Source of the DNA: Fibrobacterota bacterium
GTDB taxonomy: Bacteria > Fibrobacterota > Fibrobacteria > UBA11236
DNA: 64,000 bases
Direction of reading: 5' to 3'
Assembly: GCA_019509785.1 (NCBI GenBank)
Contig: JAEKLQ010000045.1
Coordinates: forward strand, 1-64,000
The notes under the pieces: generated by a model
Database searches by the model: none
Told to the model about the DNA's origin: nothing
The model's input: only the letters and a program-made list of their open reading frames with translations
Made by a program: the position numbers and the translations under genes
Shown here: positions 1-64,000 of the stretch, one piece after another
Position numbering within the stretch: the stretch's first letter is position 1
Layout of the letters: every line of letters starts with the position of its first letter

Positions 1-2
1 TG

Positions 3-329
3 GCTTTTTCAAGTCTGCCATGGGCCTCCTGTAACCCGCCGATCACGCCTAATATTTCGGGAAGTTGCGAGGCGACTTCAAAATTGACTTCGGTGAATCT
101 TTCTTCCGACTCCCAATTCAAATTCCAAATGAGCCTGACCGGCGCGAACGTTTGGTTTATCGTCGATAAAGCCGATGTCGGGGCGACGAATTTCGACCGC
201 ATCCATTCGGATTTCATCACGGCGCTGGTGAAGGGTTGTAACGTATGGATTTCCGCTTTCCGGTTGGAGGCCAACAGCAAGAACCATCTGACCTCGGCGG
301 ATATCTATAACTCGTGCCTCTATCATTGA
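3..329 (+). CDS. Partial small secreted protein of unknown function (5' end outside window)
   Basis: The reading frame is open from the left edge to a TGA at 327-329, about 108 residues. A TTG at 84 could serve as a start, but the open frame upstream reads like the mature start of an exported protein, with ASCNPP and SGSCEA cysteines in the first 30 residues. The remainder is a compact, probably beta-rich domain with the stretch TGANVWFIVDKADVGATNFD and further cysteines (KGCNVW, YNSC). I do not recognise the family. Codon use is more AT-rich than in the housekeeping genes further right, as in the other accessory secreted genes here. Confidence 0.55.
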   Translation, partial: AFSSLPWASCNPPITPNISGSCEATSKLTSVNLSSDSQFKFQMSLTGANVWFIVDKADVGATNFDRIHSDFITALVKGCNVWISAFRLEANSKNHLTSADIYNSCLYH

Positions 330-370
330 GACCCGGAGCTTCCCGGCGGGCATAATGCGCTGTCCACAAC

Positions 371-450
371 CAGGATCGCCTGGTTCGGCTTGCGATTCCG
401 GCCGCCGGGACCACCTCGGCTGGCTGCGGAGGATTTCCGTGGTCAGCTTA
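371..450 (-). pseudogene. Scrambled fragment of the 3' end of rpsA
   Basis: Three blocks match the rpsA gene of this window in the same order and orientation. Around 371-395 the exact 17-mer TCGCCTGGTTCGGCTTG is shared with about 6649-6665. Around 401-417 CGGCCGCCGGGACCAC is shared with about 6767. Around 421-449 GGCTGCGGAGG is followed by TTTCCGTGGTCAGCTT, as at about 6808-6836. The roughly 100 and 25 bases that separate the blocks in rpsA are missing. The fragment begins right after the stop codon of the beta-helix gene. It encodes nothing on its own. A collapsed duplicate of rpsA or a chimeric join could explain it. Confidence 0.6.
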
Positions 451-452
451 GG

Positions 453-2185
453 CTAGGGAATAGAAATCCTGGTCGCATCGAGAAGCCTCACCCCATTCCT
501 TTCCCCGGAAATCAGGCTCCCATTGACGCGATAATGACCGCGACCATTCCCCCCCGGGCCTGGCTTGGTTCTGGTCTCCGAGGACTCGCGAATGACTGGG
601 CCATTCAAACCGACCGTGGCGCCGAATTCATGCGCCCCGACGTCGGGGTTTCCGGAATACAAGGCGCCTGACCAAAAATCACGGCCCCCGTTTCCGGCGA
701 TCACCAATCCCTTGTTGATGCAAGGCGAACCGGCTTGTAGATGGTAGCCGTCAAGCGATGCGAAAGCCGGACCATTGGCGTTGCCATTGCCTCCGCGCCC
801 CGGATCCGTGAATTTCGGATCGGCATGGATGGCGCGGGCATCCCCGGCCGGAACCGTGACCGAGGATCCGAAATAGGCATTGTTGTCGTAGACGATGCCC
901 CCGCCCGTGGTCAAGTCGGCATTCGCTTGGGTCGACATGAAAATATTGTTCTTAAGGGTATAAGAGGCCGCCAGGAAATCGCCATAACCATACGCGGTTT
1001 TGGGGCTGTTCTTGTCATTATAAAGCACGTTGTTGTAGACGCCCGCCACCGCCTTTGAGTCGGAGTGCAGATAGATTTGGTAGCGCGAATTGTTCTGCAG
1101 GATATTATAACGGACCACGCAATCGCCGAAGGGAAACTGGCAAAGCAGCAGGCCATCGCCGTTGTCATGCATGTAATTGTATTGGATGGTGATGCGGGTG
1201 GTTCCCCTATCGGCGTCGATGCCGTTGTAATCGGCGCCGTTGGCCTTGCGCACCGTTCCATATGTTTCATTGTTCTGGACGACGATGCTATCGGAGAGAT
1301 TAATCTCGATGGCGCTGGTGCCCGCCCCCGCGCAGACATTGCCATCGACAAAGCCGTTGCGGACGCCGGTCAGGTAAATCGTGTTGCATCCCAAGGTGGT
1401 ATTCAGCTGGCTCAGGAAATTATGGCGCAATACCACTTGGGTATGCGGGAACCAGACGGTATCCGAGGCCGAATTGCGGATGGCCCAATGTAGGGCGCCG
1501 TCCCACTGCTTGGTGATGATGCCCCCGAAAGAGCAATCGCGAATGCTGCATCCTTCGACGAGGATATCTTCGAAGCGCGTCTTCACCGGATTCGCTCCCG
1601 GCTGCAAGGTTTCGAAGACGATGCCGCCCGTGCGCTTCGAGGCATCCCATCCGGCTTCGAAGGTCACGTTCGGCAGATTGTCGGCCACGTCGCCGCCGAC
1701 CCACTTCACGTCGCCGTTGACATCGTGCACGTCGCAGTTGCGGATGTAAATATGGCGAATCGTCCCGAAGTCGCGCCCGGCTATCCAAATTCCGCGCCGA
1801 TCCGCCGGCGTCGCGCCGGTATTGGTGATTTCCAGATCTTGTATTTCACAAAAGGCTTGGTTCAGCAAATAGACCGCGCTCGGGGCCGTGCCGTTCGCCG
1901 CGACGCGCGGCTTAGATCCGCTACCATACCGGCCCACCACGATGGGATGTCCATCGGCCCCCGAACCCTTGGGGCTTAATTGGCCCGCCCAAGATCCGCC
2001 TGACTTCAGTAAAATGCTGTCTCCCGGCTGGCAGACCGCGGCATTGGCCTTGGCTAGGGTTTTCCATGCCGTGGCGTCCGAAGTACCGGCACGCCCATCA
2101 TCGCCCGAAGCGGCATCGAGATAATAGTCCCTAACAGAATGCGGGCGAATAGCGAGGCCGTGCCGCGCAGCGGTCCCCTTCTCAT
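453..2185 (-). pseudogene. Secreted right-handed parallel beta-helix protein (polysaccharide-lyase-like), frameshifted near its N-terminus
   Basis: The main frame is open on the minus strand from about 2225 to a stop at 453-455. It starts like many exported beta-helix proteins (YYLDAASGDDG, then WKTLAKANA and PGDSILLKSG) and continues with repeated N-rich coils (NNETYGT, IQYNYMHDNGDG, VRYNILQNNS, YNNVLYN, LKNNIF) and the closing PDVGAHEFG typical of the family. No ATG precedes the mature part in this frame. An ATG at 2185 in another frame opens a signal-peptide-like start (MRRGPLRGTASLFARILLG), so frame is lost near 2125-2140, perhaps with a few codons. A GTG at 1940 would give a 495-residue product lacking export signal and first coil. 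Substrate unknown; pectate or similar plant polysaccharide is plausible from the family. Confidence 0.6.
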
Positions 2186-2309
2186 CCGGGCATGTTCCGA
2201 CGAATCGCTTTTGAACCGGTTCCTAAGCATTGCAGCCTAATTTACGGGACTGGGCTCGTTTTGGCCGAAGGTGTTTGCCTGTTCGGGGAATATCGCCTGA
2301 CTTTTTAGA

Positions 2310-2333
2310 GGGGAGAGCGGTACCGCTCTCCCC
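2310..2333. repeat. Perfect 24-bp palindrome in a divergent intergenic region
   Basis: Arms GGGGAGAGCGGT and ACCGCTCTCCCC meet with no loop. No T-run follows on either strand, so it does not look like an intrinsic terminator. It lies about 100 bases before the secreted-protein gene at 2434 and 125 bases before the divergent beta-helix gene. A related but imperfect copy sits at 41531-41550. An operator for a dimeric regulator or a REP-like element are both possible. Confidence 0.5.
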
Positions 2334-2433
2334 GGAACGCGGTATTTCATATGGTCGGCGTCCCCTCCCCATTGGAATCCGGTCCCGATGATTACCATTT
2401 CCCGGGGGATCGAGCATTTCTTCGGAGGCCAAG

Positions 2434-3888
2434 TTGCGCGCATTGGTATTCGGCTTACTGACATTCGTTCTCGTAGGGGCATCGTTCGGGCAGCCGCTGA
2501 ACATCAGGGGCCGTGTCGTGGATGCGAAAGGCGTCCCCGTTCCCGATGCGGTGGTGGAATTGAAGGTGCGCGGGACCGCCACGAAAACCGCCGCGGACGG
2601 GTCGTTCATCCTGGATGCCAATGCAGCGCTGGGTCCCGGCGGCGAAGGCCCTTTCGAGTATCGCTTGGATGCCGGTTTCCTGGTGCTCGCCATCCGTTCC
2701 CCTTTGGAGCTTCGGATGGAAGTGATCGACGGGCGAGGCCGTTCCCTGGGCGGACTTGCCCGTCGCTTGGAAGCGGGACGTCACCGGATCGCCCTGGCGG
2801 AAGCCATGCCCGCTCCGGGCCGGAGCGTAGGCTTGTATTTCCTGAGATTGAGCTTGGGCGGCCAAAGCTTCATCCATGCTTTTTTCCATTCGGGAAGCGG
2901 AACTTCCGGAACGGTTTTCGCGCCTGCTTATCCGAGCTCCGCCGCGAAGCGTGCCGTGGCGGTCGATTCCTTACGGATCCGCAAGGACGGATACCGGGAG
3001 TCCGTTCGGGAGATCGCGAGTTATACGGCCGGCGATTTGGGCGATCTGATCTTGTCCGCGCTACCGGATGACGGCAGCGTCTGCGCCAAGCAGCATGCGG
3101 AACATACCGCCGACGGGATCGATGTCGTGGTCTGCGATGCGCTCTTCGATGCGCCTCCGCGCGTGCATCTGCCAACGACCTCAGCCCCAACCGCCTATGT
3201 CGCGAGGACCGCCGATGGATTCGTCACCGTCTCTGGGGAGACCTATCCCTTTGCGACGGGCGGTTCATCGGATCCCGAGATTAGACGGCATGCGTCCGCC
3301 CTATATGAAATCAAGCTCCAGAACGGAAAGGTCGAAAGTTTCCGGCCCGCCATCCTATTCGCCGAATCGCTTTTCCTCGCGCCTCTCAAGGGCCAGGCGT
3401 TCGAGGGCCTTATCTCCCAGCGGACGAATGGGAAATATGGCATACCTACCCTGCCGGTCAGGGTGCAAGTTCTCGCCGAAAGGTTCCTAGGGGGAACCAG
3501 CAACGCCTCCGCGTTCGAGCTGAAGGTCGCCATCTCCAATCTCGCGGGCGCGGTCGCCGCCTCCGATGGCAAATGCATGCCGGCCCTTTCGAGCTACGGC
3601 TCCCAGGCCCCATTCGATGCCGGAAGCGAAGTCCTCCTCGCGGTCGGGCGGGTACCCTCGATGCACGCGTTCGGAGACGATGAGTTCGTGTTCGAACTCT
3701 ATGTGGCTGGCGTCCAATCCGGAAACATAATGGCGCGGGAGTGGTTTTTCACCCCGCTCGATTTGGTCAAGAATACCCTGGCCATTTCGGGCACCTATAC
3801 CGGGGTGGGCCACGGCGCGCCGGGTACCATCCCGCTGCTCGACCTCCACTTGGCGACGGGCGGTGGCGGGGCCTGTAATCCGCAGTAA
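2434..3888 (+). CDS. Secreted protein with an N-terminal carboxypeptidase-regulatory-like domain
   Basis: The 484-residue product has a signal peptide (RALVFGLLTFVLVGASFGQ) and then a domain of about 70 residues with the pattern NIRGRVVDAKGVPVPDAVVE...KTAADGSFIL, the CarboxypepD_reg-like beta-sandwich common in FCB secreted proteins. Residues 75-135 resemble the tail that normally carries such domains (EVIDGRGRSLG, GLYFLRLS). The remaining 300 residues form an unrecognised beta-rich module with several cysteines. The TTG start is chosen because GGAGG lies at 2424-2428, five bases upstream, and the signal peptide begins there. The gene is divergent from the beta-helix gene and probably monocistronic. 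A role at the cell surface or in glycan binding is a guess. Confidence 0.7.
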   Translation: MRALVFGLLTFVLVGASFGQPLNIRGRVVDAKGVPVPDAVVELKVRGTATKTAADGSFILDANAALGPGGEGPFEYRLDAGFLVLAIRSPLELRMEVIDGRGRSLGGLARRLEAGRHRIALAEAMPAPGRSVGLYFLRLSLGGQSFIHAFFHSGSGTSGTVFAPAYPSSAAKRAVAVDSLRIRKDGYRESVREIASYTAGDLGDLILSALPDDGSVCAKQHAEHTADGIDVVVCDALFDAPPRVHLPTTSAPTAYVARTADGFVTVSGETYPFATGGSSDPEIRRHASALYEIKLQNGKVESFRPAILFAESLFLAPLKGQAFEGLISQRTNGKYGIPTLPVRVQVLAERFLGGTSNASAFELKVAISNLAGAVAASDGKCMPALSSYGSQAPFDAGSEVLLAVGRVPSMHAFGDDEFVFELYVAGVQSGNIMAREWFFTPLDLVKNTLAISGTYTGVGHGAPGTIPLLDLHLATGGGGACNPQ

Positions 3889-3947
3889 GGCGGAATCGCG
3901 GCGCCCATCGCGGCAGGATTGCGGACGTTTTCAAAAATCATCTTGTG

Positions 3948-3985
3948 CTTGCTATCACGATTAAATCTTGCTATCGCGATTAAAA
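3948..3985 (+). repeat. Two tandem 19-bp direct repeats upstream of a secreted-protein gene
   Basis: Unit 1 (3948-3966) and unit 2 (3967-3985) both read CTTGCTATC, then A or G, then CGATTAAA, then T or A. They are adjacent without a spacer and differ at two positions. They end 70 bases before the ATG at 4056, where an activator or repressor array would sit. Each unit contains the near-palindrome ATCRCGAT. Confidence 0.6.
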
Positions 3986-4055
3986 CTACGTTCTTTCCCC
4001 TCGGGTTATGAGATAGTCATGTAGTTGCTCCATTGGGTGCGCAAAGGAGGATACT

Positions 4056-4940
4056 ATGTTGCCAATATCTCGTTTTCTGCTTTCATTCGCCGCAATATCC
4101 GCAAGCGTAGAAGCACAGACCTATTCAACGGACTTTTCGACCACGGAAAACCCGATCTCCCAGAATGGCAAATGGACCAATGGCGGGATTGTCGGACTGG
4201 ATTGGCAAAACGTACGTACCACCGCAGGTACCCCCAATAAGGCATATGGAACGGGGGTATCGGACAGTTACAATGATTGCATCGCCGTGCTTTCGGGATT
4301 CCCTGCGAATCAAAGCGCCGAAGCCACCGTTTATCGAGCGGCGGGTTATACGCCACCCAGCTCTCATGAAATCGAACTCCTCTTACGCTTCCAGGTTTCG
4401 GCGCACAATGCGCGCGGATACGAAATGGATTTTTGGTATGGGGGCACGACCTTGCAAATAGTGCGTTGGAATGGCCAGATAGGCGATTTTACCGTGCTCA
4501 ATAATTCGGGTCCCGGGCCCCAAGGATTAGTCACCGGCGATATCATCAAAGCGCAAATGATCGGAAATACCATTACGGTATTCAAAAACGGATCGGTCAT
4601 TTCGACCGTTATCGATGATACCTTTAAAGACGGCAACCCCGGAATGGGATTTTTCATAAGGCCGGGCGGAACGCCCGACAAATACTGCGTCAGCCGGTTT
4701 TCAGCCTCGGCATCCGATTCAAGCGGCGTGCCAGTGGGTTCCACCGATTCGAGCGGTTCGCAAGGGGGTGGCCGACACCATCATTCGAGGAAGCTCGCGG
4801 TTGGCTCGATTGATCCCTTGCTCAATCGGGTCCAATTCCGGAATGGGAAAGAATACCCCGTACTGTTGGATGGCATGTTTATCGACGTTACCGGCAGAAG
4901 CGTCAATGCGCCTGCGGCGACGTCTTCCCTATTGCACTAA
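4056..4940 (+). CDS. Secreted concanavalin-like (laminin-G/DUF1080-like) domain protein
   Basis: The ATG follows a strong Shine-Dalgarno (AAAGGAGG at 4045-4052). The first 21 residues are a signal peptide ending ASVEAQ. Residues 22-225 look like a single jelly-roll domain: TYSTDFSTTENPISQNGKW is the usual opening strand, and EIELLLRF, FWYGGTTLQIVRW and GDIIKAQMIGNTITVFKNGS are typical of laminin-G-like or glycosidase-associated sandwiches. A Ser/Gly/His-rich linker leads to a short tail (YPVLLDGMFIDVTGRSV) that may be the remains of a sorting domain. Codon use is clearly less GC-rich than in the core genes. The product probably binds or acts on an extracellular carbohydrate, but no catalytic residues can be assigned. 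Confidence 0.65.
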   Translation: MLPISRFLLSFAAISASVEAQTYSTDFSTTENPISQNGKWTNGGIVGLDWQNVRTTAGTPNKAYGTGVSDSYNDCIAVLSGFPANQSAEATVYRAAGYTPPSSHEIELLLRFQVSAHNARGYEMDFWYGGTTLQIVRWNGQIGDFTVLNNSGPGPQGLVTGDIIKAQMIGNTITVFKNGSVISTVIDDTFKDGNPGMGFFIRPGGTPDKYCVSRFSASASDSSGVPVGSTDSSGSQGGGRHHHSRKLAVGSIDPLLNRVQFRNGKEYPVLLDGMFIDVTGRSVNAPAATSSLLH

Positions 4941-5000
4941 GGCAATCCGACCCGGACGGTCGACGCGCGCTCAACGAGAGCGCATCTTCCCCGGACAGCA

Positions 5001-6410
5001 TCACTCACTATGAGAATGGTCCACGGCTGCCAATCCATGAAGGCGGGCCGCCCAGAGCGCTTGGCCGAGGGCGTCCAGTCGCGTGGCCCAGGCATGGAGG
5101 GCGCCAGGGGGCAGGGGCACCGTGGGCGGCATGGACATAAGCGCGGTGAGGGCGTTCTCGCGGGCCATGGGATCCGTGCTGCCGGGTTGGAGGGCGGTTT
5201 CCAAGGCGTCGTAAAGATGAGCGCCGGCCGAGGTCGTATCGCCGGCGCGTAAGGCCTGATGGCTTTGCGCGAGGCTCTCCATCACGATGTCGAAGTCTCG
5301 GGAGGCGCGCCGGCGGGATGCGTGAGCGGATTGGGACGGGGCCGCATAGGATGACGCGGATGCAGGTGGGAACTGGACCCAATCGGTATCGGGATCGACA
5401 GATGCGGCGGGCGCCTCGACCCGGAACGGGGGGTTGCTGCCGGGAACGGACCGGGCGAAGACCCAGCCGGCCAATCCGCCGGCCACGCTGGCGATGATGG
5501 CGATACCATGCCCGCGGCCGGGCATCAACAATTGGCTCAAGACCTCGGCAATCACCCAGATGACGGAGAACTTGGCGATGGAGACGCGCAACGCCGATGG
5601 GTCCGTGATCCCCGTATCGCGGATTATAATAACTTCATGGCGATGGGTGGTCGCGTAAGCGGACATGATTCCCGCGAGCGCGCCTGCCGGTCCCACTAAG
5701 GCGAAGCCGGGAACGCCGCCCTTAAGCGCGCTGAAGGCCATGAAAGCCGCGCCTCCGACGATGCCGCAGGCCAGGAAGATGCCCACGAAACCGCCGGTCC
5801 CCCAGTGCCGCTCCATCGCCTCCCCCGCCAGCCACATGAACCATAGCGTGAACGCCAGATGGACCCAACTCGCATGGGTAAAAAGCGAAGTGATGAAATT
5901 GAATGGGTTGGGATGGGCGGGCGTTAATCCCAATCGGTATACGAGGGAAACCCGCCGCATCTCCCCGAGCCGGGCAGCCACGACATCCGTTCCGCCGCCG
6001 CCGTCCCAGGTAGCGCCCACGTTACCCTGCCTTCCCGGCCCGCCCGTTCCCGGCGAACGCGCGATGTCCATGCCCGGAAGCCGCAGGATACCCTGATCCT
6101 CCGCGGAGGCGGACGCGCCCTCCTCCCCATCCGCCCTGGCGGGCCGGGCCCTCTCATCGGCGATGACCGGTTGTACGCCGCCCGGGCGCTCGACTATACC
6201 GAGAGCTTCGCCCGCGGAAAGGATGCGATAGAGCGGACTGGATTTGGCGCAGGATGAGAGCGGACCGAAGCGGAGCAGGTCCGATGCTGAGGCGTACTTC
6301 ACCTTATTCCGCCAGGCGAAAAGCTGGATCAGCACCATCAGCGCCAGAATCCCGATCAGCCCTGGGCGCACCTTGGGCTCGTGCCCTTCTGTCCGGACGG
6401 GGAAGTACAT
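5001..6410 (-). CDS. Rhomboid-fold membrane protein lacking the catalytic dyad (pseudoprotease)
   Basis: The 469-residue protein has an N-terminal membrane segment (residues 17-33), a 110-residue Gly/Ala-rich linker, a rhomboid core (about 155-325) and a soluble C-terminal tail of about 145 residues. The core is recognised from NPFNFITSLFTHASWVHLAF, GEAMERHWG and two Gly-rich helices. The usual GASG serine motif reads G-P-A242-G, the histidine of the AHxxGF motif is Ser308 (IASVAGG), and the Asn after the HL pair is Thr. Proteolysis is therefore unlikely; a binding or regulatory role, as for iRhoms and derlins, is inferred. One copy of the GGTAAC-N6-GTTACC motif lies in the linker. Confidence 0.75.
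   Translation of the reverse strand: MYFPVRTEGHEPKVRPGLIGILALMVLIQLFAWRNKVKYASASDLLRFGPLSSCAKSSPLYRILSAGEALGIVERPGGVQPVIADERARPARADGEEGASASAEDQGILRLPGMDIARSPGTGGPGRQGNVGATWDGGGGTDVVAARLGEMRRVSLVYRLGLTPAHPNPFNFITSLFTHASWVHLAFTLWFMWLAGEAMERHWGTGGFVGIFLACGIVGGAAFMAFSALKGGVPGFALVGPAGALAGIMSAYATTHRHEVIIIRDTGITDPSALRVSIAKFSVIWVIAEVLSQLLMPGRGHGIAIIASVAGGLAGWVFARSVPGSNPPFRVEAPAASVDPDTDWVQFPPASASSYAAPSQSAHASRRRASRDFDIVMESLAQSHQALRAGDTTSAGAHLYDALETALQPGSTDPMARENALTALMSMPPTVPLPPGALHAWATRLDALGQALWAARLHGLAAVDHSHSE
6009..6026. repeat. GGTAAC-N6-GTTACC motif, copy 1 (one mismatch)
   Basis: Reads GGTAGC, six bases, GTTACC, inside the linker of the rhomboid-like gene. On the coding strand it is in frame as Gly-Asn-Val-Gly-Ala-Thr. 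Confidence 0.5.
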
Positions 6411-6554
6411 GGGAGGATTATCCGGATTGGAGGCCTATCGGGACCAGCACATCCCTACGGGGCCTGCCCGTTTCGGGGGGGAATAGCCTAAAGCTTTAAA
6501 TCCGCCGCATGCAAACGAGCGAGAGAAGGGCGTTTCCCCTTCCTCCTTAAATAG

Positions 6555-6582
6555 GAAGGGCTCTCCTTGCGGAGAGCCCTTC
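6555..6582 (-). terminator. Probable terminator of rpsA
   Basis: A perfect 12-bp stem (GAAGGGCTCTCC / GGAGAGCCCTTC) closes on a four-base loop that reads GCAA in the minus-strand transcript, a stable tetraloop. It lies 27 bases after the rpsA stop. The U-tract behind it is weak (CTATTTAA). Confidence 0.7.
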
Positions 6583-6608
6583 GTTTCAGATCCGCTTGAT
6601 TACGGGCT

Positions 6609-8342
6609 TTACTCGCTCTCGAGCTTCGGCATGACGTCGCCCAGGGTCGCCTGGTTCGGCTTGTGGGCCGCCAGGTAGGACTTCCATTCGGCATCTTCCT
6701 TGTTCTTGAAGTAGTCCGTCACGCTAAGGGTGAGCTTGCGCGAGGACGGTTCCACTTCGATCACGGCCGCCGGGACCACGTCGCCCGGCTTGAAGGCGTC
6801 GGCGGGGCTGCGGAGGGTTTCCGTGGTCAGCTTCGAGGTCGGGATGAACCCTTCCACGCCGCCTTCCAGCTCCACGATCACGCCGCGTTCCAGCAGACGG
6901 GAGATGGTGCCTTGGACTTCCTTGCCCACCGGGAACTTCTCCGCGAGGGTGTCCCACGGATCGTCCTGCAGATGCTTCATGGACAGGCTGATGCGGCGCT
7001 TTTCCTTGTCGATGGCCATCACGATGCACTCCACCTTGTCGCCCTTTTTCAGGACTTCCGAGGGGTGGTTGATCTTCTTGGTCCACGACATGTCGGATAC
7101 GTGGATGAGGCCATCCACGCCTTCCTTGATCTCGATGAAGGCGCCGAAGGCGGCCAGGTTGCGGATCTCGCCGGTCACCTTGGAACCAACGGGAATCTCA
7201 TCCTCGATGCTGGTCCACGGATCGGGAGTCGCTTGCTTGAGGCCGAGGCTGATCTTCTCGTTCTCGGCGTCCAGCTTAAGCACGATGGCTTCCACTTCGT
7301 CGCCCTGGTTCAAGAGCTGCGAGGGATGCTTGATGTGCTGGGTCCAGGACATCTCGGAGATGTGGATGAGGCCTTCCACGCCCTGGTCCAATTCCACGAA
7401 CACGCCGTAGTCGGTGATCGACACGACCTTGCCCTTGACCTTGGTGCCCTCTGGGTACTTGGCGGCCACGTCTTCCCACGGATGCTTGGTGAGCTGCTTC
7501 ATGCCGAGGCTGATGCGCTCCTTCTTCTCGTTGAAGTCGAGCACGACCACCTTCACGCGGTCGCCCAACGAAACCACCTCGGAAGGATGGTTCACTCGGC
7601 CCCAGCTCATGTCGGTGATATGCAACAGACCATCCACGCCGCCCAAATCGATGAAGGCGCCGAAGTCGGTGATGTTCTTGACCACGCCCTCGCGGACCTG
7701 GCCCTTCTCGAGGGTGTCGATGATTTCGTCGCGCATCTTGGAGCGCTCTTGCTCCAGGACCACGCGGCGCGAGACCACGATGTTGCGGCGGATCTTGTTG
7801 ACCTTGATGACCTTGAAGTCCATCTTCTGGCCGATGAGGGCGTCCAGATCCGGGACTTGGCGCAGATCGATCTGCGAACCGGGCAGGAAGGCTTCGATGC
7901 CGAACAGGTCCACGACCACGCCGCCCTTGATGCGCCGGGTGATGGTGCCGGTGACGATCTCTTCCTTTTCAAAAGCCTCACGGATGCGTTCCCACACGCG
8001 CATGAAGTCGGCGCGCTGCTTGGAGAGGATGATTTGGCCTTCGCCGTTCTCCACCTGCTCGAGGTACACGTCGATGACGCGGCCTACGGCGAGCTCGGTG
8101 TCGTCCTTGAACTCCTGCTTGGAGATGATGCCTTCGGACTTGAAATGGATGTCCACGAACACGTCGGTATCCGTGATGCGGACGACGGTGCCTTTTACGA
8201 TGCTGCCTTCGGCGTAGCCGGTGAGGGTGGATTCGTATTGGGCGAGGATTTCCTTACTCGGGGCGACGGGAGTCTTCGAATCGACGTCATTATTGAAGTC
8301 TTTCAAATCCTCTTCGGTGCCGTAAAGCATTTTGACTGACAT
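6609..8342 (-). CDS. rpsA: 30S ribosomal protein S1
   Basis: The product of about 577 residues consists of six S1 RNA-binding repeats. The later repeats are the most regular (GTKVKGKVVSITDYGVFVELD, then GLIHISEMSW; GSKVTGEIRNLAAFGAFIEI, then GLIHVSDMSW). S1 joins mRNA to the small ribosomal subunit and is needed for translation of mRNAs with weak or structured leaders. The ATG at 8342 (MSVKMLYGTEED) is preferred over the longer open frame to 8525, whose extra 61 residues look like translated leader. No strong Shine-Dalgarno precedes it, as is usual for rpsA. cmk, a common neighbour of rpsA, is 1.8 kb away and separated by fhs. Confidence 0.95.
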   Translation of the reverse strand: MSVKMLYGTEEDLKDFNNDVDSKTPVAPSKEILAQYESTLTGYAEGSIVKGTVVRITDTDVFVDIHFKSEGIISKQEFKDDTELAVGRVIDVYLEQVENGEGQIILSKQRADFMRVWERIREAFEKEEIVTGTITRRIKGGVVVDLFGIEAFLPGSQIDLRQVPDLDALIGQKMDFKVIKVNKIRRNIVVSRRVVLEQERSKMRDEIIDTLEKGQVREGVVKNITDFGAFIDLGGVDGLLHITDMSWGRVNHPSEVVSLGDRVKVVVLDFNEKKERISLGMKQLTKHPWEDVAAKYPEGTKVKGKVVSITDYGVFVELDQGVEGLIHISEMSWTQHIKHPSQLLNQGDEVEAIVLKLDAENEKISLGLKQATPDPWTSIEDEIPVGSKVTGEIRNLAAFGAFIEIKEGVDGLIHVSDMSWTKKINHPSEVLKKGDKVECIVMAIDKEKRRISLSMKHLQDDPWDTLAEKFPVGKEVQGTISRLLERGVIVELEGGVEGFIPTSKLTTETLRSPADAFKPGDVVPAAVIEVEPSSRKLTLSVTDYFKNKEDAEWKSYLAAHKPNQATLGDVMPKLESE

Positions 8343-8645
8343 GATTATGGGGTCTTTCCGGTCGGCCGAGCGGGTTATTATCCCGGACCCCGGGATAGGC
8401 TGCTGACTGAACCGACCGCCCGGGAGGGCGGTATCGCAGGGAAGGGCGCTAGGGCCTAAGCGGCTAGGGCATTCTTCGTGCGGGTGACAATGATAGCAAA
8501 TTTGGCTCGAAAATCGGGATCGCACCCTCCCCTCGGGATCGGGCTAGCCTTTGAAACCGTGGTTTACCGGCCTTATTTGGCTTACAAAAAGGCAAACCCG
8601 GCAGAATCAGAGCAAAATTTCTCAGTAAAAAGTTAAAATGCGGAA
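8343..8645. other. Divergent intergenic region between rpsA and fhs, with a leader hairpin
   Basis: No gene is visible in these 303 bases. A 7-bp stem (ACCGCCC / GGGCGGT, 8415-8432, loop GGGA) lies in the rpsA leader and could take part in S1 autoregulation; this is inferred from position only. On the minus strand, TTGCTATCAT near 8493-8502 resembles an extended -10 element for rpsA. The fhs side is AT-rich just before the start (AAAAAGTTAAAAT). Confidence 0.4.
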
Positions 8646-10129
8646 ATGCGGAAAATCACTGATGTAGCAGCCGACCTTGGACTCTCCCCCGATGAGTATG
8701 ACGTTTTCGGATCCTGGGGGGCCAAGCTGACACCCGCTTCGGCATTCAGTGAAGATCCCATCCCCCCGACTTCCCGGCTGGTTCTGGTCTCGGCGATAAA
8801 CCCCACCCCCGCCGGCGAAGGCAAAACCACGGTGACCATCGGCCTGACCCAGGCGGCGCGTAAACTCGGTTTCCGCGCCGCGGCCGCATTAAGGCAACCT
8901 TCGCAGGGACCGGTATTCGGGGTCAAGGGCGGGGGTACGGGCGGGGGCCAGGCGACCTTGGTGCCGCTGGAGCGGATCAATCTCCATTTTACCGGCGACA
9001 TCCACGCCGTAACAGCCGCGCATAATCTCCTCGCCGCCCTGGCCGATAACGACTGCTATTTCGGAGGGGAGAAATTGGATCCCCGCCAAATCACCTGGCG
9101 GCGCTCGATGGACATGAACGAACGGTTCTCGTAGGCCAAGGCCCGGGAGGGGTGGTGCGGGCCAAGGATTTACAGGCCGAAGGATCCATGGCTGCGCTGC
9201 TTCGCGATGCCTTGTTGCCGAATATCGCCCAGACCATCGAAGGCGCGCCGGTGCTGGTGCACGGCGGCCCCTTCGGGAACATCGCCCATGGTTGCAATAG
9301 CGTCGTCGCCACCAAGGCCGCCTTGCGCCACTCGGATCTGGTCTTCACCGAAGGCGGTTTCGGTTTCGATCTGGGCGCGGAAAAATTCCTCAATATCAAA
9401 TGCCGCTCCGCCGGCATCTGGCCCAATACTGTCGTTCTGGTAGCGACCGTGCGGGCCCTGAAAATGCATGGCGGCGCCACCCTCGCGGAGATGGCGAACA
9501 GGAATCCCGAGGCACTGGAACGGGGCATGGCCAATCTCGATAAGCATATCGAAAGCGTGCGCGCTTTCGGCCTGGAGCCTACCATCGCCTTGAACATCCG
9601 CCACGATGATCCTTCCGGCGAAGCGGAGCGGGTCATCCACATGCTCAAGGAAAGGGGAGTGGATGGCGGATTCGCCGACGTCTACTCCAAAGGCGGCGCG
9701 GGCGCGCTCGAGTTGGCGGAAAAAGTGGCCGATAAGGCGCGGACCAAGCAGCCCCGCCCGAAATTCCTGTATGAGGATTCCGACACGCCGGAACAGAAGA
9801 TCGAGAAAGTCGCCCGCACGGTATACGGGGCCAAGGGAGTGGAGTTTTCCACCACCGCCAAATCGCAATTGGCCAAGGCGGTCGCCCTCGGCTACGGGAG
9901 CTTCCCCGTGTGCATGGCCAAAACCCATTTGTCGCTCTCGGATGATCCGAAGAAGATTTGCCGTCCCCGCGATTTCACGGTTAACGTAAGGGAAGTCCGC
10001 ATCTCCGCGGGCGCGGGATTCCTGGTCTGCCTAACCGGCGAAATCATGACCATGCCGGGATTGCCCAAGGAGCCGCATTCCCGCGATATCGATTTGACCG
10101 CGGACGGGGAAATCGTCGGGGTGAAGTAA
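8646..10129 (+). pseudogene. fhs: Formate-tetrahydrofolate ligase, broken by an internal deletion and frameshift
   Basis: The enzyme makes 10-formyl-tetrahydrofolate from formate, ATP and tetrahydrofolate. The first part (8646-9134) carries the nucleotide-binding PTPAGEGKTT, the FGVKGG loop and LDPRQITWRRSMDMNE, then stops at TAG. The second part (to 10129) resumes in another frame with RAKDLQAEGSMAALL and continues to the normal C-terminus (VHGGPFGNIAHGCNS, TEGGFGFDLGAEKF, KTHLSLSDDP). Compared with the usual length of about 557 residues, some 55-65 residues are missing at 9115-9135, including the block that normally reads FDITAASEVMA. The join looks like MDMN fused to the later ERFSR, plus one lost base. 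As written it cannot make an active enzyme. Confidence 0.85.
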
Positions 10130-10181
10130 GAGCGCCTCGCGGATAAAAGGGCCTCGCGGCGCCTTTCGGTGCGATAGGGGC

Positions 10182-10868
10182 CTAGGCCGCGGGGGCCAAG
10201 GCCTTGCGGATGCGGTCGACGATGATGGCAACCTGGCCTTCGAAGGTTAACCCGGAGGTATCGATTTCCTCGGCATCCCAAGCCTTGGTCAAGGGGCTAT
10301 GCGCCCGGCCCGAATCCTTCTCGTCGCGCTCGGAAAGATTTTTGAGGACATCGTGGTAATCGGCCGGGTGGCCAAGGGTTTGCAACTCCAGCACCCGGCG
10401 TTTTGCGCGCACTTCCGGGCTGGCGGAAAGGAAGAATTTGAAGCGGGCATCCGGGAAAACCACGGTGGCCATGTCGCGCCCTTCGACCACGGCGCTCTGG
10501 CGCATTCCGATGCGGCGCTGTACGGGTACCAGGGTTTCCCTTATGGCGGGGATGCGGGCATAATCCGAAACAGCCGCGTTGACCGGTGCGGTGCGGATTT
10601 CCTGGCTTAGGTCGCGGCCGTCAACCGTAAGGTTTCCGGAGGCATCCGCGCGCCAATCCAGCCCCGTCACCCAGTCGTTTATTTCGGATACCTGCGACGG
10701 CTTCAATCCCCGCTCCAGGCAGAGGTAGGTCACGGCCCGGTACATGGCCCCGGTATCCAGATGGAGGATTCCCAGACGTTGGGCGACGGTCCGCGCGGTG
10801 CTGCTTTTGCCGGAACCGCTGACGCCATCAATGGCGACGATGTAATGATTCGGGGGAGGATTTTGCAT
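10182..10868 (-). CDS. cmk: Cytidylate kinase
   Basis: The 228-residue protein phosphorylates CMP and dCMP with ATP in the cytoplasm. The P-loop GVSGSGKSS is at residues 15-23, followed by LDTGAMYRAVT, the DGRDLSQEIR substrate loop, and VVEGRDMATVVFPDA, all diagnostic for Cmk. RDEKDSGRAHSPL near the C-terminus matches the lid and arginine region. Length is normal. The gene converges on fhs, with about 50 bases between them, and stands in the same orientation as rpsA, its usual neighbour in other genomes. Confidence 0.95.
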   Translation of the reverse strand: MQNPPPNHYIVAIDGVSGSGKSSTARTVAQRLGILHLDTGAMYRAVTYLCLERGLKPSQVSEINDWVTGLDWRADASGNLTVDGRDLSQEIRTAPVNAAVSDYARIPAIRETLVPVQRRIGMRQSAVVEGRDMATVVFPDARFKFFLSASPEVRAKRRVLELQTLGHPADYHDVLKNLSERDEKDSGRAHSPLTKAWDAEEIDTSGLTFEGQVAIIVDRIRKALAPAA

Positions 10869-10983
10869 GAGGACTCTTCCGCAAAGCTAAGAAATGGGCC
10901 GGCCTATGGCATGGCGCCATCCGGCTGCGATATAATCCGGGGGAACCCGGACCGTATCGGAATCCGGATCGGAAACCAAAGCA

Positions 10984-11772
10984 TTGGCCCTATCCTATCC
11001 CAGCCCGCTCGCATTCGCCCTTCGCATTTTTGCCGCGGGCCTCGCCATTGTGGCCAGCCTGGGCCTGTCTTGCGATCGCAACCGCGAGCCTCCCAGCTTG
11101 CCCTCCCCTATCCTAACCGAAATCAATCTCCGGATCGCCGATCCCGAACAAGGCATAGCGGAAGCCTCCCTGGACTGGTCCGACCCCGGGGGACAAGCGA
11201 CTTATTTCGAAGTCTACCAAAGCCTCTCCCTTGATTCGCTGGCGCGGGGATTATCGGGACCGCCCGTGGCCAAGACCGATTCCCCGGCCACGGTCCTGAG
11301 ACTGCCCACGGATCGGATACGCCCCTTCACGGTCTATTACGCTGTGCGGGCGGTACACGTAGAGGTGACCGGCCAAAAGGTGGCTTCGGATACCTTGCTC
11401 CCCGATTCCCTCACGGTGTCGCCCTCGTTAAGCATCATCGCCCCCGGGGCCGGGACCTATCAAACCGGACGCGTGCTCAACATCCGGGTCCAGAGCCAAT
11501 CCGATCCCGGCGTGACCTTGCGCCTGGCCTATTTCGAAAAAGACAGCAATGGCTGGGTCCAGAGGGCGGATACCTGTTTGCCTATGAACGCTTGCGGAGT
11601 TCCGGTTTTCGGCCATGCCGTGGAGGAAGAATCCCTGGTGCTCGCGCAGGGGGAAGCGAATGACACGATCCCCGCCTTGTTCTGCGTGATCGGGACGGAA
11701 AGCTTCCAGAGTCAACGTACGGGCTTGGCGCAATCCTTGGATTGCAACCGCTTCTTCCGGACCGGCCCATGA
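10984..11772 (+). CDS. Lipoprotein translationally coupled to the PorU-like protease
   Basis: The TTG at 10984 starts a signal peptide ending in a lipobox (LGLSC-D), so the protein is likely anchored in a membrane after processing. Residues 40-140 resemble a fibronectin-type-III fold (ILTEINLRIADPEQGIAEASLDW at the start, TVYYAVRAVHVEV at the end). The C-terminal 120 residues contain three cysteines and end in a short basic tail. The stop overlaps the ATG of the next gene (ATGA at 11769-11772), which argues for coupled synthesis and a role with the PorU-like protein. I know of no named family for it. Confidence 0.65.
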   Translation: MALSYPSPLAFALRIFAAGLAIVASLGLSCDRNREPPSLPSPILTEINLRIADPEQGIAEASLDWSDPGGQATYFEVYQSLSLDSLARGLSGPPVAKTDSPATVLRLPTDRIRPFTVYYAVRAVHVEVTGQKVASDTLLPDSLTVSPSLSIIAPGAGTYQTGRVLNIRVQSQSDPGVTLRLAYFEKDSNGWVQRADTCLPMNACGVPVFGHAVEEESLVLAQGEANDTIPALFCVIGTESFQSQRTGLAQSLDCNRFFRTGP

Positions 11773-14700
11773 GAGGAATCGATTTGCGGTCTTCCCTATG
11801 CTTGGCCCTGATCTTGGCCTGCGCTGTTTGCCTGCCTCTAGCGGCCCGGTCGGCACAAGCGACTCCGCTTCCCATCCCGGCCGATCCGGAGTGGGTGCTT
11901 GAATCCGCGGACGCTTCGGGATTGCGGTTATCGTGGAACGATGCGCATCCGGGCTCCCGCGGAGGCCCGCGGGTACTGGCCTTGGCGGTACCGCCCGGGG
12001 ATGCAGCGACCGCGACGGTGGAATGGTCCTCTTCGCCCGGAGGTAACGTAGCGGTTACCCAGGCTTCCCGCTTCCGCGACCTCGCCTTATGCGCCCTGAC
12101 CTGGGATCCGGGCGCCTCGGACGGCAGGCCCGTGAAAGCGCGCATCCGCGTGGCTTTCGCGCCGCGATCAGGAACGGCCCCCTGGCGAACCGTTTTCGCT
12201 CCGACGGAAAACTCCCCCGGCGAAGCCCATCTGAAAGGTTGGTTGGCCAACTACGCCCAGTCCCGGAATTTCCGGAGCGCCCCGGCCCTGTCCTTGGCCA
12301 AGGCCAGCGCGGATGGGCCCAGTTCCGGCGCCTCCCTGCCGGCACGGAGGGTGATCCTGAAAACCACCGGCGAGAACATCGAATACGTCCCTTATGAAAC
12401 CTTGCTGTCGGCCGGGGTTCCCTTGGAGTCGATCGATCCGCGCTATATGCGGCTCTTCCAGGATGGCCGCGAAGTTCCCATGTACATCTCCGGCGAATTG
12501 GACGGGCACTGGAACCCCGGGGATTACATCGAATTCATCGGCAAGCGCCCGGCGGGAACCAATAGCTACAACTCCTTTTACGCTTCCCACGCGGTCTTCA
12601 TCCTGGTCTGGGACGGCGGGCGGCCCGGATTGCGGGCGCCGGCCGTGCCCGTGGCATCCCGCACTGGGGGCATAGTGCCCAGCTTTCCCGCTAACGCCAA
12701 GGCCGCCCCGCCCTTCTCCGCCCACGTGCATCTGGAAAAGGATCTGGAAGTGCTCCGCATCGGCAGCACCTCGGCCGAAGAAATCATCGACCTGGGATCG
12801 CGGGTGCAGGAACAGGAGCTGACCGATTTCTGGATGTGGCAGCGCTTGGGGGTCGAAAAAGATCAGGCCCAGCTGGACCTGGATCTCCCCTACGCCCCGG
12901 CGCCGGCAACCTTGAACGGCAAGAAAGGATCGGGCGCCCTTCGCCTGACCATCAACCTGAAAGGCATCACCAATAATCCCAACGCCAATCCGGATCATCA
13001 TCTCAAGTTCCTGCTCAACGGCAACGACATCTCCTTGGTGGAGGGGCTGAACCACGATGCCATCTGGGAAGGCCAGGAATCCTATACGTGGGTTTCGCCG
13101 CTCCTGGACGCATCCATATTGAAGGCGGGCAAGAACGCCCTGGTGATCCAGAAGGTCAACGATCTCAAGACCGGCGACGGCCAGTTGGTGGAGGTCCAGG
13201 ATGCCTACGTGAATTTCGTCGAGTTGGATTTCCCTGCCGATTACGCGTCCGTGGGCGGGACGCTCGCTTTCGCCAACGCGTTCCCCGATAGCACCGGATT
13301 GCGGCTGTTCGATCTGAGAAGCTTCCCTGAGTCGGAGTTGAGCCTTTGGGATAAGCAAGGGCGAAAGCTGACCAACTTCCTCGTGACCCAGTCTGGCGCG
13401 GCCTGGAACGCCACCTTCCTGGACACCTTGACCGGGCGTACCGACTACCTGGCATGCGCCGCCTCTAAACGGGAAAGGCCGGAGGTAAGCCAGGATACCC
13501 TGGACGATCTGCTGGACAAGAACCAGGGGGCGGATTACCTGGTCATCACCCAGGGCGAATTGCTGGGCCCGGCCCTGGATTCCCTCACCGCCTTCCGGCA
13601 TAAGCAGGGACTGCGGACGCGGGTGGTACAGGCCCGCCATATCTACCAGGCTTTCGGGGACGGGTCCATGGATCCCGCGGCCATCCGCCGTTTCGTGGCC
13701 TACGCCTATTCCAATTGGGCCAGGCCCGCTCCCACCTACCTGGTCCTGGTGGGGGATGCGTCCATCGGCTTCGAGAAATCCGGCAGCACCATCGTTCCCT
13801 TCCATCCGGTGAACATCCGCGGCTGGGGCGTAGCCGCCAACGACGACTACTTCGCCAAGGTGTCCGGCGACGACGATATCGCCGATCTTTACGTGGGCCG
13901 CATTCCCGCCGCCGACCGCCAGCAGCTCTCGGACATCGTCCATAAGACCCTGTTGGCCGAAACTTCCCGGCCCATGGGGCATTGGAACAACAAGGCCCTT
14001 TTGATTTCCGGATTCGAATCGTCCTTCATGGCGCAGAACCAGGTTTTGCAGCAACTGGCCGTGGCCGATGATCGCCAATACTCCCGCATCGATCTCTTCC
14101 CGGGCTCGCCCCTTTACCGCAAGTCCCTGCCGGAGTTCTTCAACCAGATGGACTCCGCTTTCACCTTGGTGAGCTTCGTCGGCCATGGGGGCGGATCGAT
14201 CTGGTCGGATGCCGGCGTCCTGACTTTGAAAGATCTTGATGGCGGGAAGCTGAAGGGCGAGTTCCCCATCCCGCTGGTCGCGTCGATCACTTGCCTCACG
14301 GGTTTCTTCGAGGATTTGTCGGCCCGCTCCCTGGGCGAAGAGATGTTGCGCCTGCCCCAGGGCGGGGCCGCGGGTTTCTACGGGGCCTCGGGTTATATCT
14401 CCAGCGTGGCGGGCGAAGCCTTGTCCTCGGAAGTCTTGCGGGCGGCGGCCTCCAACGCTTACGCCGTCAACGGGGCCATCATCGGCCAGGCCGAGACCAT
14501 GGTCAAGCTCCGCACCGGCGACGCCTTTCTGCCCATCCTGGCGGAGTTCAACCTGCTGGGGGATCCTGCCTTCGGAGCCTCCTTCCCCCGCCGCGAAGGC
14601 TCCTTGGCCCTCGATCCGCAAGTGCTCGCCCAGGGTTCGTCCCTGGGATACAAGGCCACCGGCTTGGCGATCACCCAGGGTAACGCACAAGTTACCGTGG

Positions 14701-16574
14701 ACCTCGATGATTCCGCGGAAAGCGCGGCCTCAGCCTCCGTATCAGGTTCCTCCCTGGCAGGAACGCGAACGTTCCCGGCCGCCGTTCCGCCCATTCAAAA
14801 CGGGAAGGTCATCGCGCATTATTGGGATGACAAGACTTCCCGGGTGGTTTCGGCGCCATTCAGCAGCTTGGACTGGTTGCTCGATTCGATCGCCATCGAT
14901 CCCGCCAACGCGGCGCCGGGGGACTCGGTGCTCATCCTGGCCCGGCTCTCCACGGCCTATTCCCATATCGCCTTCGCGGGCGGAGTGGTTTCCTGGGCGG
15001 TGGGCGGCGAGACCGCTCCGCTGTTCCCGGTGGACAACCAGGTGGGCATGGCCACCCAGGACGGTTCGCATCTGGTTTCGGTCGCGAAGGTGAAGGTGGA
15101 CGTTCCCGCCGCCGATATGGCGGGACCCAAACTCCACGTCGCCTTCCGGTTGCTGGTGAATCGCCTGGACGGGCAAGGCCAGGCCTTAGGTCCCATCCCC
15201 AATCTCAGCTCCCGCACCTATGCCTTACCCTTGTCCGATGTCCCCCGTTTGGAGCTGCCGGCGCAAGCCTTCGGCCTTCCGGTGCAGGACGAACTGGGGG
15301 TTTGGGTGCGCGTCCACAACCGCGGGTACGGGATCGCGCAAGGGTTCCATGTGGCCTTGACGCGCGATGCCGCGGGGACGGAACCGGTGATCGATACGCT
15401 TGCTTATACGAAATCCATGGGGCTGGGCGGATTGGACTCGGTCTTCTTCCCCCTGGCCGATTCCATGGTTAAAGGAAAGCGCCTTCGCGCCGTGCTCATC
15501 CCCGACAAGGAAGGCGATGCCGCGCAGAACGGCCTATCCCAGGATACCGTCTTCAATGTGCTAACCGCCGCGCTCGGCTCCCGCGCGGATACCTTGCGTC
15601 TGGATTCCCTCGGCCGTTGCCTCGCCTTGTCGGCCGGGTTATCCAAGCCCCGCCGCGCCTTCGCCTGGCCCTTCGCGGTGGCCTCCCTGCCCGCCCATCT
15701 CGCGCCGGCGCAGGGTAACCTTCCCGTTACTGCCTGGCGCATCGATGCGGCCGACTTCGCCGGCGCCGGCTTCGTCCTGGCGGTGCCCGGAGCTTCGGCC
15801 GCGAAGCTATCCGCCGCGCCGACGGCCCGCGTCGCCTGGCATTACCGATCACCCGGTGGCCGAACCTGGTTGAAGCTGGACAGCGTCGCGGGACCGCCGG
15901 GGGCCTGGTCGGGCTTTCGGGGCGGCGATTACGCGCTTCTCCTAAATAATGACGCCACCCCGCCCTTGATCCAGTTCAGCGGCCGGGGACAGGCATTGTT
16001 GGATGACGACTACGTTCCGCTCACGACGGCAATCGACGTGGTTTTGCGGGACGGGGAGGGAATCGACCTTTCCCTGCATCCGCCGATCCTGGCCAGCCGC
16101 CAACAGCCGCTCGATTCGGCCAACCATGCCATCGAAAGCGGGGACCGCTTCCCCACCCTGGCGCGCCTGAGTTTCATGCCCGCGCGCCGCGCTGAACAGG
16201 ATTCTCTCACCATCACCGCCCGCGATGTCTCCGGCAACCTTTCCACCCGCACCCTGGCCTACCGCATGGGCGATAAGTTGGCCATCCGCGATTTAGGCAG
16301 CTACCCTAATCCCTTCGCCGATACAGCCGTGTTCGTATATAGCTTGACCGATTACTGCGATAAGGTGGACTTGCGCATCTACTCGCGCGCCGGCCGGCCC
16401 GTGCGCAGCCTGTCGCAACGCAACGTGGTCGGATACCAGGAAGTGGCGTGGGACGGCCATGCCGACAATGGCGGCGAAGTGGCCAACGGCCTGTACTTCC
16501 TGAAGGTGACCGCGAAGGCGGGCTCCAAGGAATCGACGCGGCTGTATAAGCTCTTCAAGAAAAAGCGTAAGTAG
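11769..16574 (+). CDS. porU: PorU-like gingipain-family (C25) protease of the type IX secretion system
   Basis: The start at 11769 gives a clean signal peptide (LCLALILACAVCLPLAARSAQA); the open frame extends nine codons further upstream. The 1,601-residue protein has an N-terminal beta-rich region, a C25 peptidase domain (about 580-930) with the catalytic pair His806 (FVGHGG) and Cys842 (ASITCLTGFF), long beta-sandwich modules, and a FlgD-Ig-like C-terminal domain opening YPNPFADTAVFVYSL and ending LKVTAKAGSKEST. PorU is the cell-surface sortase that cleaves C-terminal signals of type IX cargo and attaches them to surface glycolipid. The GH5 enzyme at 37863 carries a matching C-terminal domain. 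Three copies of GGTAAC-N6-GTTACC lie in this gene. It could instead be a secreted C25 protease of other function. Confidence 0.75.
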   Translation: MRGIDLRSSLCLALILACAVCLPLAARSAQATPLPIPADPEWVLESADASGLRLSWNDAHPGSRGGPRVLALAVPPGDAATATVEWSSSPGGNVAVTQASRFRDLALCALTWDPGASDGRPVKARIRVAFAPRSGTAPWRTVFAPTENSPGEAHLKGWLANYAQSRNFRSAPALSLAKASADGPSSGASLPARRVILKTTGENIEYVPYETLLSAGVPLESIDPRYMRLFQDGREVPMYISGELDGHWNPGDYIEFIGKRPAGTNSYNSFYASHAVFILVWDGGRPGLRAPAVPVASRTGGIVPSFPANAKAAPPFSAHVHLEKDLEVLRIGSTSAEEIIDLGSRVQEQELTDFWMWQRLGVEKDQAQLDLDLPYAPAPATLNGKKGSGALRLTINLKGITNNPNANPDHHLKFLLNGNDISLVEGLNHDAIWEGQESYTWVSPLLDASILKAGKNALVIQKVNDLKTGDGQLVEVQDAYVNFVELDFPADYASVGGTLAFANAFPDSTGLRLFDLRSFPESELSLWDKQGRKLTNFLVTQSGAAWNATFLDTLTGRTDYLACAASKRERPEVSQDTLDDLLDKNQGADYLVITQGELLGPALDSLTAFRHKQGLRTRVVQARHIYQAFGDGSMDPAAIRRFVAYAYSNWARPAPTYLVLVGDASIGFEKSGSTIVPFHPVNIRGWGVAANDDYFAKVSGDDDIADLYVGRIPAADRQQLSDIVHKTLLAETSRPMGHWNNKALLISGFESSFMAQNQVLQQLAVADDRQYSRIDLFPGSPLYRKSLPEFFNQMDSAFTLVSFVGHGGGSIWSDAGVLTLKDLDGGKLKGEFPIPLVASITCLTGFFEDLSARSLGEEMLRLPQGGAAGFYGASGYISSVAGEALSSEVLRAAASNAYAVNGAIIGQAETMVKLRTGDAFLPILAEFNLLGDPAFGASFPRREGSLALDPQVLAQGSSLGYKATGLAITQGNAQVTVDLDDSAESAASASVSGSSLAGTRTFPAAVPPIQNGKVIAHYWDDKTSRVVSAPFSSLDWLLDSIAIDPANAAPGDSVLILARLSTAYSHIAFAGGVVSWAVGGETAPLFPVDNQVGMATQDGSHLVSVAKVKVDVPAADMAGPKLHVAFRLLVNRLDGQGQALGPIPNLSSRTYALPLSDVPRLELPAQAFGLPVQDELGVWVRVHNRGYGIAQGFHVALTRDAAGTEPVIDTLAYTKSMGLGGLDSVFFPLADSMVKGKRLRAVLIPDKEGDAAQNGLSQDTVFNVLTAALGSRADTLRLDSLGRCLALSAGLSKPRRAFAWPFAVASLPAHLAPAQGNLPVTAWRIDAADFAGAGFVLAVPGASAAKLSAAPTARVAWHYRSPGGRTWLKLDSVAGPPGAWSGFRGGDYALLLNNDATPPLIQFSGRGQALLDDDYVPLTTAIDVVLRDGEGIDLSLHPPILASRQQPLDSANHAIESGDRFPTLARLSFMPARRAEQDSLTITARDVSGNLSTRTLAYRMGDKLAIRDLGSYPNPFADTAVFVYSLTDYCDKVDLRIYSRAGRPVRSLSQRNVVGYQEVAWDGHADNGGEVANGLYFLKVTAKAGSKESTRLYKLFKKKRK
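12042..12059. repeat. GGTAAC-N6-GTTACC motif, copy 2 (perfect)
   Basis: GGTAAC, GTAGCG, GTTACC in the PorU-like gene, in frame as Gly-Asn-Val-Ala-Val-Thr. Confidence 0.6.
14679..14696. repeat. GGTAAC-N6-GTTACC motif, copy 3 (perfect)
   Basis: GGTAAC, GCACAA, GTTACC in the PorU-like gene, just after the peptidase domain, in frame as Gly-Asn-Ala-Gln-Val-Thr. Confidence 0.6.
15714..15731. repeat. GGTAAC-N6-GTTACC motif, copy 4 (one mismatch)
   Basis: GGTAAC, CTTCCC, GTTACT in the PorU-like gene, in frame as Gly-Asn-Leu-Pro-Val-Thr. Confidence 0.55.
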
Positions 16575-16611
16575 ACCCCGCCGGATTTTATTTTCCGGTT
16601 AGGTTTTCCCT

Positions 16612-17508
16612 ATGCCCTCCGGACTCGTCTTCCCCGAAGCCTTCCTCGACCACGTGATCGATCCCGGGCATCCCGAATCGCCCGGGCGCCTGCGCGCGGT
16701 CGCCGAACGCATCCGCCTTTCCGGCCTGGGCTCGCACTTCGCCCGCATCGAACCCGTCGCCGACCCTTATCCCGCCATTGCCGCGGTCCATTCCCAAGCC
16801 CATATCCGAGGGGTCCGCTCCCTGGCCGTCACCGGGGATACCGCCGCGCGCGCGGCGGCCGGGGCCTTGGCCGCCGTAGACGCTGTCTGCCGCGGGGAAT
16901 TGCGGAACGCCTTCTGCGCGGTAAGGCCGCCCGGGCATCATGCCCATGACGGCGGCGATGAAGAGGGCTTCTGCTATTACAACAACGTGGCCATCGCGGC
17001 CCGGCATGCGCAAGCGGCCCATGGCCTCGCGCGCATCTGCATCATCGATTGGGACTACCATCATGGCAATGCCACGGAGGAGTTCTTCTACAAGGATCCG
17101 TCGGTGCTGTTCTTCTCGACCCATCGCTGGGATGCTTATCCCGGGACGGGAGACCCGGCGCGCAAAGGATCCGGCGCGGGCTTGGGCTATACCCTGAACG
17201 TCGACCTGGGCGCGGGAGCGACGGACAAGGCCATGTTGGACGCATGGGACCGCAAGTTCCTGGCGAAGGCCGAGGCCTTCCGGCCCGAGTTGATCCTGAT
17301 CTCGGCCGGCTTCGATAGCCGCAAGGACGATTGGCTGGGGGATTTCCGCATCGGCGACGATACCTTCCGGCGTCTTACGCGGCTCGCCATGGGATTGGCC
17401 GATCTTTCCGCCCAGGGCCGCGTGGTGTCGCTGCTGGAAGGGGGATACAATCCGTCCGGCCTGGCCGACGCGGTGGCAGCCCATATGGAGACGCTGCTCG
17501 CGGATTGA
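16612..17508 (+). CDS. Histone-deacetylase-family zinc amidohydrolase
   Basis: The 298-residue protein has the HDAC/AcuC/acetylpolyamine-amidohydrolase fold. Diagnostic segments are HPESPGRL near residue 20, RPPGHHA (the paired histidines, about 109-110), the zinc-binding DWDYHHGNA (ligands Asp148 and His150), SAGFD (third ligand) and the closing LEGGY. Bacterial members deacetylate acetyl-CoA synthetase, polyamines or other N-acetyl groups; the substrate cannot be read from sequence. The gene starts 37 bases after the PorU-like gene and precedes rsmI by about 50 bases, so it may be cotranscribed with both. Confidence 0.9.
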   Translation: MPSGLVFPEAFLDHVIDPGHPESPGRLRAVAERIRLSGLGSHFARIEPVADPYPAIAAVHSQAHIRGVRSLAVTGDTAARAAAGALAAVDAVCRGELRNAFCAVRPPGHHAHDGGDEEGFCYYNNVAIAARHAQAAHGLARICIIDWDYHHGNATEEFFYKDPSVLFFSTHRWDAYPGTGDPARKGSGAGLGYTLNVDLGAGATDKAMLDAWDRKFLAKAEAFRPELILISAGFDSRKDDWLGDFRIGDDTFRRLTRLAMGLADLSAQGRVVSLLEGGYNPSGLADAVAAHMETLLAD

Positions 17509-17558
17509 AACGCCGCGAACGCGGCCAAGCAAGCGGGATTCTAGTATCTTTCGCTGCG

Positions 17559-18371
17559 ATGTCCCGCGATACAGATGCGTCCGGAGAAGATTCCGTAGCA
17601 GAGTCCCGAGAAGAAGGCGTTACGGAAACGGCGCCGGAATACGAAAAACCCGATCCGTTTTCCGCTCCCGAGCCCGGCCTTTACCTGGTGGCCACGCCCA
17701 TCGGCAACCTCGAGGATATGACCTTCCGCGCGGTGCGCATCCTGAAATCCTCCGACCTGATCCTTGCCGAGGACACGCGTCATTCCCGCATCTTGCTGCA
17801 GCATTACGGCATCGCAAGGCCCGTGGAGAGCTATAACGATTTCAACAAGGAGAAACGCACGCCCGCCTTCCTGGAGCGCCTCAAGGGCGGGGAACGTTTG
17901 GCGCTCATTTGCGACGCAGGCACGCCCGGCATCGCCGATCCCGCTTTCAACCTGGTGAAGGCGGCCCTGGCGGAAGGCATACGCGTGTACCCAATACCAG
18001 GGCCCTGCGCCATGATAGCCGCCTTGACCGCTTCCGGCCTGCCTACCGATCGCTTCGCCTTCGAGAACTTCCCGCCCAAGAAATCGGCCGCGCGCCTCCG
18101 TAAGCTGGAAGAGCTGAAAGCCCGCTGGGGATCCGAGGAGCAGCATGCGCCGACCTTGGCCTTTTACGTCTCCCCGCACAACATCCGCCAATTCCTTGAA
18201 GAGATCGCGGAAGTGTTCGGCCCTGAGCATCCGGTCGTGATCGCTCGCGAGCTGACCAAGAAGTTCGAGGAGTTCCGCTCCGGTACGGCGACGGAATTGC
18301 GCGAATGGTACCGGGAGCGCTCGCCGCGGGGCGAGTACGTTTTGCTTTTGCATCCGCAAGGCAAAGGCTGA
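17559..18371 (+). CDS. rsmI: 16S rRNA (cytidine-1402-2'-O)-methyltransferase RsmI
   Basis: The conserved core begins at LYLVATPIGNLEDMTFRA and contains AEDTRHSRILLQHYGI, LICDAGTPGIADP and YPIPGPCAMIAALTASGL, all characteristic of RsmI. It methylates the ribose of C1402 in the decoding centre using S-adenosylmethionine. The ATG at 17559 is chosen over an open frame reaching 17331, because the upstream part overlaps the HDAC-family gene in another frame. Even so there is a charged extension of about 38 residues before the core. Its stop overlaps the ATG of lnt (TGATG at 18369-18373), so the two are coupled. Confidence 0.93.
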   Translation: MSRDTDASGEDSVAESREEGVTETAPEYEKPDPFSAPEPGLYLVATPIGNLEDMTFRAVRILKSSDLILAEDTRHSRILLQHYGIARPVESYNDFNKEKRTPAFLERLKGGERLALICDAGTPGIADPAFNLVKAALAEGIRVYPIPGPCAMIAALTASGLPTDRFAFENFPPKKSAARLRKLEELKARWGSEEQHAPTLAFYVSPHNIRQFLEEIAEVFGPEHPVVIARELTKKFEEFRSGTATELREWYRERSPRGEYVLLLHPQGKG

Positions 18372-19898
18372 TGCCCCCGGTCGGCGCCGTCCTGTCCCGC
18401 CTGCTCCGCCGCCTGAAACCGCGCCGGCCCGATTGGCGGGCCCTCGGGCCCATCATGGCATCCCTGGCGCTGTGGGGATTCTGTTATCCCCCGCTTCCCC
18501 TCGGGCCGTTGGCCTTCTTCGTCCTGGTCCCCGCCTTCGCGGCCACGCGCAGGCTGACCACCCGGCAAGCCTTCGCCTACCACTTCGCGGGCGGCATCCT
18601 CTACAACATCATCATGTACTGGTGGATCTACAACGTGATCAAGGTGGGCCCGGCCTTCATCATCGGTTTCGGCCTGGTGCTGCTCATCCTCTTCCTGTCC
18701 CTTTTCAACGGCGTCCTCGGCTGGTTGCTCCGCGTGTTGTCGGGAACCCGGGGCGGGCTCTTCGCCTATCCCCTGGCATTGGCTGGCGATCATCCAATCG
18801 GTTTCCTGGCTGGGGGTTTTCGGGCTCTCGGCCGCGGTGATCGCATCCAATTGCCTGGCCTGGACGGCATGGGAAGCGCGCGGGCCGCGGCGCTGGATTT
18901 TCGCCGCCGCCGCCGTCGCCATCCCCGTCTTCTTCCAATGGCAGGGAATGCGCTCTTTGGCGATTCCCGATTCCGCCGAGGTGCCGGTGCTGGATATCGC
19001 CTTGGCGCAGCCTTCCATCGAGCAGACCAAGAAGTGGGACGAAAAATATTTCCAAGACGTAATGAAGAAGACGTGGACCACGCTATCGGGCGATCCGGTG
19101 GATTCTTCGCGTCTGGCGGGCGCCGATCTGGTCGTGCTCGCCGAGACCGCGGTTCCGGATTTCCTGCGTAGCCGGCCCGATGTGTACGAAGAGTTCCAGC
19201 AATTGGCCCATCGCACCGGGGCCGACGTGCTGGTGGGCGCCTTGGACTTCGAACCCGACGAGAAGCCCTGGCGCAAATACATCTTCTACAATTCCGCCTT
19301 CCTCTTCCCGGGCGATCCCGGCCGCAAAACCGTACGGCAATATTCCAAACTGCGCCTGGTTCCCTTCAGCGAGCGATTGCCCTACGACGATATCTTCCCC
19401 ATCATCAATTACGTGAATCTGGGCGAAGGCGACTTCTCCCCCGGCAAGGATTACGAGATCTGGGATCGCCGGGTGAAATACGCGCCTTCCATCTGCTACG
19501 AGATCATCTATCCGGACTTCGCCCGGGGCGCGCGACGGCGGGGGGCGGATTTCTTCGTGAACATCACCAACGACGGATGGTTCGGCGTCAGCAATGCGCC
19601 TTATATGCACGCCAACATCTCGCGTTTCCGCGCCATCGAGGCCGGCGCGCCCATCGCGCGCTGCTCCAACGCCGGCATCAGCGTGTTCTACGACTACAAG
19701 GGCCGGGTGCTGGGGAAAACCAAATTGAACGAGGTCACCTTGCTCCGGCGCAAGCTACCCATCAATACGCGGATCACGCCGTATTTGCGCTACGGCGATC
19801 ACGTCGAGGATTTCCTGGCTTGGTTCTTCGTGCTGGGTTTCACGGCCTGTTTCGGGCTGGCGTGGCAGCAGAACCGGAAAATCAAGTCCGTTACCTAA
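18371..19898 (+). pseudogene. lnt: Apolipoprotein N-acyltransferase, frameshifted with a small internal deletion
   Basis: Lnt transfers the third acyl chain to the N-terminal cysteine of lipoproteins at the inner membrane. The first frame (18371 to about 18785) covers the N-terminal membrane helices (LALWGFCYPPLPLGPLAFF, LYNIIMYWWIYNVIKVGPAF). The second (about 18776-19898) resumes with WLAIIQSVSWLGVFGLS and holds the nitrilase domain with the catalytic Glu (VLAETAVP), Lys (QYSKLRLVPFSE) and Cys (PSICYEIIYP), ending in the last membrane helix. At the join near 18775-18790 the frame changes, and the conserved block with an EWLR-type helix and FPW, about 25 residues, is absent. All catalytic residues survive, so sequence or assembly error must be considered for this normally essential gene. 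Confidence 0.85.
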
Positions 19899-19938
19899 AT
19901 GGGATTGCGGAACGCTTAGGTTTGGGATAGATTCCGAA

Positions 19939-19955
19939 TACCATTTCCAATGGTA
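19939..19955. promoter_or_regulatory. Perfect inverted repeat before a secreted-protein gene
   Basis: TACCATT, TCC, AATGGTA: two 7-bp arms around three bases, 24 bases before the ATG at 19979 and 40 bases after the lnt stop. Position suits an operator for the downstream gene. No T-run follows, so it is unlikely to terminate lnt. Confidence 0.45.
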
Positions 19956-19978
19956 GATGGCGGCATGCAGGGGGAAAT

Positions 19979-21109
19979 ATGAGAATCGTCCCAATCTCAA
20001 GAATACTTCTGATCACGTTCGGACTCCCGGTTTTTGCGATGACTGCCCATGCCCGGCAACAAAGGCTTTTCGCCGCATCCGATACCACGGCCATGGTCCG
20101 GGGAACCGTTTCGGACGATGCCGGCCTGCCCTTGGCCGGGGTGAAGGTCGTGGCAACGGCGAAAGTCTTCAAGGAAGATCCGCCGCGGGAAATATTAGGC
20201 CAAGACTCGGTTTTCACTTCGGACTCCGGTAAGTACGTTTTCCCGGCCTTGGATTTGAACACCGTTTACTCGAATGGATCGAATACCAATTATTACCTGA
20301 CCTTCTCCAAACCCGGCTATCGACAAGGGTACTCCAATAGTTATGACCTCCCGCCCTTAAATCCCGGGGATACGGACACCTTTGATATCCATCTCGCCAA
20401 GGTGCTTGACCTGACGGTCATCGTGAAAAAGGCGGGAGCGCCGGAATCCTCGGCGGCCGGGGCCAGCGTTGTCTTAAGCCCTTACCCCGCAGGTGCGAGG
20501 CCTAATTATAGGTATGGTTTCGTCCCGGCGAGCGGGATAGTTTCCTTCGTGGATGTCGACGGCGGCGATAAAACCCTCACGGTTGCCTTGGACGGATATA
20601 AACCGATGGTGCTTTTGAAATCGATAAGTGAACTTAAATCCGGAGATTCGGTCCAAGTTCTCCTGGAGAAGTCCAACCCCGATTCTGTACGGACCCTGAT
20701 CGTGAAGCTTCAGGGTCTGGGTTACTACGGCTCGAGTGATACAATGATTTTTTCCAGCGCCGATTACCTGCATATGAATCTTCTCGCCATCGCCGATAGC
20801 GACGTGATCACGTTCCGTAATATTCCCGATTCCTGTTCTTCAGGTACTCTGACCGCGGGAACTTATACTGACACGACTACGTTATCCGGCCCCGTCACTC
20901 AAAAGAAGTTCTGGTTTTATAACCGAACGTCCATCCCGATAAGCCGAGCACCCGGAATCAGAAAAAAGAGCGAAATCCCGGGACCCGTTCCATTTTTCTT
21001 CGACGGGAAATCAGGGAGATCCTACAATATCCTCGGCAGGCCCCGCGCCCCTTCGTCCAAACCGGTGGAAAAAGAGATTGTCCCTGTAGACAATTCCCAA
21101 ACCCGCTAG
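19979..21109 (+). CDS. Secreted protein with carboxypeptidase-regulatory-like domain
   Basis: The 376-residue protein has a signal peptide (ILLITFGLPVFAMTAHARQ). A domain near residues 35-110 fits the CarboxypepD_reg pattern (AMVRGTVSDDAGLPLAGVKV, then SDSGKYVFPAL). A second similar module spans about 135-215 (DLTVIVKKAGAPESSAAGASV, ending KTLTVALDGYKPM). The C-terminal 150 residues are unrecognised. GGGGGAAAT just upstream is the likely ribosome-binding region. Codon use is more AT-rich than in the neighbouring core genes, like the accessory secreted genes at 2434 and 4056. It converges on the small gene at 21115. Confidence 0.65.
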   Translation: MRIVPISRILLITFGLPVFAMTAHARQQRLFAASDTTAMVRGTVSDDAGLPLAGVKVVATAKVFKEDPPREILGQDSVFTSDSGKYVFPALDLNTVYSNGSNTNYYLTFSKPGYRQGYSNSYDLPPLNPGDTDTFDIHLAKVLDLTVIVKKAGAPESSAAGASVVLSPYPAGARPNYRYGFVPASGIVSFVDVDGGDKTLTVALDGYKPMVLLKSISELKSGDSVQVLLEKSNPDSVRTLIVKLQGLGYYGSSDTMIFSSADYLHMNLLAIADSDVITFRNIPDSCSSGTLTAGTYTDTTTLSGPVTQKKFWFYNRTSIPISRAPGIRKKSEIPGPVPFFFDGKSGRSYNILGRPRAPSSKPVEKEIVPVDNSQTR

Positions 21110-21114
21110 AGGTC

Positions 21115-21465
21115 TTAAAATCCTTCCGGTATTTCGAGGTGCAGCCCTACGCGCACGTCCTTCCAATACCGGATCATCTTCTCCCGGATCGCATCCCCCG
21201 GCGTCTCGCGTAATGCCTCCAGCATCGGTCCCACTTCGACCAGGGCGTTGTTGGAACCCCCGCATTCGACCAGGCCCACGGGCCCGCCGGAATAAATCAG
21301 GTTGCAGAAGTTGAAGGAGCACCGTTCGAAGTGACGGCCCGAAATGGATACGTTCTCCGAGAGGAACTCGCGGCGCTGGACGATTTCCAATCCCGGCACC
21401 GGCCTTAGCGATTCCGCTTCCGTCGGGGCTTTCCCCTGCCCTTCGCCCGCTTCGCCTTCCGTCAT
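21115..21465 (-). CDS. Small conserved-looking protein of unknown function
   Basis: The start at 21465 (MTEGEAGEG) is chosen over an ATG at 21480 because AAAGGAG lies seven bases before it, inside the longer reading. The 116-residue product has a disordered acidic N-terminus and then a compact domain with four cysteines (ERCSFNFCNLIYSGG, GLVECGG) and an amphipathic C-terminal helix (DAIREKMIRYWKDVRVGLHL). No transmembrane segment is evident. It follows panB by about 30 bases on the same strand and is probably cotranscribed, but nothing indicates a link to pantothenate synthesis. Confidence 0.6.
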   Translation of the reverse strand: MTEGEAGEGQGKAPTEAESLRPVPGLEIVQRREFLSENVSISGRHFERCSFNFCNLIYSGGPVGLVECGGSNNALVEVGPMLEALRETPGDAIREKMIRYWKDVRVGLHLEIPEGF

Positions 21466-21493
21466 CCCTGCTCCTTTCATCCTTCGGGAAAAT

Positions 21494-22246
21494 TCATCTC
21501 TCCGGAAAAGCGCGCGTGCGCACCGCCCGGCAATAGTCTTTCACCCCCGTCAGGGCCGCGCCATGCAAATCGGCGAAGGCCTTGACGAAGGGCGGATAGT
21601 TCCCCGCGTGCATGCCCAGGAAATCGTGGAGGACGAGGACCTGCCCGTCCACGCCGGGGCCTGCCCCGATGCCCACCGTGGGGACGGGGAAACGCTTGGT
21701 GATCTCGGCCGCCAAATCGGAGACCATGTGTTCTAGCAATAGCGACATGGCGCCCGCCGCGACCAAGCCATCGGCCGCCCGCAGGACCTGGTCCCTTTCC
21801 CCCTGATCCCGTCCGACCTGCTTAAAGCTCCGGGCCGTCTGGGGCAATAACCCGACATGCCCCATCACCGGGACGCCTTCGGAAACCAGCGCCTTCACGA
21901 CCTCGAATTTAGGCCCTTCCAGCTTGACCGAATGGGCTCCCAGGGTAAGGAAGCGTTTGGCATTGGCCACCGCCAAGCCCGGATCCGCATCCGACCCGTA
22001 GGGCATATCCGCCATGATATGCGTGTCCTTGGCCCCGCGCCCCACGGCCCCCACGAAGACGGCCATGACGTTCGCATCGATGTCGCGGGTGGTCGGCAGG
22101 CCCAATACCACGTTGGCGAGGGAATCGCCTACCAGGATGACGTCCACGCCCGCTTCCTCGAGGATGCGCGCGAAAGGGAAATCGTAACCGGTGGCCATCA
22201 CCAGGGGGGTTTGCTTGAAGCGCTCGAAATCGGAGGCGGGGATCAT
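21494..22246 (-). CDS. panB: 3-methyl-2-oxobutanoate hydroxymethyltransferase
   Basis: PanB catalyses the first committed step of pantothenate and CoA synthesis, adding a hydroxymethyl group from methylene-tetrahydrofolate to 2-oxoisovalerate. The 250-residue TIM-barrel shows VMATGYDFPFARILEEAG, ILVGDSLANVVLGLPTT, MADMPYGS, AHSVKLEGP, VMGHVGLLPQTA and PTVGIGAGPGVDGQVLVLHD, which is the full set of family motifs with the metal-binding aspartates. Length is slightly short of the usual 263. The same-strand gene gluQ ends 32 bases before its start. Confidence 0.95.
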   Translation of the reverse strand: MIPASDFERFKQTPLVMATGYDFPFARILEEAGVDVILVGDSLANVVLGLPTTRDIDANVMAVFVGAVGRGAKDTHIMADMPYGSDADPGLAVANAKRFLTLGAHSVKLEGPKFEVVKALVSEGVPVMGHVGLLPQTARSFKQVGRDQGERDQVLRAADGLVAAGAMSLLLEHMVSDLAAEITKRFPVPTVGIGAGPGVDGQVLVLHDFLGMHAGNYPPFVKAFADLHGAALTGVKDYCRAVRTRAFPER

Positions 22247-22277
22247 GGGAAAAAGATAGTAAGCGGGTCAGGGACCA

Positions 22278-23279
22278 TTAGGCTAAGCCGGCGGCGAAGT
22301 CCGGCCAGATGCGATCCTCGCTGGGAACCCGCTCGGGCGAAAAGGCGGAAAGAAGATCGCGTGCCGAAACGATCCCGCCGGGCTCCATTCCCAGCCAGGC
22401 CGCGAAGCCGCGCAACAAAGGACCGGGCCCGCCGCGGGCGCGCCAGGCTTGCAGGGATTCCGCGCCGGCCGACTTCGAAAGTTTCCCTCCGTCCCCCGAC
22501 AAAAGCAGGGCATGATGGAGAAAGGCCGCGTTGCGGAATCCCAAGGCGCCGATGCGTTCGGCCAGCCAGGCTTGCGCCCCCGAAGAAGGCAACAAATCCG
22601 ATCCGCGCACCACGCAGTCGATGCCTAATGACTCATCATCGACCACGGAAGCCAACTGGTAAGCGGGCAAGCCGTCCTTTTTCCACACCACGAAGTCCCC
22701 CATTTCCCGCGCCGGATGGAGGACCAGCGGCGGCCCGGCCAATGATCGCAGGGTCACTTCCGCGTTACCCGGGATATGCGCGCGCAAAGGCAAATCGCCG
22801 CCCGGGCTTTCGCCTTCCGCCGCCGCGCGGCCCGGAAATGCGGCCCGCGCCCATTCCAATCCGGCTTCCCGGCAAGTGCCCGCGTAGATCCCCGGCGTCC
22901 CGTGGGCCACGCTCTCATCCTTGGCCTTTTGCCGGCTGCATGCGCAGGGATAGATCCCCGCGTCAGGTCCAACATCCCGCCGTAACGCCTCCATGGCTTC
23001 ACGGTAGGCGGCCAGCCGCTGTCGCTGGCTGAAGCGGGCCCGGAACTCCGCCGCGTCGCGCGGGCCCCCGTCCCTGTCCAGGCCTAGCCATTCCAGGGAA
23101 GCGAAGATGTCGTCGAGATATTCCGGGCGCACCCGTTCCACGTCCAGATCGTCGATGCGCAAATGCACCGTGCCCCCGCGGGCGCGGGCGCAAAGCCAGG
23201 TGACCAGGAAGGACCAGGCGTTGCCGGCATGCAAGAACCCGCTCGGGGTGGGCGCGATGCGCGTTCGGGGGCCGGCCAC
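22278..23279 (-). CDS. gluQ: Glutamyl-Q tRNA(Asp) synthetase
   Basis: The enzyme activates glutamate and attaches it to queuosine at position 34 of tRNA-Asp; it is a truncated GluRS catalytic domain. The class I motifs are PTPSGFLHAGNA (HIGH-like) near residue 12 and KLSKSAG (KMSKS-like) near 270. Zinc-binding cysteines of the family are seen as YPCACSR and GTCREAG. No anticodon-binding domain follows, which separates it from GluRS. The GTG at 23279 overlaps the stop of recO (TAGTG), implying coupling, and begins directly before TRIAPTPSG. The longer open frame upstream is recO in another frame. One copy of GGTAAC-N6-GTTACC lies inside. Confidence 0.9.
   Translation of the reverse strand: MAGPRTRIAPTPSGFLHAGNAWSFLVTWLCARARGGTVHLRIDDLDVERVRPEYLDDIFASLEWLGLDRDGGPRDAAEFRARFSQRQRLAAYREAMEALRRDVGPDAGIYPCACSRQKAKDESVAHGTPGIYAGTCREAGLEWARAAFPGRAAAEGESPGGDLPLRAHIPGNAEVTLRSLAGPPLVLHPAREMGDFVVWKKDGLPAYQLASVVDDESLGIDCVVRGSDLLPSSGAQAWLAERIGALGFRNAAFLHHALLLSGDGGKLSKSAGAESLQAWRARGGPGPLLRGFAAWLGMEPGGIVSARDLLSAFSPERVPSEDRIWPDFAAGLA
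22752..22769. repeat. GGTAAC-N6-GTTACC motif, copy 5 (one mismatch)
   Basis: GGTCAC, TTCCGC, GTTACC in gluQ. On the coding strand it is in frame as Gly-Asn-Ala-Glu-Val-Thr. Confidence 0.5.
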
Positions 23280-24049
23280 TATGCCGTCCCCAGCATTTGC
23301 CGATAGAATTCGAGGGACTTCATGGGCCGGGCGCCGCCGGCATGCTTGCCGAGGAAGGACAACAGGAAGGTCTCGGCCAGCGCCTCCTCGTCCCGCGGCA
23401 GGCGTCCCGCCATCGGCCCGCATTCCTGCAAACGGCTCAGCCAGCGGAGCAGGCGCGCGGGATACGAAACGCCGGTCCCATGCCCCGCACCGGCGCAAGT
23501 CGCGCAGATAGGGCCCCCGAGATCGGGATCCAGGCGGACGCGAAAGCCGGGGTCGTGCCGGCCGCAATGGGCGCATTCCGAAAATTGCGGGCTGAAGCCC
23601 GAGATAGTGCACAAGCCTAACAGGAAATCGCACAACTCCAGTACCGGATCGAAACCGGGCGACGGCGCCCCGTCGATGCGTTCCATCCGTTCCAATAGCC
23701 ATGCGAAGTGCGGATGGGATTGGGCCGGCTCGGGCAGGTACTTGAGATAGAGTTCCAGGAACACGTGGCCCAGGGATTGGCGCGCGGGATCGGATTTGAG
23801 CCGCGGGAAGTCGCGCATCAGGCCTGCGTCCATCAAGGTATGGATTTCCGTCTTCGACTTGGCGGGGTAGACGAATTGATCCAGGGTGAAGAAATCGAGG
23901 AGGCCGTGGAACTTGGATTTCGGGCGCTTGGCGCCTTTGGCGATCAGGGTGATGAGGCCGGACTCGCGGGTGTAAACCTTGAGGATGAGGCTACTGTCCG
24001 AGTAGGGGGTCTTCTTCAGGATCAGGCCGGGGGACTTCAGCGATGCCAT
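23279..24049 (-). CDS. recO: DNA repair protein RecO
   Basis: RecO works with RecF and RecR to load RecA onto SSB-coated single-stranded DNA. The 256-residue protein has the N-terminal OB-fold (LILKKTPYSDSSLILKVYT, GLITLIAKGAKRPKSKFHG) and a helical C-terminal domain with a zinc site: ECAHCG and GPICATC supply the four cysteines. Length is normal. It is coupled by overlap to gluQ downstream and lies close to the mutarotase-fold gene upstream, whose stop is only seven bases before the recO start. Confidence 0.93.
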   Translation of the reverse strand: MASLKSPGLILKKTPYSDSSLILKVYTRESGLITLIAKGAKRPKSKFHGLLDFFTLDQFVYPAKSKTEIHTLMDAGLMRDFPRLKSDPARQSLGHVFLELYLKYLPEPAQSHPHFAWLLERMERIDGAPSPGFDPVLELCDFLLGLCTISGFSPQFSECAHCGRHDPGFRVRLDPDLGGPICATCAGAGHGTGVSYPARLLRWLSRLQECGPMAGRLPRDEEALAETFLLSFLGKHAGGARPMKSLEFYRQMLGTA

Positions 24050-24056
24050 CGTCAGC

Positions 24057-24914
24057 CTATAGATGATAGCGGATCGACCACTCCGTTTGGTTGCCGGGGT
24101 GCAGCACCGTGTGGTAATAGGGCTCGAAGGAAACCGTATTGGCGTTGGCCCATAACGGCAGCCAGGCCACCGGGAACCGGCACTCGATTTTCACCTCGCC
24201 CAAGGCGGGATGCTTTTGCAGGATGTCCAGCGGCGCGCCGAAGGGCGCGTTCAGCAGTTGATAGCAACCGGCCTTCCAATCGTACCCCGGCTCGCGCATC
24301 AGCTTTCCTTGCTCGATGCGGAAGCCGCCGGCGGCGGGCACCCAAGTGGGGAATTCGCATTCCACCGAAAGCCTTCCCACTTCGAAGCCGGCTTGCGGGA
24401 AAAAGGGATGGGCGAACCAGCGGATGGGCGCATCGGCCTTGCCCTGGTTCTTGATCAAGGTGGAGGAAACCAGGACGCGGCCTTTCAGGACGACCTTGCG
24501 CTCGAGATGCAGATCCCAATCGTGGAAGGCTTGGCGCGAGGTGAAGGTCAGCATGGCCCCGGCTTGCTGGATTTTCCAGGTTGCCGGTTCCAGGAGGGTA
24601 GGGTTGTTACGCACGTGGAAGGGACGTACCGGACTTTCGCGTTTCACCCGCCCGACCCCGATCACCCATACGTCCCCGCCCGCTTTCGCCGTGGCGGCGC
24701 CCAAGGCGATTTCGAAAACCTCGGGCAATCCTTGACCGTCGAATACAGGGGGTTCGGGATGGGGAAATTGCGGGCCGACGAACAAATCGCCTTTCGATCC
24801 GTCCTTGACCTGCCAGATGTACCCGCCCGTGCAATAGCGCGTACCCAGGAGTTTGCGGTCCGCGATCGGGTCCAAGATGGAAACGCTCAGGCCCGCGTTT
24901 TCGAGGTGGAACAT
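24057..24914 (-). CDS. Aldose-1-epimerase-superfamily (galactose mutarotase-like) protein
   Basis: The 285-residue protein resembles the galactose-mutarotase-like superfamily: LENAGLSVSILDPIADRKLL at the start, a long series of beta strands, RWFAHPFFPQAGFE in the middle (a histidine where the family has its catalytic base region) and SFEPYYHTVLHPGNQTEWSI at the end, matching the usual P-G-E/Q closing turn. There is no signal peptide, so it is probably cytoplasmic. A specific sugar substrate cannot be named. It lies 7 bases upstream of recO on the same strand. Confidence 0.6.
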   Translation of the reverse strand: MFHLENAGLSVSILDPIADRKLLGTRYCTGGYIWQVKDGSKGDLFVGPQFPHPEPPVFDGQGLPEVFEIALGAATAKAGGDVWVIGVGRVKRESPVRPFHVRNNPTLLEPATWKIQQAGAMLTFTSRQAFHDWDLHLERKVVLKGRVLVSSTLIKNQGKADAPIRWFAHPFFPQAGFEVGRLSVECEFPTWVPAAGGFRIEQGKLMREPGYDWKAGCYQLLNAPFGAPLDILQKHPALGEVKIECRFPVAWLPLWANANTVSFEPYYHTVLHPGNQTEWSIRYHL

Positions 24915-24995
24915 GGTTCCAACAATGTAGGAATCGCGGGGCGGAAAGGGTTCCGGTGACCCTACCGTTGCGGAGGCGCTATCGTTCCGGCGGGC

Positions 24996-25754
24996 TTACC
25001 GTTCGCGGGGCAGCAGGCTTTTCAGCAAGCCGGAAAGGAAATCCAGCTCGCGCGCATCCGGCCGCAAGCGTTGCCATAGCAAACGCACATGCTCCCGCTG
25101 CGCATCCTGCTTCCCGCCCTTGAAGAAGCCGATGGACTCCAGCCTTTGCAGGACTTGCTCCAGGGTCGCGGCATCCTGCCCGCGCGCGGGCAAGGCGCCC
25201 TCCGCCGCCAGGCCTCCCTCCGTCCCTAGGCGCGCGGCCGCAACGGGCTTGGCGTTAGCCGCGATCGCGGCGGTAGGCAAACCATCGCCCACGAAGGCGT
25301 ATAGGACGATGGCCACCGCATGGGACAAGTTCAAGCTCAGGGTTTCCGCCGGCATGGGGATGCGGACCAGATGGGTCAACAACAAGGTCTCTTCCTTAGT
25401 CAGGCCATGGGACTCGCGACCGAAGACCAGGGCCGAGGGCCGGGATCCGGGAGCGGACCGCCAGGCCGCGGACGAAGCCGCCAGATCCTCGATGCGTTGC
25501 GCGGGATCGCGGGCCCGGCGCGTGAAACCGTAAGCGGCGCCGCAATCGGCGATAGCCAAGTCCAAGGAGGGAAAGTAACGCGCGGCTTCCAGGATATCCA
25601 GGGCGGACTTCCCGGTCTTGCGCGCGGCCCCATCGGTGGCGATGCCCGGACTGCCGACGATGCGGAGATCGCCGATGCCGAAACAGGCCATCGCCCGGGC
25701 CGTGAAGCCGACGTTGACCGCCAGCTCCGGGCCCACCAGGACCAGTGAGAGCAT
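24996..25754 (-). CDS. trmJ: TrmJ-like tRNA (cytidine/uridine-32-2'-O)-methyltransferase
   Basis: The 252-residue SPOUT-class enzyme begins LSLVLVGPELAVNVGFTARA, includes YGFTRRARDPAQ and ALVFGRESHGLTKEE (SAM-binding knot), and SLNLSHAVAIVLYAF, the order expected for TrmJ, which 2'-O-methylates position 32 of several tRNAs. The C-terminal helical region (LEQVLQRLESIGFFKGGKQD) also matches TrmJ. The ATG at 25754 overlaps the ispG stop (TGATG), so translation is coupled. The longer open frame upstream of it is ispG in another frame. Confidence 0.88.
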   Translation of the reverse strand: MLSLVLVGPELAVNVGFTARAMACFGIGDLRIVGSPGIATDGAARKTGKSALDILEAARYFPSLDLAIADCGAAYGFTRRARDPAQRIEDLAASSAAWRSAPGSRPSALVFGRESHGLTKEETLLLTHLVRIPMPAETLSLNLSHAVAIVLYAFVGDGLPTAAIAANAKPVAAARLGTEGGLAAEGALPARGQDAATLEQVLQRLESIGFFKGGKQDAQREHVRLLWQRLRPDARELDFLSGLLKSLLPRER

Positions 25755-27640
25755 CAAGCTCCCGGCTCGCTCCAGCGGCCGTGTTCCTTGATCAGCGCCA
25801 CCAGCGCCTCCGGGGCTTCCGCTTCGGGAATGTTCTTCTTCACGCAATCGCGGCCCACGTACAGGTTCACCTTGCTCGGCGCGCCGCCCACGTAGCCGAA
25901 ATCCGCATCGGCCATCTCGCCGGGCCCGTTCACGATGCAACCCATGATGGCGATGGAGATGTTCTTGAGATGGGCCGTGCGCGCGCGGATCTTCTGGGTC
26001 GTCGTCTGCAAGTCGAAAAGGGTGCGCCCGCAACTGGGGCAGGCCACGTATTCCGGCTTGGTCCGGCGCACGCCCGCCGCTTGCAGGATGTCGTAACCGA
26101 GATGCATGCAAGCCCTGGGGCCCAAGCCCCCTTCCACACGCACCAGATCGCCGATGCCGTCCACCAGGAGCGAACCGAAGCGCGCCGCCAGCAACATGTT
26201 GCCTTCGGGGCTGCCGTCGCTTTGGCCCCGCAGGACTATCGGATCGGGGCGGCCCTTGGCGGCCAGCCAGGCGGCCAGATGGCGATAGCGCGCCACCGGA
26301 TTGTTCCCGACGGGCGCGCAGGACCAGAACAATCCCGGCAGCTTGAAAACGTCGGCGGGAAGGCGATCGAGATGCGCCGGATCCTCCACCATGATCTCCA
26401 GATGGGACGGCAAATCGCTCAGGCCCTTGAGGAGAAGCCCGCTTGGCAGGGCGGTGAAGGGATGCCGGGGCGGGATGGCGAATTCCACCGCGTGCGGCTC
26501 CCACACGGTGGGGACGTCTTCGCGCGGCGGGTGGTTTTCATGGGTCCCGATCCACTCGATACGCCGCTCGCCTTTGGGCAGGGTTTCCGCGCCCGGATCG
26601 GCGGTGCCCACGGCGATCTTCTCGCGGGCGCCCACTTCCAGCGACCCCAGATGGGCCAGTTGGACCTCGCGGCGATGGAAGGCATAATGATCGAGGGCTT
26701 CGGGCAAAGCCCGGATCCTTTCCAAGCCTTGCAAATCGCAGAGGCGGACCAGGGCCTTAGCCACCGGGATCTCATGCACCGGATCCTCGGTGAGGGAAAC
26801 GCGGATGGTGTCGCCGATCCCGTCGAGCAGCAGGGCGCCGATGCCGACGGAGGATTTCAAGCGGCCGTCCTCGCCGTCGCCGGCTTCCGTCACTCCCACA
26901 TGGAAAGGATACGGCTTATGCTCCCGGTCCAGGCGCGCGGCCAACAGCCTATAGGCCTGCACTACCACGCGCGGATTGGAAGACTTCATGCTGAACACGA
27001 TCTGATCGAAGTTCTCGGCCTCGCAAACGCGCAGGTATTCCAGCGCAGATTCCACCATGCCTTCGATGGTATCGCCGTACTTCCACATCATGCGGTCCGA
27101 AAGCGATCCATGGTTGGTGCCGATGCGTAAGGCTACGCCGCGATCCTTGGCGATACGCACCAGGGGCGCGAAAGCGTCGTATACCTTCTGCTGCCCGGAG
27201 GCGAAACCGGCATCGTCGAAATCGCGCGGGGTCGCAGCCTTGGAGTCGACGAAGTTGCCGGGGTTCACCCGCACCTTCTCCACCCACTTAACCGCTTCCA
27301 TCGCCGCGCGCGGCTGGAAATGGATGTCCGCCGAGATGGGCACGTCGCAACCCGCGGCCCTCACCTTGGCCACGATCTCCTTGAGGGCTTCCGCGTCCTT
27401 CTGGGTGGGCGCCGTAATGCGGACCAATTCGCAACCCGCCCGGGCCAACTCCAAGGTCTGGAATACCGTAGCGTCGACGTCCTTGGTATTGGTCGTGGTC
27501 ATCGATTGCACCAGGATAGGCGTATCCCCGCCGATGTAGCGGTTGCCCATGCGAACCTTCAGGGTCTTGCGCCGGGCCGGAGCGAAGCGATCGGCCATGT
27601 AGGGAAACTTGAAAGCGGAGTCGGGAGTCGAAGAAGCCAT
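25754..27640 (-). CDS. ispG: 4-hydroxy-3-methylbut-2-enyl-diphosphate synthase, long form
   Basis: IspG is the [4Fe-4S] enzyme of the MEP isoprenoid pathway that reduces methylerythritol cyclodiphosphate to HMBPP. The 628-residue product is the long form, with an insert between the N-terminal TIM barrel (PILVQSMTTTNTKDVDATV, RITAPTQKDAEAL, VPISADIHF, VRVNPGNF) and the C-terminal iron-sulfur domain (YVACPSCGRTLFDLQ, IAIMGCIVNGPGEM). This long form is known from Bacteroidetes, Chlamydiae, plants and relatives. The start is chosen from the family's N-terminus. It is coupled to trmJ. Confidence 0.95.
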   Translation of the reverse strand: MASSTPDSAFKFPYMADRFAPARRKTLKVRMGNRYIGGDTPILVQSMTTTNTKDVDATVFQTLELARAGCELVRITAPTQKDAEALKEIVAKVRAAGCDVPISADIHFQPRAAMEAVKWVEKVRVNPGNFVDSKAATPRDFDDAGFASGQQKVYDAFAPLVRIAKDRGVALRIGTNHGSLSDRMMWKYGDTIEGMVESALEYLRVCEAENFDQIVFSMKSSNPRVVVQAYRLLAARLDREHKPYPFHVGVTEAGDGEDGRLKSSVGIGALLLDGIGDTIRVSLTEDPVHEIPVAKALVRLCDLQGLERIRALPEALDHYAFHRREVQLAHLGSLEVGAREKIAVGTADPGAETLPKGERRIEWIGTHENHPPREDVPTVWEPHAVEFAIPPRHPFTALPSGLLLKGLSDLPSHLEIMVEDPAHLDRLPADVFKLPGLFWSCAPVGNNPVARYRHLAAWLAAKGRPDPIVLRGQSDGSPEGNMLLAARFGSLLVDGIGDLVRVEGGLGPRACMHLGYDILQAAGVRRTKPEYVACPSCGRTLFDLQTTTQKIRARTAHLKNISIAIMGCIVNGPGEMADADFGYVGGAPSKVNLYVGRDCVKKNIPEAEAPEALVALIKEHGRWSEPGA

Positions 27641-27739
27641 GGTGAGGGAAAAATACTCCTTTTCACCCGGTTCCTCTATGCGCCAACGGATTCTATGGTC
27701 TATCGCGGCCTTGGCGGCGACTCTGGCCGCCTACTCGCG

Positions 27740-28864
27740 TCAGGCGGAGGTGACCTGGTAGGCGGAGGATTCCGCCGCCGTATCCGGCGAGGCGGGCAAT
27801 TCGAAGTAGAAAGTCGCCCCCCTTCCCTTCTCCGCTTCGACCCAAACCGATCCGCCGTGCTTTTCCAGCACCCGGCTCACCGTCGCCAGGCCGATGCCGG
27901 TCCCGGGGAACTCGCTCAAGGAATGCAAGCGCTGGAAGGGCTTGAAAAGACGTTGCGCCTGCTCCATATCGAACCCCGTCCCGTTGTCCCGCACGAAGAA
28001 GGCTATCCCCTTTCCCGGGACGTCCATCCTTCCAACCTCGATATGCGATACCTCCCGCTTGGAAGAGTATTTCCAGGCGTTGGAGAGGAGATTGTCCATG
28101 GCGATACGCATTAGACCGGGATCGGCGACGGCCCACAGGCCCGATTCCACGCGGGCTTCCGCCTTCCGGCCCGGCTGGGAAGCCGTAAGGTTGGCCAGGA
28201 TGTCCTTGGCCAGGGCGGTAAGGTCCACGCGTCGGGGATGGACCTCGCGCTGGATGACTTGGGATAGGCGGAGCATGTTATCGATGAGCGCGTTCATCCG
28301 CATGGCGGCGGACCTGATCTCGACGATCTTGGACCGATCGGCAATAGCGAGATCCACGCGCGCCTCGTCGGCCAGCAGATCGGCGTACCCGACGATCACC
28401 GCTAAGGGCGAGCGTAGGTCATGGGAGACCGATTGGGCGAAGGCCTCCAGTTCCTTATTGACGGCCTCCAGGCTGGCGGTCCGCTCGCGTACGCGCCGCT
28501 CCATGTCCGCCAAGGCCTGAACGTTCCCCAGCGCCGGGGGCAGCCGCCACAGCTGATCGATGGGGAAAGCATCGAGGGCGCCGGCCTCGAAAAGCTTATG
28601 CGCCTCGTCATGCCCGCCCTTGGCGGCCAGCCCGATGCAGCCGCATGCCGGGTTGACCTGGGCGGCCAACCGCAAGGTGGTCGAAGCGTCCCAGCCTTTG
28701 GAGGAAGCCGCCAGGAGCACCGAGGGTTGATCGCGCTTGAGCAGGTTCGCGAGGTCGGGAGCGCTATCCGCGACCCTGATTTCCAGAGTGGGAACGGCCT
28801 GAGACATGACTTGGACGATGGAGGTCAAATCCTTAGGGCTGGCTCCGGCGATGAGAATGCGCAT
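27740..28864 (-). CDS. Sensor histidine kinase with a degenerate receiver-like N-terminal domain
   Basis: Residues 1-115 look like a CheY-like fold (MRILIAGASPKDL, then PSVLLAAS) but lack the phosphorylatable Asp: the strand that should end in D reads PSVLLAAS, and the acidic pair after beta-1 is missing. A coiled coil (about 115-140) leads to the dimerisation/phosphorylation box FAQSVSHDLRSPL with the H-box histidine, then the N-box (NLLSNAWKYSS), DNGTGFD and GTGIGLATV of the ATPase domain. No membrane segment is present, so this is a cytoplasmic kinase, with similarity to bacteriophytochrome-type kinases in the catalytic half. The ATG at 28864 is preferred to a GTG at 28879. It is divergent from the TetR gene. 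Confidence 0.85.
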   Translation of the reverse strand: MRILIAGASPKDLTSIVQVMSQAVPTLEIRVADSAPDLANLLKRDQPSVLLAASSKGWDASTTLRLAAQVNPACGCIGLAAKGGHDEAHKLFEAGALDAFPIDQLWRLPPALGNVQALADMERRVRERTASLEAVNKELEAFAQSVSHDLRSPLAVIVGYADLLADEARVDLAIADRSKIVEIRSAAMRMNALIDNMLRLSQVIQREVHPRRVDLTALAKDILANLTASQPGRKAEARVESGLWAVADPGLMRIAMDNLLSNAWKYSSKREVSHIEVGRMDVPGKGIAFFVRDNGTGFDMEQAQRLFKPFQRLHSLSEFPGTGIGLATVSRVLEKHGGSVWVEAEKGRGATFYFELPASPDTAAESSAYQVTSA

Positions 28865-28946
28865 GGTTACGGAATACACACTACCCTTTATTCCCCATCA
28901 TCCCAAGGAAAATCCCAAGGTATTTCCCCACTTTGCCGCATCCCCC

Positions 28947-28975
28947 TTGCCGTCGGCATTCCCCGGGCATATATT
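28947..28975 (+). promoter_or_regulatory. Promoter for the TetR-led efflux operon
   Basis: A -35 element TTGCCG (28947-28952) and a -10 element TATATT (28970-28975) are 17 bases apart. Transcription should start near 28982, only about two bases before the ATG at 28984, which suggests a leaderless or nearly leaderless mRNA. The start codon itself sits in an inverted repeat (TTTACCA, AA, TGGTTAAA) that could be the regulator's own operator. Confidence 0.55.
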
Positions 28976-28983
28976 TTTACCAA

Positions 28984-29712
28984 ATGGTTAAACCAAAAAG
29001 TTTATCCGGAAAGTCAAAAAAGGGGACTACCGCGGGGGAAAAAGCCGCGCGTCCGTCCGCGCGCCGAGCCCGCGCAGGACATTCTCCCGATGCGGAAAAG
29101 CGTATCCTGGACGCTGCCCGCAAGGAGTTCATCGCCAAAGGCTTAGGGGGCGCGCGCATGCAGGCGGTGGCCAACGCGGCCGGCGTGAACAAGGCATTGC
29201 TGCATTACTATTTCCGCAGCAAGGAAAAGCTTTACCATCAGGTGCTGGAAGATACCGTCGGCACGGTATGGGGGAAGATCAGCGCCGAGTTCCGCAAGCA
29301 GGATCCGGCCCAAGGCTTGGAACCATTGCTCCGCACCGTCATAACCACCTACGTGAAGGTCCTGGCCGCCAATCCTGAATTCCCGTTGTTCATGTTCCGC
29401 GAATTGGCCTTGGGCCATCCCGCCTTTACCGCCGGCGTCCCCGCCCTGGTGCGGGACTTCCAGGACGTTCCAGCCACCCTGGTCAAGGCCTTGCAGGAGG
29501 AGGTTCGCGCCGGAAAGGTGAAGCCTATCCCACCCGTGCATTTCTTCATGAACTTGCTAGGCATGACCGTGGCCACCTTCCTTATCATGCCCATGATCAG
29601 ACGCCTCGGGCCTGCCTTTGGTTTTCGTATCGATTTCGATCGGGCCTTCCTGGATGAGCGTATCGAGTACATCGCCGACACCCTGTTGAACGGGATCCGC
29701 ATCAAGAGGTGA
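28984..29712 (+). CDS. TetR/AcrR-family (CecR-like) transcriptional regulator of the efflux operon
   Basis: The 242-residue protein has a Lys/Arg-rich extension of about 35 residues, then a TetR helix-turn-helix (RILDAARKEFIAKGLGGARM, VANAAGVNKALLHYYFRSKE) and a ligand-binding helical domain. The length, the C-terminal helices and the neighbours fit the CecR (YbiH) group, which controls ybhGFSR-type ABC exporters in Enterobacteria. The ATG at 28984 follows a good promoter at almost no distance. Its stop overlaps a GTG just before the TolC gene, so it heads the operon and probably represses it. Confidence 0.88.
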   Translation: MVKPKSLSGKSKKGTTAGEKAARPSARRARAGHSPDAEKRILDAARKEFIAKGLGGARMQAVANAAGVNKALLHYYFRSKEKLYHQVLEDTVGTVWGKISAEFRKQDPAQGLEPLLRTVITTYVKVLAANPEFPLFMFRELALGHPAFTAGVPALVRDFQDVPATLVKALQEEVRAGKVKPIPPVHFFMNLLGMTVATFLIMPMIRRLGPAFGFRIDFDRAFLDERIEYIADTLLNGIRIKR

Positions 29713-29714
29713 AT

Positions 29715-31049
29715 ATGCGAATTGCCCCCCTTATCACCGGGATTATCCTGGCGAACATCGCCGCGCCGCGGGCCCTGACCTTGGGCGAAGCCCAGGCCCG
29801 GCTTTTCCGCGGCAATCCGGATTTAGCCGTGCTCAAGCTCGAGGTCGAGCGCGCCCAGGATCAGGTCGCGGAAGCGCGCTCCGCCTGGCTGCCATCCGTG
29901 GACGCCTCGGGAAACTACGGCTATACCACGGAAACCAGCCGGCTCCAACTCGACCTGCCCATTCCCCAGCCGGCGGGGACCCACATCGATCGGGCCCTGG
30001 GGGATCATGACCGCGTAGAGACGGGCCTGGACGCGTCCTACGCCCTGTTCACCGGCTTCGCGCGCGGACGCAAGATTGAATCCCAACGCTTAGGCGTCAA
30101 GTCCCGGGAAGCCCAACTGCGGGCGGCGCGAAACCAGTTGTCCCTGCGCCTGGCCGCGCTCTTCTATGCCTGGCAACTGGCGGGCGCCCAGTCCACCTAC
30201 CAGGAAAAGTTGTTGCAACACGCGCGCGAGCTCGAGAAGCAATCCCAGGACTTCGTGAAGGCGGGCACCGCCGTGCGCAGCCGGCTGCTCTCGGCCCAGG
30301 CCCGCTCCCGCGCGATCGAGGTGGACATGCTTACCGCCCGTAACACGCGGGATTCCCTCGCCTTCGAGGTTTTGGCCTTCCTGGGGGACCGTCCGGACGC
30401 GGGCCAGGGCGCCGATCCCGGGGATAGCTCCACGGCGATGTCCCTGCTCGCGGATACCAGCGCGCTTTCGGACACGGTATGGAATGCGCCGGGCGACCCG
30501 GCGCGGCCGGACGCCGAGGCCTTGGACTTGGGTGCGGCCCAGGCACGGGCCGGCGCGCAGGCCCTGGCCGGCCAAAAATGGCCACAGCTATTCGGATCGG
30601 CCGGGTGGCGCTATGCCAATCCCGGCCTGAACCTGGCCGGCGACGAATTCATGAACTACGGCATCTTCGGCTTGCAGCTCAAATGGAACCTCTTCGACGG
30701 ATCGCGCAACCGCGCCCAGCGCGCGCAGCTCGACGTACAGGCCCGCGAGCTTGGGGAGCAGAAACGCAAGTTGGAGCAGGATTGGCGCAAATCCATGGCC
30801 ACCGCCCGCCTGCAGTACGCCAGATCGCTGGCGCAATACCAGGCGGCCTTGGCCTCCCGCGAGGCCGCCCGCGCGGCATCCGAAGATCTGAAGCGGCAAG
30901 CGGACGCGGGAGTCGCGACGGGAGTGGATTGGCTGGAGGCGCGCAACAACGAAGCGCGCGCGGAGTTGGCGATGGAACAAGCGCGTACCTTGCAGCGGCT
31001 GGCGCGGCTGCAATGGGATTACGCCTCGGGAAAGGAGCTGCGGTTCTGA
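29715..31049 (+). CDS. TolC-family outer membrane efflux protein
   Basis: The 444-residue protein has a signal peptide (IAPLITGIILANIAAPRA), then two repeats of the outer-membrane-efflux-protein family: LTLGEAQARLFRGNPDLAVL starts the first, and ALDLGAAQARAGAQALAGQK the second. Tyr/Trp-rich segments such as NYGYTTETS and NYGIFGLQLKWNLFDGSRN mark the barrel strands, and the long Ala/Arg/Gln-rich heptads are the periplasmic helices. The protein forms the trimeric exit duct. AGAGGTGA precedes the ATG at 29715. Its stop overlaps the ATG of the adaptor gene. Confidence 0.9.
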   Translation: MRIAPLITGIILANIAAPRALTLGEAQARLFRGNPDLAVLKLEVERAQDQVAEARSAWLPSVDASGNYGYTTETSRLQLDLPIPQPAGTHIDRALGDHDRVETGLDASYALFTGFARGRKIESQRLGVKSREAQLRAARNQLSLRLAALFYAWQLAGAQSTYQEKLLQHARELEKQSQDFVKAGTAVRSRLLSAQARSRAIEVDMLTARNTRDSLAFEVLAFLGDRPDAGQGADPGDSSTAMSLLADTSALSDTVWNAPGDPARPDAEALDLGAAQARAGAQALAGQKWPQLFGSAGWRYANPGLNLAGDEFMNYGIFGLQLKWNLFDGSRNRAQRAQLDVQARELGEQKRKLEQDWRKSMATARLQYARSLAQYQAALASREAARAASEDLKRQADAGVATGVDWLEARNNEARAELAMEQARTLQRLARLQWDYASGKELRF

Positions 31050-31978
31050 TGCGGAAAGAAAAGGCGAAGGGAAGATTCGGCGGAGGCCGATGGATGGCGA
31101 TGGCCGGGGCGTTGGCGGCGGCCGGTTTGCTGGGAGCCTGCGGAGCGCGCACCGATCCTGATTTCATAGGCTCGGCCATCGTGGAGGCGGAGACCTATCA
31201 AGTGGCGGCGCTGACGCAGGGCCAATTGAAATCTTTATACAAGCAGGAAGGGCAATCCGTAGCGGCCGGGGAATTGCTCGGTATCGTCGATACCGTTCCT
31301 TACGCCCTGCAATTGCTGGAAGCCCGGGCGGGGCTGGCGGAATCGGACGCGGGCAAGCGCTCGCAACAGAGCCAGATCCAAGGCGGGCAGGCCGAGGTCA
31401 AGGGTCTGGAGCGCGATTATGCGCGCATCGCGCCTTTGGCCAAGGAAGGTTCCCTGCCGGCCCAACAGGAGGACAAGCTGGCCTCGGGGCTGGATGCGGG
31501 CCGCGCCAAGCTTTCCGCGGCCAGGCAGATGCTCACCAGCATGGATGCCAAACGCCAAGGGCTGGAAGCGCGCATCGGATTGCTGCAGGATCAGCTCCGC
31601 AAATGCTATCTGCGGGCGCCGGTAGCCGGACGCGTGCTGACCCGGTACAAGAATCCGGATGAAACCACCGCGCCGGGCCAACCGGTGTACGAGATCGGCC
31701 GCGAAGATACCTTACGCATCGACTTTTTCGTGCCGCAAACCTGGCTGTCCGGGATCAAGTACGGCCAAGCCGTGCGCATCAGGTTGGACCAGGGCGGATC
31801 GAAGGAAGGATCGTTCTTGCCGGCCGCGGTGAGTTGGATCGGGAACGAAGCCGAATTCAGCCCCAAGAACATCCAGACGCGCGAGAGCCGCAACGAACTG
31901 GTCTTCCGCGTGCGCGCCCTGGCCGCCAACAAGGATGGCCTGCTGAAACGGGGACTACCCGTGGAGGTCTGGAAGTAG
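31049..31978 (+). CDS. HlyD-family periplasmic adaptor lipoprotein
   Basis: After a Lys/Arg-rich start, a signal peptide ends in a lipobox (LLGACG). The 309-residue protein shows the biotinyl-lipoyl half-motif (QGQLKSLYKQEGQSVAAGELL), a long helical hairpin (about 90-190, with ARIAPLAKEGSLPAQQEDKL) and the second half-motif CYLRAPVAGRVLTRYKNPDE, then a beta-barrel domain. It should bridge the ABC permeases to the TolC-like duct, as YbhG and YhiI do. The ATG at 31049 overlaps the TolC stop (TGATG). Confidence 0.9.
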   Translation: MRKEKAKGRFGGGRWMAMAGALAAAGLLGACGARTDPDFIGSAIVEAETYQVAALTQGQLKSLYKQEGQSVAAGELLGIVDTVPYALQLLEARAGLAESDAGKRSQQSQIQGGQAEVKGLERDYARIAPLAKEGSLPAQQEDKLASGLDAGRAKLSAARQMLTSMDAKRQGLEARIGLLQDQLRKCYLRAPVAGRVLTRYKNPDETTAPGQPVYEIGREDTLRIDFFVPQTWLSGIKYGQAVRIRLDQGGSKEGSFLPAAVSWIGNEAEFSPKNIQTRESRNELVFRVRALAANKDGLLKRGLPVEVWK

Positions 31979-31981
31979 CCC

Positions 31982-32941
31982 ATGGAACCCGTCGTCTCCA
32001 TTCGCGCCCTGTCCAAGGACCACGCGGGCGAGCGCGCCCTGCGCGGACTTTCCCTGGACGTGCCCGATCCCTGCCTTTTCGGGATCATCGGGGCCGACGG
32101 AGCCGGCAAATCCACCTTGATGAACATCCTGGCCACGCTCTCCGATCCCGACACCGGCGGCGCCCGGGTCTTGGGACGGGATCTCGCCAAGGACTTCCGC
32201 TCGATCCGCTCCGATATCGGGTTCATGCCGCAACGCTTTTCATTGTACCAGGATCTTTCCGTGCTCGAGAACCTGGATTTTTTCGCCGACATCTTCGGCA
32301 TCGCCGGCCAGGCCAAGCGGGATCGCATGCGCGACCTGCTCGCCTTCGCCGGCCTAACCGCCTTTACGGGCCGGCGCGCCGGGCAGCTCTCGGGCGGCAT
32401 GAAGCAGAAACTGGCCTTGGCCTGCACCCTGGTCCATCAACCGCGGCTGCTCCTGCTCGACGAACCCACGGTGGGCGTCGACCCCGTGGCCCGACGGGAT
32501 TTCTGGACCATGCTCAAGGCCCTGCGCAAGAACGGCGTCAGCCTCATGGTCTCCACGCCTTACATGGATGAAGCCGCGCTCTGCGATGCGGTAATGCTCT
32601 TGCATGAAGGTTCCATCCTGGCCCAAGGATCCCCGGCCGAATTGCTGAAGGCGTACCCCTACCGCCTCTACCGCGTGGATGCCGATCCCGCGGCGCGGAT
32701 CCCCACCCTCACCTATCCCGGCGATCGCCCGCCGCCGCCCGGCTTCGCTTTGATGTATCCTTCCGGCGGCTCCTTGCATGCCGCCGAGGCCGTCGGCCAG
32801 CGCGACGATCCCCTGGCGCGCATCCGTCAGGCCGTACCGCATGCGGGCGCGGCCGCTCCGATCGAGCCAACGCTCGAGGATTGCTTTTTCGCCTTGTTGT
32901 CCGGCCATTCCCACGCGGCGCCGGCGGAGGCGAAGGCATGA
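31982..32941 (+). CDS. ABC exporter ATP-binding protein 1
   Basis: The 319-residue ATPase has Walker A GADGAGKST (residues 36-44), Q-loop (GFMPQRFSLYQDLSV), signature LSGGMKQKLALA, Walker B LLLLDEPTVGVDP and a switch region that reads MVSTPYMDE, with threonine-proline replacing the usual histidine pattern. The same substitutions (GADGAGKST, STPYMDEA) are typical of the first nucleotide-binding domain of RbbA/YhiH-type and YbhF-type exporters. A C-terminal extension of about 80 residues follows. It probably pairs with the next ATPase as an asymmetric dimer. Confidence 0.92.
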   Translation: MEPVVSIRALSKDHAGERALRGLSLDVPDPCLFGIIGADGAGKSTLMNILATLSDPDTGGARVLGRDLAKDFRSIRSDIGFMPQRFSLYQDLSVLENLDFFADIFGIAGQAKRDRMRDLLAFAGLTAFTGRRAGQLSGGMKQKLALACTLVHQPRLLLLDEPTVGVDPVARRDFWTMLKALRKNGVSLMVSTPYMDEAALCDAVMLLHEGSILAQGSPAELLKAYPYRLYRVDADPAARIPTLTYPGDRPPPPGFALMYPSGGSLHAAEAVGQRDDPLARIRQAVPHAGAAAPIEPTLEDCFFALLSGHSHAAPAEAKA

Positions 32942-32957
32942 ATGCGGAGGCCAGGCC

Positions 32958-33749
32958 ATGAGCGATGCCGCCTATAGCATCCGCACCGAGCAACTGACCA
33001 AACGTTTTGGTCATTTCACCGCCGTGGATCATATCGACGTATCGGTGGCGAAGGGCGAAGTCTTCGGGTTCCTGGGGGCCAACGGCGCGGGCAAGACCAC
33101 GGCCATCCGCATGCTGTGCGGCTTGCTGGAACCCACCTCCGGCCATGGCTACGTGGCCGGCTTCGACGTGCTCAAGGAGAGCGCCAAGATCCGCACACGG
33201 ATAGGCTACATGTCCCAGAAGTTCTCCCTCTATCCCGATCTCACCGTCGCCGAAAACCTCAAGCTGTACGGCCGGCTTTACGGGCTGGATGGAAAAGGTT
33301 TGCGGGCCAGGATGGAAGAAATGGCCGCCTTCCTGGGGCTGAAGGAACTGCTGCTCAAGCTTACCGCTTCCCTGCCCTGGGGTTGGCAACAACGCCTGAG
33401 CCTGGCCTGCGCCAACTTGCATCGCCCCGAGATCCTGTTCCTAGACGAACCCACCGGATCGGTGGATCCGGTCAGCCGCCGCAATTTCTGGGACCTGATC
33501 CATCGCCTCTCCGCGGAAGGGACGACCATCTTCATCACCTCCCATTACATGGACGAGGTCGAATACTGCCACCGCCTGTCCATCATGATCGACGGGCGCA
33601 TCGCGGCCATGGGCTCGCCCCGGGATCTAAAACGCGAGCATGCCAGCGCATCCATTCATGAACTGTTCCTCAAACTCATGGAAGGGAAACCCGGTGCGGA
33701 GGGGAAAGCGTCGGGACTCACACCCACGACCGCGGGCGGCCCGTCATGA
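32958..33749 (+). CDS. ABC exporter ATP-binding protein 2
   Basis: The 263-residue ATPase has Walker A GANGAGKTT, Q-loop GYMSQKFSLYPDLTV, Walker B ILFLDEPTGSVDP and the H-loop in ITSHYMDE. The signature reads LPWGWQQRLSLA instead of LSGGQ; variants of the form LPxGWxQRL are usual in the second domain of RbbA/YbhF-type exporters, where both domains are fused. Here the two are separate genes. The ATG at 32958 is 16 bases after the previous stop. Its stop overlaps the ATG of permease 1 (ATGA). Confidence 0.92.
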   Translation: MSDAAYSIRTEQLTKRFGHFTAVDHIDVSVAKGEVFGFLGANGAGKTTAIRMLCGLLEPTSGHGYVAGFDVLKESAKIRTRIGYMSQKFSLYPDLTVAENLKLYGRLYGLDGKGLRARMEEMAAFLGLKELLLKLTASLPWGWQQRLSLACANLHRPEILFLDEPTGSVDPVSRRNFWDLIHRLSAEGTTIFITSHYMDEVEYCHRLSIMIDGRIAAMGSPRDLKREHASASIHELFLKLMEGKPGAEGKASGLTPTTAGGPS

Positions 33750-34855
33750 TGTCGCGGTCCCGTCTCCTAACCATCGCGCGGAAGGAACTGCGCCATATCT
33801 TCCGGGATTGGCAAACCCTGGTCGTGGTACTCGTGATGCCGGTGATGATGATGTTCCTTTACGGGTACGCCCTCAACGCCGATGCCAAGGATATCCCCTG
33901 CCTCATCGAAGACCCTTCCCCGTCCCCGGAGACCCGCGCCATCGCGTCCAAGATCGATGCGAGTTCGCTTTTCGCGGTGGAAGGGCATGTGTTCACCGCC
34001 GACGATCCCGCCGAGCTTTTCCGCCTCTACCAGGTCCGCGCCATTTTCCGCTTCCCGCCGGATTTCGCGCGCGATCTCCATCGGCCCGGAGGCGCGCACG
34101 TGCAGGCCCTCGTCGACGGGTCCGATCCCAATATGGGAGCCATCATCCGCAACGCGGCCGATCCTATCCTCCTGGGAGCCACCCTGGACGTCGTCGGCAT
34201 GCGGCAGCCGCGGGTCCTGGACCTGCATACCCTCATCCTCTACAATCCCGAGCAGCGTAGCGCCCTTTTCTTCGTGCCCGGCCTGATGGCTGTGATCCTG
34301 CTGATGATCTCGGCTTTGCTGACCTCGGTGGCCATCGCCCGGGAAAAGGAACTGGGCACCATGGGCCAATTGCTGGTCAGCCCGTTAAGACCCTTGGAGA
34401 TCATCGTCGGCAAGATCCTCCCCTATCTGCTGCTCGCGGCGGTGGACGGCTTCCTGGTTTTGGCGGTCGGCCGCTTGGCCTTCGGGGTGCGCATCGCCGG
34501 GAATCCCTGGTTCCTGGCCGCCTGCAGCCTGGTCTACATCTTCACCGCCTTGAGCATCGGCCTGCTCATCAGCACCATCGCCAAGCGCCAGCAGCACGCC
34601 ATGTTCATGGCCCTGGGCGCCACCATGATGCCTACCGTGATCTTGTCCGGATTCATTTTCCCCGTCTTAAGCATGCCCTTGCCGTTGCGCATCCTGTCGC
34701 ATATCATCCCGGCCACCTATTTCCTCGAGATCGTACGCGGCATCATCCTCAAAGGGGTGGGCTTGGCGGAGTTGTGGAAGCCCCTGGCGGCGCTGGCCGG
34801 CGAAGGCCTGCTCCTCACGGCCATCGCCATCCGCAAGTTCAAGGTGAAATTATGA
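33746..34855 (+). CDS. ABC-2 type permease 1 of the exporter
   Basis: The 369-residue permease has an N-terminal membrane helix (TLVVVLVMPVMMMFLYGYAL), a large periplasmic domain (about 45-170) and five further helices from about 175, including RSALFFVPGLMAVILLMISA and the VAIAREKELGTMGQLLVSPL coupling segment found in ABC2_membrane_3 proteins such as YbhS and YbhR. Its end overlaps the start of permease 2 (ATGA at 34852-34855). The two permeases are likely to form a heterodimer in the inner membrane. Confidence 0.92.
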   Translation: MMSRSRLLTIARKELRHIFRDWQTLVVVLVMPVMMMFLYGYALNADAKDIPCLIEDPSPSPETRAIASKIDASSLFAVEGHVFTADDPAELFRLYQVRAIFRFPPDFARDLHRPGGAHVQALVDGSDPNMGAIIRNAADPILLGATLDVVGMRQPRVLDLHTLILYNPEQRSALFFVPGLMAVILLMISALLTSVAIAREKELGTMGQLLVSPLRPLEIIVGKILPYLLLAAVDGFLVLAVGRLAFGVRIAGNPWFLAACSLVYIFTALSIGLLISTIAKRQQHAMFMALGATMMPTVILSGFIFPVLSMPLPLRILSHIIPATYFLEIVRGIILKGVGLAELWKPLAALAGEGLLLTAIAIRKFKVKL

Positions 34856-36033
34856 ACGGCTTCCGCACCATCGTCTGGAAAGAGTTCGCCCAGCTCAAGC
34901 GGGACAAGACCTCGCTTCGGTTGATGATCATGATCCCCATGATGCAAATGCTGCTGCTGGGTTACGCTCTGACCACGGAAGTGAAGAATACGCCGGTGGC
35001 CGTGCTGGATCACGACGGCGGGCCGCGCAGCCGGGAATTGATCCAAGCGGTCGCGCATAATCCGCTATTCGATTACAAGGCATCGGCGGTTTCGGAGAAC
35101 GATCTCCGGGCCGCGCTCGATCGCGGCGACATCAAGATCGGCATGATCATCCCGGCGGATTTCTCCCGGCTCCTGGAGCGGGCGACACGGATCGATCCCG
35201 GGCCCGGCGGAGCGCCTTCCCTGGGGGCCTTGAACGGGGACGGTGCCCGCGTGCAACTCTGGGTGGACGGGCAGGACGCCAACTCCGCCAACGTCGCGCG
35301 CGGATACCTGGGCGCCATCCTCAACCAATGGGCCATGGCCGATTTGCGGCATCGCCTGGAAGGCTATGGCATCCGGCTCGATCAAGTCTTGCCGGTTTCC
35401 ACCGGAGTGAGCGTGCTTTTCAATCCCTCATTGAAATCCACCTGGTACATGATTCCCGGCATCGCCGTCATCCTCGTCACCATGGTCACCGCCCTCCTGA
35501 CCGGTTTCTCCATCGTACGCGAGAAGGAGGCCGGCACCCTGGAACAATTGATGGTGACGCCGCTGAAGCCCATCCACGTGGTGGTGGGTAAAGCCGTACC
35601 CTTCCTCATCATCGGTATCGCGGAATTGATGTTCGCCCTGAACTTCGCGCGCTTCTGGTTCGGCGTCCCTTTTCGCGGGACCTATGTGGCCTTGCTCGCT
35701 TTCACCGCCGTATACGTGCTCTCCGCCCTGGGCATCGGCATCTTCACGTCCACGGTGGCCCGCACCCAGCAACAGGCCCTCTTCATCATCTGGTTTTTCC
35801 TGCTGTTCTTCCTGCTCTTATCGGGGTTTTTCCTTCCGGTCGAGAACATGCCCCATTGGGTACAGAAGGTGACGCTGGCGAATCCGGTGCGGTGGTTCAT
35901 GCACGTACTGCGCGAGATGTTCCTGAAAGGATCCGGCTTCGCCGAGCTCTGGCGCGAAGGATTAGCCATGCTGGCCATCGGATTTGGGGTTTTTGGACTT
36001 TCTTTGGTAAAATTTAGCCGCCAGGCATCCTGA
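34852..36033 (+). CDS. ABC-2 type permease 2 of the exporter
   Basis: The 393-residue protein is homologous to permease 1, with the same layout: IMIPMMQMLLLGYALTTEV as the first helix, a periplasmic domain ending before NPSLKSTWYMIPGIAVILVT, the coupling segment IVREKEAGTLEQLMVTPLKP, and later helices including FLLFFLLLSGFFLPVENMP. The periplasmic domain contains a short Gly/Pro-rich insertion (PGPGGAPSLG). It is the last gene of the exporter operon, followed by a terminator-like hairpin. Confidence 0.92.
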   Translation: MNGFRTIVWKEFAQLKRDKTSLRLMIMIPMMQMLLLGYALTTEVKNTPVAVLDHDGGPRSRELIQAVAHNPLFDYKASAVSENDLRAALDRGDIKIGMIIPADFSRLLERATRIDPGPGGAPSLGALNGDGARVQLWVDGQDANSANVARGYLGAILNQWAMADLRHRLEGYGIRLDQVLPVSTGVSVLFNPSLKSTWYMIPGIAVILVTMVTALLTGFSIVREKEAGTLEQLMVTPLKPIHVVVGKAVPFLIIGIAELMFALNFARFWFGVPFRGTYVALLAFTAVYVLSALGIGIFTSTVARTQQQALFIIWFFLLFFLLLSGFFLPVENMPHWVQKVTLANPVRWFMHVLREMFLKGSGFAELWREGLAMLAIGFGVFGLSLVKFSRQAS

Positions 36034-36050
36034 GGAAATCCACCAGGGAT

Positions 36051-36077
36051 AATGGTGCCTTTCGGCACTTGCCATTA
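36051..36077 (+). terminator. Probable terminator of the efflux operon
   Basis: A bulged stem forms from AATGG plus TGCC on the left and GGCA plus CCATT on the right, followed by AGTTTTACC. It lies 18 bases after the permease 2 stop. Confidence 0.5.
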
Positions 36078-36148
36078 GTTTTACCGCACCTATCTCCTAC
36101 TTCTGTACACAAAAATTCCTCGGACCCTCGAACCGGAGAAGACCTCCT

Positions 36149-37648
36149 TTGTCCAAGTTACGCCTTTTATGCCTGGCCCTCGCAGCGTGGGCAGCCGCGC
36201 CCGCCCCGGCCCAGGTCTTTCCCGAGGCCCTGCCGGCCAACCGTGGGGCCACAACGCAATATTCCCCGCGTATGCTGGCCCTGGGCGAACCCCGCTTCAC
36301 CGATTCCTCGCTCTATAACCTGTACGATCAGGGCGGATCGCCCATGGGACTGCTGGAAACGCGTAAGGAGCACGTAGGACTGTCCCTCGGCTACCTGGGA
36401 AGCCAGCGCGCGACACCAGGGGATTCCCTGACTCTCAGCCACAGCGATTTTTCCATTCCGCAACTGGGCTTCTTCCAGCCCGGCGTCTTCGGGGCCAGCC
36501 TTTACTTCCTGCGCGAATCGGAAGCCTATCGCCAACGGCGCGGCGACAGCGTGGAGAACGGCGCCAATCTTTTCGGCTTGGACATGGCCGCGGGCCCCGC
36601 CTCGGGCTTGTTCCGGGTGGGATTCAGCGCCCATGCCCGCTTGGGTTCGATCGATTACCCCGGGGATCCGAACCGCATCCTCCTCTCGGTTCCCTCCTTG
36701 CGTTTCGACCTGGGCAGCCGTGTGCTTCCTGGCTTGGAAACGGGGATCTTCGCCGGCTTCGGGGCCAGCTTCGACAGCCTGCGGACCCCGACGGGCGACC
36801 TGGAAAGGGTCGCCTCCATGACGCTCCCCCGTTACGGGATCTTGGCGGATGTCGGCGGCACGGAAGCCTTGCCGGTGATGGGCAACGTCGTGCTTGAGCT
36901 CGGCACCGATCGCACTTTCGGCGAGTACAGGCCGGCCGGAGGGGACGGCATCCAATATCCCACGGTTTGGACCGACTACTGGACCTTCCAGACCCAATGG
37001 ATGTATCCGCTCCTGGTGCAGGATTTCCGGTTGCAGCCGGCCATCCGCTTCGCGCACCGTTCCGAGAAGGCGCAAGGCTATAAGGGACTCAAGGGAAACC
37101 AGGATCCCTTCAAGAAGGGGAGTAAAATCGACTCCCTCAAGTTGACGAGGAGCGTCAACGATTTCGGCTTGGGCGCGCAGATCAGCTTCCGGGAAATCGT
37201 TTCCGTGCTCATGGAATGGGAGACCGCCGGGCATACCTACGAGGCCGATAGTTCGCATGACGAACGTTATAATCGCTTCTCCGTCGGCCTGGAACATTAC
37301 GTCCATCGCCTTCCCATCGACTTCCCTAAATCGGTAAGCCTGGTATTGCGCGCCGGGTGGACCTGGCGCCAGGACCCGAAAGATCAACCCGGGTATCGGG
37401 ATTTCCATTTCGAACCCTTCCTTCCCTCCGGCTTGATCGGTGGTCGCAAGCCTTCATTCAGTTCCAAGCCCGACGCCCCGGCAGCGTACAGTGCGCTCAG
37501 CCTGGGATTCAGCCTTGGAGTATTGGAGGACAAGCTCCTCCTGGATGGTTTCCTGGGCTTTCCCGAACAGCGTGAACGGATGGCAATCGGGACGCAGGAT
37601 GCTACCGGAACCGAAATCGGAGCCACTCTGACTTATCGGGTCCTTTGA
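36149..37648 (+). CDS. Outer-membrane-barrel-like secreted protein of unknown function
   Basis: The TTG at 36149 is preceded by GGAGA nine bases upstream and opens a signal peptide (LRLLCLALAAWAAAPAPAQ). The 499-residue product has many alternating amphipathic strands with aromatic ends (LSLGYLG, FGASLYFLRE, FRVGFSAHARLG, YWTFQTQWMYPLL, RFSVGLEHYVH, GATLTYRVL), as in transmembrane beta-barrels, and early residues RGATTQYSPRMLALGEPRF. No known porin or transporter motif is seen. It may be a Fibrobacterota outer membrane protein. It seems to be its own transcription unit, flanked by hairpins on both sides. Confidence 0.6.
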   Translation: MSKLRLLCLALAAWAAAPAPAQVFPEALPANRGATTQYSPRMLALGEPRFTDSSLYNLYDQGGSPMGLLETRKEHVGLSLGYLGSQRATPGDSLTLSHSDFSIPQLGFFQPGVFGASLYFLRESEAYRQRRGDSVENGANLFGLDMAAGPASGLFRVGFSAHARLGSIDYPGDPNRILLSVPSLRFDLGSRVLPGLETGIFAGFGASFDSLRTPTGDLERVASMTLPRYGILADVGGTEALPVMGNVVLELGTDRTFGEYRPAGGDGIQYPTVWTDYWTFQTQWMYPLLVQDFRLQPAIRFAHRSEKAQGYKGLKGNQDPFKKGSKIDSLKLTRSVNDFGLGAQISFREIVSVLMEWETAGHTYEADSSHDERYNRFSVGLEHYVHRLPIDFPKSVSLVLRAGWTWRQDPKDQPGYRDFHFEPFLPSGLIGGRKPSFSSKPDAPAAYSALSLGFSLGVLEDKLLLDGFLGFPEQRERMAIGTQDATGTEIGATLTYRVL

Positions 37649-37701
37649 GGCCGGGGCCGGGGGTCCCTACAAAACCCTAAACGCCGGCTGAATTAGGGAA
37701 C

Positions 37702-37718
37702 GGAAGGGTGAACCTTCC
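37702..37718 (+). terminator. Hairpin after the outer-membrane-like gene
   Basis: GGAAGG, GTGAA, CCTTCC followed by GAATTTT, 54 bases after the stop. A second 6-bp hairpin (GGTTCT / AGAACC, 37755-37771) follows in the same intergenic stretch and could belong to the cellulase leader. Confidence 0.45.
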
Positions 37719-37862
37719 GAATTTTCCGAAGCACAAAGAATAACTGAAGCATTAGGTTCTACCGAAGAACCAGGCTAGTCGGAATCGTGGATGGACAACG
37801 AGGGGAATGGGAACCCCGCCGACACGCAAAGTGAAGCCAAAAACTCAACCTGGAGCCTAGAA

Positions 37863-39626
37863 ATGAAAAGCCAACGAAAAAGCGTAAGTGCGGCCCTTAT
37901 CGCCGCATTTTCGACGCTCATGGCCGCCTCGGCGGCCCACGCCGCGAATGAATGGGCGGTCGATGCCAAAGGCAACATCACGCTCAATGGCGCGGTTTTC
38001 CGGATCAAGGGCGGGTCCTGGTTCGGGCTCGAGGGCCGGCATGAACCGTCCTCGGATGCGACCAACCCCAGCGGCGCGCCGATGGAACTGTATCTCGGCA
38101 ATATGTTCTGGAGCGAGAGCGGCCGTACCTTGACCCAAGACGCTGCCGAAATCAAGGCCATGGGATTCAACAGCATTCGTATCCCGGTTGTGCCCCAGAC
38201 CTTGTCGGACGCCGATCCGCAGGGCCTGGATCCCAATCTGAAGAACGCGAAGGCCGTGCGGATCCAAGGCGCTTTCACCGCCCTGAAGACGATGATGCAG
38301 GCCTGCTCCGCCGCCGGCCTGTACGTCATGCTCGACATGCATTCCTGTTCCAATTACGTAGGCTGGCGGAAGGGCCGGCTGGATGCCCGCCCGCCTTATG
38401 TGGACAAGGATCGTCAAAGTTACGATTTCAAGCGCGAGGATTATTCCTGCGCCGAGACCGATAACCCGAGCACCGTCACCCACATCAACGCGTACAACGT
38501 CACCAAGTGGCTGGCAGATCTGAAGACCCTGGCCGGGCTGGGAGCGGCCGCCGGCGTGGACAACGTGATGGGCATCGACATCTTCAACGAGCCCTGGGAT
38601 TACAGCTGGAGCGAATGGAGCTCCTTGATTGATCAAGCCTACGGCGCCATCAGCGCCGTGAACCCCCGCATCCTGATCTTCGCCCAGGGGATCGGCAGCA
38701 CGAACGGCAACCAGGACGGCTCGCCCACCACCATCAACAAGACCCCCTTCGGCGACACGACTTCGAATCCCAACTGGGGCGAAAACCTGTTCGAAGCGGG
38801 CCTGAAGCCGCCCACCATGCCGAAAAGCAAATTGGTGTTCTCACCGCATACCTACGGCCCTTCCGTTTTCGTGCAGAAGATGTTCGCCGACCCGGCCCAA
38901 CCCGAATGCGCCGGCCTCGAGGGCGACGCCTTCGGCGATAAGAAGTGCCGCATCGTGATCAACCAAGCGAAGCTCGACAAGGGCTGGCATGATCACTTCG
39001 GCTACCTGAGGGCAATGGGTTATGCCGTGGCCATCGGCGAGTACGGCGGGAACATGGACTGGCCCAACAAGGCCGAGGCCGTCAACCAGCAACGGTTCAG
39101 CTACATCACCGATCATACCTTCGATGAGCAGTGGCAGAAGGCCTTCGTCGATTACATGATGCGGGAAGGCATTTACGACTCCTTTTATTGGTCCATCAAC
39201 CCGGAATCCGGCGACACCTACGGTATTTTCAAGACCCCGTATGACCCGATTTCCAACAAGGACGGATGGGGAACCTGGTCGGCCACCGATTCCCGGAAGA
39301 CCACCTTATTGAGCAAGCTCTGGAGCATGCCGGAGGTCGCGAACCCGGGCAACGTCATCGCCGTCAAGAGCGCCTCCAAGAAGGGCTTCGATTTCCATGC
39401 CTCGGGCACCGGGCTGATCGCCTACACCTTGCCCAAGACGGAAACGGTTTCCCTTAAGCTCTACAATCTCGACGGAAGCCTGCGGTCGGAAGTCATCAGC
39501 CAAGAGCAGTCGGCGGGTTCCTACTCCCTGAACCGGCAGCAGATGAAGGCCAAATCGGGGCTGTATCTGGCGGCATTCAAGGCCGGCGAATACACCTACA
39601 ATCAAGTCGTGTATCTGGCCCAGTAA
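37863..39626 (+). CDS. Secreted GH5-family endoglucanase with C-terminal type IX-like sorting domain
   Basis: The ATG at 37863 gives a signal peptide (KSVSAALIAAFSTLMAASAAHA); an open frame reaches 37791. The 587-residue enzyme is a glycoside hydrolase family 5 TIM barrel: FNSIRIPVVPQTL, AGLYVMLDMHS, the acid/base Glu243 in DIFNEPWD, VFSPHTYGP, and the nucleophile Glu393 in AIGEYGGN. The substrate is probably cellulose or another beta-1,4-glucan. The last 75 residues (TGLIAYTLPKTETVSLKLYN to the end, GLYLAAFKAGEYTYNQVVYL) form a beta-sandwich of the kind that marks type IX cargo, fitting the PorU-like protein at 11769. A bidirectional terminator follows. Confidence 0.9.
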   Translation: MKSQRKSVSAALIAAFSTLMAASAAHAANEWAVDAKGNITLNGAVFRIKGGSWFGLEGRHEPSSDATNPSGAPMELYLGNMFWSESGRTLTQDAAEIKAMGFNSIRIPVVPQTLSDADPQGLDPNLKNAKAVRIQGAFTALKTMMQACSAAGLYVMLDMHSCSNYVGWRKGRLDARPPYVDKDRQSYDFKREDYSCAETDNPSTVTHINAYNVTKWLADLKTLAGLGAAAGVDNVMGIDIFNEPWDYSWSEWSSLIDQAYGAISAVNPRILIFAQGIGSTNGNQDGSPTTINKTPFGDTTSNPNWGENLFEAGLKPPTMPKSKLVFSPHTYGPSVFVQKMFADPAQPECAGLEGDAFGDKKCRIVINQAKLDKGWHDHFGYLRAMGYAVAIGEYGGNMDWPNKAEAVNQQRFSYITDHTFDEQWQKAFVDYMMREGIYDSFYWSINPESGDTYGIFKTPYDPISNKDGWGTWSATDSRKTTLLSKLWSMPEVANPGNVIAVKSASKKGFDFHASGTGLIAYTLPKTETVSLKLYNLDGSLRSEVISQEQSAGSYSLNRQQMKAKSGLYLAAFKAGEYTYNQVVYLAQ

Positions 39627-39653
39627 GCCATCGCCAAGTAATCCATCATGAAA

Positions 39654-39680
39654 ACGGGCCCGGCATCGCTGCCGGCCCGT
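39654..39680. terminator. Bidirectional terminator between convergent genes
   Basis: A GC-rich stem (ACGGGCC then CGGCA, loop TCGC, TGCCGGCCCGT, one bulged C) lies 28 bases after the GH5 stop. On the minus strand it is followed by TTTT, so it can also end the gene at 39733. Confidence 0.65.
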
Positions 39681-39732
39681 CTTGCTTCCCCGTCTTCCAT
39701 ATCTCGTCCGGCTTCCCTTCCTCCCGTTCCTC

Positions 39733-40275
39733 CTACTCCCCTTCTTCCTCTTCCTCGCCCAATTGCGCGTACGCGCTGTCGATGGCGGCGAGGCAAGCGG
39801 CCGATTGGCCGGGCCAAATCGACTGGGGTAGTTTGAGCAGCGCGCGCCTGCGCCGGATCAAAGCGCGCTGGCATTGGGGGACAGGGGCATCGAGGGGCAA
39901 GGCGCCGCACAGATCCGCAAAGGCCCCCGGATCATCCAGCCCCCGGGCATATTCCAGAACGCGTTGCGGATCGCGGCTGATGGCCTCCGCGAATGCGAGA
40001 TCCAGCTCATCGGCCGCATCGCCTTCCGCTGCCGCGCGCAGGGCATCCCCCACTTCCAACCAAGCGGGATCGGCTGAAACGATGCCCGCTTTTACGTCCG
40101 CCCAGGCGGGCCTTTCGTAGATCTCGCGCAGCACCGAACGCGCTCCCAGGCGCTGCACGCGCGCGGCCAGAACCTGGGCCGGGCTTTGTTCCGGCGCCAC
40201 CCGCTCGCGCTTCTCCAAAGCGGCGGCGAAGCCGGTAGCCAGCATCAGGGCCAGGGCCAATCCGCGCGCGCTCAC
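39733..40275 (-). CDS. Secreted helical protein of unknown function
   Basis: The frame is open upstream to 40431, inside the preceding gene. The GTG at 40275 gives a signal peptide (SARGLALALMLATGFAAALE) and is taken as the likely start, although no clear Shine-Dalgarno precedes it. The mature part, about 155 residues, is mostly helical and acidic with two cysteine pairs (LCGALPLD and PVPQCQRAL; SAACLAAI) and ends in a run of seven acidic residues broken only by Gly. No family is recognised. It directly follows the TPR-like lipoprotein gene on the same strand and may work with it. Confidence 0.5.
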   Translation of the reverse strand: MSARGLALALMLATGFAAALEKRERVAPEQSPAQVLAARVQRLGARSVLREIYERPAWADVKAGIVSADPAWLEVGDALRAAAEGDAADELDLAFAEAISRDPQRVLEYARGLDDPGAFADLCGALPLDAPVPQCQRALIRRRRALLKLPQSIWPGQSAACLAAIDSAYAQLGEEEEEGE

Positions 40276-40307
40276 TGACGCTTTTACGGGGAATCCTATC
40301 CGAACGC

Positions 40308-41474
40308 TCAGGGAGAATCCCTTCGAGGTACCCGCGCCGCCATGGCGCGTTTCCACAATGTCCATTGCCGGGCGCTGTCCAGGGCCTGGGGCAATTTCAA
40401 TCCGGGTCGATCCCGGATCAAGGCGGACCATGAGTCCAGATACCGGGTGGTGGCAGAGTCTTCCCAGGGACGGGATGCCAGGAAGGCGTCGTACTCCTTC
40501 TGCGCGTCCGTCAGGCCCGCGAAAGCCGCGTTCGCCCCCGCGCTATCCTCGAAGGTCCGATAGTACAATGTCAGGAACTCGGCGGCCTTGAGCTGGAACA
40601 TGTATCCCAGGGACCGCTGTTCGTATCCTCCCGACAATACCTTGGGGCCGGTGTAGGAATCCACGCGCAGATTGCGTCCCAAGCGGAATAGGCCGAGGGC
40701 GGCGTCCCTTCCGCGTAGGCGGATATCGTACGGATGCTCGCCTTGGGTGGATAGGAATACTGAATACAGGATATCGATCAGCTTTTCGAAGGGCGGGAAG
40801 GGCACCCGCCGATAAAGCGCGACGGCTTCGGTCAGGGTATAAGGGTTCCATTGGCGGCAATCGCTGAACAAGCCCAACAGCGCCTCTTCCAAGCGGGGGT
40901 AGTAGAAATCGCCGCGGGGGAGCCGCCGCGGGTCTTGAAAGATGGCGCGGGCTTGCGGCACGCGTCCTTCCCGGAGCAAGAGATACGCTTCGATCACCCG
41001 CAGCGCCCCGTTGCCGGGGTCGCGGGCCAGGGCCTTGTCGAGCCAGGGGCGCGCGCGTTGGAGATCGCCAGCGCTGTCGCCGGCCGCCGTGCCGGCGGCT
41101 TCGACCGCGCTGTCGTCGGAGGTCGTAACATCGGCGGCTTCGAGATAGGCGAGACAAAGCCGGAAGGCGATCATAGGTTCGCCGGGGCGCAAGCTATCTG
41201 CGCGGATCAGTTCGGCGATGCGGACTTGCCGGGAGGTATCCGTGAGCCCGAGGAACAGGTGCAGGCGCCAATCCCCCGGATACCATTCCGCGATCTGCTC
41301 CAACGGCTCCGGCGGCCGGAAGTCCGCCAGGGAAACCTTCCGTTGCGATTCGGTCAGAGGGGTTTCGCGTAATGGCTTACGCCCATCGCACCCCGTAAGG
41401 CCACACGGAAGGCAGCCGAGGATGCCCGCGAGCGCGAGCCCTTTGGCCAATGCGATGGACGGCCGTACCGGCAT
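40308..41474 (-). CDS. TPR-like lipoprotein
   Basis: The start at 41474 yields a signal peptide with a lipobox (LPCGLTGCD). The 388-residue protein is mostly helical, with repeat-like segments of about 34 residues (ARPWLDKALARDPGNGALRV, IEAYLLLREGRVPQARAIF) characteristic of tetratricopeptide repeats. The open frame runs on to 42149 in the opposite direction to the MCE gene; that extension is a shadow. A scaffold role in the envelope is inferred from the fold only. The promoter region is shared with the divergent MCE-domain gene. Confidence 0.65.
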   Translation of the reverse strand: MPVRPSIALAKGLALAGILGCLPCGLTGCDGRKPLRETPLTESQRKVSLADFRPPEPLEQIAEWYPGDWRLHLFLGLTDTSRQVRIAELIRADSLRPGEPMIAFRLCLAYLEAADVTTSDDSAVEAAGTAAGDSAGDLQRARPWLDKALARDPGNGALRVIEAYLLLREGRVPQARAIFQDPRRLPRGDFYYPRLEEALLGLFSDCRQWNPYTLTEAVALYRRVPFPPFEKLIDILYSVFLSTQGEHPYDIRLRGRDAALGLFRLGRNLRVDSYTGPKVLSGGYEQRSLGYMFQLKAAEFLTLYYRTFEDSAGANAAFAGLTDAQKEYDAFLASRPWEDSATTRYLDSWSALIRDRPGLKLPQALDSARQWTLWKRAMAARVPRRDSP

Positions 41475-41530
41475 GGGGACAAATGTACAATCCGGGTCCC
41501 GCGAATTCGTATCATTCCTACATTCCTCAG

Positions 41531-41550
41531 GGAGCGGCTGGCCGCTCTCC
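41531..41550. repeat. Imperfect palindrome related to the one at 2310
   Basis: GGAGCGGC, TG, GCCGCTC, followed by TCCGGAAC. The right half (CCGCTCTCC, then GGAAC) also occurs in the palindrome at 2310-2333 followed by CCGGAAC. Both lie between divergent genes; this one is 12 bases before the MCE start. Confidence 0.4.
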
Positions 41551-41561
41551 GGAACCATAGC

Positions 41562-42497
41562 ATGGAGAAATACGCCCGCATCGTCGGCTACGCCTCGGCC
41601 CTCGCGATTCTGCTGGCGGCCCTGGCCCTGGTCATGGGCCTCCGCGAAGGCGTGCTCTTCCCCCATCATCGCGTGCGGGTCCGTTTCCCCGCCATCGGCA
41701 CCCTGATGGAAGACGATCCCGTGAAGCTGCGCGGCGTGGCCGTCGGGCGGGTGGCCTCCATCCGGGCGGAAAACGGCGAGGCCATCGCGACATTGGAATT
41801 CTTCCATGGTACGCCTCTCCCCGCCGATTCGCGCTTCGTCAATTACAACTACAGCCTTTTCGGCGCGCGCATGGTGATCCTGGTGCCCGGCTCCTCGCGC
41901 GAGCCCATGGACGCGGAAAAGCTGCAGCAAGGGGACTTCAGCGCCGGCGTATCCGAATCCATCCATCGCGTGGATGAATTGCTGCGTACGGTTTCCGAAT
42001 ACAAGCGCCTGAGCATGCGCCTGGACCGAGGCTCGGACACGTCCCTCTCCGTGCAGCAATACCTCGCCCTCCGGGTGTATCCGGTGCTGGAGCGGTTCGC
42101 GGCCCTGACCCGGGACATGGATTCCCTGCAAAGCGCGGCCGGATCGCAATTGGATGGGCTGGAAACGGCGGCGGCCGGCATGGATCGCCTGGGGCGCGGT
42201 TTATCTTCCCAAAGCGACACCCTGGTCGCGCGCGCCGAGCGGACTTTGGATCGGCTGGCGCGACTGACCGCGCAATCCACCATCGTGCTCCATGGCCTCG
42301 AAGAGATAGCCATCGCCAGCCAGGACACAACCCATGGCCCCGGCCGCCTTATCGCCAACCGGGATCTCTACGATAAGACCATGGCCGTGACCCATGCCTT
42401 GGAGGACATGCTTAAGCTGCTGGAGAAGGACGGGTTGACGGATGCCATCCATTTCTGGCGCAACGTCCACGTCCGGTGGAAAAAGTATTCCGAATAG
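41562..42497 (+). CDS. MCE/MlaD-domain membrane-anchored lipid-transport protein
   Basis: The 311-residue protein has one N-terminal membrane helix (IVGYASALAILLAALALVMG) and an MCE domain (about 35-110): RVRVRFPAIGTLMEDDPVKL, RGVAVGRVASI and the tail segment GARMVILVPGS are diagnostic. The C-terminal two thirds is a long coiled-coil region, as in MlaD and PqiB relatives that form lipid-transport tunnels across the periplasm. No MlaE or MlaF gene is adjacent, so its partners lie elsewhere. The start follows a palindrome that may be an operator. Confidence 0.85.
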   Translation: MEKYARIVGYASALAILLAALALVMGLREGVLFPHHRVRVRFPAIGTLMEDDPVKLRGVAVGRVASIRAENGEAIATLEFFHGTPLPADSRFVNYNYSLFGARMVILVPGSSREPMDAEKLQQGDFSAGVSESIHRVDELLRTVSEYKRLSMRLDRGSDTSLSVQQYLALRVYPVLERFAALTRDMDSLQSAAGSQLDGLETAAAGMDRLGRGLSSQSDTLVARAERTLDRLARLTAQSTIVLHGLEEIAIASQDTTHGPGRLIANRDLYDKTMAVTHALEDMLKLLEKDGLTDAIHFWRNVHVRWKKYSE

Positions 42498-42509
42498 CGG
42501 CCGAAGCGA

Positions 42510-43268
42510 TCAGACGGCGGTTCGCGCCAAGATCCCTTTCACATCTTCCCATAAGACCGGGATTGACTCGGGCTCCCGCGCGGGCCGCAAGCGGATGCCG
42601 TCCCGATCCTCCTCTACGAACAGCAGGTCGAGACCGGGACGGTAGCCGGATAAGGTGGAAGCCCAAAAGGTCCTTTCCGCGGAACCGGGCGGGTCGGCCA
42701 AAATCAGATGGATGGGCCCTTCATGCCAGCGGCCGATGAAGAGGGCCTCGGACCCATGGGCCGTATCCAGGACCCAGTAGCCGCTCTCGCGCAGGGATTC
42801 CCTAATCCAATGACGCCGATAGGGATCGGCTACCCGTAATAGGACGGTTCCGCGCGTGCGGCAGGCATCGCGCCGGCCGGCGAACGGGGTTCCCCGCAAG
42901 ATGGCTTCCACCCGTTGCGACAGAACCAAGGGACTAAGGGGCTTGGGTAGGAATTCGCCTAGGGGATCGCCGCAAGCCAGCGCCACCAGCGGATCGCCCG
43001 CGTATGCCGACACGTAAAGGACCTTGAGCCCGGGATTGCCCCGGCGCATCAAGCGCGCCAACTCGAGGCCGTCGCAATGGGGCGGCATCATCACGTCGGT
43101 TACAAGCAAATCCGGCGGACCGGCTTCCCCGGCGCTCAGCTCCAAGGCCTCCAGCGCGTGCGCCGCCGTCAGCACGGCGTAACCGTTCATCCGCAGCACG
43201 TCGGCCATCAAGCGACGCAATGCCGGCTCATCATCGACCACCAGTACATGGGGCATTTTGCCTTGCAT
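42510..43268 (-). CDS. Response regulator with a second, degenerate receiver-like domain
   Basis: The ATG at 43268 is preceded by GGGGAGG. Residues 6-125 are a complete receiver: VLVVDDEP (acidic pair), LLVTDVMMPP (phospho-accepting Asp), LYVSAYAG (Thr/Ser switch) and FLPKPLSP (Lys). Residues 140-252 repeat the fold (GTVLLRVADPYRRHWIRESL, IHLILADPPGSAE) but lack the acidic pair and the Lys, so it is probably not phosphorylated. There is no DNA-binding domain; output is presumably by protein contact. No kinase is adjacent; the cytoplasmic kinase at 27740 is a possible partner. Confidence 0.85.
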   Translation of the reverse strand: MQGKMPHVLVVDDEPALRRLMADVLRMNGYAVLTAAHALEALELSAGEAGPPDLLVTDVMMPPHCDGLELARLMRRGNPGLKVLYVSAYAGDPLVALACGDPLGEFLPKPLSPLVLSQRVEAILRGTPFAGRRDACRTRGTVLLRVADPYRRHWIRESLRESGYWVLDTAHGSEALFIGRWHEGPIHLILADPPGSAERTFWASTLSGYRPGLDLLFVEEDRDGIRLRPAREPESIPVLWEDVKGILARTAV

Positions 43269-43455
43269 GGGAGCCTCCCCGTGGATTCCTTCGGGAACTA
43301 TGACTTCACGGCCGAAAATACACCTTGGCCGGCGCGCCACCAAGGAAAAAACGCCGGCGCCTCACGCCTTCCGGAGGGCAAAAGAGGTTAAATTGTACTT
43401 GCCGGCGGCAGCCGGCATGCCGGCCTTGGCCGGACCCGTCACCGAGGAGTTACCC

Positions 43456-43977
43456 ATGCGCCCCGCAGAAAACCGCAAACCCCCATCGTTCCGGAAGCGC
43501 GTCTTCCTGGCGGCGGCTATGCTTTCCGCGGCTATCGCCGCCCGGGCGGAGGAAGATCCCCTGTTGGGCAACATCAAGGGGATCCAATGCGTAGGCTGCA
43601 CGGCCGGATCCGTTGATCTGATCATCCATGATCCCATCGATGTGCGGGACTTCCAGGTGCGCATCGCGGAAAGCGATTACCAGAAAATCATCACCCCTCT
43701 GCCCGGCAAAACCATATACGACAAGAACGGCTGCTTCTATTGGTTCGACGCCCCGAAGGGGCAGGTTTCCGCTAAAGCGGATGCCGCCAAGAAAAAAGCC
43801 GCCGGCAAGCAGGACAAAGACGATGCCAAGAAAGCGGCCCCGGACGATTCGTCCCATTCCGACTCCGGTTCCCCGGCGCCGCCTCCCTCGCCGGAAATCC
43901 AGGGAACCCCTTCGCGGTGCATCCCCTACACGCGCGTGGAACCCGCCCCGTCCCAATCGGGAAAGCAGAAGGACTGA
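43456..43977 (+). CDS. Small secreted protein of unknown function
   Basis: GAGGAG lies just before the ATG at 43456. The 173-residue product has a basic start and a signal peptide (VFLAAAMLSAAIAARAEE). The mature N-terminal half is a small globular domain with three cysteines (GIQCVGCTAGSVDLI, KNGCFYWFD), followed by a Lys/Ala/Asp-rich and then Ser/Pro-rich low-complexity tail with one more cysteine (SRCIPYTR). Nothing similar comes to mind. The gene at 43984 begins 6 bases after its stop, so they are probably cotranscribed. Confidence 0.6.
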   Translation: MRPAENRKPPSFRKRVFLAAAMLSAAIAARAEEDPLLGNIKGIQCVGCTAGSVDLIIHDPIDVRDFQVRIAESDYQKIITPLPGKTIYDKNGCFYWFDAPKGQVSAKADAAKKKAAGKQDKDDAKKAAPDDSSHSDSGSPAPPPSPEIQGTPSRCIPYTRVEPAPSQSGKQKD

Positions 43978-43983
43978 CGGGGC

Positions 43984-44427
43984 ATGGCCGGACCCATCGA
44001 AAACCTTTCCTTCGTGGCCCGGCGCCTGATCCAATACGAGCGGCGCTTCGCCCTGGCCAATCCCAGGCGCAAGGTCGAGGCCGCGACCCTATTCTCCCGC
44101 ATCGCCGCCAGCCTGCAGGCTTTGGCTTCCGATTTGGGAAGGGATCAATTGCCCAACGATCCCAGCCGGGAGTTGGTCCTGTATTCGACCCGGCTCGCCG
44201 AGTGCGTGGGCGAAGAGCTGGGGGAGCCCGAGTCCGAGCGTCTCGCGAACGTGCTGGCCGAGGCCAGCGACAAGGAGCGCCTGTATTTGCAGTACCGCTC
44301 CTCCGAGAACAAGAAGGACTTGGCCGAGGAGTTGGAAAAAGCTTCCATTTTGATCCAGGCCCTGGCTAACGGCCTATGCCCCACCCCCCCGCCGACCCCC
44401 GGCTGGGTCGAATCCCCCCTGGCGTAA
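43984..44427 (+). CDS. Small all-helical cytoplasmic protein of unknown function
   Basis: The 147-residue protein has no signal peptide or membrane segment. It is predicted from composition to be almost entirely helical (FVARRLIQYERRF, EAATLFSRIAASLQALA, ELVLYSTRLAECVGEEL, KKDLAEELEKASILIQALA) with a proline-rich tail. Four such helices of similar length suggest a bundle. It begins 6 bases after the secreted protein at 43456 and ends 59 bases before the next unknown gene, forming a run of three small genes of unknown role. Confidence 0.55.
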   Translation: MAGPIENLSFVARRLIQYERRFALANPRRKVEAATLFSRIAASLQALASDLGRDQLPNDPSRELVLYSTRLAECVGEELGEPESERLANVLAEASDKERLYLQYRSSENKKDLAEELEKASILIQALANGLCPTPPPTPGWVESPLA

Positions 44428-44486
44428 TTCTCCGCTTCCCTGGCTTCCCCATCTTCCCGATGGTAAAATCCGGGTGAGGGAAGCCC

Positions 44487-44894
44487 ATGAAACATCCGTT
44501 CACCGGGGAATACATCAAGATGGCGACCGAGGCCGGCGAGGTCCAGGCGGTTCGCCTGGGGACCAAGCTCTTCGAGGCCGGGGACTTCGTCATTTTCGAA
44601 TCCGCCTTCACCCCGGCGGGTATGGTTTCTCCCATCGACGAGCATTCCCATGGCGTTCCCCAAGACAATGCCCGGGTCTGGCTGCCGCAGTTGCGGCAAT
44701 TAATGGATATGTTCGGGGATTTCCGTTCTTCCCTGGAAGCCTTCAGCTCGGCCTTGGGATCGCATGCCGGGGCCCCGAACGGCTACTTCGATAAGTTCAA
44801 AAGCTGGGAAGAAGTGACCCTCGCGGTCCTGATGCTGCGGAAAGCCGGCAAGATCTGGAACGGCCAGGCCTGGCTACGCGGAACCCCTGCGTAA
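44487..44894 (+). CDS. Small protein of unknown function
   Basis: The start is supported by GAGGGAAG nine bases upstream. The 135-residue protein has a beta-rich first half (EAGEVQAVRLGTKLFEAGDF, VIFESAFTPAG) and a helical second half with many aromatic residues (LRQLMDMFGDFRSSLEAF, FDKFKSWEEVTLAVLMLRKA). No signal peptide is present. I do not recognise a family. It stands last in a run of three small genes, convergent to pckG and followed by a hairpin. Confidence 0.55.
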   Translation: MKHPFTGEYIKMATEAGEVQAVRLGTKLFEAGDFVIFESAFTPAGMVSPIDEHSHGVPQDNARVWLPQLRQLMDMFGDFRSSLEAFSSALGSHAGAPNGYFDKFKSWEEVTLAVLMLRKAGKIWNGQAWLRGTPA

Positions 44895-44910
44895 TCCTGA
44901 TTACCCTGCG

Positions 44911-44934
44911 CATCCCTTGGGATGGGCCGGTTTT
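44911..44934 (+). terminator. Hairpin between convergent genes
   Basis: CATCCC, TT, GGGATG, then GGCCGGTTTT. It ends the small gene at 44487 and touches the pckG stop. Confidence 0.4.
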
Positions 44935-46714
44935 AAAGCCGCGAAATCAACAACTCCCTCTGGAATATCAGTTCCTTCGGCAGGTGATCGTAGAGCGAGA
45001 TGAATAGCTCATCTTGCGAGATCACCTCGCGCTTCCAGGCGTCGATATCGATGGCTTGGATTTCCTCGAAGTTCTGTGGGGTAAAACCGCGCAATCCCTT
45101 GATTTCGATCTCTTCCGCCAAGGGCATCCAGCCCAGGGGCGTTTCGATCGCCCCGCGGCGGCCCTGGCATCGGCCTACGATCCACGCCAGCACACGCATG
45201 TTCTCGCCGAAACCGGGCCACATGAATTTCCCTTCCGCGTTCCGCCGGAACCAATTGACCTGGAAAATCAAGGGCGGGCGCTTGATCAGCTTCCGCATCT
45301 TGATCCAATGGGCGAAGTAATCGCCCATGTTGTAACCGCAGAAGGGAAGCATCGCCATCGGGTCCCGGCGCACCAGGCCCGTCTTCCCTTCCGCCGCCGC
45401 GGTGGTTTCCGATCCGATGGTGGCTCCCATGAATACGCCATGGATCCAATTGAAGGCCTGGCAGATGAGGGGGACGTTGGTGGCCCGCCTTCCGCCGAAG
45501 ATGATGGCCGAAAGCGGGACCCCGGCGGGATCCTCCCAAGCCGGATCGATGGTGGGGCAATTGGAAGCGGGCGCGGTAAAGCGGGAGTTCGGATGCGCCG
45601 CGGGAGCCTGGCTTTCCGGCGTCCAAGGGTTCCCGCGCCAATCCATCACGCCTGCCTTCGGCGGCGGGCCCAATCCTTCCCACCAGACGTCCCCGTCCCC
45701 GGTCAAAGCGACGTTGGTGAAGATGGTGTCCTTGGCGATGCTGTGCATGGCGGTAGGGTTGGACTCCCAGCTGGTTCCCGGCGCCACCCCGAAGAAGCCC
45801 GCCTCCGGATTGATGGCGCGCAAGCGCCCGTCGGGCCCGGGTTTGATCCAGGCGATGTCGTCCCCGACCGTATTGGTTTTCCAGCCGGGCATGGTGGCCG
45901 GTGGCACCATCATGGCGAAATTGGTTTTGCCGCATTGGCTGGGGAAGGCCGCCGCCACATAGGTCTTTTCCCCGCTCGGCGAGGTCACTCCCAGTATCAG
46001 CATATGCTCGGCCAACCAGCCCTCGTCCCTTCCCATCACCGAAGCGATGCGTAAGGCGAAGCATTTCTTGCCCAGCAGGGCGTTGCCCCCGTATCCGCTG
46101 CCGAAAGACCAGATGGCGCGCTCTTCGGGGAAATGGACGATGTGCCGTTCCGGAGGATTGCAGGGCCAAGCGACGTCGGCCTGGCCGGAGGCCAGGGGCG
46201 CCCCCACCGAGTGCAGGCATTTCACGAAGTCGCCATCGCCCAGCACCCGCAAGGCGCCAGCGCCCATGCGGGTCATGATGCGCATGCTAACCGCCACGTA
46301 GGCCGAGTCCGTGAGTTGCACCCCGATGCGGGCGATGTCCGATCCCAAGGGGCCCATGCTGAAAGGCACCACGTAAAGGGTGCGACCGCGCATGCAGCCG
46401 CGGAACAGGCCGGTCAGCTTGGCCCGCATCTCCAAAGGGGCTTTCCAATTGTTGGTGGGCCCGGCGTCTTCGCGGCGCTGGGAGCAAATGAAGGTGCGCT
46501 CTTCGGAGCGCGCCACGTCTTCGTGATGGGAGCGGCAATAAAAACTATTGGGACGCTTCAGAGGGTTGAGGGGGATGAAGGTTCCGCTCTTGACCAAAAG
46601 ATCGCAAAGCCGATCGTACTCGGCTTGCGAGCCGTCGCACCATTCGATGCGCGCCGGTTGGCACAACGCGGCCGTTTCGTGGACCCACGCCTCGAGCTTC
46701 GCATTCGCCGCCAT
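44933..46714 (-). CDS. pckG: Phosphoenolpyruvate carboxykinase (GTP)
   Basis: The enzyme converts oxaloacetate and GTP to phosphoenolpyruvate, CO2 and GDP, or the reverse in fermenting bacteria that fix CO2 into succinate. The ATG at 46714 is preferred because AGAAGGAG lies seven bases upstream; the open frame continues to 46843. The 593-residue protein shows RWCDGS-like [13 protein letters not shown] at the start, the kinase loop [15 protein letters not shown] with the reactive cysteine, [11 protein letters not shown], and [20 protein letters not shown], the GTP-type signature. Length is normal. It is divergent from the GAF-domain gene. Confidence 0.95.
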
Positions 46715-46884
46715 CAGGACTCCTTCTCGTGCCGACATAACCCGCCCCAGGTTTCGAAAACCGAACGGCTCCCGCCAGGACTGTCCGCTAAAATAGCCTC
46801 TTCCGGGCGCGGGAGAAGGTTCGTGAGGCTCCCGGCCAACCAAGGACTTTACCGGTTCAAGACGTTTTTTTCCATCTTAGGGCG

Positions 46885-46917
46885 CCTTGCCCCGGATGGC
46901 GGCGCGGACGGGCAAGG
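46885..46917 (+). promoter_or_regulatory. Inverted repeat upstream of the GAF-domain gene
   Basis: Perfect 8-bp arms CCTTGCCC (46885-46892) and GGGCAAGG (46910-46917) enclose 17 bases. TATATT, a plausible -10 element, follows directly at 46919-46924. The arrangement could be an operator over the promoter or an RNA stem. Confidence 0.4.
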
Positions 46918-46981
46918 TTATATTTATGGGGCGGATGCGCGGCGGGAACGCCGGCGTCCGGTCATCCGGAGGGACCGTAAC

Positions 46982-47470
46982 ATGCCGAATACCATATCCA
47001 AGGACGCCTTGCTGGCCGAAGTACGCGCCATCCTGCAGAAGGGCGGGAATTCCGATCCAACCATGGATCAAGTCCTCTCCAAGTTGCTTGAGGCCTTCCA
47101 ATGCCAGGTCGGCACCATCCACACCATCGATGCCTCCACCGGCATGCTCAAGATGCGCGCCCGCCGGGGCATCCCGGATTCCATCCTCGACAAGGTGAAG
47201 ATGATCCCGATCGGCAAGGGCATGGCCGGCATCGCGGCCGAACGTAAGCAAGCCGTGCAAGTCTGCAATTTGCAGACCGATACCTCGGGAGTGGCCAAGC
47301 CCGGGGCCAAGGACACCAAGATGGAAGGATCCATTTCGGCGCCCATGATGCTGGACGGGAAGGTCTACGGCACGGTGGGAGTAGGCAAACCCATCCCTTA
47401 CGAATTCTCCGACGAGGAAAGCGGCGCCATCATGGACGCCGGAGCCGTAATCGCATCCTTCGTCAAGTGA
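46982..47470 (+). CDS. GAF-domain protein
   Basis: The 162-residue protein is a single GAF domain: LLAEVRAILQKGG, FQCQVGTIHTIDASTGML, GMAGIAAERKQAVQVCNLQT, SISAPMMLDGKVYGTVGVGK and SDEESGAIMDAGAVIASFV in the expected order. There is no attached output domain, so it resembles stand-alone GAF proteins (including fRMsr-like and small-molecule sensors), but a full catalytic cysteine set for methionine sulfoxide reductase is not evident. GGAGGGA precedes the ATG. It may be cotranscribed with the arabinanase gene, whose reconstructed start overlaps its stop. Confidence 0.85.
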   Translation: MPNTISKDALLAEVRAILQKGGNSDPTMDQVLSKLLEAFQCQVGTIHTIDASTGMLKMRARRGIPDSILDKVKMIPIGKGMAGIAAERKQAVQVCNLQTDTSGVAKPGAKDTKMEGSISAPMMLDGKVYGTVGVGKPIPYEFSDEESGAIMDAGAVIASFVK

Positions 47471-48596
47471 GGGCCCGTACACGAAAGTAATCCGGGCGCC
47501 AGCGGCCTTTTTTCTCATCGCCCTCATCCATGGGGCTGCGACGTCGCCAATGTCGCAGGAAGCCGTGAATCCGCTGCGCGGCGACCTAGGGGTGCATGAT
47601 CCCGCGATAATCAAAGCTTCTTCCGCTTACGTGATCGTTTCCACCGGAAACGGCATCTCACTTAAGACCTCTCCCGATCGATTGACCTGGCGGAACGCCG
47701 GCTCGGTGTTCACCGCCAATCCCGCCTGGCATAAGACCTACGTCCCGCAAGCAGATGCTTCCTTATGGGCCCCCGATATCTCCTTCCGGGACGGGAAATA
47801 TTGGCTCTACTACGCGGTATCCACTTTCGGCTCCAACGTTTCCGCCATCGGCCTGGCGACCACCCCCACCCTGGACGCCTCCGGCCGGGGCGATTGGGCC
47901 GATCAGGGGATGGTCGTCCGCTCGCAAGCCGCGGACGATTTCAACGCCATCGATCCGAACGCCGCCCTCGATAGCGACGGCGCGGCCTGGCTGGTCTTCG
48001 GCTCCTTCTGGTCGGGAATTCAACTGCTTCGGATCGATCCCGCCACCGGCAAGCCGTCAGCGGATGCCAAACGCATCGGCCTGGCCACCCATAGCGGCGG
48101 CATCGAAGCCCCGTTCCTCTTTTTCCGGGAGCCTTATTGGTACCTGTTCGTTTCCTGGGACAAATGCTGCCAGGGCGCGGCCAGCACCTACAACATCCGC
48201 GCGGGCCGGAGCGCGAAAATCGATGGGCCATACAAGGATAGCCGCGGCGTAGCCATGGCATCGGGTGGAGGCGACTTAATCGACGCCGGGGATGCTCGTT
48301 GGAAGGGGCCGGGGCACTGCGCCGTGTTCATCGATCGGGATACCGCCTTCATGGCGAACCACGCCTACGACGCCAAGAACGCGGGCGCTTCCACCTTATG
48401 GATACGGCCGTTGTATTGGACCAAGGCCGGGTGGCCAAGCTTGGATGCTACGGCGGGGACCCCTTCCGCGATCCGGGTGGGGAGACAGCCGACCCGTTTT
48501 TTCGATCGGGATCGCTTACGGGATGCCGTAGGCAGGAAGGCGCCGGGGGGACGGCGCGCTACTATGCCCGGATTCGCGGCGCCCGTGACCCGCTGA
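47467..48596 (+). CDS. Secreted GH43 endo-arabinanase, with an apparent one-base frameshift in the signal peptide
   Basis: The GH43 five-bladed propeller is intact from the ATG at 47550: VHDPAIIKA holds the base Asp, FNAIDPNAALDSDG the second Asp and HSGGIEAPFLF the acid Glu. ASLWAPDISFRDGKYWLYYA and GHCAVF are typical of endo-1,5-alpha-L-arabinanases. Upstream, the same frame encodes an excellent signal sequence (VIRAPAAFFLIALIHGAATS) but has no ATG, GTG or TTG. A GTG at 47467, overlapping the GAF stop, is one base out of frame and would supply the basic n-region (MRARTRK) if one A were added near 47487. I give the extended span; the minimal certain one is 47550-48596. Confidence 0.75.
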
Positions 48597-48623
48597 ACCG
48601 GGTATCCGCCGCTGCGGCGGATG

Positions 48624-48824
48624 CTAGGAGCGCATTCCCTGTACCAGCCAGGCCAAGCTGAAATAGCCCGCCCACACGGCGGCCACCGCCGTCAATACCG
48701 GCACCGGGGAAGCATGTCCGGGACCTTGGGCCAGGGAAGCCCAGAATCCGTTGGCCAGGGAAGCGCCTGCCGTCGCCAGTCTCGCTATGTTCTTTCCGCT
48801 CTTCATCATATCCCAACCCTTCAT
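48624..48824 (-). CDS. Small membrane protein of unknown function
   Basis: The 66-residue product has one clear hydrophobic helix near the C-terminus (VLTAVAAVWAGYFSLAWLVQ) and a weaker one before it (ARLATAGASLANGFWASLA). ATG codons at 48824, 48809 and 48806 are possible starts; AAGGG lies eight bases before the inner pair. Nothing links it to a known family. It lies between the arabinanase and the TlpA-like gene. Confidence 0.4.
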   Translation of the reverse strand: MKGWDMMKSGKNIARLATAGASLANGFWASLAQGPGHASPVPVLTAVAAVWAGYFSLAWLVQGMRS

Positions 48825-48925
48825 TCCGTTAGTCTATGGCCTGGGGAAACCTGCAGGGTACGGGTAACCTGCGTATTTCCACGCACATTCCGTGCGCGCC
48901 GGCGGGCCCTTCGGCCCGGTCTGCG

Positions 48926-50191
48926 CTAGCGGGCATGCGGGCCCAGTTCCAGATTCTTGTTCTCCACCACGCCTTTTTCGTTGATCTTCACGAGCATGGG
49001 CAAGGGATGGTTCGCGTAAAACCGCCGGGCCTCGGGGCCGGCCATCCCTACCATCCAATCCATATGGTGCTTGAGCACCGCTTGCTGCACCGAAGGCAAA
49101 TCGGATTCGGTGGTAATGCTTATCACCTGCCAGTTCTTGCCCCCGAAGGACTTCCAGAACCCCCGCACCCCTTCCAGGTTGTCGTAGCAGGGCTTGCAGA
49201 GGGTGGACCAGAAATGCAAAAGCACCTTCTTCCCGCGCAAGTCGGAAAGCCGCACCGTATCGCCGTCCATGTTCACGAAGCGGAGGTCGGGGGCCGGACG
49301 CCCTTCGAAGGCTTTGGGGGCCGCGGCGGCGGGATCGAAAGCGGCCAGCCGCTTCAAGTCCAGCCATCCGCCTTTATCATCGGCCGCGACGACCTGGTAG
49401 GAGATCGAATCCAGGGAAAACCGGATGGGAGCGCCCGGAGCCGCGGCGACTCCGCCCGCATCCAGCGATTTCACCAAGGCACCTTCCCCGTCCCAGTCCA
49501 CCACCACGCGGTCTCCCCCGTCCAGGCGGATGCGGCCGTCCCCATCTGCATCGCAGGCTCCCAACCACCAATGCTTGCCTCCCGATTGCAGCCAGCCAGC
49601 ATTGATGTCCATGACGCGGATGCGAATCGGCTCTTCATCGCACATGGCCCAGGCCAGGTTCCGCTTCAAGCCTTCGCATTTCTCCCGCCAGGCTTTCGCG
49701 TTCTTGCCGGCGCGGCAGAGCGCCAGCGGAGGCATGCCCGCCCCGGAATGCGCCAAGGTCACGCAAGAGTCGCCTTTGGGCCAGAACTTTCCCGGACCGT
49801 CATTGCCCAAATCCTCGTCATCGTTCAGGTCGGCGAAAACGGAGTCGCCCTTCGGCGTGGCGAACAGGGCGATGGAGAGCATAGGATCGCCGCCTTGGGC
49901 GCGAATGCCTTTCAAGGAAAGGAAGCGGAGCGATTCCAAGGGCTTGTTGCGGGGCAAGATCACTTTTTCATCCGCCATCACGCGCGGCAGGGCGACGGCC
50001 TGGCAGGGGCCCCTGGCATCGGGGCAATCCAGGAAATCGCCCATCGCCGGTTCGCGCGGATCGAAAGTTCGCTCGTCCAGGACCAGACGAATCGTTTCAC
50101 CCACGGGATCGGCGGCGCCGATCGGGACTATCAAAGCCAAGACGCCCGCTACGAAGGCAGCGGGGAGGTGGCGGCATTTTCGGAAACCCAT
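48926..50191 (-). CDS. Exported TlpA/thioredoxin-like protein
   Basis: A signal peptide (FVAGVLALIVPIGAADP) precedes about 250 residues of unassigned sequence with several calcium-loop-like runs (DLNDDEDLGNDG, DADGDGRIRLDGGD). The C-terminal 140 residues are a thioredoxin fold of the TlpA type: GRPAPDLRFVNMDGDTVRLS, GKKVLLHFWSTLCKPCYDNL with the CKPC redox motif, and HPLPMLVKINEKG with the cis-proline. It probably reduces or isomerises disulfides of exported proteins. Its N-terminal half is reminiscent of Fibrobacterota or Bacteroidetes TlpA proteins that also carry a ligand-binding part. Confidence 0.8.
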   Translation of the reverse strand: MGFRKCRHLPAAFVAGVLALIVPIGAADPVGETIRLVLDERTFDPREPAMGDFLDCPDARGPCQAVALPRVMADEKVILPRNKPLESLRFLSLKGIRAQGGDPMLSIALFATPKGDSVFADLNDDEDLGNDGPGKFWPKGDSCVTLAHSGAGMPPLALCRAGKNAKAWREKCEGLKRNLAWAMCDEEPIRIRVMDINAGWLQSGGKHWWLGACDADGDGRIRLDGGDRVVVDWDGEGALVKSLDAGGVAAAPGAPIRFSLDSISYQVVAADDKGGWLDLKRLAAFDPAAAAPKAFEGRPAPDLRFVNMDGDTVRLSDLRGKKVLLHFWSTLCKPCYDNLEGVRGFWKSFGGKNWQVISITTESDLPSVQQAVLKHHMDWMVGMAGPEARRFYANHPLPMLVKINEKGVVENKNLELGPHAR

Positions 50192-50225
50192 CCGGATTTA
50201 TGGTACCGGGCGCCGCGCGAAACCG

Positions 50226-51182
50226 TCAAGCATAAGCCGTCACGGCGTTCGGGGCCCGCCCGGTTTCCCGGAAGACCCGGGCGATGCGAACCACTTCTTC
50301 GGCCACCGCCTCGGCGGCCTGGTCGGTGGAGGCCCCTAAATGGGGGGTGCCGACGCATAAGGAAGCCAATTCCGCGTCCGCAAAGGGGGCTTCCCCGGTT
50401 TTCGGCTCCCCGGCGAAAACGTCCAATCCGACCCGCAAGCCTTTACCGCGGATGGCTTCGATCAGGGCCTCGCGATCCACCACTTCGCCCCGGGCGGTAT
50501 TGACGAATAGGGCTCCGGGCTTCAGGGCGGCGAAGAACTCGCGTCCCAGCAGGCCGCGTGTCGCAGCGGTGGAGGCGACGTGTACACTGACGGCGTCCAC
50601 GGATTTGGCCAATTCGAGCAGGGATGGGGTGAATTCCACCCCGGCCTCTGAGGCAAGCGCGGGGGTTAGGTGATCTGACCAGGCCTTAACCTTCATTCCC
50701 AGGCCCTTGGCATCTCGCGCCATGGCATGCCCGACCGAACCCAATCCTACCAGGCCCAGCGTCCGGCCCATCAGGCCTTTTCCCTGCCCCAAGGCGGCCT
50801 TGGTCCAGTTGCCGGCGCGTAGATCCCGCGTCGCATCGGCGATATGGCGATCGGCCGCCAGGAGCAGGCCCAAGGCGATTTCGGCGACGGCATCGGCATT
50901 GCGGCCCGGGGTGTTGCTGACCTGGATGCCGCGGGCGGCGGCGGCGGCGACGTCGATGGTATCCGTGCCGGCCCCGGCCCGGATGATAAGCCTTAAGGAC
51001 GGGAAAGCGGGCAGGAGCGCCCCAGGAACCAGGCTCGAACGGACCACCAGGATTTCGGCAGTGGCGGCGGCGGCGGGAAGAGTCCCGGCGGGCAAGCCCT
51101 TGGACTCGTCTATCGAGAAACCCAAATCCTTCAAGGCGCCCACAGCGCGAACGTCCAGCTTATCGGCGATCAGGATGCGCAT
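50226..51182 (-). CDS. D-3-phosphoglycerate dehydrogenase-like 2-hydroxyacid dehydrogenase
   Basis: The 318-residue NAD-dependent enzyme has the two-domain D-2-hydroxyacid dehydrogenase fold: LRLIIRAGAGTDTIDVAAA, the NAD-binding LGLVGLGSVGHAMARDAKGL, VNTARGEVVDREAL with the catalytic Arg, GLDVFAGEP with the Glu, and TPHLGASTDQA with the catalytic His. The last motif and the N-terminal part favour 3-phosphoglycerate dehydrogenase of the short type, without an ACT domain, which makes the first step of serine synthesis. Other 2-hydroxyacid substrates remain possible. Confidence 0.85.
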   Translation of the reverse strand: MRILIADKLDVRAVGALKDLGFSIDESKGLPAGTLPAAAATAEILVVRSSLVPGALLPAFPSLRLIIRAGAGTDTIDVAAAAARGIQVSNTPGRNADAVAEIALGLLLAADRHIADATRDLRAGNWTKAALGQGKGLMGRTLGLVGLGSVGHAMARDAKGLGMKVKAWSDHLTPALASEAGVEFTPSLLELAKSVDAVSVHVASTAATRGLLGREFFAALKPGALFVNTARGEVVDREALIEAIRGKGLRVGLDVFAGEPKTGEAPFADAELASLCVGTPHLGASTDQAAEAVAEEVVRIARVFRETGRAPNAVTAYA

Positions 51183-51314
51183 GAGGGCCCCCTTTCCACT
51201 CTACCACCGGGCCGGTTCCGCCGCCAATCCTCCAGGTTTCCGGAATCCCGCCGCGGCTGGCCCGCATATTCTGAAGATAGACCTTGGGGGAAGGCGGCGC
51301 CAGGTGGCGAACGG

Positions 51315-51944
51315 TCAATGCCCGATGCGAAAATAGAGGAAGTTCACCGCCGCCTGGATGACTCCGATGAATACGCCCAGGACCAGGCCGATGATGGCGA
51401 TCTCGTTCAGTTCCTTGTAACCGATCTGCTCGATGATGTCGTTCAGGCGCTGCACGTCGAAAGCCAGGATATTGCGCCGGATGGTATCCCGCAAATCGAT
51501 CTTGGTCTCCAAGGTCTTCACCAAAAGCTCGGTGTATTTTTCCGCCTCGGAAGAGAACATATCCGCCACCTTATCCCGGATCTTCCCGAGCTTATCCGGC
51601 GTAACGAACATGCCGACGAGGGGGATTCCCGACAGGATCTCCCCCACCTTCTCTTCCCATTTATCCAATATCAGTTGCCGCATCGCCTGGGCGGGATCCA
51701 CCCGCTTCAGGAACTGCATGATATCTTCCTCCTTGAGGAACTCCCGGGCGATGGCCTCCGAGATACGCTCCGCCAAATCGGCCTGGCGCCGGGGCAGCAA
51801 GCCCTGGATACGGATCCCGAGGATATGGATGGGGCGAACCGGCTTGAGGAGAAGCTTTACGGCCAGCCAATTGGTGAACCAGCCGTGCCCTCCCGCCAAA
51901 AGGATGGGCAAGAGAATCAGGGTGATGATTTGGGCGAGGGGCAT
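51315..51944 (-). CDS. DUF445-family membrane protein
   Basis: The 209-residue protein has an N-terminal helix (QIITLILLPILLAGGHGWFT), the segment NWLAVKLLLKPVRPIHILGI with GLLPRRQADLAERI that defines the DUF445 (YjiN/YheB) family, a long amphipathic middle region and a C-terminal membrane helix (IAIIGLVLGVFIGVIQAAVN). It is shorter than most relatives. Function is not established; a role in membrane organisation has been proposed for the family. It ends the minus-strand gene group before the tRNA. Confidence 0.8.
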   Translation of the reverse strand: MPLAQIITLILLPILLAGGHGWFTNWLAVKLLLKPVRPIHILGIRIQGLLPRRQADLAERISEAIAREFLKEEDIMQFLKRVDPAQAMRQLILDKWEEKVGEILSGIPLVGMFVTPDKLGKIRDKVADMFSSEAEKYTELLVKTLETKIDLRDTIRRNILAFDVQRLNDIIEQIGYKELNEIAIIGLVLGVFIGVIQAAVNFLYFRIGH

Positions 51945-52045
51945 GCCGGGGAAATCTAAAAAGAGGCCTGGCTCGGCGACGGAGAATCCCGTACGGAAGC
52001 GCGTAGACGCCGAATTGGCTTTTGATTACTTTTGCCTGCCGTTAT

Positions 52046-52120
52046 TGGAGTGTAGCTCAGCGGTAGAGCAATCGGCTGTTAACCGATCGGTCGTAGGTTC
52101 GATCCCTACCACTCCAGCCA
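52046..52120 (+). tRNA. tRNA-Asn (anticodon GTT)
   Basis: A full cloverleaf can be drawn: acceptor stem TGGAGTG / CACTCCA, D-arm GCTCAGCGGTAGAGC, anticodon stem ATCGG / CCGAT with loop CTGTTAA (anticodon GTT), T-arm with GGTTCGATCC, discriminator G and encoded CCA. Confidence 0.97.
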
Positions 52121-52139
52121 CTTTCCCCTTCGATTCGCC

Positions 52140-52904
52140 TCAGCCGTAGGCCTTGAAGAAAAAGTAAAGCGTCATGGCCGAAGCCAGACAGGTGATGGCG
52201 ATGCGGACCTTCCCCTGCTCCACTTTCTGGACCCAATGCCCGGCCGCATAGCCCCCGACGATGCAGCCCGAGGTCATGACCAGGGCGGGAGCCCAATGCA
52301 CCTTGCCGGATATGATGAAGACGACAACCCCGATGCCGTTGATGACCATGACTTGTAGCGATTTGAGCGCGTTCATTTCATGGATGTCGTTCATCCCGAT
52401 CAGGGTGAGCACGGCCAGGGTCATGATGCCCATGCCGCCGCCGAAAAAGCCTCCATAAACGGCGATGCAGAAAAGCAGCAGGTAGACCAGCCAGCGCGGG
52501 AAGGGAGCCTCCGCCCCGCGGATGGCCACGAGACGGGAGGTGATTTTCGGGCCGGTGATGAACAAGGTCGTGGCGAAGAGCAATAGCCAGGGCAGCAGCG
52601 CCATGAAGAAGGCGTTGGTGGTGAAGAGCAGGAGGACGGCGCCCATGGCGCTTCCGCAAACGGCGAGGGCGAGATAGACGGCGAGGGGATGCTTGCGGCC
52701 TTGCAGGTTGCGGCGATACGCGAACAAGGTCGCGATCAGGCCCGGCCACACGGCGATGGTCCCGCCGATATTGGCGATCACCGGCGCATCCCCGGCCCAA
52801 ATCAGGGCGGGCAAGGTGATGAAGCCGCCGCCGCCCGCCAAAGCGTTGAGCCCGCCCGCCAGGGCCCCCGCGGCGAACAGTACCGGCCATTGCAGAGAAT
52901 GCAT
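52140..52904 (-). CDS. TauE/SafE-family membrane transporter
   Basis: The 254-residue protein has about eight membrane helices and the two glycine-rich repeats of the TauE/SafE family: GALAGGLNALAGGGGFITLPAL near the N-terminus and YGGFFGGGMGIMTLAVLTLIG in the middle. Members export sulfite or sulfoacetate, or move other organic anions. The substrate cannot be read from sequence. It stands between tRNA-Asn and the allophanate hydrolase gene, on the same strand as the latter with about 85 bases between, so it may be read through from that promoter. Confidence 0.85.
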   Translation of the reverse strand: MHSLQWPVLFAAGALAGGLNALAGGGGFITLPALIWAGDAPVIANIGGTIAVWPGLIATLFAYRRNLQGRKHPLAVYLALAVCGSAMGAVLLLFTTNAFFMALLPWLLLFATTLFITGPKITSRLVAIRGAEAPFPRWLVYLLLFCIAVYGGFFGGGMGIMTLAVLTLIGMNDIHEMNALKSLQVMVINGIGVVVFIISGKVHWAPALVMTSGCIVGGYAAGHWVQKVEQGKVRIAITCLASAMTLYFFFKAYG

Positions 52905-52989
52905 TTTTGAACGGTACTCAAATCGCGCGCGCCGGTCATCCTGCGCATTCTCGGTTTCAAGTCATGCCGGCAACTTACCTACCACGCCC

Positions 52990-54837
52990 CTACGCTTGCG
53001 CGAGGTACGTCCGCCATCCGCCCAAGGCGGTTATGTCCCGGGCTCCTTCGACCGCCCAGGTCTCGCACAAAAAGCCTTTGACCTTCTCCCCGTTCTCCAA
53101 CTCTACCGTCCCGATGCACAAGGGCTCCAAGACCTTCTCCATAAAGGCGCCCAACGCGGCCGGGCTCATCTCCCATACCTCGAGTTCCAACCGCTCGCCG
53201 TTTTCCACCCGCACCACGCCGGGAAATTTCCGGCCCGGCCGTTCGATCACGTGCATGCGATAGTTCGGCGCGGTGCGGACCGTGGCGTTAAGTCGCGCGC
53301 CGAGTTCCAGCAATTGCCAATTCAAAGGCTGACCGGAAAGATGCAAGCCGGCCACCGCAAGACGCGCGCTACGCCGACCATCCGGCCCGATAGGATCAAT
53401 GGCGGGCGAGGAAGAAGCCGAGGGAACGCGATGCGCCGTGGTCCCTAGCCCCAAACCCGTGGCAGCGTGGAAGGCCGCGCCCAAGGAAGCCAAGGCGCCG
53501 TCCTGGAACGCCGGCGCGATGAGGGTGACCCCGAACGGGAGGCCGTTGGCGCGCATTCCCGAAGGTATGGCCAAGGCGCATAGATCCAGCAGGTTGACGA
53601 AATTGGTATAGGCTCCGAGGCGGGCGTTGACGCCGATCGGATCGGCTTCGACTTCTTCCCGGGTCGGATGGAAGGGAGCGGTGGGCACCAGAAGCGCATC
53701 CAAGCCGCGCAAAAGGCCGTGCGCGCGGACCTTCAACTCCCGCAACTTGTAATAGGCGCGGAAGCCCGCCTCCGCGGTGAGGCCTTTCGCCGGCGATAGG
53801 ATCCGGGTGATCACCGGCAATACGTCCCCGGGCCGGGAGTCCACGAAAGCCCCGAAGGCGGCCTGCCTTTCGGCCAACCATGATCCTTGGTACAAAAGAC
53901 GGGCTGCTTCGGCGAAGGAGGCGAAAGGGATCTCTACCCGCGTGCCGCCCAAGGCCTCCAGGCGGGCAATGGCCGCTCCGAAAAGCGCGCGGGTCTCGGC
54001 GTCGGCGACGGCGAGATGGGATGCATCCGGGACCCCGAATTGGAACCGGGCCGGAGGACGGCCGAAGGCGAGGGCCGCCTGTTCGCGATCGGCAGGAATC
54101 TCTCTAGTGAATGGATCCTTGGCATCGATTCCCCGGGCCAGGGAAAAGATCCCGAAGGCATCCTCGCTGGTGAGCGCGAAGACGGACACGCAATCGAGGG
54201 AACGGCAGGCCGGAAAGACGCCATAGGCGCTAAGGGCGCCGCGCGAGGGCTTGAGGCCCACCACGTTATTGAAGCCCGCCGGGACGCGACCGGAACCGGC
54301 GGTATCGGTGCCCAAGGCGAAAGAGACCAATCCCGCCGCTACCGCGACCGCCGAGCCCGAGCTCGATCCTCCGGGCACGTGGGCGGGATGGAAAGGGTTG
54401 CGGACGGTCCCGTACGGGGAGCGGGTTCCCACCAGACCGGTGGCGAATTGATCCATATTCGTCTTGCCGATCAGGACCGCGCCCGCTTTCAATAGACAAG
54501 TGACGACGGTAGCCGTGGCTTCCGGGCGGTAGGCGAAGGCAGGGCAAGCGGCCGTCGTTTCCAATCCCTCCACGTCGATGTTGTCCTTCACCGCGAAGGG
54601 AACGCCGTACAAGGGAAGGCGCAGGAAACCATCCGGTCCCCGGGACCATTCGGCTTCCAGGGCCGCCAACCTGGCCTGCACCTGGCTCCAGGGAACGCGC
54701 GCGATCCAAACCGCCGGGTCCGGAAAATCCTCCAGTTTGCCGCGCAGGCCTTCATAAAAGGAAGTCAGGCGGCCTCCGGCATCCGCGATGCGGGAGCGGA
54801 AACTCCCCAAGTCCAAGCTTCCCGCGCTTTCGTTCAT
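52990..54837 (-). CDS. atzF: Allophanate hydrolase
   Basis: The enzyme hydrolyses allophanate to two ammonia and two CO2. The amidase-signature domain has the catalytic Lys (about 84, in FAVKDNIDV), the Ser-rich motif GGSSSGSAVAVA and the nucleophile Ser (about 182, in GTDTAGSGRVPAG). The C-terminal 150 residues (LAVAGLHLSGQPLNWQLLEL, YRMHVIERPGRKFPGVVRV) are the second domain found in AtzF and DUR1,2, which distinguishes it from GatA. The ATG at 54837 is chosen over a GTG two codons upstream because GAGGG lies five bases before it. It is transcribed away from the transporter and carboxylase operon, from a sigma-54-like promoter. Confidence 0.9.
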   Translation of the reverse strand: MNESAGSLDLGSFRSRIADAGGRLTSFYEGLRGKLEDFPDPAVWIARVPWSQVQARLAALEAEWSRGPDGFLRLPLYGVPFAVKDNIDVEGLETTAACPAFAYRPEATATVVTCLLKAGAVLIGKTNMDQFATGLVGTRSPYGTVRNPFHPAHVPGGSSSGSAVAVAAGLVSFALGTDTAGSGRVPAGFNNVVGLKPSRGALSAYGVFPACRSLDCVSVFALTSEDAFGIFSLARGIDAKDPFTREIPADREQAALAFGRPPARFQFGVPDASHLAVADAETRALFGAAIARLEALGGTRVEIPFASFAEAARLLYQGSWLAERQAAFGAFVDSRPGDVLPVITRILSPAKGLTAEAGFRAYYKLRELKVRAHGLLRGLDALLVPTAPFHPTREEVEADPIGVNARLGAYTNFVNLLDLCALAIPSGMRANGLPFGVTLIAPAFQDGALASLGAAFHAATGLGLGTTAHRVPSASSSPAIDPIGPDGRRSARLAVAGLHLSGQPLNWQLLELGARLNATVRTAPNYRMHVIERPGRKFPGVVRVENGERLELEVWEMSPAALGAFMEKVLEPLCIGTVELENGEKVKGFLCETWAVEGARDITALGGWRTYLAQA

Positions 54838-54873
54838 CGGCACCCTCGGCCTCCCTCTACCGGTCCCGCTTCC

Positions 54874-54890
54874 AGCAAGTTTTCATCCAG
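54874..54890 (-). promoter_or_regulatory. Candidate sigma-54 promoter of allophanate hydrolase
   Basis: On the minus strand CTGG, eight bases, then CTTGCT gives the -24 GG and -12 GC elements with exact spacing. Transcription would start near 54864, with the Shine-Dalgarno GAGGG at 54843-54847 before the ATG at 54837. Only the core GG and TTGC elements match; positions between them diverge from consensus. Confidence 0.45.
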
Positions 54891-55036
54891 TTCCCATATT
54901 CGGCCAAAACCCAAAGGCGAAGGTAAGCGGATTTCCTATTTCTGACATTAGCCGCCACTTGCATTCCTTTCCTTCCCCATTCATGACATAAGCCTATTCC
55001 GTCCCCTAGGGCCGCGCGTTTTTCCCGTCCTTTCCA

Positions 55037-55053
55037 TTGGTATGCGGATTGCA
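55037..55053 (+). promoter_or_regulatory. Candidate sigma-54 promoter of the guanidine/urea-type operon
   Basis: TTGGTATGCGGATTGCA matches the -24/-12 consensus YTGGCACGRNNNTTGCW at all but three fixed positions, with correct GG-N10-GC spacing. The start point would be near 55065, followed by AGGAGA at 55072-55077 and the ATG at 55086. About 145 AT-richer bases separate it from the divergent site, enough room for an enhancer-binding protein. Confidence 0.6.
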
Positions 55054-55085
55054 ATCCCCCCTGGCAACCTCCAGGAGAACCATCC

Positions 55086-56099
55086 ATGACCGATTCCAAT
55101 CTGCAGCGCATCCGTGAACAATTCCTCGGCTTCATGAAATTCCTGGCCGCACTGACCTTGGTGCTGCTGGGATTGCACGCGGCCAATGCCGGCGCCCCGC
55201 TCAAGATCGCGTACAGCGATTGGCCGGGTTGGGTGGCATGGGACATCGCCGCGCAAAAGGGATGGTTCAAGGAAGCGGGCGTGGACGTGGAGCTCGTCTG
55301 GTTCGAATACGTGCCCTCCATGGACGCCTACTCCGCCGGGAAGGTCGATGCGGTGTGCATGACCAACGGCGATGCCCTGGTGACCGGCGCAAACGGCAAG
55401 CCCGCCAAGGGCATCCTGCTCAACGATTTCAGCGATGGGAACGACATGGTGGTGGCCAAGGCCGGCATCAAGTCCATGAAGGATCTGAAAGGCAAGAAGA
55501 TCGGCGTGGAAGTGGGTTTCGTCGATCATCTGCTTCTGCTCAAGGCCCTGGAAGCGGCGGGCATGACGGAAAAGGACGTGACCCTGGTGAATATGCCCAC
55601 CAACCAGACCGCCCAGGGATTGGCCTCCGGCTCGGTGGACGCCATCGCCGCCTGGCAGCCCAATTCGGGACAGGCCCTGAAGGAAGTGCCGGGATCGACT
55701 CCCATCTTCACCAGCGCCAACGCCCCCGGCCTCATCTACGATCTGCTCTACGTGAGCCCGGAAAGCCTGGCAAAGCGCAAGGCGGATTGGAAGAAAGTGG
55801 TCCAGGTCTGGTTCAAGGTCACCTCCTTCATCAAGGATCCCAAGAACAAGGATGAATACCTGAAGATCATGAGCGCCCGCGTGGGCCTCAAGCCCGAGCA
55901 ATACGCGCCTTTGATGAAGGGTACGCATTTCCTCGACTTGGCCGAGAACAAACAGCATTTCGCGGCCGGCAAGGACCTCGCTTCTGTCTTCGGCTCCTCC
56001 TCGATCGTGGATGATTTCAACGTGAAGAACGCCGTGTACAAGAAAGCCCAGGACGTCGCAGGATACCTGGACGGGAGCCTCGTATCGGACCTCAAGTAA
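55086..56099 (+). CDS. ABC importer substrate-binding protein (NitT/TauT type) of the guanidine/urea-carboxylase cluster
   Basis: The 337-residue protein has a signal peptide ([19 protein letters not shown] within it) and a periplasmic binding fold of the NMT1/ThiY/SsuA type: [52 protein letters not shown] and [20 protein letters not shown]. Orthologues next to urea-carboxylase-type genes are annotated as urea-carboxylase-associated transporters, and guanidine is the inferred ligand. The ATG at 55086 follows AGGAGA; an internal ATG at 55134 would give a shorter signal peptide but has no ribosome-binding site. The stop lies inside a copy of the GGTAAC-N6-GTTACC motif. Confidence 0.88.
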
Positions 56100-56112
56100 C
56101 CCAGCCGTTACC
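56095..56112. repeat. GGTAAC-N6-GTTACC motif, copy 6 (one mismatch)
   Basis: AGTAAC, CCAGCC, GTTACC at the end of the substrate-binding protein gene; its TAA stop is part of the motif. This is the only copy that is mostly noncoding. Confidence 0.55.
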
Positions 56113-56158
56113 CCCGGTAGGGGCGAAGGCAAAAGCCGCCGCCCCGCCGGCAACGGAA

Positions 56159-57148
56159 ATGGCTCCCCGCCCCGCGCGCCGGGAGCCTACCCAGAAGACG
56201 AGGGCCTTCCAGATGCGGAAGGCCCTTACCTCCCGCGCCAACCTGTGGCTGACCGCGGGGGCGTTCCTGCTTCCGCTCTTGGCCTGGTGCGCCGTAAGCT
56301 ACCTCCCATTCGTCTGGCATCCCAAGGTCACCATTTCCGATCCGGGATCGGTGGACTGGTTCCAGAAAGACATGCAGGTGGACCGGGCGGAGTTCCGCGA
56401 AGAGAATCGTAAGGCCGCCGCCGAGGGCCGCGCCTTGGCGCAAGGCCGGCGCGAGAATCCCGTCTACCTGCCGGCCCCGCATCAGGTGGCCCGGGCCCTG
56501 GTCACCGCCTTCAAGACCCCGCCCCAACGCGCCGGCGATCCCTGGCTGCACCAAAGCCTGGGCCATAGCATCCGCATCATCGCTTTGGGATTCCTGCTCT
56601 CCGTGATTTTCGGGGTCCCCCTGGGCATCCTGTGCGGAACCTTCGGCCTGGTTTCGCGGCTCTCCGAGCCTTTCGTGGATTTCATCCGCTATATGCCCGC
56701 GCCCGTGTTCGGGGCCTTATGCGTGGCCATCCTCGGCATCGACGACGCTCCCAAGGTGGCCATCATTTTCATCGGCACCTTTTTCCAGATGGTCTTGGTG
56801 GTGGCGAATACGACGCGTTCCCTCCCGTTGCCTCTGCTGGAAGCCGCCCAGACGCTGGGCGCCAAGCAGCGCCAACTGCTCCTCCACGTGGTGGTCCCCG
56901 GCGTGCTGCCTCTGCTCTATCGCGACATGCGCATCCTGCTGGGATGGGCCTGGACCTACCTGATCGTGGCCGAGTTGATCGGCGCCAGTTCCGGCATCAG
57001 CTTTTTCATCTACCAGCAGGCCAAGTACCGCAACTACGACAACGTCTACGCCGCCATCGTCATTATCGGACTGATCGGGTTGGGCACCGATCTTTTCCTG
57101 AAGGGCTTGGGCCGCAAATTCTTTCCCTGGGAAAAGGTGGACCCATGA
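56159..57148 (+). CDS. ABC importer permease
   Basis: The 329-residue inner membrane protein has an N-terminal helix (LWLTAGAFLLPLLAWCAVSY), a periplasmic stretch of about 70 residues and a BPD_transp_1 core: RIIALGFLLSVIFGVPLGIL, the ATPase-contact loop EAAQTLGAKQRQLLLHVVVP, and later helices including WAWTYLIVAELIGASSG. This places it with SsuC/TauC-type permeases. The ATG at 56159 is used; one at 56213 would remove a basic extension of 18 residues. The stop overlaps the start of the ATPase (ATGA). Confidence 0.9.
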   Translation: MAPRPARREPTQKTRAFQMRKALTSRANLWLTAGAFLLPLLAWCAVSYLPFVWHPKVTISDPGSVDWFQKDMQVDRAEFREENRKAAAEGRALAQGRRENPVYLPAPHQVARALVTAFKTPPQRAGDPWLHQSLGHSIRIIALGFLLSVIFGVPLGILCGTFGLVSRLSEPFVDFIRYMPAPVFGALCVAILGIDDAPKVAIIFIGTFFQMVLVVANTTRSLPLPLLEAAQTLGAKQRQLLLHVVVPGVLPLLYRDMRILLGWAWTYLIVAELIGASSGISFFIYQQAKYRNYDNVYAAIVIIGLIGLGTDLFLKGLGRKFFPWEKVDP

Positions 57149-58095
57149 GCGAAGCCGCCCTGGCCCTCCCCGATTACCGCGATCTCTCCGCGGAACTGGA
57201 AGAGCGCTTCCGCGGCATCGCCGCGCGGGAAACCATATTGGAGATAGACGGCGTACGCAAGGACTTTGCCGCGCCGAAGGGCTCGCCAACGCTGCCGCCC
57301 GTGCTGGGCGGGGTCTCCTTCGAGGTCAAACGCCGCGAATTCATCTGCCTCATCGGCGCCTCGGGATGCGGGAAGTCGACCTTGCTTCGCATCCTGGGCG
57401 GCCTCGAGTCCCGTACCGGCGGCGAAGTGAGGATGAACGGCCGCCAGGTCGACGGGCCAGGCGCGGATCGCGGCATGGTCTTCCAGGAGTACACGCTTTT
57501 CCCATGGCTTACGGTGAAGCAGAACGTCATGTTCGGGCCCCGCATGGCCGGCCAGGGTCGCGACCCTTCCGAGGCCGAGGCCTTGCAATGGCTGGACATG
57601 GTGGGCCTTTCCGAGCGGGCCAATGCCTGGCCGCACCAGTTATCGGGCGGCATGAAGCAGCGCGTGGCCATCGCCCGCGCTCTGGCCAATTCTCCGCCGA
57701 TTCTCCTCATGGATGAACCCTTCGGCGCCTTGGATGCGCAGACCCGTTGCACCATGCAGAAGCACCTTCTGCAGATCTGGAAGAACGTGGACGTGACCGT
57801 GCTCTTCGTGACCCATGATCTGGACGAAGCCATCCTATTGGCGGATCGCATCGTGGTGCTGGGCGCGCGTCCGGGGCGGATCCTCGAAATCATCCAAGTT
57901 CCCGTGGATCGCCCGCGCCATGTCGGTCAATTGCTTTCGCCGCATTTCCTGGCGACCAAGAAAAGGCTGGAACAGCTGATCCATCCCGATGATCCGGAAG
58001 CGGACCAGGATCTGCCCATCATCCGCATGACCCAGGTGGGGGATGAAGCGGAAGAACCGGGGGCCGGCCGGATCCGGACCTTGCCGGGAGCCTGA
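57145..58095 (+). CDS. ABC importer ATP-binding protein
   Basis: The 316-residue ATPase has an N-terminal extension of about 30 residues, Walker A GASGCGKST, Q-loop MVFQEYTLFPWLTV, signature LSGGMKQRVAIARAL, Walker B ILLMDEPFGALDAQ and H-loop FVTHDLDEA, all canonical for SsuB/TauB-type importers. A C-terminal tail of about 70 residues follows. It is coupled to the permease by a four-base overlap. The gap to the next gene is 53 bases. Confidence 0.93.
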   Translation: MSEAALALPDYRDLSAELEERFRGIAARETILEIDGVRKDFAAPKGSPTLPPVLGGVSFEVKRREFICLIGASGCGKSTLLRILGGLESRTGGEVRMNGRQVDGPGADRGMVFQEYTLFPWLTVKQNVMFGPRMAGQGRDPSEAEALQWLDMVGLSERANAWPHQLSGGMKQRVAIARALANSPPILLMDEPFGALDAQTRCTMQKHLLQIWKNVDVTVLFVTHDLDEAILLADRIVVLGARPGRILEIIQVPVDRPRHVGQLLSPHFLATKKRLEQLIHPDDPEADQDLPIIRMTQVGDEAEEPGAGRIRTLPGA

Positions 58096-58148
58096 ATGCT
58101 TCCGCGAAATCCATTCGCAAACTACCTTAGACCCGGAAATAGGATATC

Positions 58149-58862
58149 ATGGCCGAAGATCTGATCCTGAACGAAACCTTGCGCGGCGGCGGCATGTGGT
58201 CCTGGACCCTCAAACGCGGCACCGCGCTGCGCCTGACCGCGACGGAAGCCGGCGCCAACGTATCCGCCTTGTTCCTCAATGCCGACGCGCCCCTGGAGCG
58301 TTACAACATGCCCGACACCCTGAAGGCCCAGTTCATCGCCTTCCTGACCAAGGGCAACGTGCTGTATTCCGATATGGGCCGGGTACTCTGCTCGATCATC
58401 GACGACACTTGCGGCTGGCACGACACCTTGTGCGGGGCTACCGACGCGCGCTTGACCGAAACCAAATATGGGACCACGGATTACCAGCAACAGCGCAACG
58501 ACATGTACCGTAACGGACGTGACAACTTCCTGGTCGAACTGGGGAAATACGGGCTGGGGCGCCGCGATCTGCCCGTGCCCGTGAATTTCTTCAGCAAGGT
58601 GATGGTCGACGACGACGGGAATCTCAAGTTCCAAGCCGGCAACGCGCGGGCCGGAGCGGCGGTGGAATTGCGCGCCGAGATGAACGTGCTGGTGGTGTTG
58701 TCGAATACGCCCCACCCGATGGATCCTTCCGGAAGATACGCGCCGCCTCCCGTCCGCATGCAAGTCCAGCGCGTCCCCGCCCCCGGCGCCGACGATCCCT
58801 GCCGCCGTTTCCGCGCGGAAAACGCCCGCGGATTCATCAACACCGAAATCCTTTTCCGCTGA
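58149..58862 (+). CDS. DUF1989 protein UAAP1, probable subunit of carboxyguanidine deiminase
   Basis: The 237-residue protein belongs to the DUF1989 family (urea-amidolyase-associated protein 1). The metal or substrate motif reads [20 protein letters not shown], and [13 protein letters not shown] closes the fold as in other members. Work on bacterial guanidine catabolism assigned the pair of DUF1989 proteins beside the carboxylase to a heteromeric carboxyguanidine deiminase (CgdAB) that converts carboxyguanidine to allophanate. I have not assigned A or B. The gene sits 53 bases after the transporter ATPase and 11 before its partner. Confidence 0.88.
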
Positions 58863-58873
58863 GGTCCGTGAGC

Positions 58874-59536
58874 ATGCCCACCTTGGTCTATACCGAAAGC
58901 GCTTTGCGAACCGGTGATGCCGTCCACGACGAAATCCTTCCCGCCGGCAAAGGTTGGCTGCACCCCATCAAGGCCGGCCAATACTTCCGCATCCTGGATT
59001 TGGAAGGAAACCAGGCCGTCGACACCTTGTTCTACAATGCCGCCGATGCGGGCGACCGCTACGACGCCATCAACACCATCCGGGCCCAGGGGAACATCTT
59101 CCTGACCACGGGGACGCGCCTGATCTCCAGCGAAGGCAACGTCCTCTTGACCATCACGGCCGATACTTGCGGACGGCACGACACCTTGGGCGGGGCCTGT
59201 TCGGCGGAAAGCAATACCGTACGCTATGCCTTGGAGAAGCGGCATATGCATAGCTGCCGCGATAGCTTCTTGCTTCGGATGGCCCATTCCAGCGAAGGGC
59301 TGACCAAACGCGATTTGGCCAGCAATATCAACTTCTTCATGAACGTCCCGGTGACCCCAAAGGGCGAACTCACCTTCGCCGACGGCGTATCGGCTCCCGG
59401 CAAGTACGTGGAGATGCGCGCCGACATGGACGTCCTTTGCCTCATTTCCAATTGCCCCCAGCTCAACAACCCGTGTAACGCCTATAATCCCACCCCCATC
59501 CGGCTTTTGATCTGGGACCCTCCCGCCGCAGGATAA
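58874..59536 (+). CDS. DUF1989 protein UAAP2, probable partner subunit of carboxyguanidine deiminase
   Basis: The 220-residue protein is a second DUF1989 member: [40 protein letters not shown] and [20 protein letters not shown]. It aligns with UAAP1 across the central motif, as expected for a heteromer. The ATG at 58874 is used with GAGG nine bases before it; a GTG two codons upstream is also possible. It is followed after four bases by the carboxylase gene, so these three enzyme genes are one translational unit. Confidence 0.88.
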
Positions 59537-59540
59537 ACGC

Positions 59541-62500
59541 ATGTTCAGCAAAGTCCTCATAGCTAACCGCGGCGAAATCGCCTGCCGCATCGCCCGCACC
59601 TTGCGCAAGCTCGGCATCGCGTCGGTGGCGGTCCATTCCGAGGCCGACGCGGGCTCGCTGCACGTGGCCGCTTGCGACGAAGCCGTCGCGATCGGCCCGG
59701 CCCCGGCCGCCCAGAGTTATCTCGACACGGGGCGCATCCTGGAAGCCGCGCGCCGGACCGGCGCCCAAGCCATCCATCCCGGTTACGGATTCCTGAGCGA
59801 GAATGCCGCCTTCGCCGAGGCTTGCCAGCAGGCGGGAATCGTTTTCATCGGGCCGACGCCCGGGCAAATGCGCGACTTCGGGCTAAAGCACACCGCCCGG
59901 GCCCTGGCGGCCGAAAGCGGCGTTCCGCTTTTGCCCGGCACGGGCCTGTTGGCCGACGCCGCCGACGCCATCGCCAATGCCGAACGCATCGGCTACCCGG
60001 TCATGCTCAAAAGCACGGCGGGCGGGGGCGGCATCGGCATGCAGGTCGTGGGGGACGCTTCGCAGCTGGCATCGGCCTGGGAAACCGTGAGCCGCCTATC
60101 GCAAAGCAACTTCAAGCACGGCGGCATTTATCTGGAGAAATACGTGGCCCGCGCCCGCCATGTCGAGGTCCAGATCTTCGGCGACGGACGCGGCAAGGTT
60201 CTCGCCCTAGGCGAACGCGACTGTTCCGCCCAACGCCGTAACCAGAAAGTCTTCGAGGAGACCCCCGCCCCCGGCCTCTCCCCCGCCCTGCGCGCCGCCC
60301 TGCATGGATCCGCCGTCCGCCTCTGCGAATCCATCGCGTACCGCGGCGCGGGCACCGTCGAATTCGTGGTCGACGCCGACGCCTCGGCATCGGATTCCGC
60401 CGCCGGTTTCTGGTTCCTCGAAGTCAACACCCGCTTGCAAGTCGAGCACGGCGTCACCGAAGAAGTGGCGGGAATCGATCTGGTGGAGTGGATGGTGCGT
60501 TTGGCCGCCGGGGAATTGGGCGACCTCGCCGCACTCCAACCCAATCTGCGGGGAGCAGCCATCCAGGCCCGCGTGTATGCCGAGAATCCGCGCCTGGATT
60601 TCCGTCCCAGCTCCGGCCTCTTGACCGAAGCCGCCTTCCCTAACGATTGCCGCATCGATACCTGGGTCGAACGCGGCAGCGAAGTATCCCCCTTCTATGA
60701 TCCCTTATTGGCCAAGGTCATCGCCAAAGGCAAGGACCGGGAAGAGGCCCTGGCCAACCTACGGAAGGCCCTTGCGGAGACGCGCTTCGCCGGCATCGAA
60801 ACCAACCTGGAATTCCTGCGCGCGGTGGCCGCGTCCCCGGAATTCGACCAAGGCCGCATGATCACGCGTACCTTGTCCTCCTTCGCCTACGTGTCGCACA
60901 CGGTCGACGTTCTCTCCCCCGGCGCCCAGACCACGGTGCAGGATTATCCGGGCCGAACCGGTTTTTGGGACGTAGGCGTTCCGCCCTCCGGGCCTTTCGA
61001 CGCCTTCTCCTTCCGTTTGGCCAACCAACTCTTGGCGAACCCTCCGGCCGCGGCCGGCCTGGAAATCACGGTAGCGGGACCCACCTTACGTTTCAGCCGC
61101 GCCTGCGCCATCGCCATCACCGGCGCCAGCCTGCCTTGCTCGCTCTCCGGACCGGAAGGCGAACGAGCGGTGCCCATGTGGACGAGGGTGCCCGTGCCCG
61201 CGGGCTCTACGCTTAAGCTTGGGGCGATCACCGGCTCGGGTCTGCGCGCCTACCTCGCGGTGGAAGGCGGCTTCGACTGCCCGCGATACCTGGGAAGCCG
61301 CTCGACCTTCACCTTGGGCAATTTCGGCGGGCATGGCGGCCGGGCCCTGAGGGCCGGCGACGTGCTTCCCTTGCCCGCTACGCCTGCAATCGCCACGGCG
61401 AGCCATGAGGCTTCGGTCGAAGCCGAGAACGGCGCAGCGTCTATGGCAGCGGCATCGCAGCCGCTCCCCGTCTCCCTGCGGCCGGACATCGTGCGCGCCT
61501 GGGACATAGGGGTCCTCTACGGTCCCCACGGCGCGCCGGATTATTTCACCCCGGCCGATATCGAAATGCTCTTCGCCACCGCCTGGGAGGTCCACTACAA
61601 TTCCAATCGCACCGGGGTAAGGCTCATAGGGCCCAAGCCCGAGTGGGCCCGGACCGATGGCGGCGAGGCGGGCTTGCACCCTTCGAACATCCATGATAAC
61701 GCCTACGCCATCGGGGCGGTGGATTTCACGGGGGATATGCCCATCCTCTTGGGGCCCGATGGCCCGAGCCTGGGCGGATTCGTTTGCCCGGCCAGCATCG
61801 TGCAGTCCGAACTCTGGAAGATGGGCCAACTGAAGCCCGGCGACACCGTGCGTTTCCGCAAGCTCAGTTTGGATCAGGCGCGCGCCTTGGAACGCGCCCA
61901 AGAGGATCTCATCACGCGGGTCGGGACTCCCGTTCCCCAGGGTTTCGCGGACGAACCTCGCGGTAAATATCAGACCGCCTCCTCTCCCCCGCCCGCCTTC
62001 CCGTCTTCCGGCTTCGGCCCCGATCGCTGTATCCTCGGCGAAATCCCGGCCCGCGGCGAGGCGCCCCAGGTCCGCTACCGTCGTTCCGGGGATCGCAACC
62101 TGCTGGTCGAATACGGTCCGCCCGTGCTTGATCTCGCCTTGCGGTTCCGCGTGCACGCCCTCATGGAGCGCCTGCACTCGCTGGCCTTGCCCGGCGTCCT
62201 CGATCTCACCCCGGGCATCCGCTCCCTGCAAATCCATTTCGACGGGCGCGTGATTCCCATGGAATCGCTGCTCTCGTCCCTCATGGAAGCCGAAGATTCC
62301 TTGCCCGAGCAGGACCAACTCGAGGTTCCTTCCCGCATCGTACGCATGCCCTTATCCTGGGATGACGACGCCATCCATGCGGTCATCCGCAAGTACATGC
62401 AATCGGTGCGCGCGGATGCTCCCTGGTGCCCGAGCAATATCGAGTTCATCCGCCGCATCAACGGCTTGGATAGCATTGAGGACGTGCGCCGCATCATATT

Positions 62501-63275
62501 CGACGCCGATTTCATGGTGATGGGTTTGGGCGACGTCTACCTGGGCGCGCCGGTGGCGACCCCCTTGGATCCCCGCCATCGCCTGGTGACCACCAAGTAC
62601 AACCCCGCCCGCACCTGGACGGTGGAAAACGTGGTAGGCATCGGCGGCGCGTACATGTGCATCTACGGAATGGAAGGGCCCGGCGGCTACCAGCTATTCG
62701 GCCGCACCTGCCAGGTCTGGAACCCGTGGCGGCAAACCGCGGAGTTCCGCGAAGGCAAACCCTGGCTGCTACGCTTCTTCGACCGCATCCGGTTCTATCC
62801 CGTCTCCGGCGAGGAGCTGCTGGATTTCCGGGCCCGCTTCCCGCGGGGCCAAGCCGCCCTCGAGATCGAGGAAGGCACCTTCCGCCTGGCCGAGTACCAA
62901 AGCTTCCTGACGGACCAAGCCGGCCCTATCGCGGACTTCCGCGCCCGGCAAAGATCCGCTTTCGCGGAAGAACGGGAAAGATGGAAAGCCGCCGGGGCCT
63001 CGGGCGAGGGCCAAGTTACCGTCCTTTCGGGTAACCTGGATGTTACCCAGGAAATATCCGGTACCCCGGTGGACGCGCATATTTCGGGCAACGTGTGGAA
63101 GGTACTGGTGGAGGCCGGTCAATCCGTCGCGGCCGAAACCCCGCTGCTGATCCTGGAGAGCATGAAGATGGAGTTCACGATTACCGCTCCCACGGCGGGA
63201 ACGGTGATAGCGGTGCTGGCCCGGGAGGGAATCCTGGTCACCGCCGGGCAAACCCTCATCTATCTCGACTCCTGA
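59541..63275 (+). CDS. Biotin-dependent urea-carboxylase-type enzyme, probably guanidine carboxylase
   Basis: The 1,244-residue protein contains a biotin carboxylase domain (about 1-450: VLIANRGEIACRIARTLRKL, ATP-grasp KSTAGGGGIGMQVV, EVNTRLQVEHGVTE), a carboxyltransferase region of the KipA/KipI (AHS2/AHS1) type (about 450-1140: TTVQDYPGRTGFWDVGVPPS, SNRTGVRLIGPKPEWAR) and a C-terminal BCCP domain with biotinylated Lys1209 in LESMKMEFT. The family includes urea carboxylase and guanidine carboxylase, which are hard to separate by overall similarity. The neighbouring DUF1989 pair argues for guanidine. Allophanate hydrolase is separate here, not fused as in DUR1,2. The linker before BCCP holds one full and one half copy of the GGTAAC motif. 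Confidence 0.9.
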   Translation: MFSKVLIANRGEIACRIARTLRKLGIASVAVHSEADAGSLHVAACDEAVAIGPAPAAQSYLDTGRILEAARRTGAQAIHPGYGFLSENAAFAEACQQAGIVFIGPTPGQMRDFGLKHTARALAAESGVPLLPGTGLLADAADAIANAERIGYPVMLKSTAGGGGIGMQVVGDASQLASAWETVSRLSQSNFKHGGIYLEKYVARARHVEVQIFGDGRGKVLALGERDCSAQRRNQKVFEETPAPGLSPALRAALHGSAVRLCESIAYRGAGTVEFVVDADASASDSAAGFWFLEVNTRLQVEHGVTEEVAGIDLVEWMVRLAAGELGDLAALQPNLRGAAIQARVYAENPRLDFRPSSGLLTEAAFPNDCRIDTWVERGSEVSPFYDPLLAKVIAKGKDREEALANLRKALAETRFAGIETNLEFLRAVAASPEFDQGRMITRTLSSFAYVSHTVDVLSPGAQTTVQDYPGRTGFWDVGVPPSGPFDAFSFRLANQLLANPPAAAGLEITVAGPTLRFSRACAIAITGASLPCSLSGPEGERAVPMWTRVPVPAGSTLKLGAITGSGLRAYLAVEGGFDCPRYLGSRSTFTLGNFGGHGGRALRAGDVLPLPATPAIATASHEASVEAENGAASMAAASQPLPVSLRPDIVRAWDIGVLYGPHGAPDYFTPADIEMLFATAWEVHYNSNRTGVRLIGPKPEWARTDGGEAGLHPSNIHDNAYAIGAVDFTGDMPILLGPDGPSLGGFVCPASIVQSELWKMGQLKPGDTVRFRKLSLDQARALERAQEDLITRVGTPVPQGFADEPRGKYQTASSPPPAFPSSGFGPDRCILGEIPARGEAPQVRYRRSGDRNLLVEYGPPVLDLALRFRVHALMERLHSLALPGVLDLTPGIRSLQIHFDGRVIPMESLLSSLMEAEDSLPEQDQLEVPSRIVRMPLSWDDDAIHAVIRKYMQSVRADAPWCPSNIEFIRRINGLDSIEDVRRIIFDADFMVMGLGDVYLGAPVATPLDPRHRLVTTKYNPARTWTVENVVGIGGAYMCIYGMEGPGGYQLFGRTCQVWNPWRQTAEFREGKPWLLRFFDRIRFYPVSGEELLDFRARFPRGQAALEIEEGTFRLAEYQSFLTDQAGPIADFRARQRSAFAEERERWKAAGASGEGQVTVLSGNLDVTQEISGTPVDAHISGNVWKVLVEAGQSVAAETPLLILESMKMEFTITAPTAGTVIAVLAREGILVTAGQTLIYLDS
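63030..63047. repeat. GGTAAC-N6-GTTACC motif, copy 7 (perfect)
   Basis: GGTAAC, CTGGAT, GTTACC in the linker before the BCCP domain, in frame as Gly-Asn-Leu-Asp-Val-Thr. A further GTTACC half-site lies at 63015-63020. Confidence 0.6.
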
Positions 63276-63362
63276 GCCCAATAGCCAGCCTCGAAATGGG
63301 CAGGTAGTTCGCCCCTGAAATTGCCGTATTCGCTGAATAGCCAATTATTTGAAGGATAAGAC

Positions 63363-63391
63363 TTGCCTTTTTACCAAATATGGTTTATACT
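63363..63391 (+). promoter_or_regulatory. Promoter of the MarR-type gene
   Basis: TTGCCT (63363-63368) and TATACT (63386-63391) are separated by 17 bases. Transcription should begin near 63398, two bases before the ATG at 63400, so the mRNA is predicted to be nearly leaderless. The spacer begins with TTTTTACCAAAT, shared with the tetR-type promoter region at about 28974. Confidence 0.65.
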
Positions 63392-63396
63392 TAAAC
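63383..63396. promoter_or_regulatory. Candidate operator over the marR-type promoter
   Basis: GTTTA, TACT, TAAAC: perfect 5-bp arms centred on the -10 element. Placement suits autorepression by the MarR-type dimer. Confidence 0.5.
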
Positions 63397-63399
63397 TGT

Positions 63400-63855
63400 A
63401 TGAATGAGAACGGTCATAGTCTCCGAGCGAAGGCCCAGCAAAGCCTGGAGTGCTGGCTGCAGATGATCCGCACCTATGATTATCTGCAGGCTCAGGTGGC
63501 GTCGTTATTGCAATCCCACAGCCTGACCGTTCCTCAATTCGAAGTGCTTTCCACGCTGAAGTCGGCCGAATGCCCCAACCAGCAGGAACTGGCCCAGCGT
63601 CTTCAGGTCACCAAAGGCAACCTGGTCGGCCTCATCGATCGGCTCACCGAACGCGGCTGGGTCGAGCGGGTGCAGGTTCCCGGTGATCGTCGCGTTAACG
63701 GGGTGCGTATCACGGATGGCGGCCGGGACATGTTCCAAAAGGCCTTTCCTGAACAATTGGGGGTAGTCGAAAAAATGATGGCTGACCTGGACGAAAGCGA
63801 ACTGCAAACCCTTCAGGGCCTGCTTAAGAAGCTGACGCCTTGCAACAAGGATTGA
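63400..63855 (+). CDS. MarR-family transcriptional regulator
   Basis: The 151-residue protein has the winged helix-turn-helix of MarR proteins: LTVPQFEVLSTLKSAECPNQ, QQELAQRLQVTKGNLVGLID, RLTERGWVERVQVPGDRRVN (the wing with the conserved D-R-R) and a C-terminal dimerisation helix. The ATG at 63400 is chosen since the promoter lies directly before it and the upstream 17 codons of the open frame would be untranscribed. Target genes are unknown; the following gene, cut by the window edge, is the obvious candidate. Confidence 0.9.
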   Translation: MNENGHSLRAKAQQSLECWLQMIRTYDYLQAQVASLLQSHSLTVPQFEVLSTLKSAECPNQQELAQRLQVTKGNLVGLIDRLTERGWVERVQVPGDRRVNGVRITDGGRDMFQKAFPEQLGVVEKMMADLDESELQTLQGLLKKLTPCNKD

Positions 63856-63875
63856 CCTTGATAGGCCTTTTTTTT
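63846..63875 (+). terminator. Weak intrinsic terminator after the marR-type gene
   Basis: CAAGG, ATTGA, CCTTG forms a 5-bp stem spanning the stop codon, followed by ATAGGCC and eight T. Confidence 0.45.
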
Positions 63876-63968
63876 GGCTCCCATCGTTTAAGTAATAACC
63901 TTATGTGTATTAACGATCTATTCGGAAACCATATCTCTTTAAACCATCCCCTTCCAAAGGATTCCTTA

Positions 63969-64000
63969 TGATACTCGAAAACCCCACCCGCTCAACCGCC
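63969..64000 (+). CDS. Start of a gene cut by the right edge
   Basis: An ATG at 63969 with AAAGGA seven bases upstream opens a frame reading MILENPTRSTA to the window end. The 110 bases before it are AT-rich and contain ATCGTT (63883-63888) and AACGAT (63912-63917) as an inverted pair. Nothing can be said about function. Confidence 0.45.

Follow-up and report, generated by a model that had tools for sequence, protein, structure and literature searches.

Has a bacterial rhomboid that appears to have lost its entire active site been kept for binding membrane proteins, or is it a gene in decay? This question is raised by a gene in the first 64,000 nucleotides of contig JAEKLQ010000045.1 of a Fibrobacterota bacterium (assembly GCA_019509785.1), a stretch hereafter called the window, its product being the window protein. 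Rhomboid pseudoproteases are an established subject of study in eukaryotes, and the bacterial origin of their binding role has so far been argued, in the parts of that literature available to us, from a single protein, YqgP, which itself remains active. Within the accessible texts of the literature outside subscription papers and protein databases, we found no described natural bacterial rhomboid without both Ser and His, or without Ser, His and Asn; a mycobacterial survey reports, in its available part, active-type rhomboids and one presumed pseudogene (PMC2989971).

Fold and architecture of the window protein

The gene and the parts of its product are as follows.

5001-6410, minus strand: gene of the putative pseudo-rhomboid, an ORF of 469 aa plus stop with a Pfam Rhomboid match
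6300-6371, minus strand: TM1, residues 14-37 (hydropathy peak at 14-32; model helix 16-47; GlpG alignment from model residue 13)
5919-6296, minus strand: TM1-TM2 insertion, residues 39-164, of low model confidence (pLDDT <50 at 42-62 and 98-138, among others)
5436-5918, minus strand: rhomboid core TM2-TM6, residues 165-325 (pLDDT block means 75-97 over 161-320; Z 17.8 to GlpG)
5004-5435, minus strand: C-terminal tail, residues 326-469, a disordered part followed by a helical, TPR-like part (helices 360-468), shorter than in active orthologs

The first-pass annotation had recognized a rhomboid fold at 5440-5950, and both sequence profiles and structure prediction bear this out. Pfam Rhomboid (PF01694) matches residues 170-319 with E=1.3e-17 (64.8 bits, cut-off 22.6), the protein accounts for the Rhomboid match at 5454-5903 in the whole-genome search, and the ORF matches over its full length a profile of long-form rhomboids in which the window protein is itself included. 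The AlphaFold2 model, computed from an input alignment of 48 sequences, has pLDDT block means of 75-97 for residues 161-320 and 78-90 for residues 361-460; alignment A3 comprises the window protein and 47 of 80 relatives' loci from genome contigs. Superposition of the model on Escherichia coli GlpG (6pj7) using VIA-align gave Z 17.8 and an rmsd of 2.6 over 168 residues, spanning model residues 13-328, and this alignment together with the Pfam score places the protein in the PF01694 family with its six-TM rhomboid core. The verdict on the fold was taken from VIA-align and not from Foldseek, whose E-values for the whole 469-residue model, with the rhomboid as one domain, are weak (best 1e-3). 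The GlpG alignment begins near model residue 13, which identifies the N-terminal helix as the first core helix, TM1, with only about 14 residues ahead of it; the "linker" of residues 39-164 is accordingly inserted between TM1 and TM2, and by analogy with loop L1 of GlpG it probably lies on the periplasmic side. The window protein thus shares the six-TM fold of GlpG and differs from it by the long TM1-TM2 insertion, the TPR-like tail and the absence of the catalytic Ser, the catalytic His and the oxyanion Asn.

Replacement of the active-site residues

The replaced motifs and the TM6 motif map to the following positions.

5847-5861, minus strand: HLAFT, residues 184-188; Thr188 in place of the oxyanion Asn, with His184 retained (codon positions checked)
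5682-5693, minus strand: GPAG, residues 240-243; catalytic Ser replaced by Ala242, with Pro241 before it as in iRhoms
5475-5492, minus strand: ASVAGG, residues 307-312; Ser308 stands in for the catalytic His, and Gly312 for the Phe of AHxxGF
5466-5480, minus strand: TM6 GxxxG (G311 and G315), present both in the window protein and in its ortholog from genome G002, the two proteins predicted to be dead

Codon positions and an alignment of 49 rhomboids confirmed the three replacements read at first pass (Ser to Ala242, His to Ser308 and Asn to Thr), the last of which, originally given without a number, is T188. In this alignment, from which five of 22 Fibrobacterota loci were set aside (L002, L042, L045, L051 and L087), the Asn column reads N in 48 rows and T in the window protein, the Ser column S in 48 and A in the window protein, and the His column H in 47, S in the window protein and L in the G002 ortholog (Fibrobacteres bacterium RYN_348; L009/L064/L094). 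Loss of Ser and Asn is therefore confined to the window protein among the aligned homologs, and loss of His is shared with G002; the residue preceding Ser is P in the window protein and A, Y or F elsewhere. A profile search over loci L001-L090 yielded 73 distinct Fibrobacterota ORFs, of which 69 carry the combination N-A-S-H, the others being one partial frame, L019 (S-to-L), the window protein and the G002 ortholog; this tally was made apart from six divergent GxS-type rhomboid loci (L006, L049, L053, L054, L056 and L061), in which Ser and His are present by eye. N-A-S-H was likewise read in 76 of the best 80 relatives in genome contigs, with GASA instead of GASG in one of them; L148 is misaligned and retains AHLGG by eye, L115 (masked) and L170 (contig end) are unreadable, and the remaining exception is again the G002 ortholog. 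The triple replacement is genuine and, among relatives, rare. Five invariant columns are altered within the three catalytic motifs, and the two residues expected of an active protease, Ser in GxSG and His in AHxxGF, are replaced (Ala242, Ser308). The window protein is almost certainly catalytically dead, a conclusion as firm as sequence alone allows.

L019, a rhomboid of a different type in a genome of the same class (G027), carries GALG for GASG, a Ser-to-Leu change, and retains His and Asn.

Ancestry and probable order of the losses

A profile built from four long forms, searched against 167 genomes of the phylum, matched proteins of nine genomes (G012, G014, G064, G065, G082, G087, G088, G092 and G098) plus G002; in G064 and G065, whose ORFs have 477 and 470 residues, the first hundred profile positions lie outside the matched stretch. 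In a tree that covers 20 of the 80 relatives' loci from genome contigs, computed after removal of six divergent rows of the 49 (L003, L005, L006, L053, L059 and L148) and containing no eukaryotic rows, the 11 long-form rows including the window protein form one clade (support 99/92), within which the window protein is sister to the G002 ortholog (100/99). Ser, His and Asn are all retained in nine of the 11, that is, in all except these two sisters. The nine active forms share the architecture of the window protein (TM1, insertion, core and C-terminal tail) and differ from it by their intact residues and longer tails. By its place in the clade and by this architecture, the window protein belongs to the long-form Fibrobacterota family and is judged to derive from an active long-form protease with six TM, a TM1-TM2 insertion and a TPR-like C-terminal tail.

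The G002 ortholog retains GASG and the oxyanion Asn, its catalytic His is replaced by Leu and the Phe of AHxxGF by Cys. Four invariant core columns (176, 192, 308 and 312) are altered in both proteins, and for this reason we place a single loss of the His in their ancestor: the His, and with it the Phe of AHxxGF, had probably disappeared before the two lineages separated. The simplest history would then have Ser and Asn lost, and Pro gained, later and in the window lineage only. Two separate losses of the His could also account for the alignment, and the differing residues at 308 (Ser versus Leu) would fit such a history. The intact orthologs from other genera of the phylum, the half-dead G002 protein and the fully dead window protein would represent a natural series leading from a protease either to a pseudoprotease or to decay. 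The G002 protein has no C-terminal tail, and has the appearance of a half-dead intermediate.

The long linker and tail had been regarded at first pass as accompanying a pseudoprotease function, a view that the comparison does not support: the intact long forms carry both, and the tail of the window protein is shortened, not expanded. The insertion measures 126 residues in the window protein, 67 in G002 and 68-99 in the nine intact long forms, all of which have a tail longer than that of the window protein. Aligned by hhalign to a profile made from the tails of seven active long forms out of nine, the window tail covered columns 2-88 of 149 (probability 84, E=7.2e-6), and the active-tail profile in turn matched YrrB (PDB) with E=8.4e-4. 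The match to YrrB, a TPR protein, and the helical-repeat structural matches of the model are the grounds for the TPR-likeness of the tail; these structural matches have Z 9.8 or less, a score also attained by common arrangements of helices, and the Pfam TPR_6 match on the tail is below cut-off. No continuation of the tail was found past the stop codon of the window ORF in any frame, nor any tail in the G002 ortholog, other frames included. From these profile matches we infer that the window tail is a TPR-like domain, shortened relative to the active orthologs. In GlpG, both the N and C termini are cytoplasmic, and with six TM and this topology the tail would be cytoplasmic as well.

Retention or decay

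The strongest competing explanation holds that the long form became dispensable to this genus after the loss of the His, was lost repeatedly, and survives in two drifting copies that are now functionless. We consider such an eroding relic quite possible, if on balance doubtful. In its favor, the pair formed by the window protein and its G002 ortholog has a dN of 0.58, exceeding by a factor of two to four the values for five further pairs of orthologous rhomboids from the same two genomes (0.15, 0.16, 0.26, 0.28 and 0.30; stop-to-stop frames, ends untrimmed), and the end branch of the window protein is 1.26 against 0.37 for G002 and a median of 0.42. Of the 29 core columns that show no variation among the nine active long forms, the window protein has lost eight; its tail is truncated, and that of G002 is absent. 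Moreover, the long form was not found by profile search in four of the genus's six genomes (G001, G003, G004 and G005) or in the sister genus (G006-G009), the weaker profile matches there being other rhomboids. An rpsA tree groups G000 with G005 (86/93), and G002 with G004 and G003 (94/89, 97/100*), in agreement with the tree of the canonical rhomboid, which was built without G003; this species order and the absence from G003, G004 and G005 imply that, under vertical inheritance, the gene was lost three times or more. The assemblies of the genus are 90-98% complete, and incompleteness could account for some of the absences. A tblastn search of about 1.5 kb downstream of rpsA in the other genomes detected no gene remnants (best E 0.065), with G005 unreadable there because its contig ends and no rpsA match in G009. 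The G002 gene itself sits elsewhere than downstream of rpsA, its place not being conserved.

Against decay, the frame has stayed open over 469 codons in the window and 293 in G002 at a near-saturating synonymous distance of ~1.3-1.5, whereas in a neutral simulation of the window ORF the probability of encountering no stop was 0.007 at 0.2 substitutions per site, and no frame out of 1000 stayed open at 0.4. The dN/dS of the pair is below 1, at ~0.4 (0.53/1.3 for the core, 0.58/1.46), a rough value with synonymous sites near saturation. The remaining 21 of the 29 invariant core columns are kept, as is the TM6 GxxxG, and the GC3 of 0.77 is typical of a gene, being within the 0.72-0.86 of five of six neighboring genes; the second-position GC of 0.55 is above the 0.33-0.50 of the neighbors. 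Five of the eight lost columns fall within the 10 motif columns of the 29 (P=0.066), a concentration of losses in the catalytic motifs that is no more than suggestive. Should the gene nevertheless prove to be in decay, it would serve as a warning that the replacement of all catalytic residues does not alone show a new function.

A possible non-cutting role

We slightly favor a retained, non-cutting role in client binding or as an adaptor over the eroding relic, and give it about an even chance. A dead site nested in an active clade, the open frame, the dN/dS of ~0.4 and the conservation of fold and GxxxG speak for it; fast evolution, patchy presence in the genus and a tail shortened here and gone in G002 speak against it. 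The preference is a small one, and is due to the precedents of YqgP-S288A and of the eukaryotic dead rhomboids and to the presence in the genome of two FtsH genes and of five further rhomboids with apparently intact Ser and His. According to the available parts of the respective papers, the dead S288A form of YqgP still presents MgtE to FtsH, so that the adaptor function needs no catalysis (PMC7231995), and eukaryotic dead rhomboids hold or divert membrane clients (PMC3149277, PMC8641752).

We thus propose, tentatively and at somewhat less than an even chance, that the window protein is a natural bacterial pseudoprotease that arose by stepwise loss, converged on GPAG and has been kept as a dedicated client receptor that does not cleave, or as an adaptor, serving the machinery of membrane proteolysis. 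The His and the Phe of AHxxGF would have been lost first, in the common ancestor with G002, followed in the window lineage by changes of Ser, Asn and the residue before Ser that produced GPAG, with the fold and the TM6 GxxxG kept. Where the bilayer is locally thinned, the rhomboid core might still recognize transmembrane helices and hold them uncut. Such clients could be presented to the ATP-dependent membrane protease FtsH, as by YqgP-S288A in Bacillus, or be diverted from the active rhomboids of the cell, as iRhoms inhibit rhomboid-dependent signaling in animals; the remaining TPR-like tail, on the cytoplasmic side, may serve as the contact to a partner.

YqgP (GluP) of Bacillus subtilis is a precedent in both architecture and function, being a rhomboid with a C-terminal TPR domain whose S288A form acts as an FtsH adaptor; it differs from the window protein in being active, in having an extracellular CTD and in carrying a soluble N-terminal metal-sensing domain that the adaptor role requires together with an unoccupied active site (PMC7231995, in the part available). 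These differences weaken the analogy: the about 14 residues before TM1 of the window protein leave no place for an N-terminal soluble domain, and the tail of a six-TM rhomboid would be cytoplasmic.

Derlins such as Derlin-1 and Dfm1, the other group to which the protein had been likened at first pass, share with it a dead rhomboid fold. VIA-align gave Z 12.2 with a chain of the human ERAD retro-translocation complex (7y4w) and 11.8 with Derlin-1 (7czb), and the TM6 GxxxG, reported as needed in derlins (PMC8641752), is present as G311 and G315; it also occurs in G002 and in active rhomboids and is therefore non-discriminating. The window protein and G002 both have a WR pair, at residues 33-34, where TM1 ends; a WR at the place corresponding to that of derlin L1 was not identified. 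Derlins belong to a different lineage, as far as a tree without eukaryotic rows can tell, and a p97-type partner is not expected; the likenesses do not identify the window protein as a derlin.

The neighborhoods of the 11 long-form loci, some of them only 6-10 kb long, were compared by all-against-all BLAST of their ORFs, and only the rhomboid is common to all; no gene order recurs from one genus to another in these loci, which counts against the non-cutting role. The two loci of genus g5 have one flanking gene in common, and three weak shared-ORF pairs link other loci (G098-G092, G088-G087 and G092-G065). A prohibitin/SPFH-like ORF, recognized by eye at 407-1195 (plus strand) of L067, adjoins the active long-form rhomboid of G088. 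We dropped this ORF as a sign of a link to FtsH, as it is absent from the other long-form loci.

Residual catalysis and relation to iRhoms

A still active protease using other residues, for instance Ser308 with His184, appears highly improbable: the oxyanion-side His184 is kept and, in the alignment, Ser308 occupies the catalytic His position, yet the Ser, His and Asn columns are all altered, and a proline at the place of Pro241, the iRhom proline before the Ser of bacterial AarA, virtually abolished activity in vitro, with the S-to-A form as a control (PMC3149277, in its available part). We know of no rhomboid with a swapped dyad.

The resemblance to iRhom1 and iRhom2 (RHBDF1/2), of which the first-pass annotation had suggested a possible bacterial counterpart, includes the fold (Z 16.5, rmsd 5.4 over 206 residues with iRhom1, 9xy4), the loss of Ser, an insertion between TM1 and TM2, and GPAG, which comprises the invariant iRhom proline before the Ser position (GPx) and is identical in the iRhom1 and iRhom2 PDB chains in the HMMER alignment. 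The iRhom homology domain (IRHD) is described, in the part of the source available, as a cysteine-rich region of about 230 aa with 16 conserved Cys between TM1 and TM2 (PMC6451368); the window insertion has 126 residues with one Cys. The long N-terminal cytoplasmic domain of iRhoms is likewise missing, and the GlpG alignment indicates six rather than seven TM. In the tree without eukaryotic rows, the window protein is nested among bacterial, Fibrobacterota rhomboids (100/99 and 99/92), which speaks against descent from iRhoms; as its sister G002 has GASG, the proline would be younger than the split of the two, and the likeness would then reflect convergence. A true iRhom, acquired by common descent or by transfer from a eukaryote, is for these reasons a reading to which we give virtually no credence, even though iRhom1 and iRhom2 top the phmmer list, with E-values of 0.086 and 0.2 that are not significant. 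By domain content, the window protein is not an iRhom; the motif and fold are indeed alike, but placement inside a clade of intact proteases makes the shared GPAG convergence at best.

Surroundings in the window

A scan for promoters and terminators found nothing. A GC-rich hairpin that it did not report was read by eye at ~6556-6582, separating the rhomboid gene from the end of rpsA; the rhomboid gene may thus be transcribed on its own. Further along, a formate-tetrahydrofolate ligase is split into two ORFs in different frames on the plus strand (8646-9134 and 9152-10129), which match positions 12-173 and 233-555 of the 556 of PF01268, with about 59 positions missing between them, which points to a disrupted gene or to an assembly error at this place. 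The ORF at 11742-16574 (plus strand) encodes a protein of 1610 residues, a peptidase C25 that carries a FlgD-like Ig domain and is presumably PorU-like; its match to a type IX secretion signal domain is weak and below cut-off.
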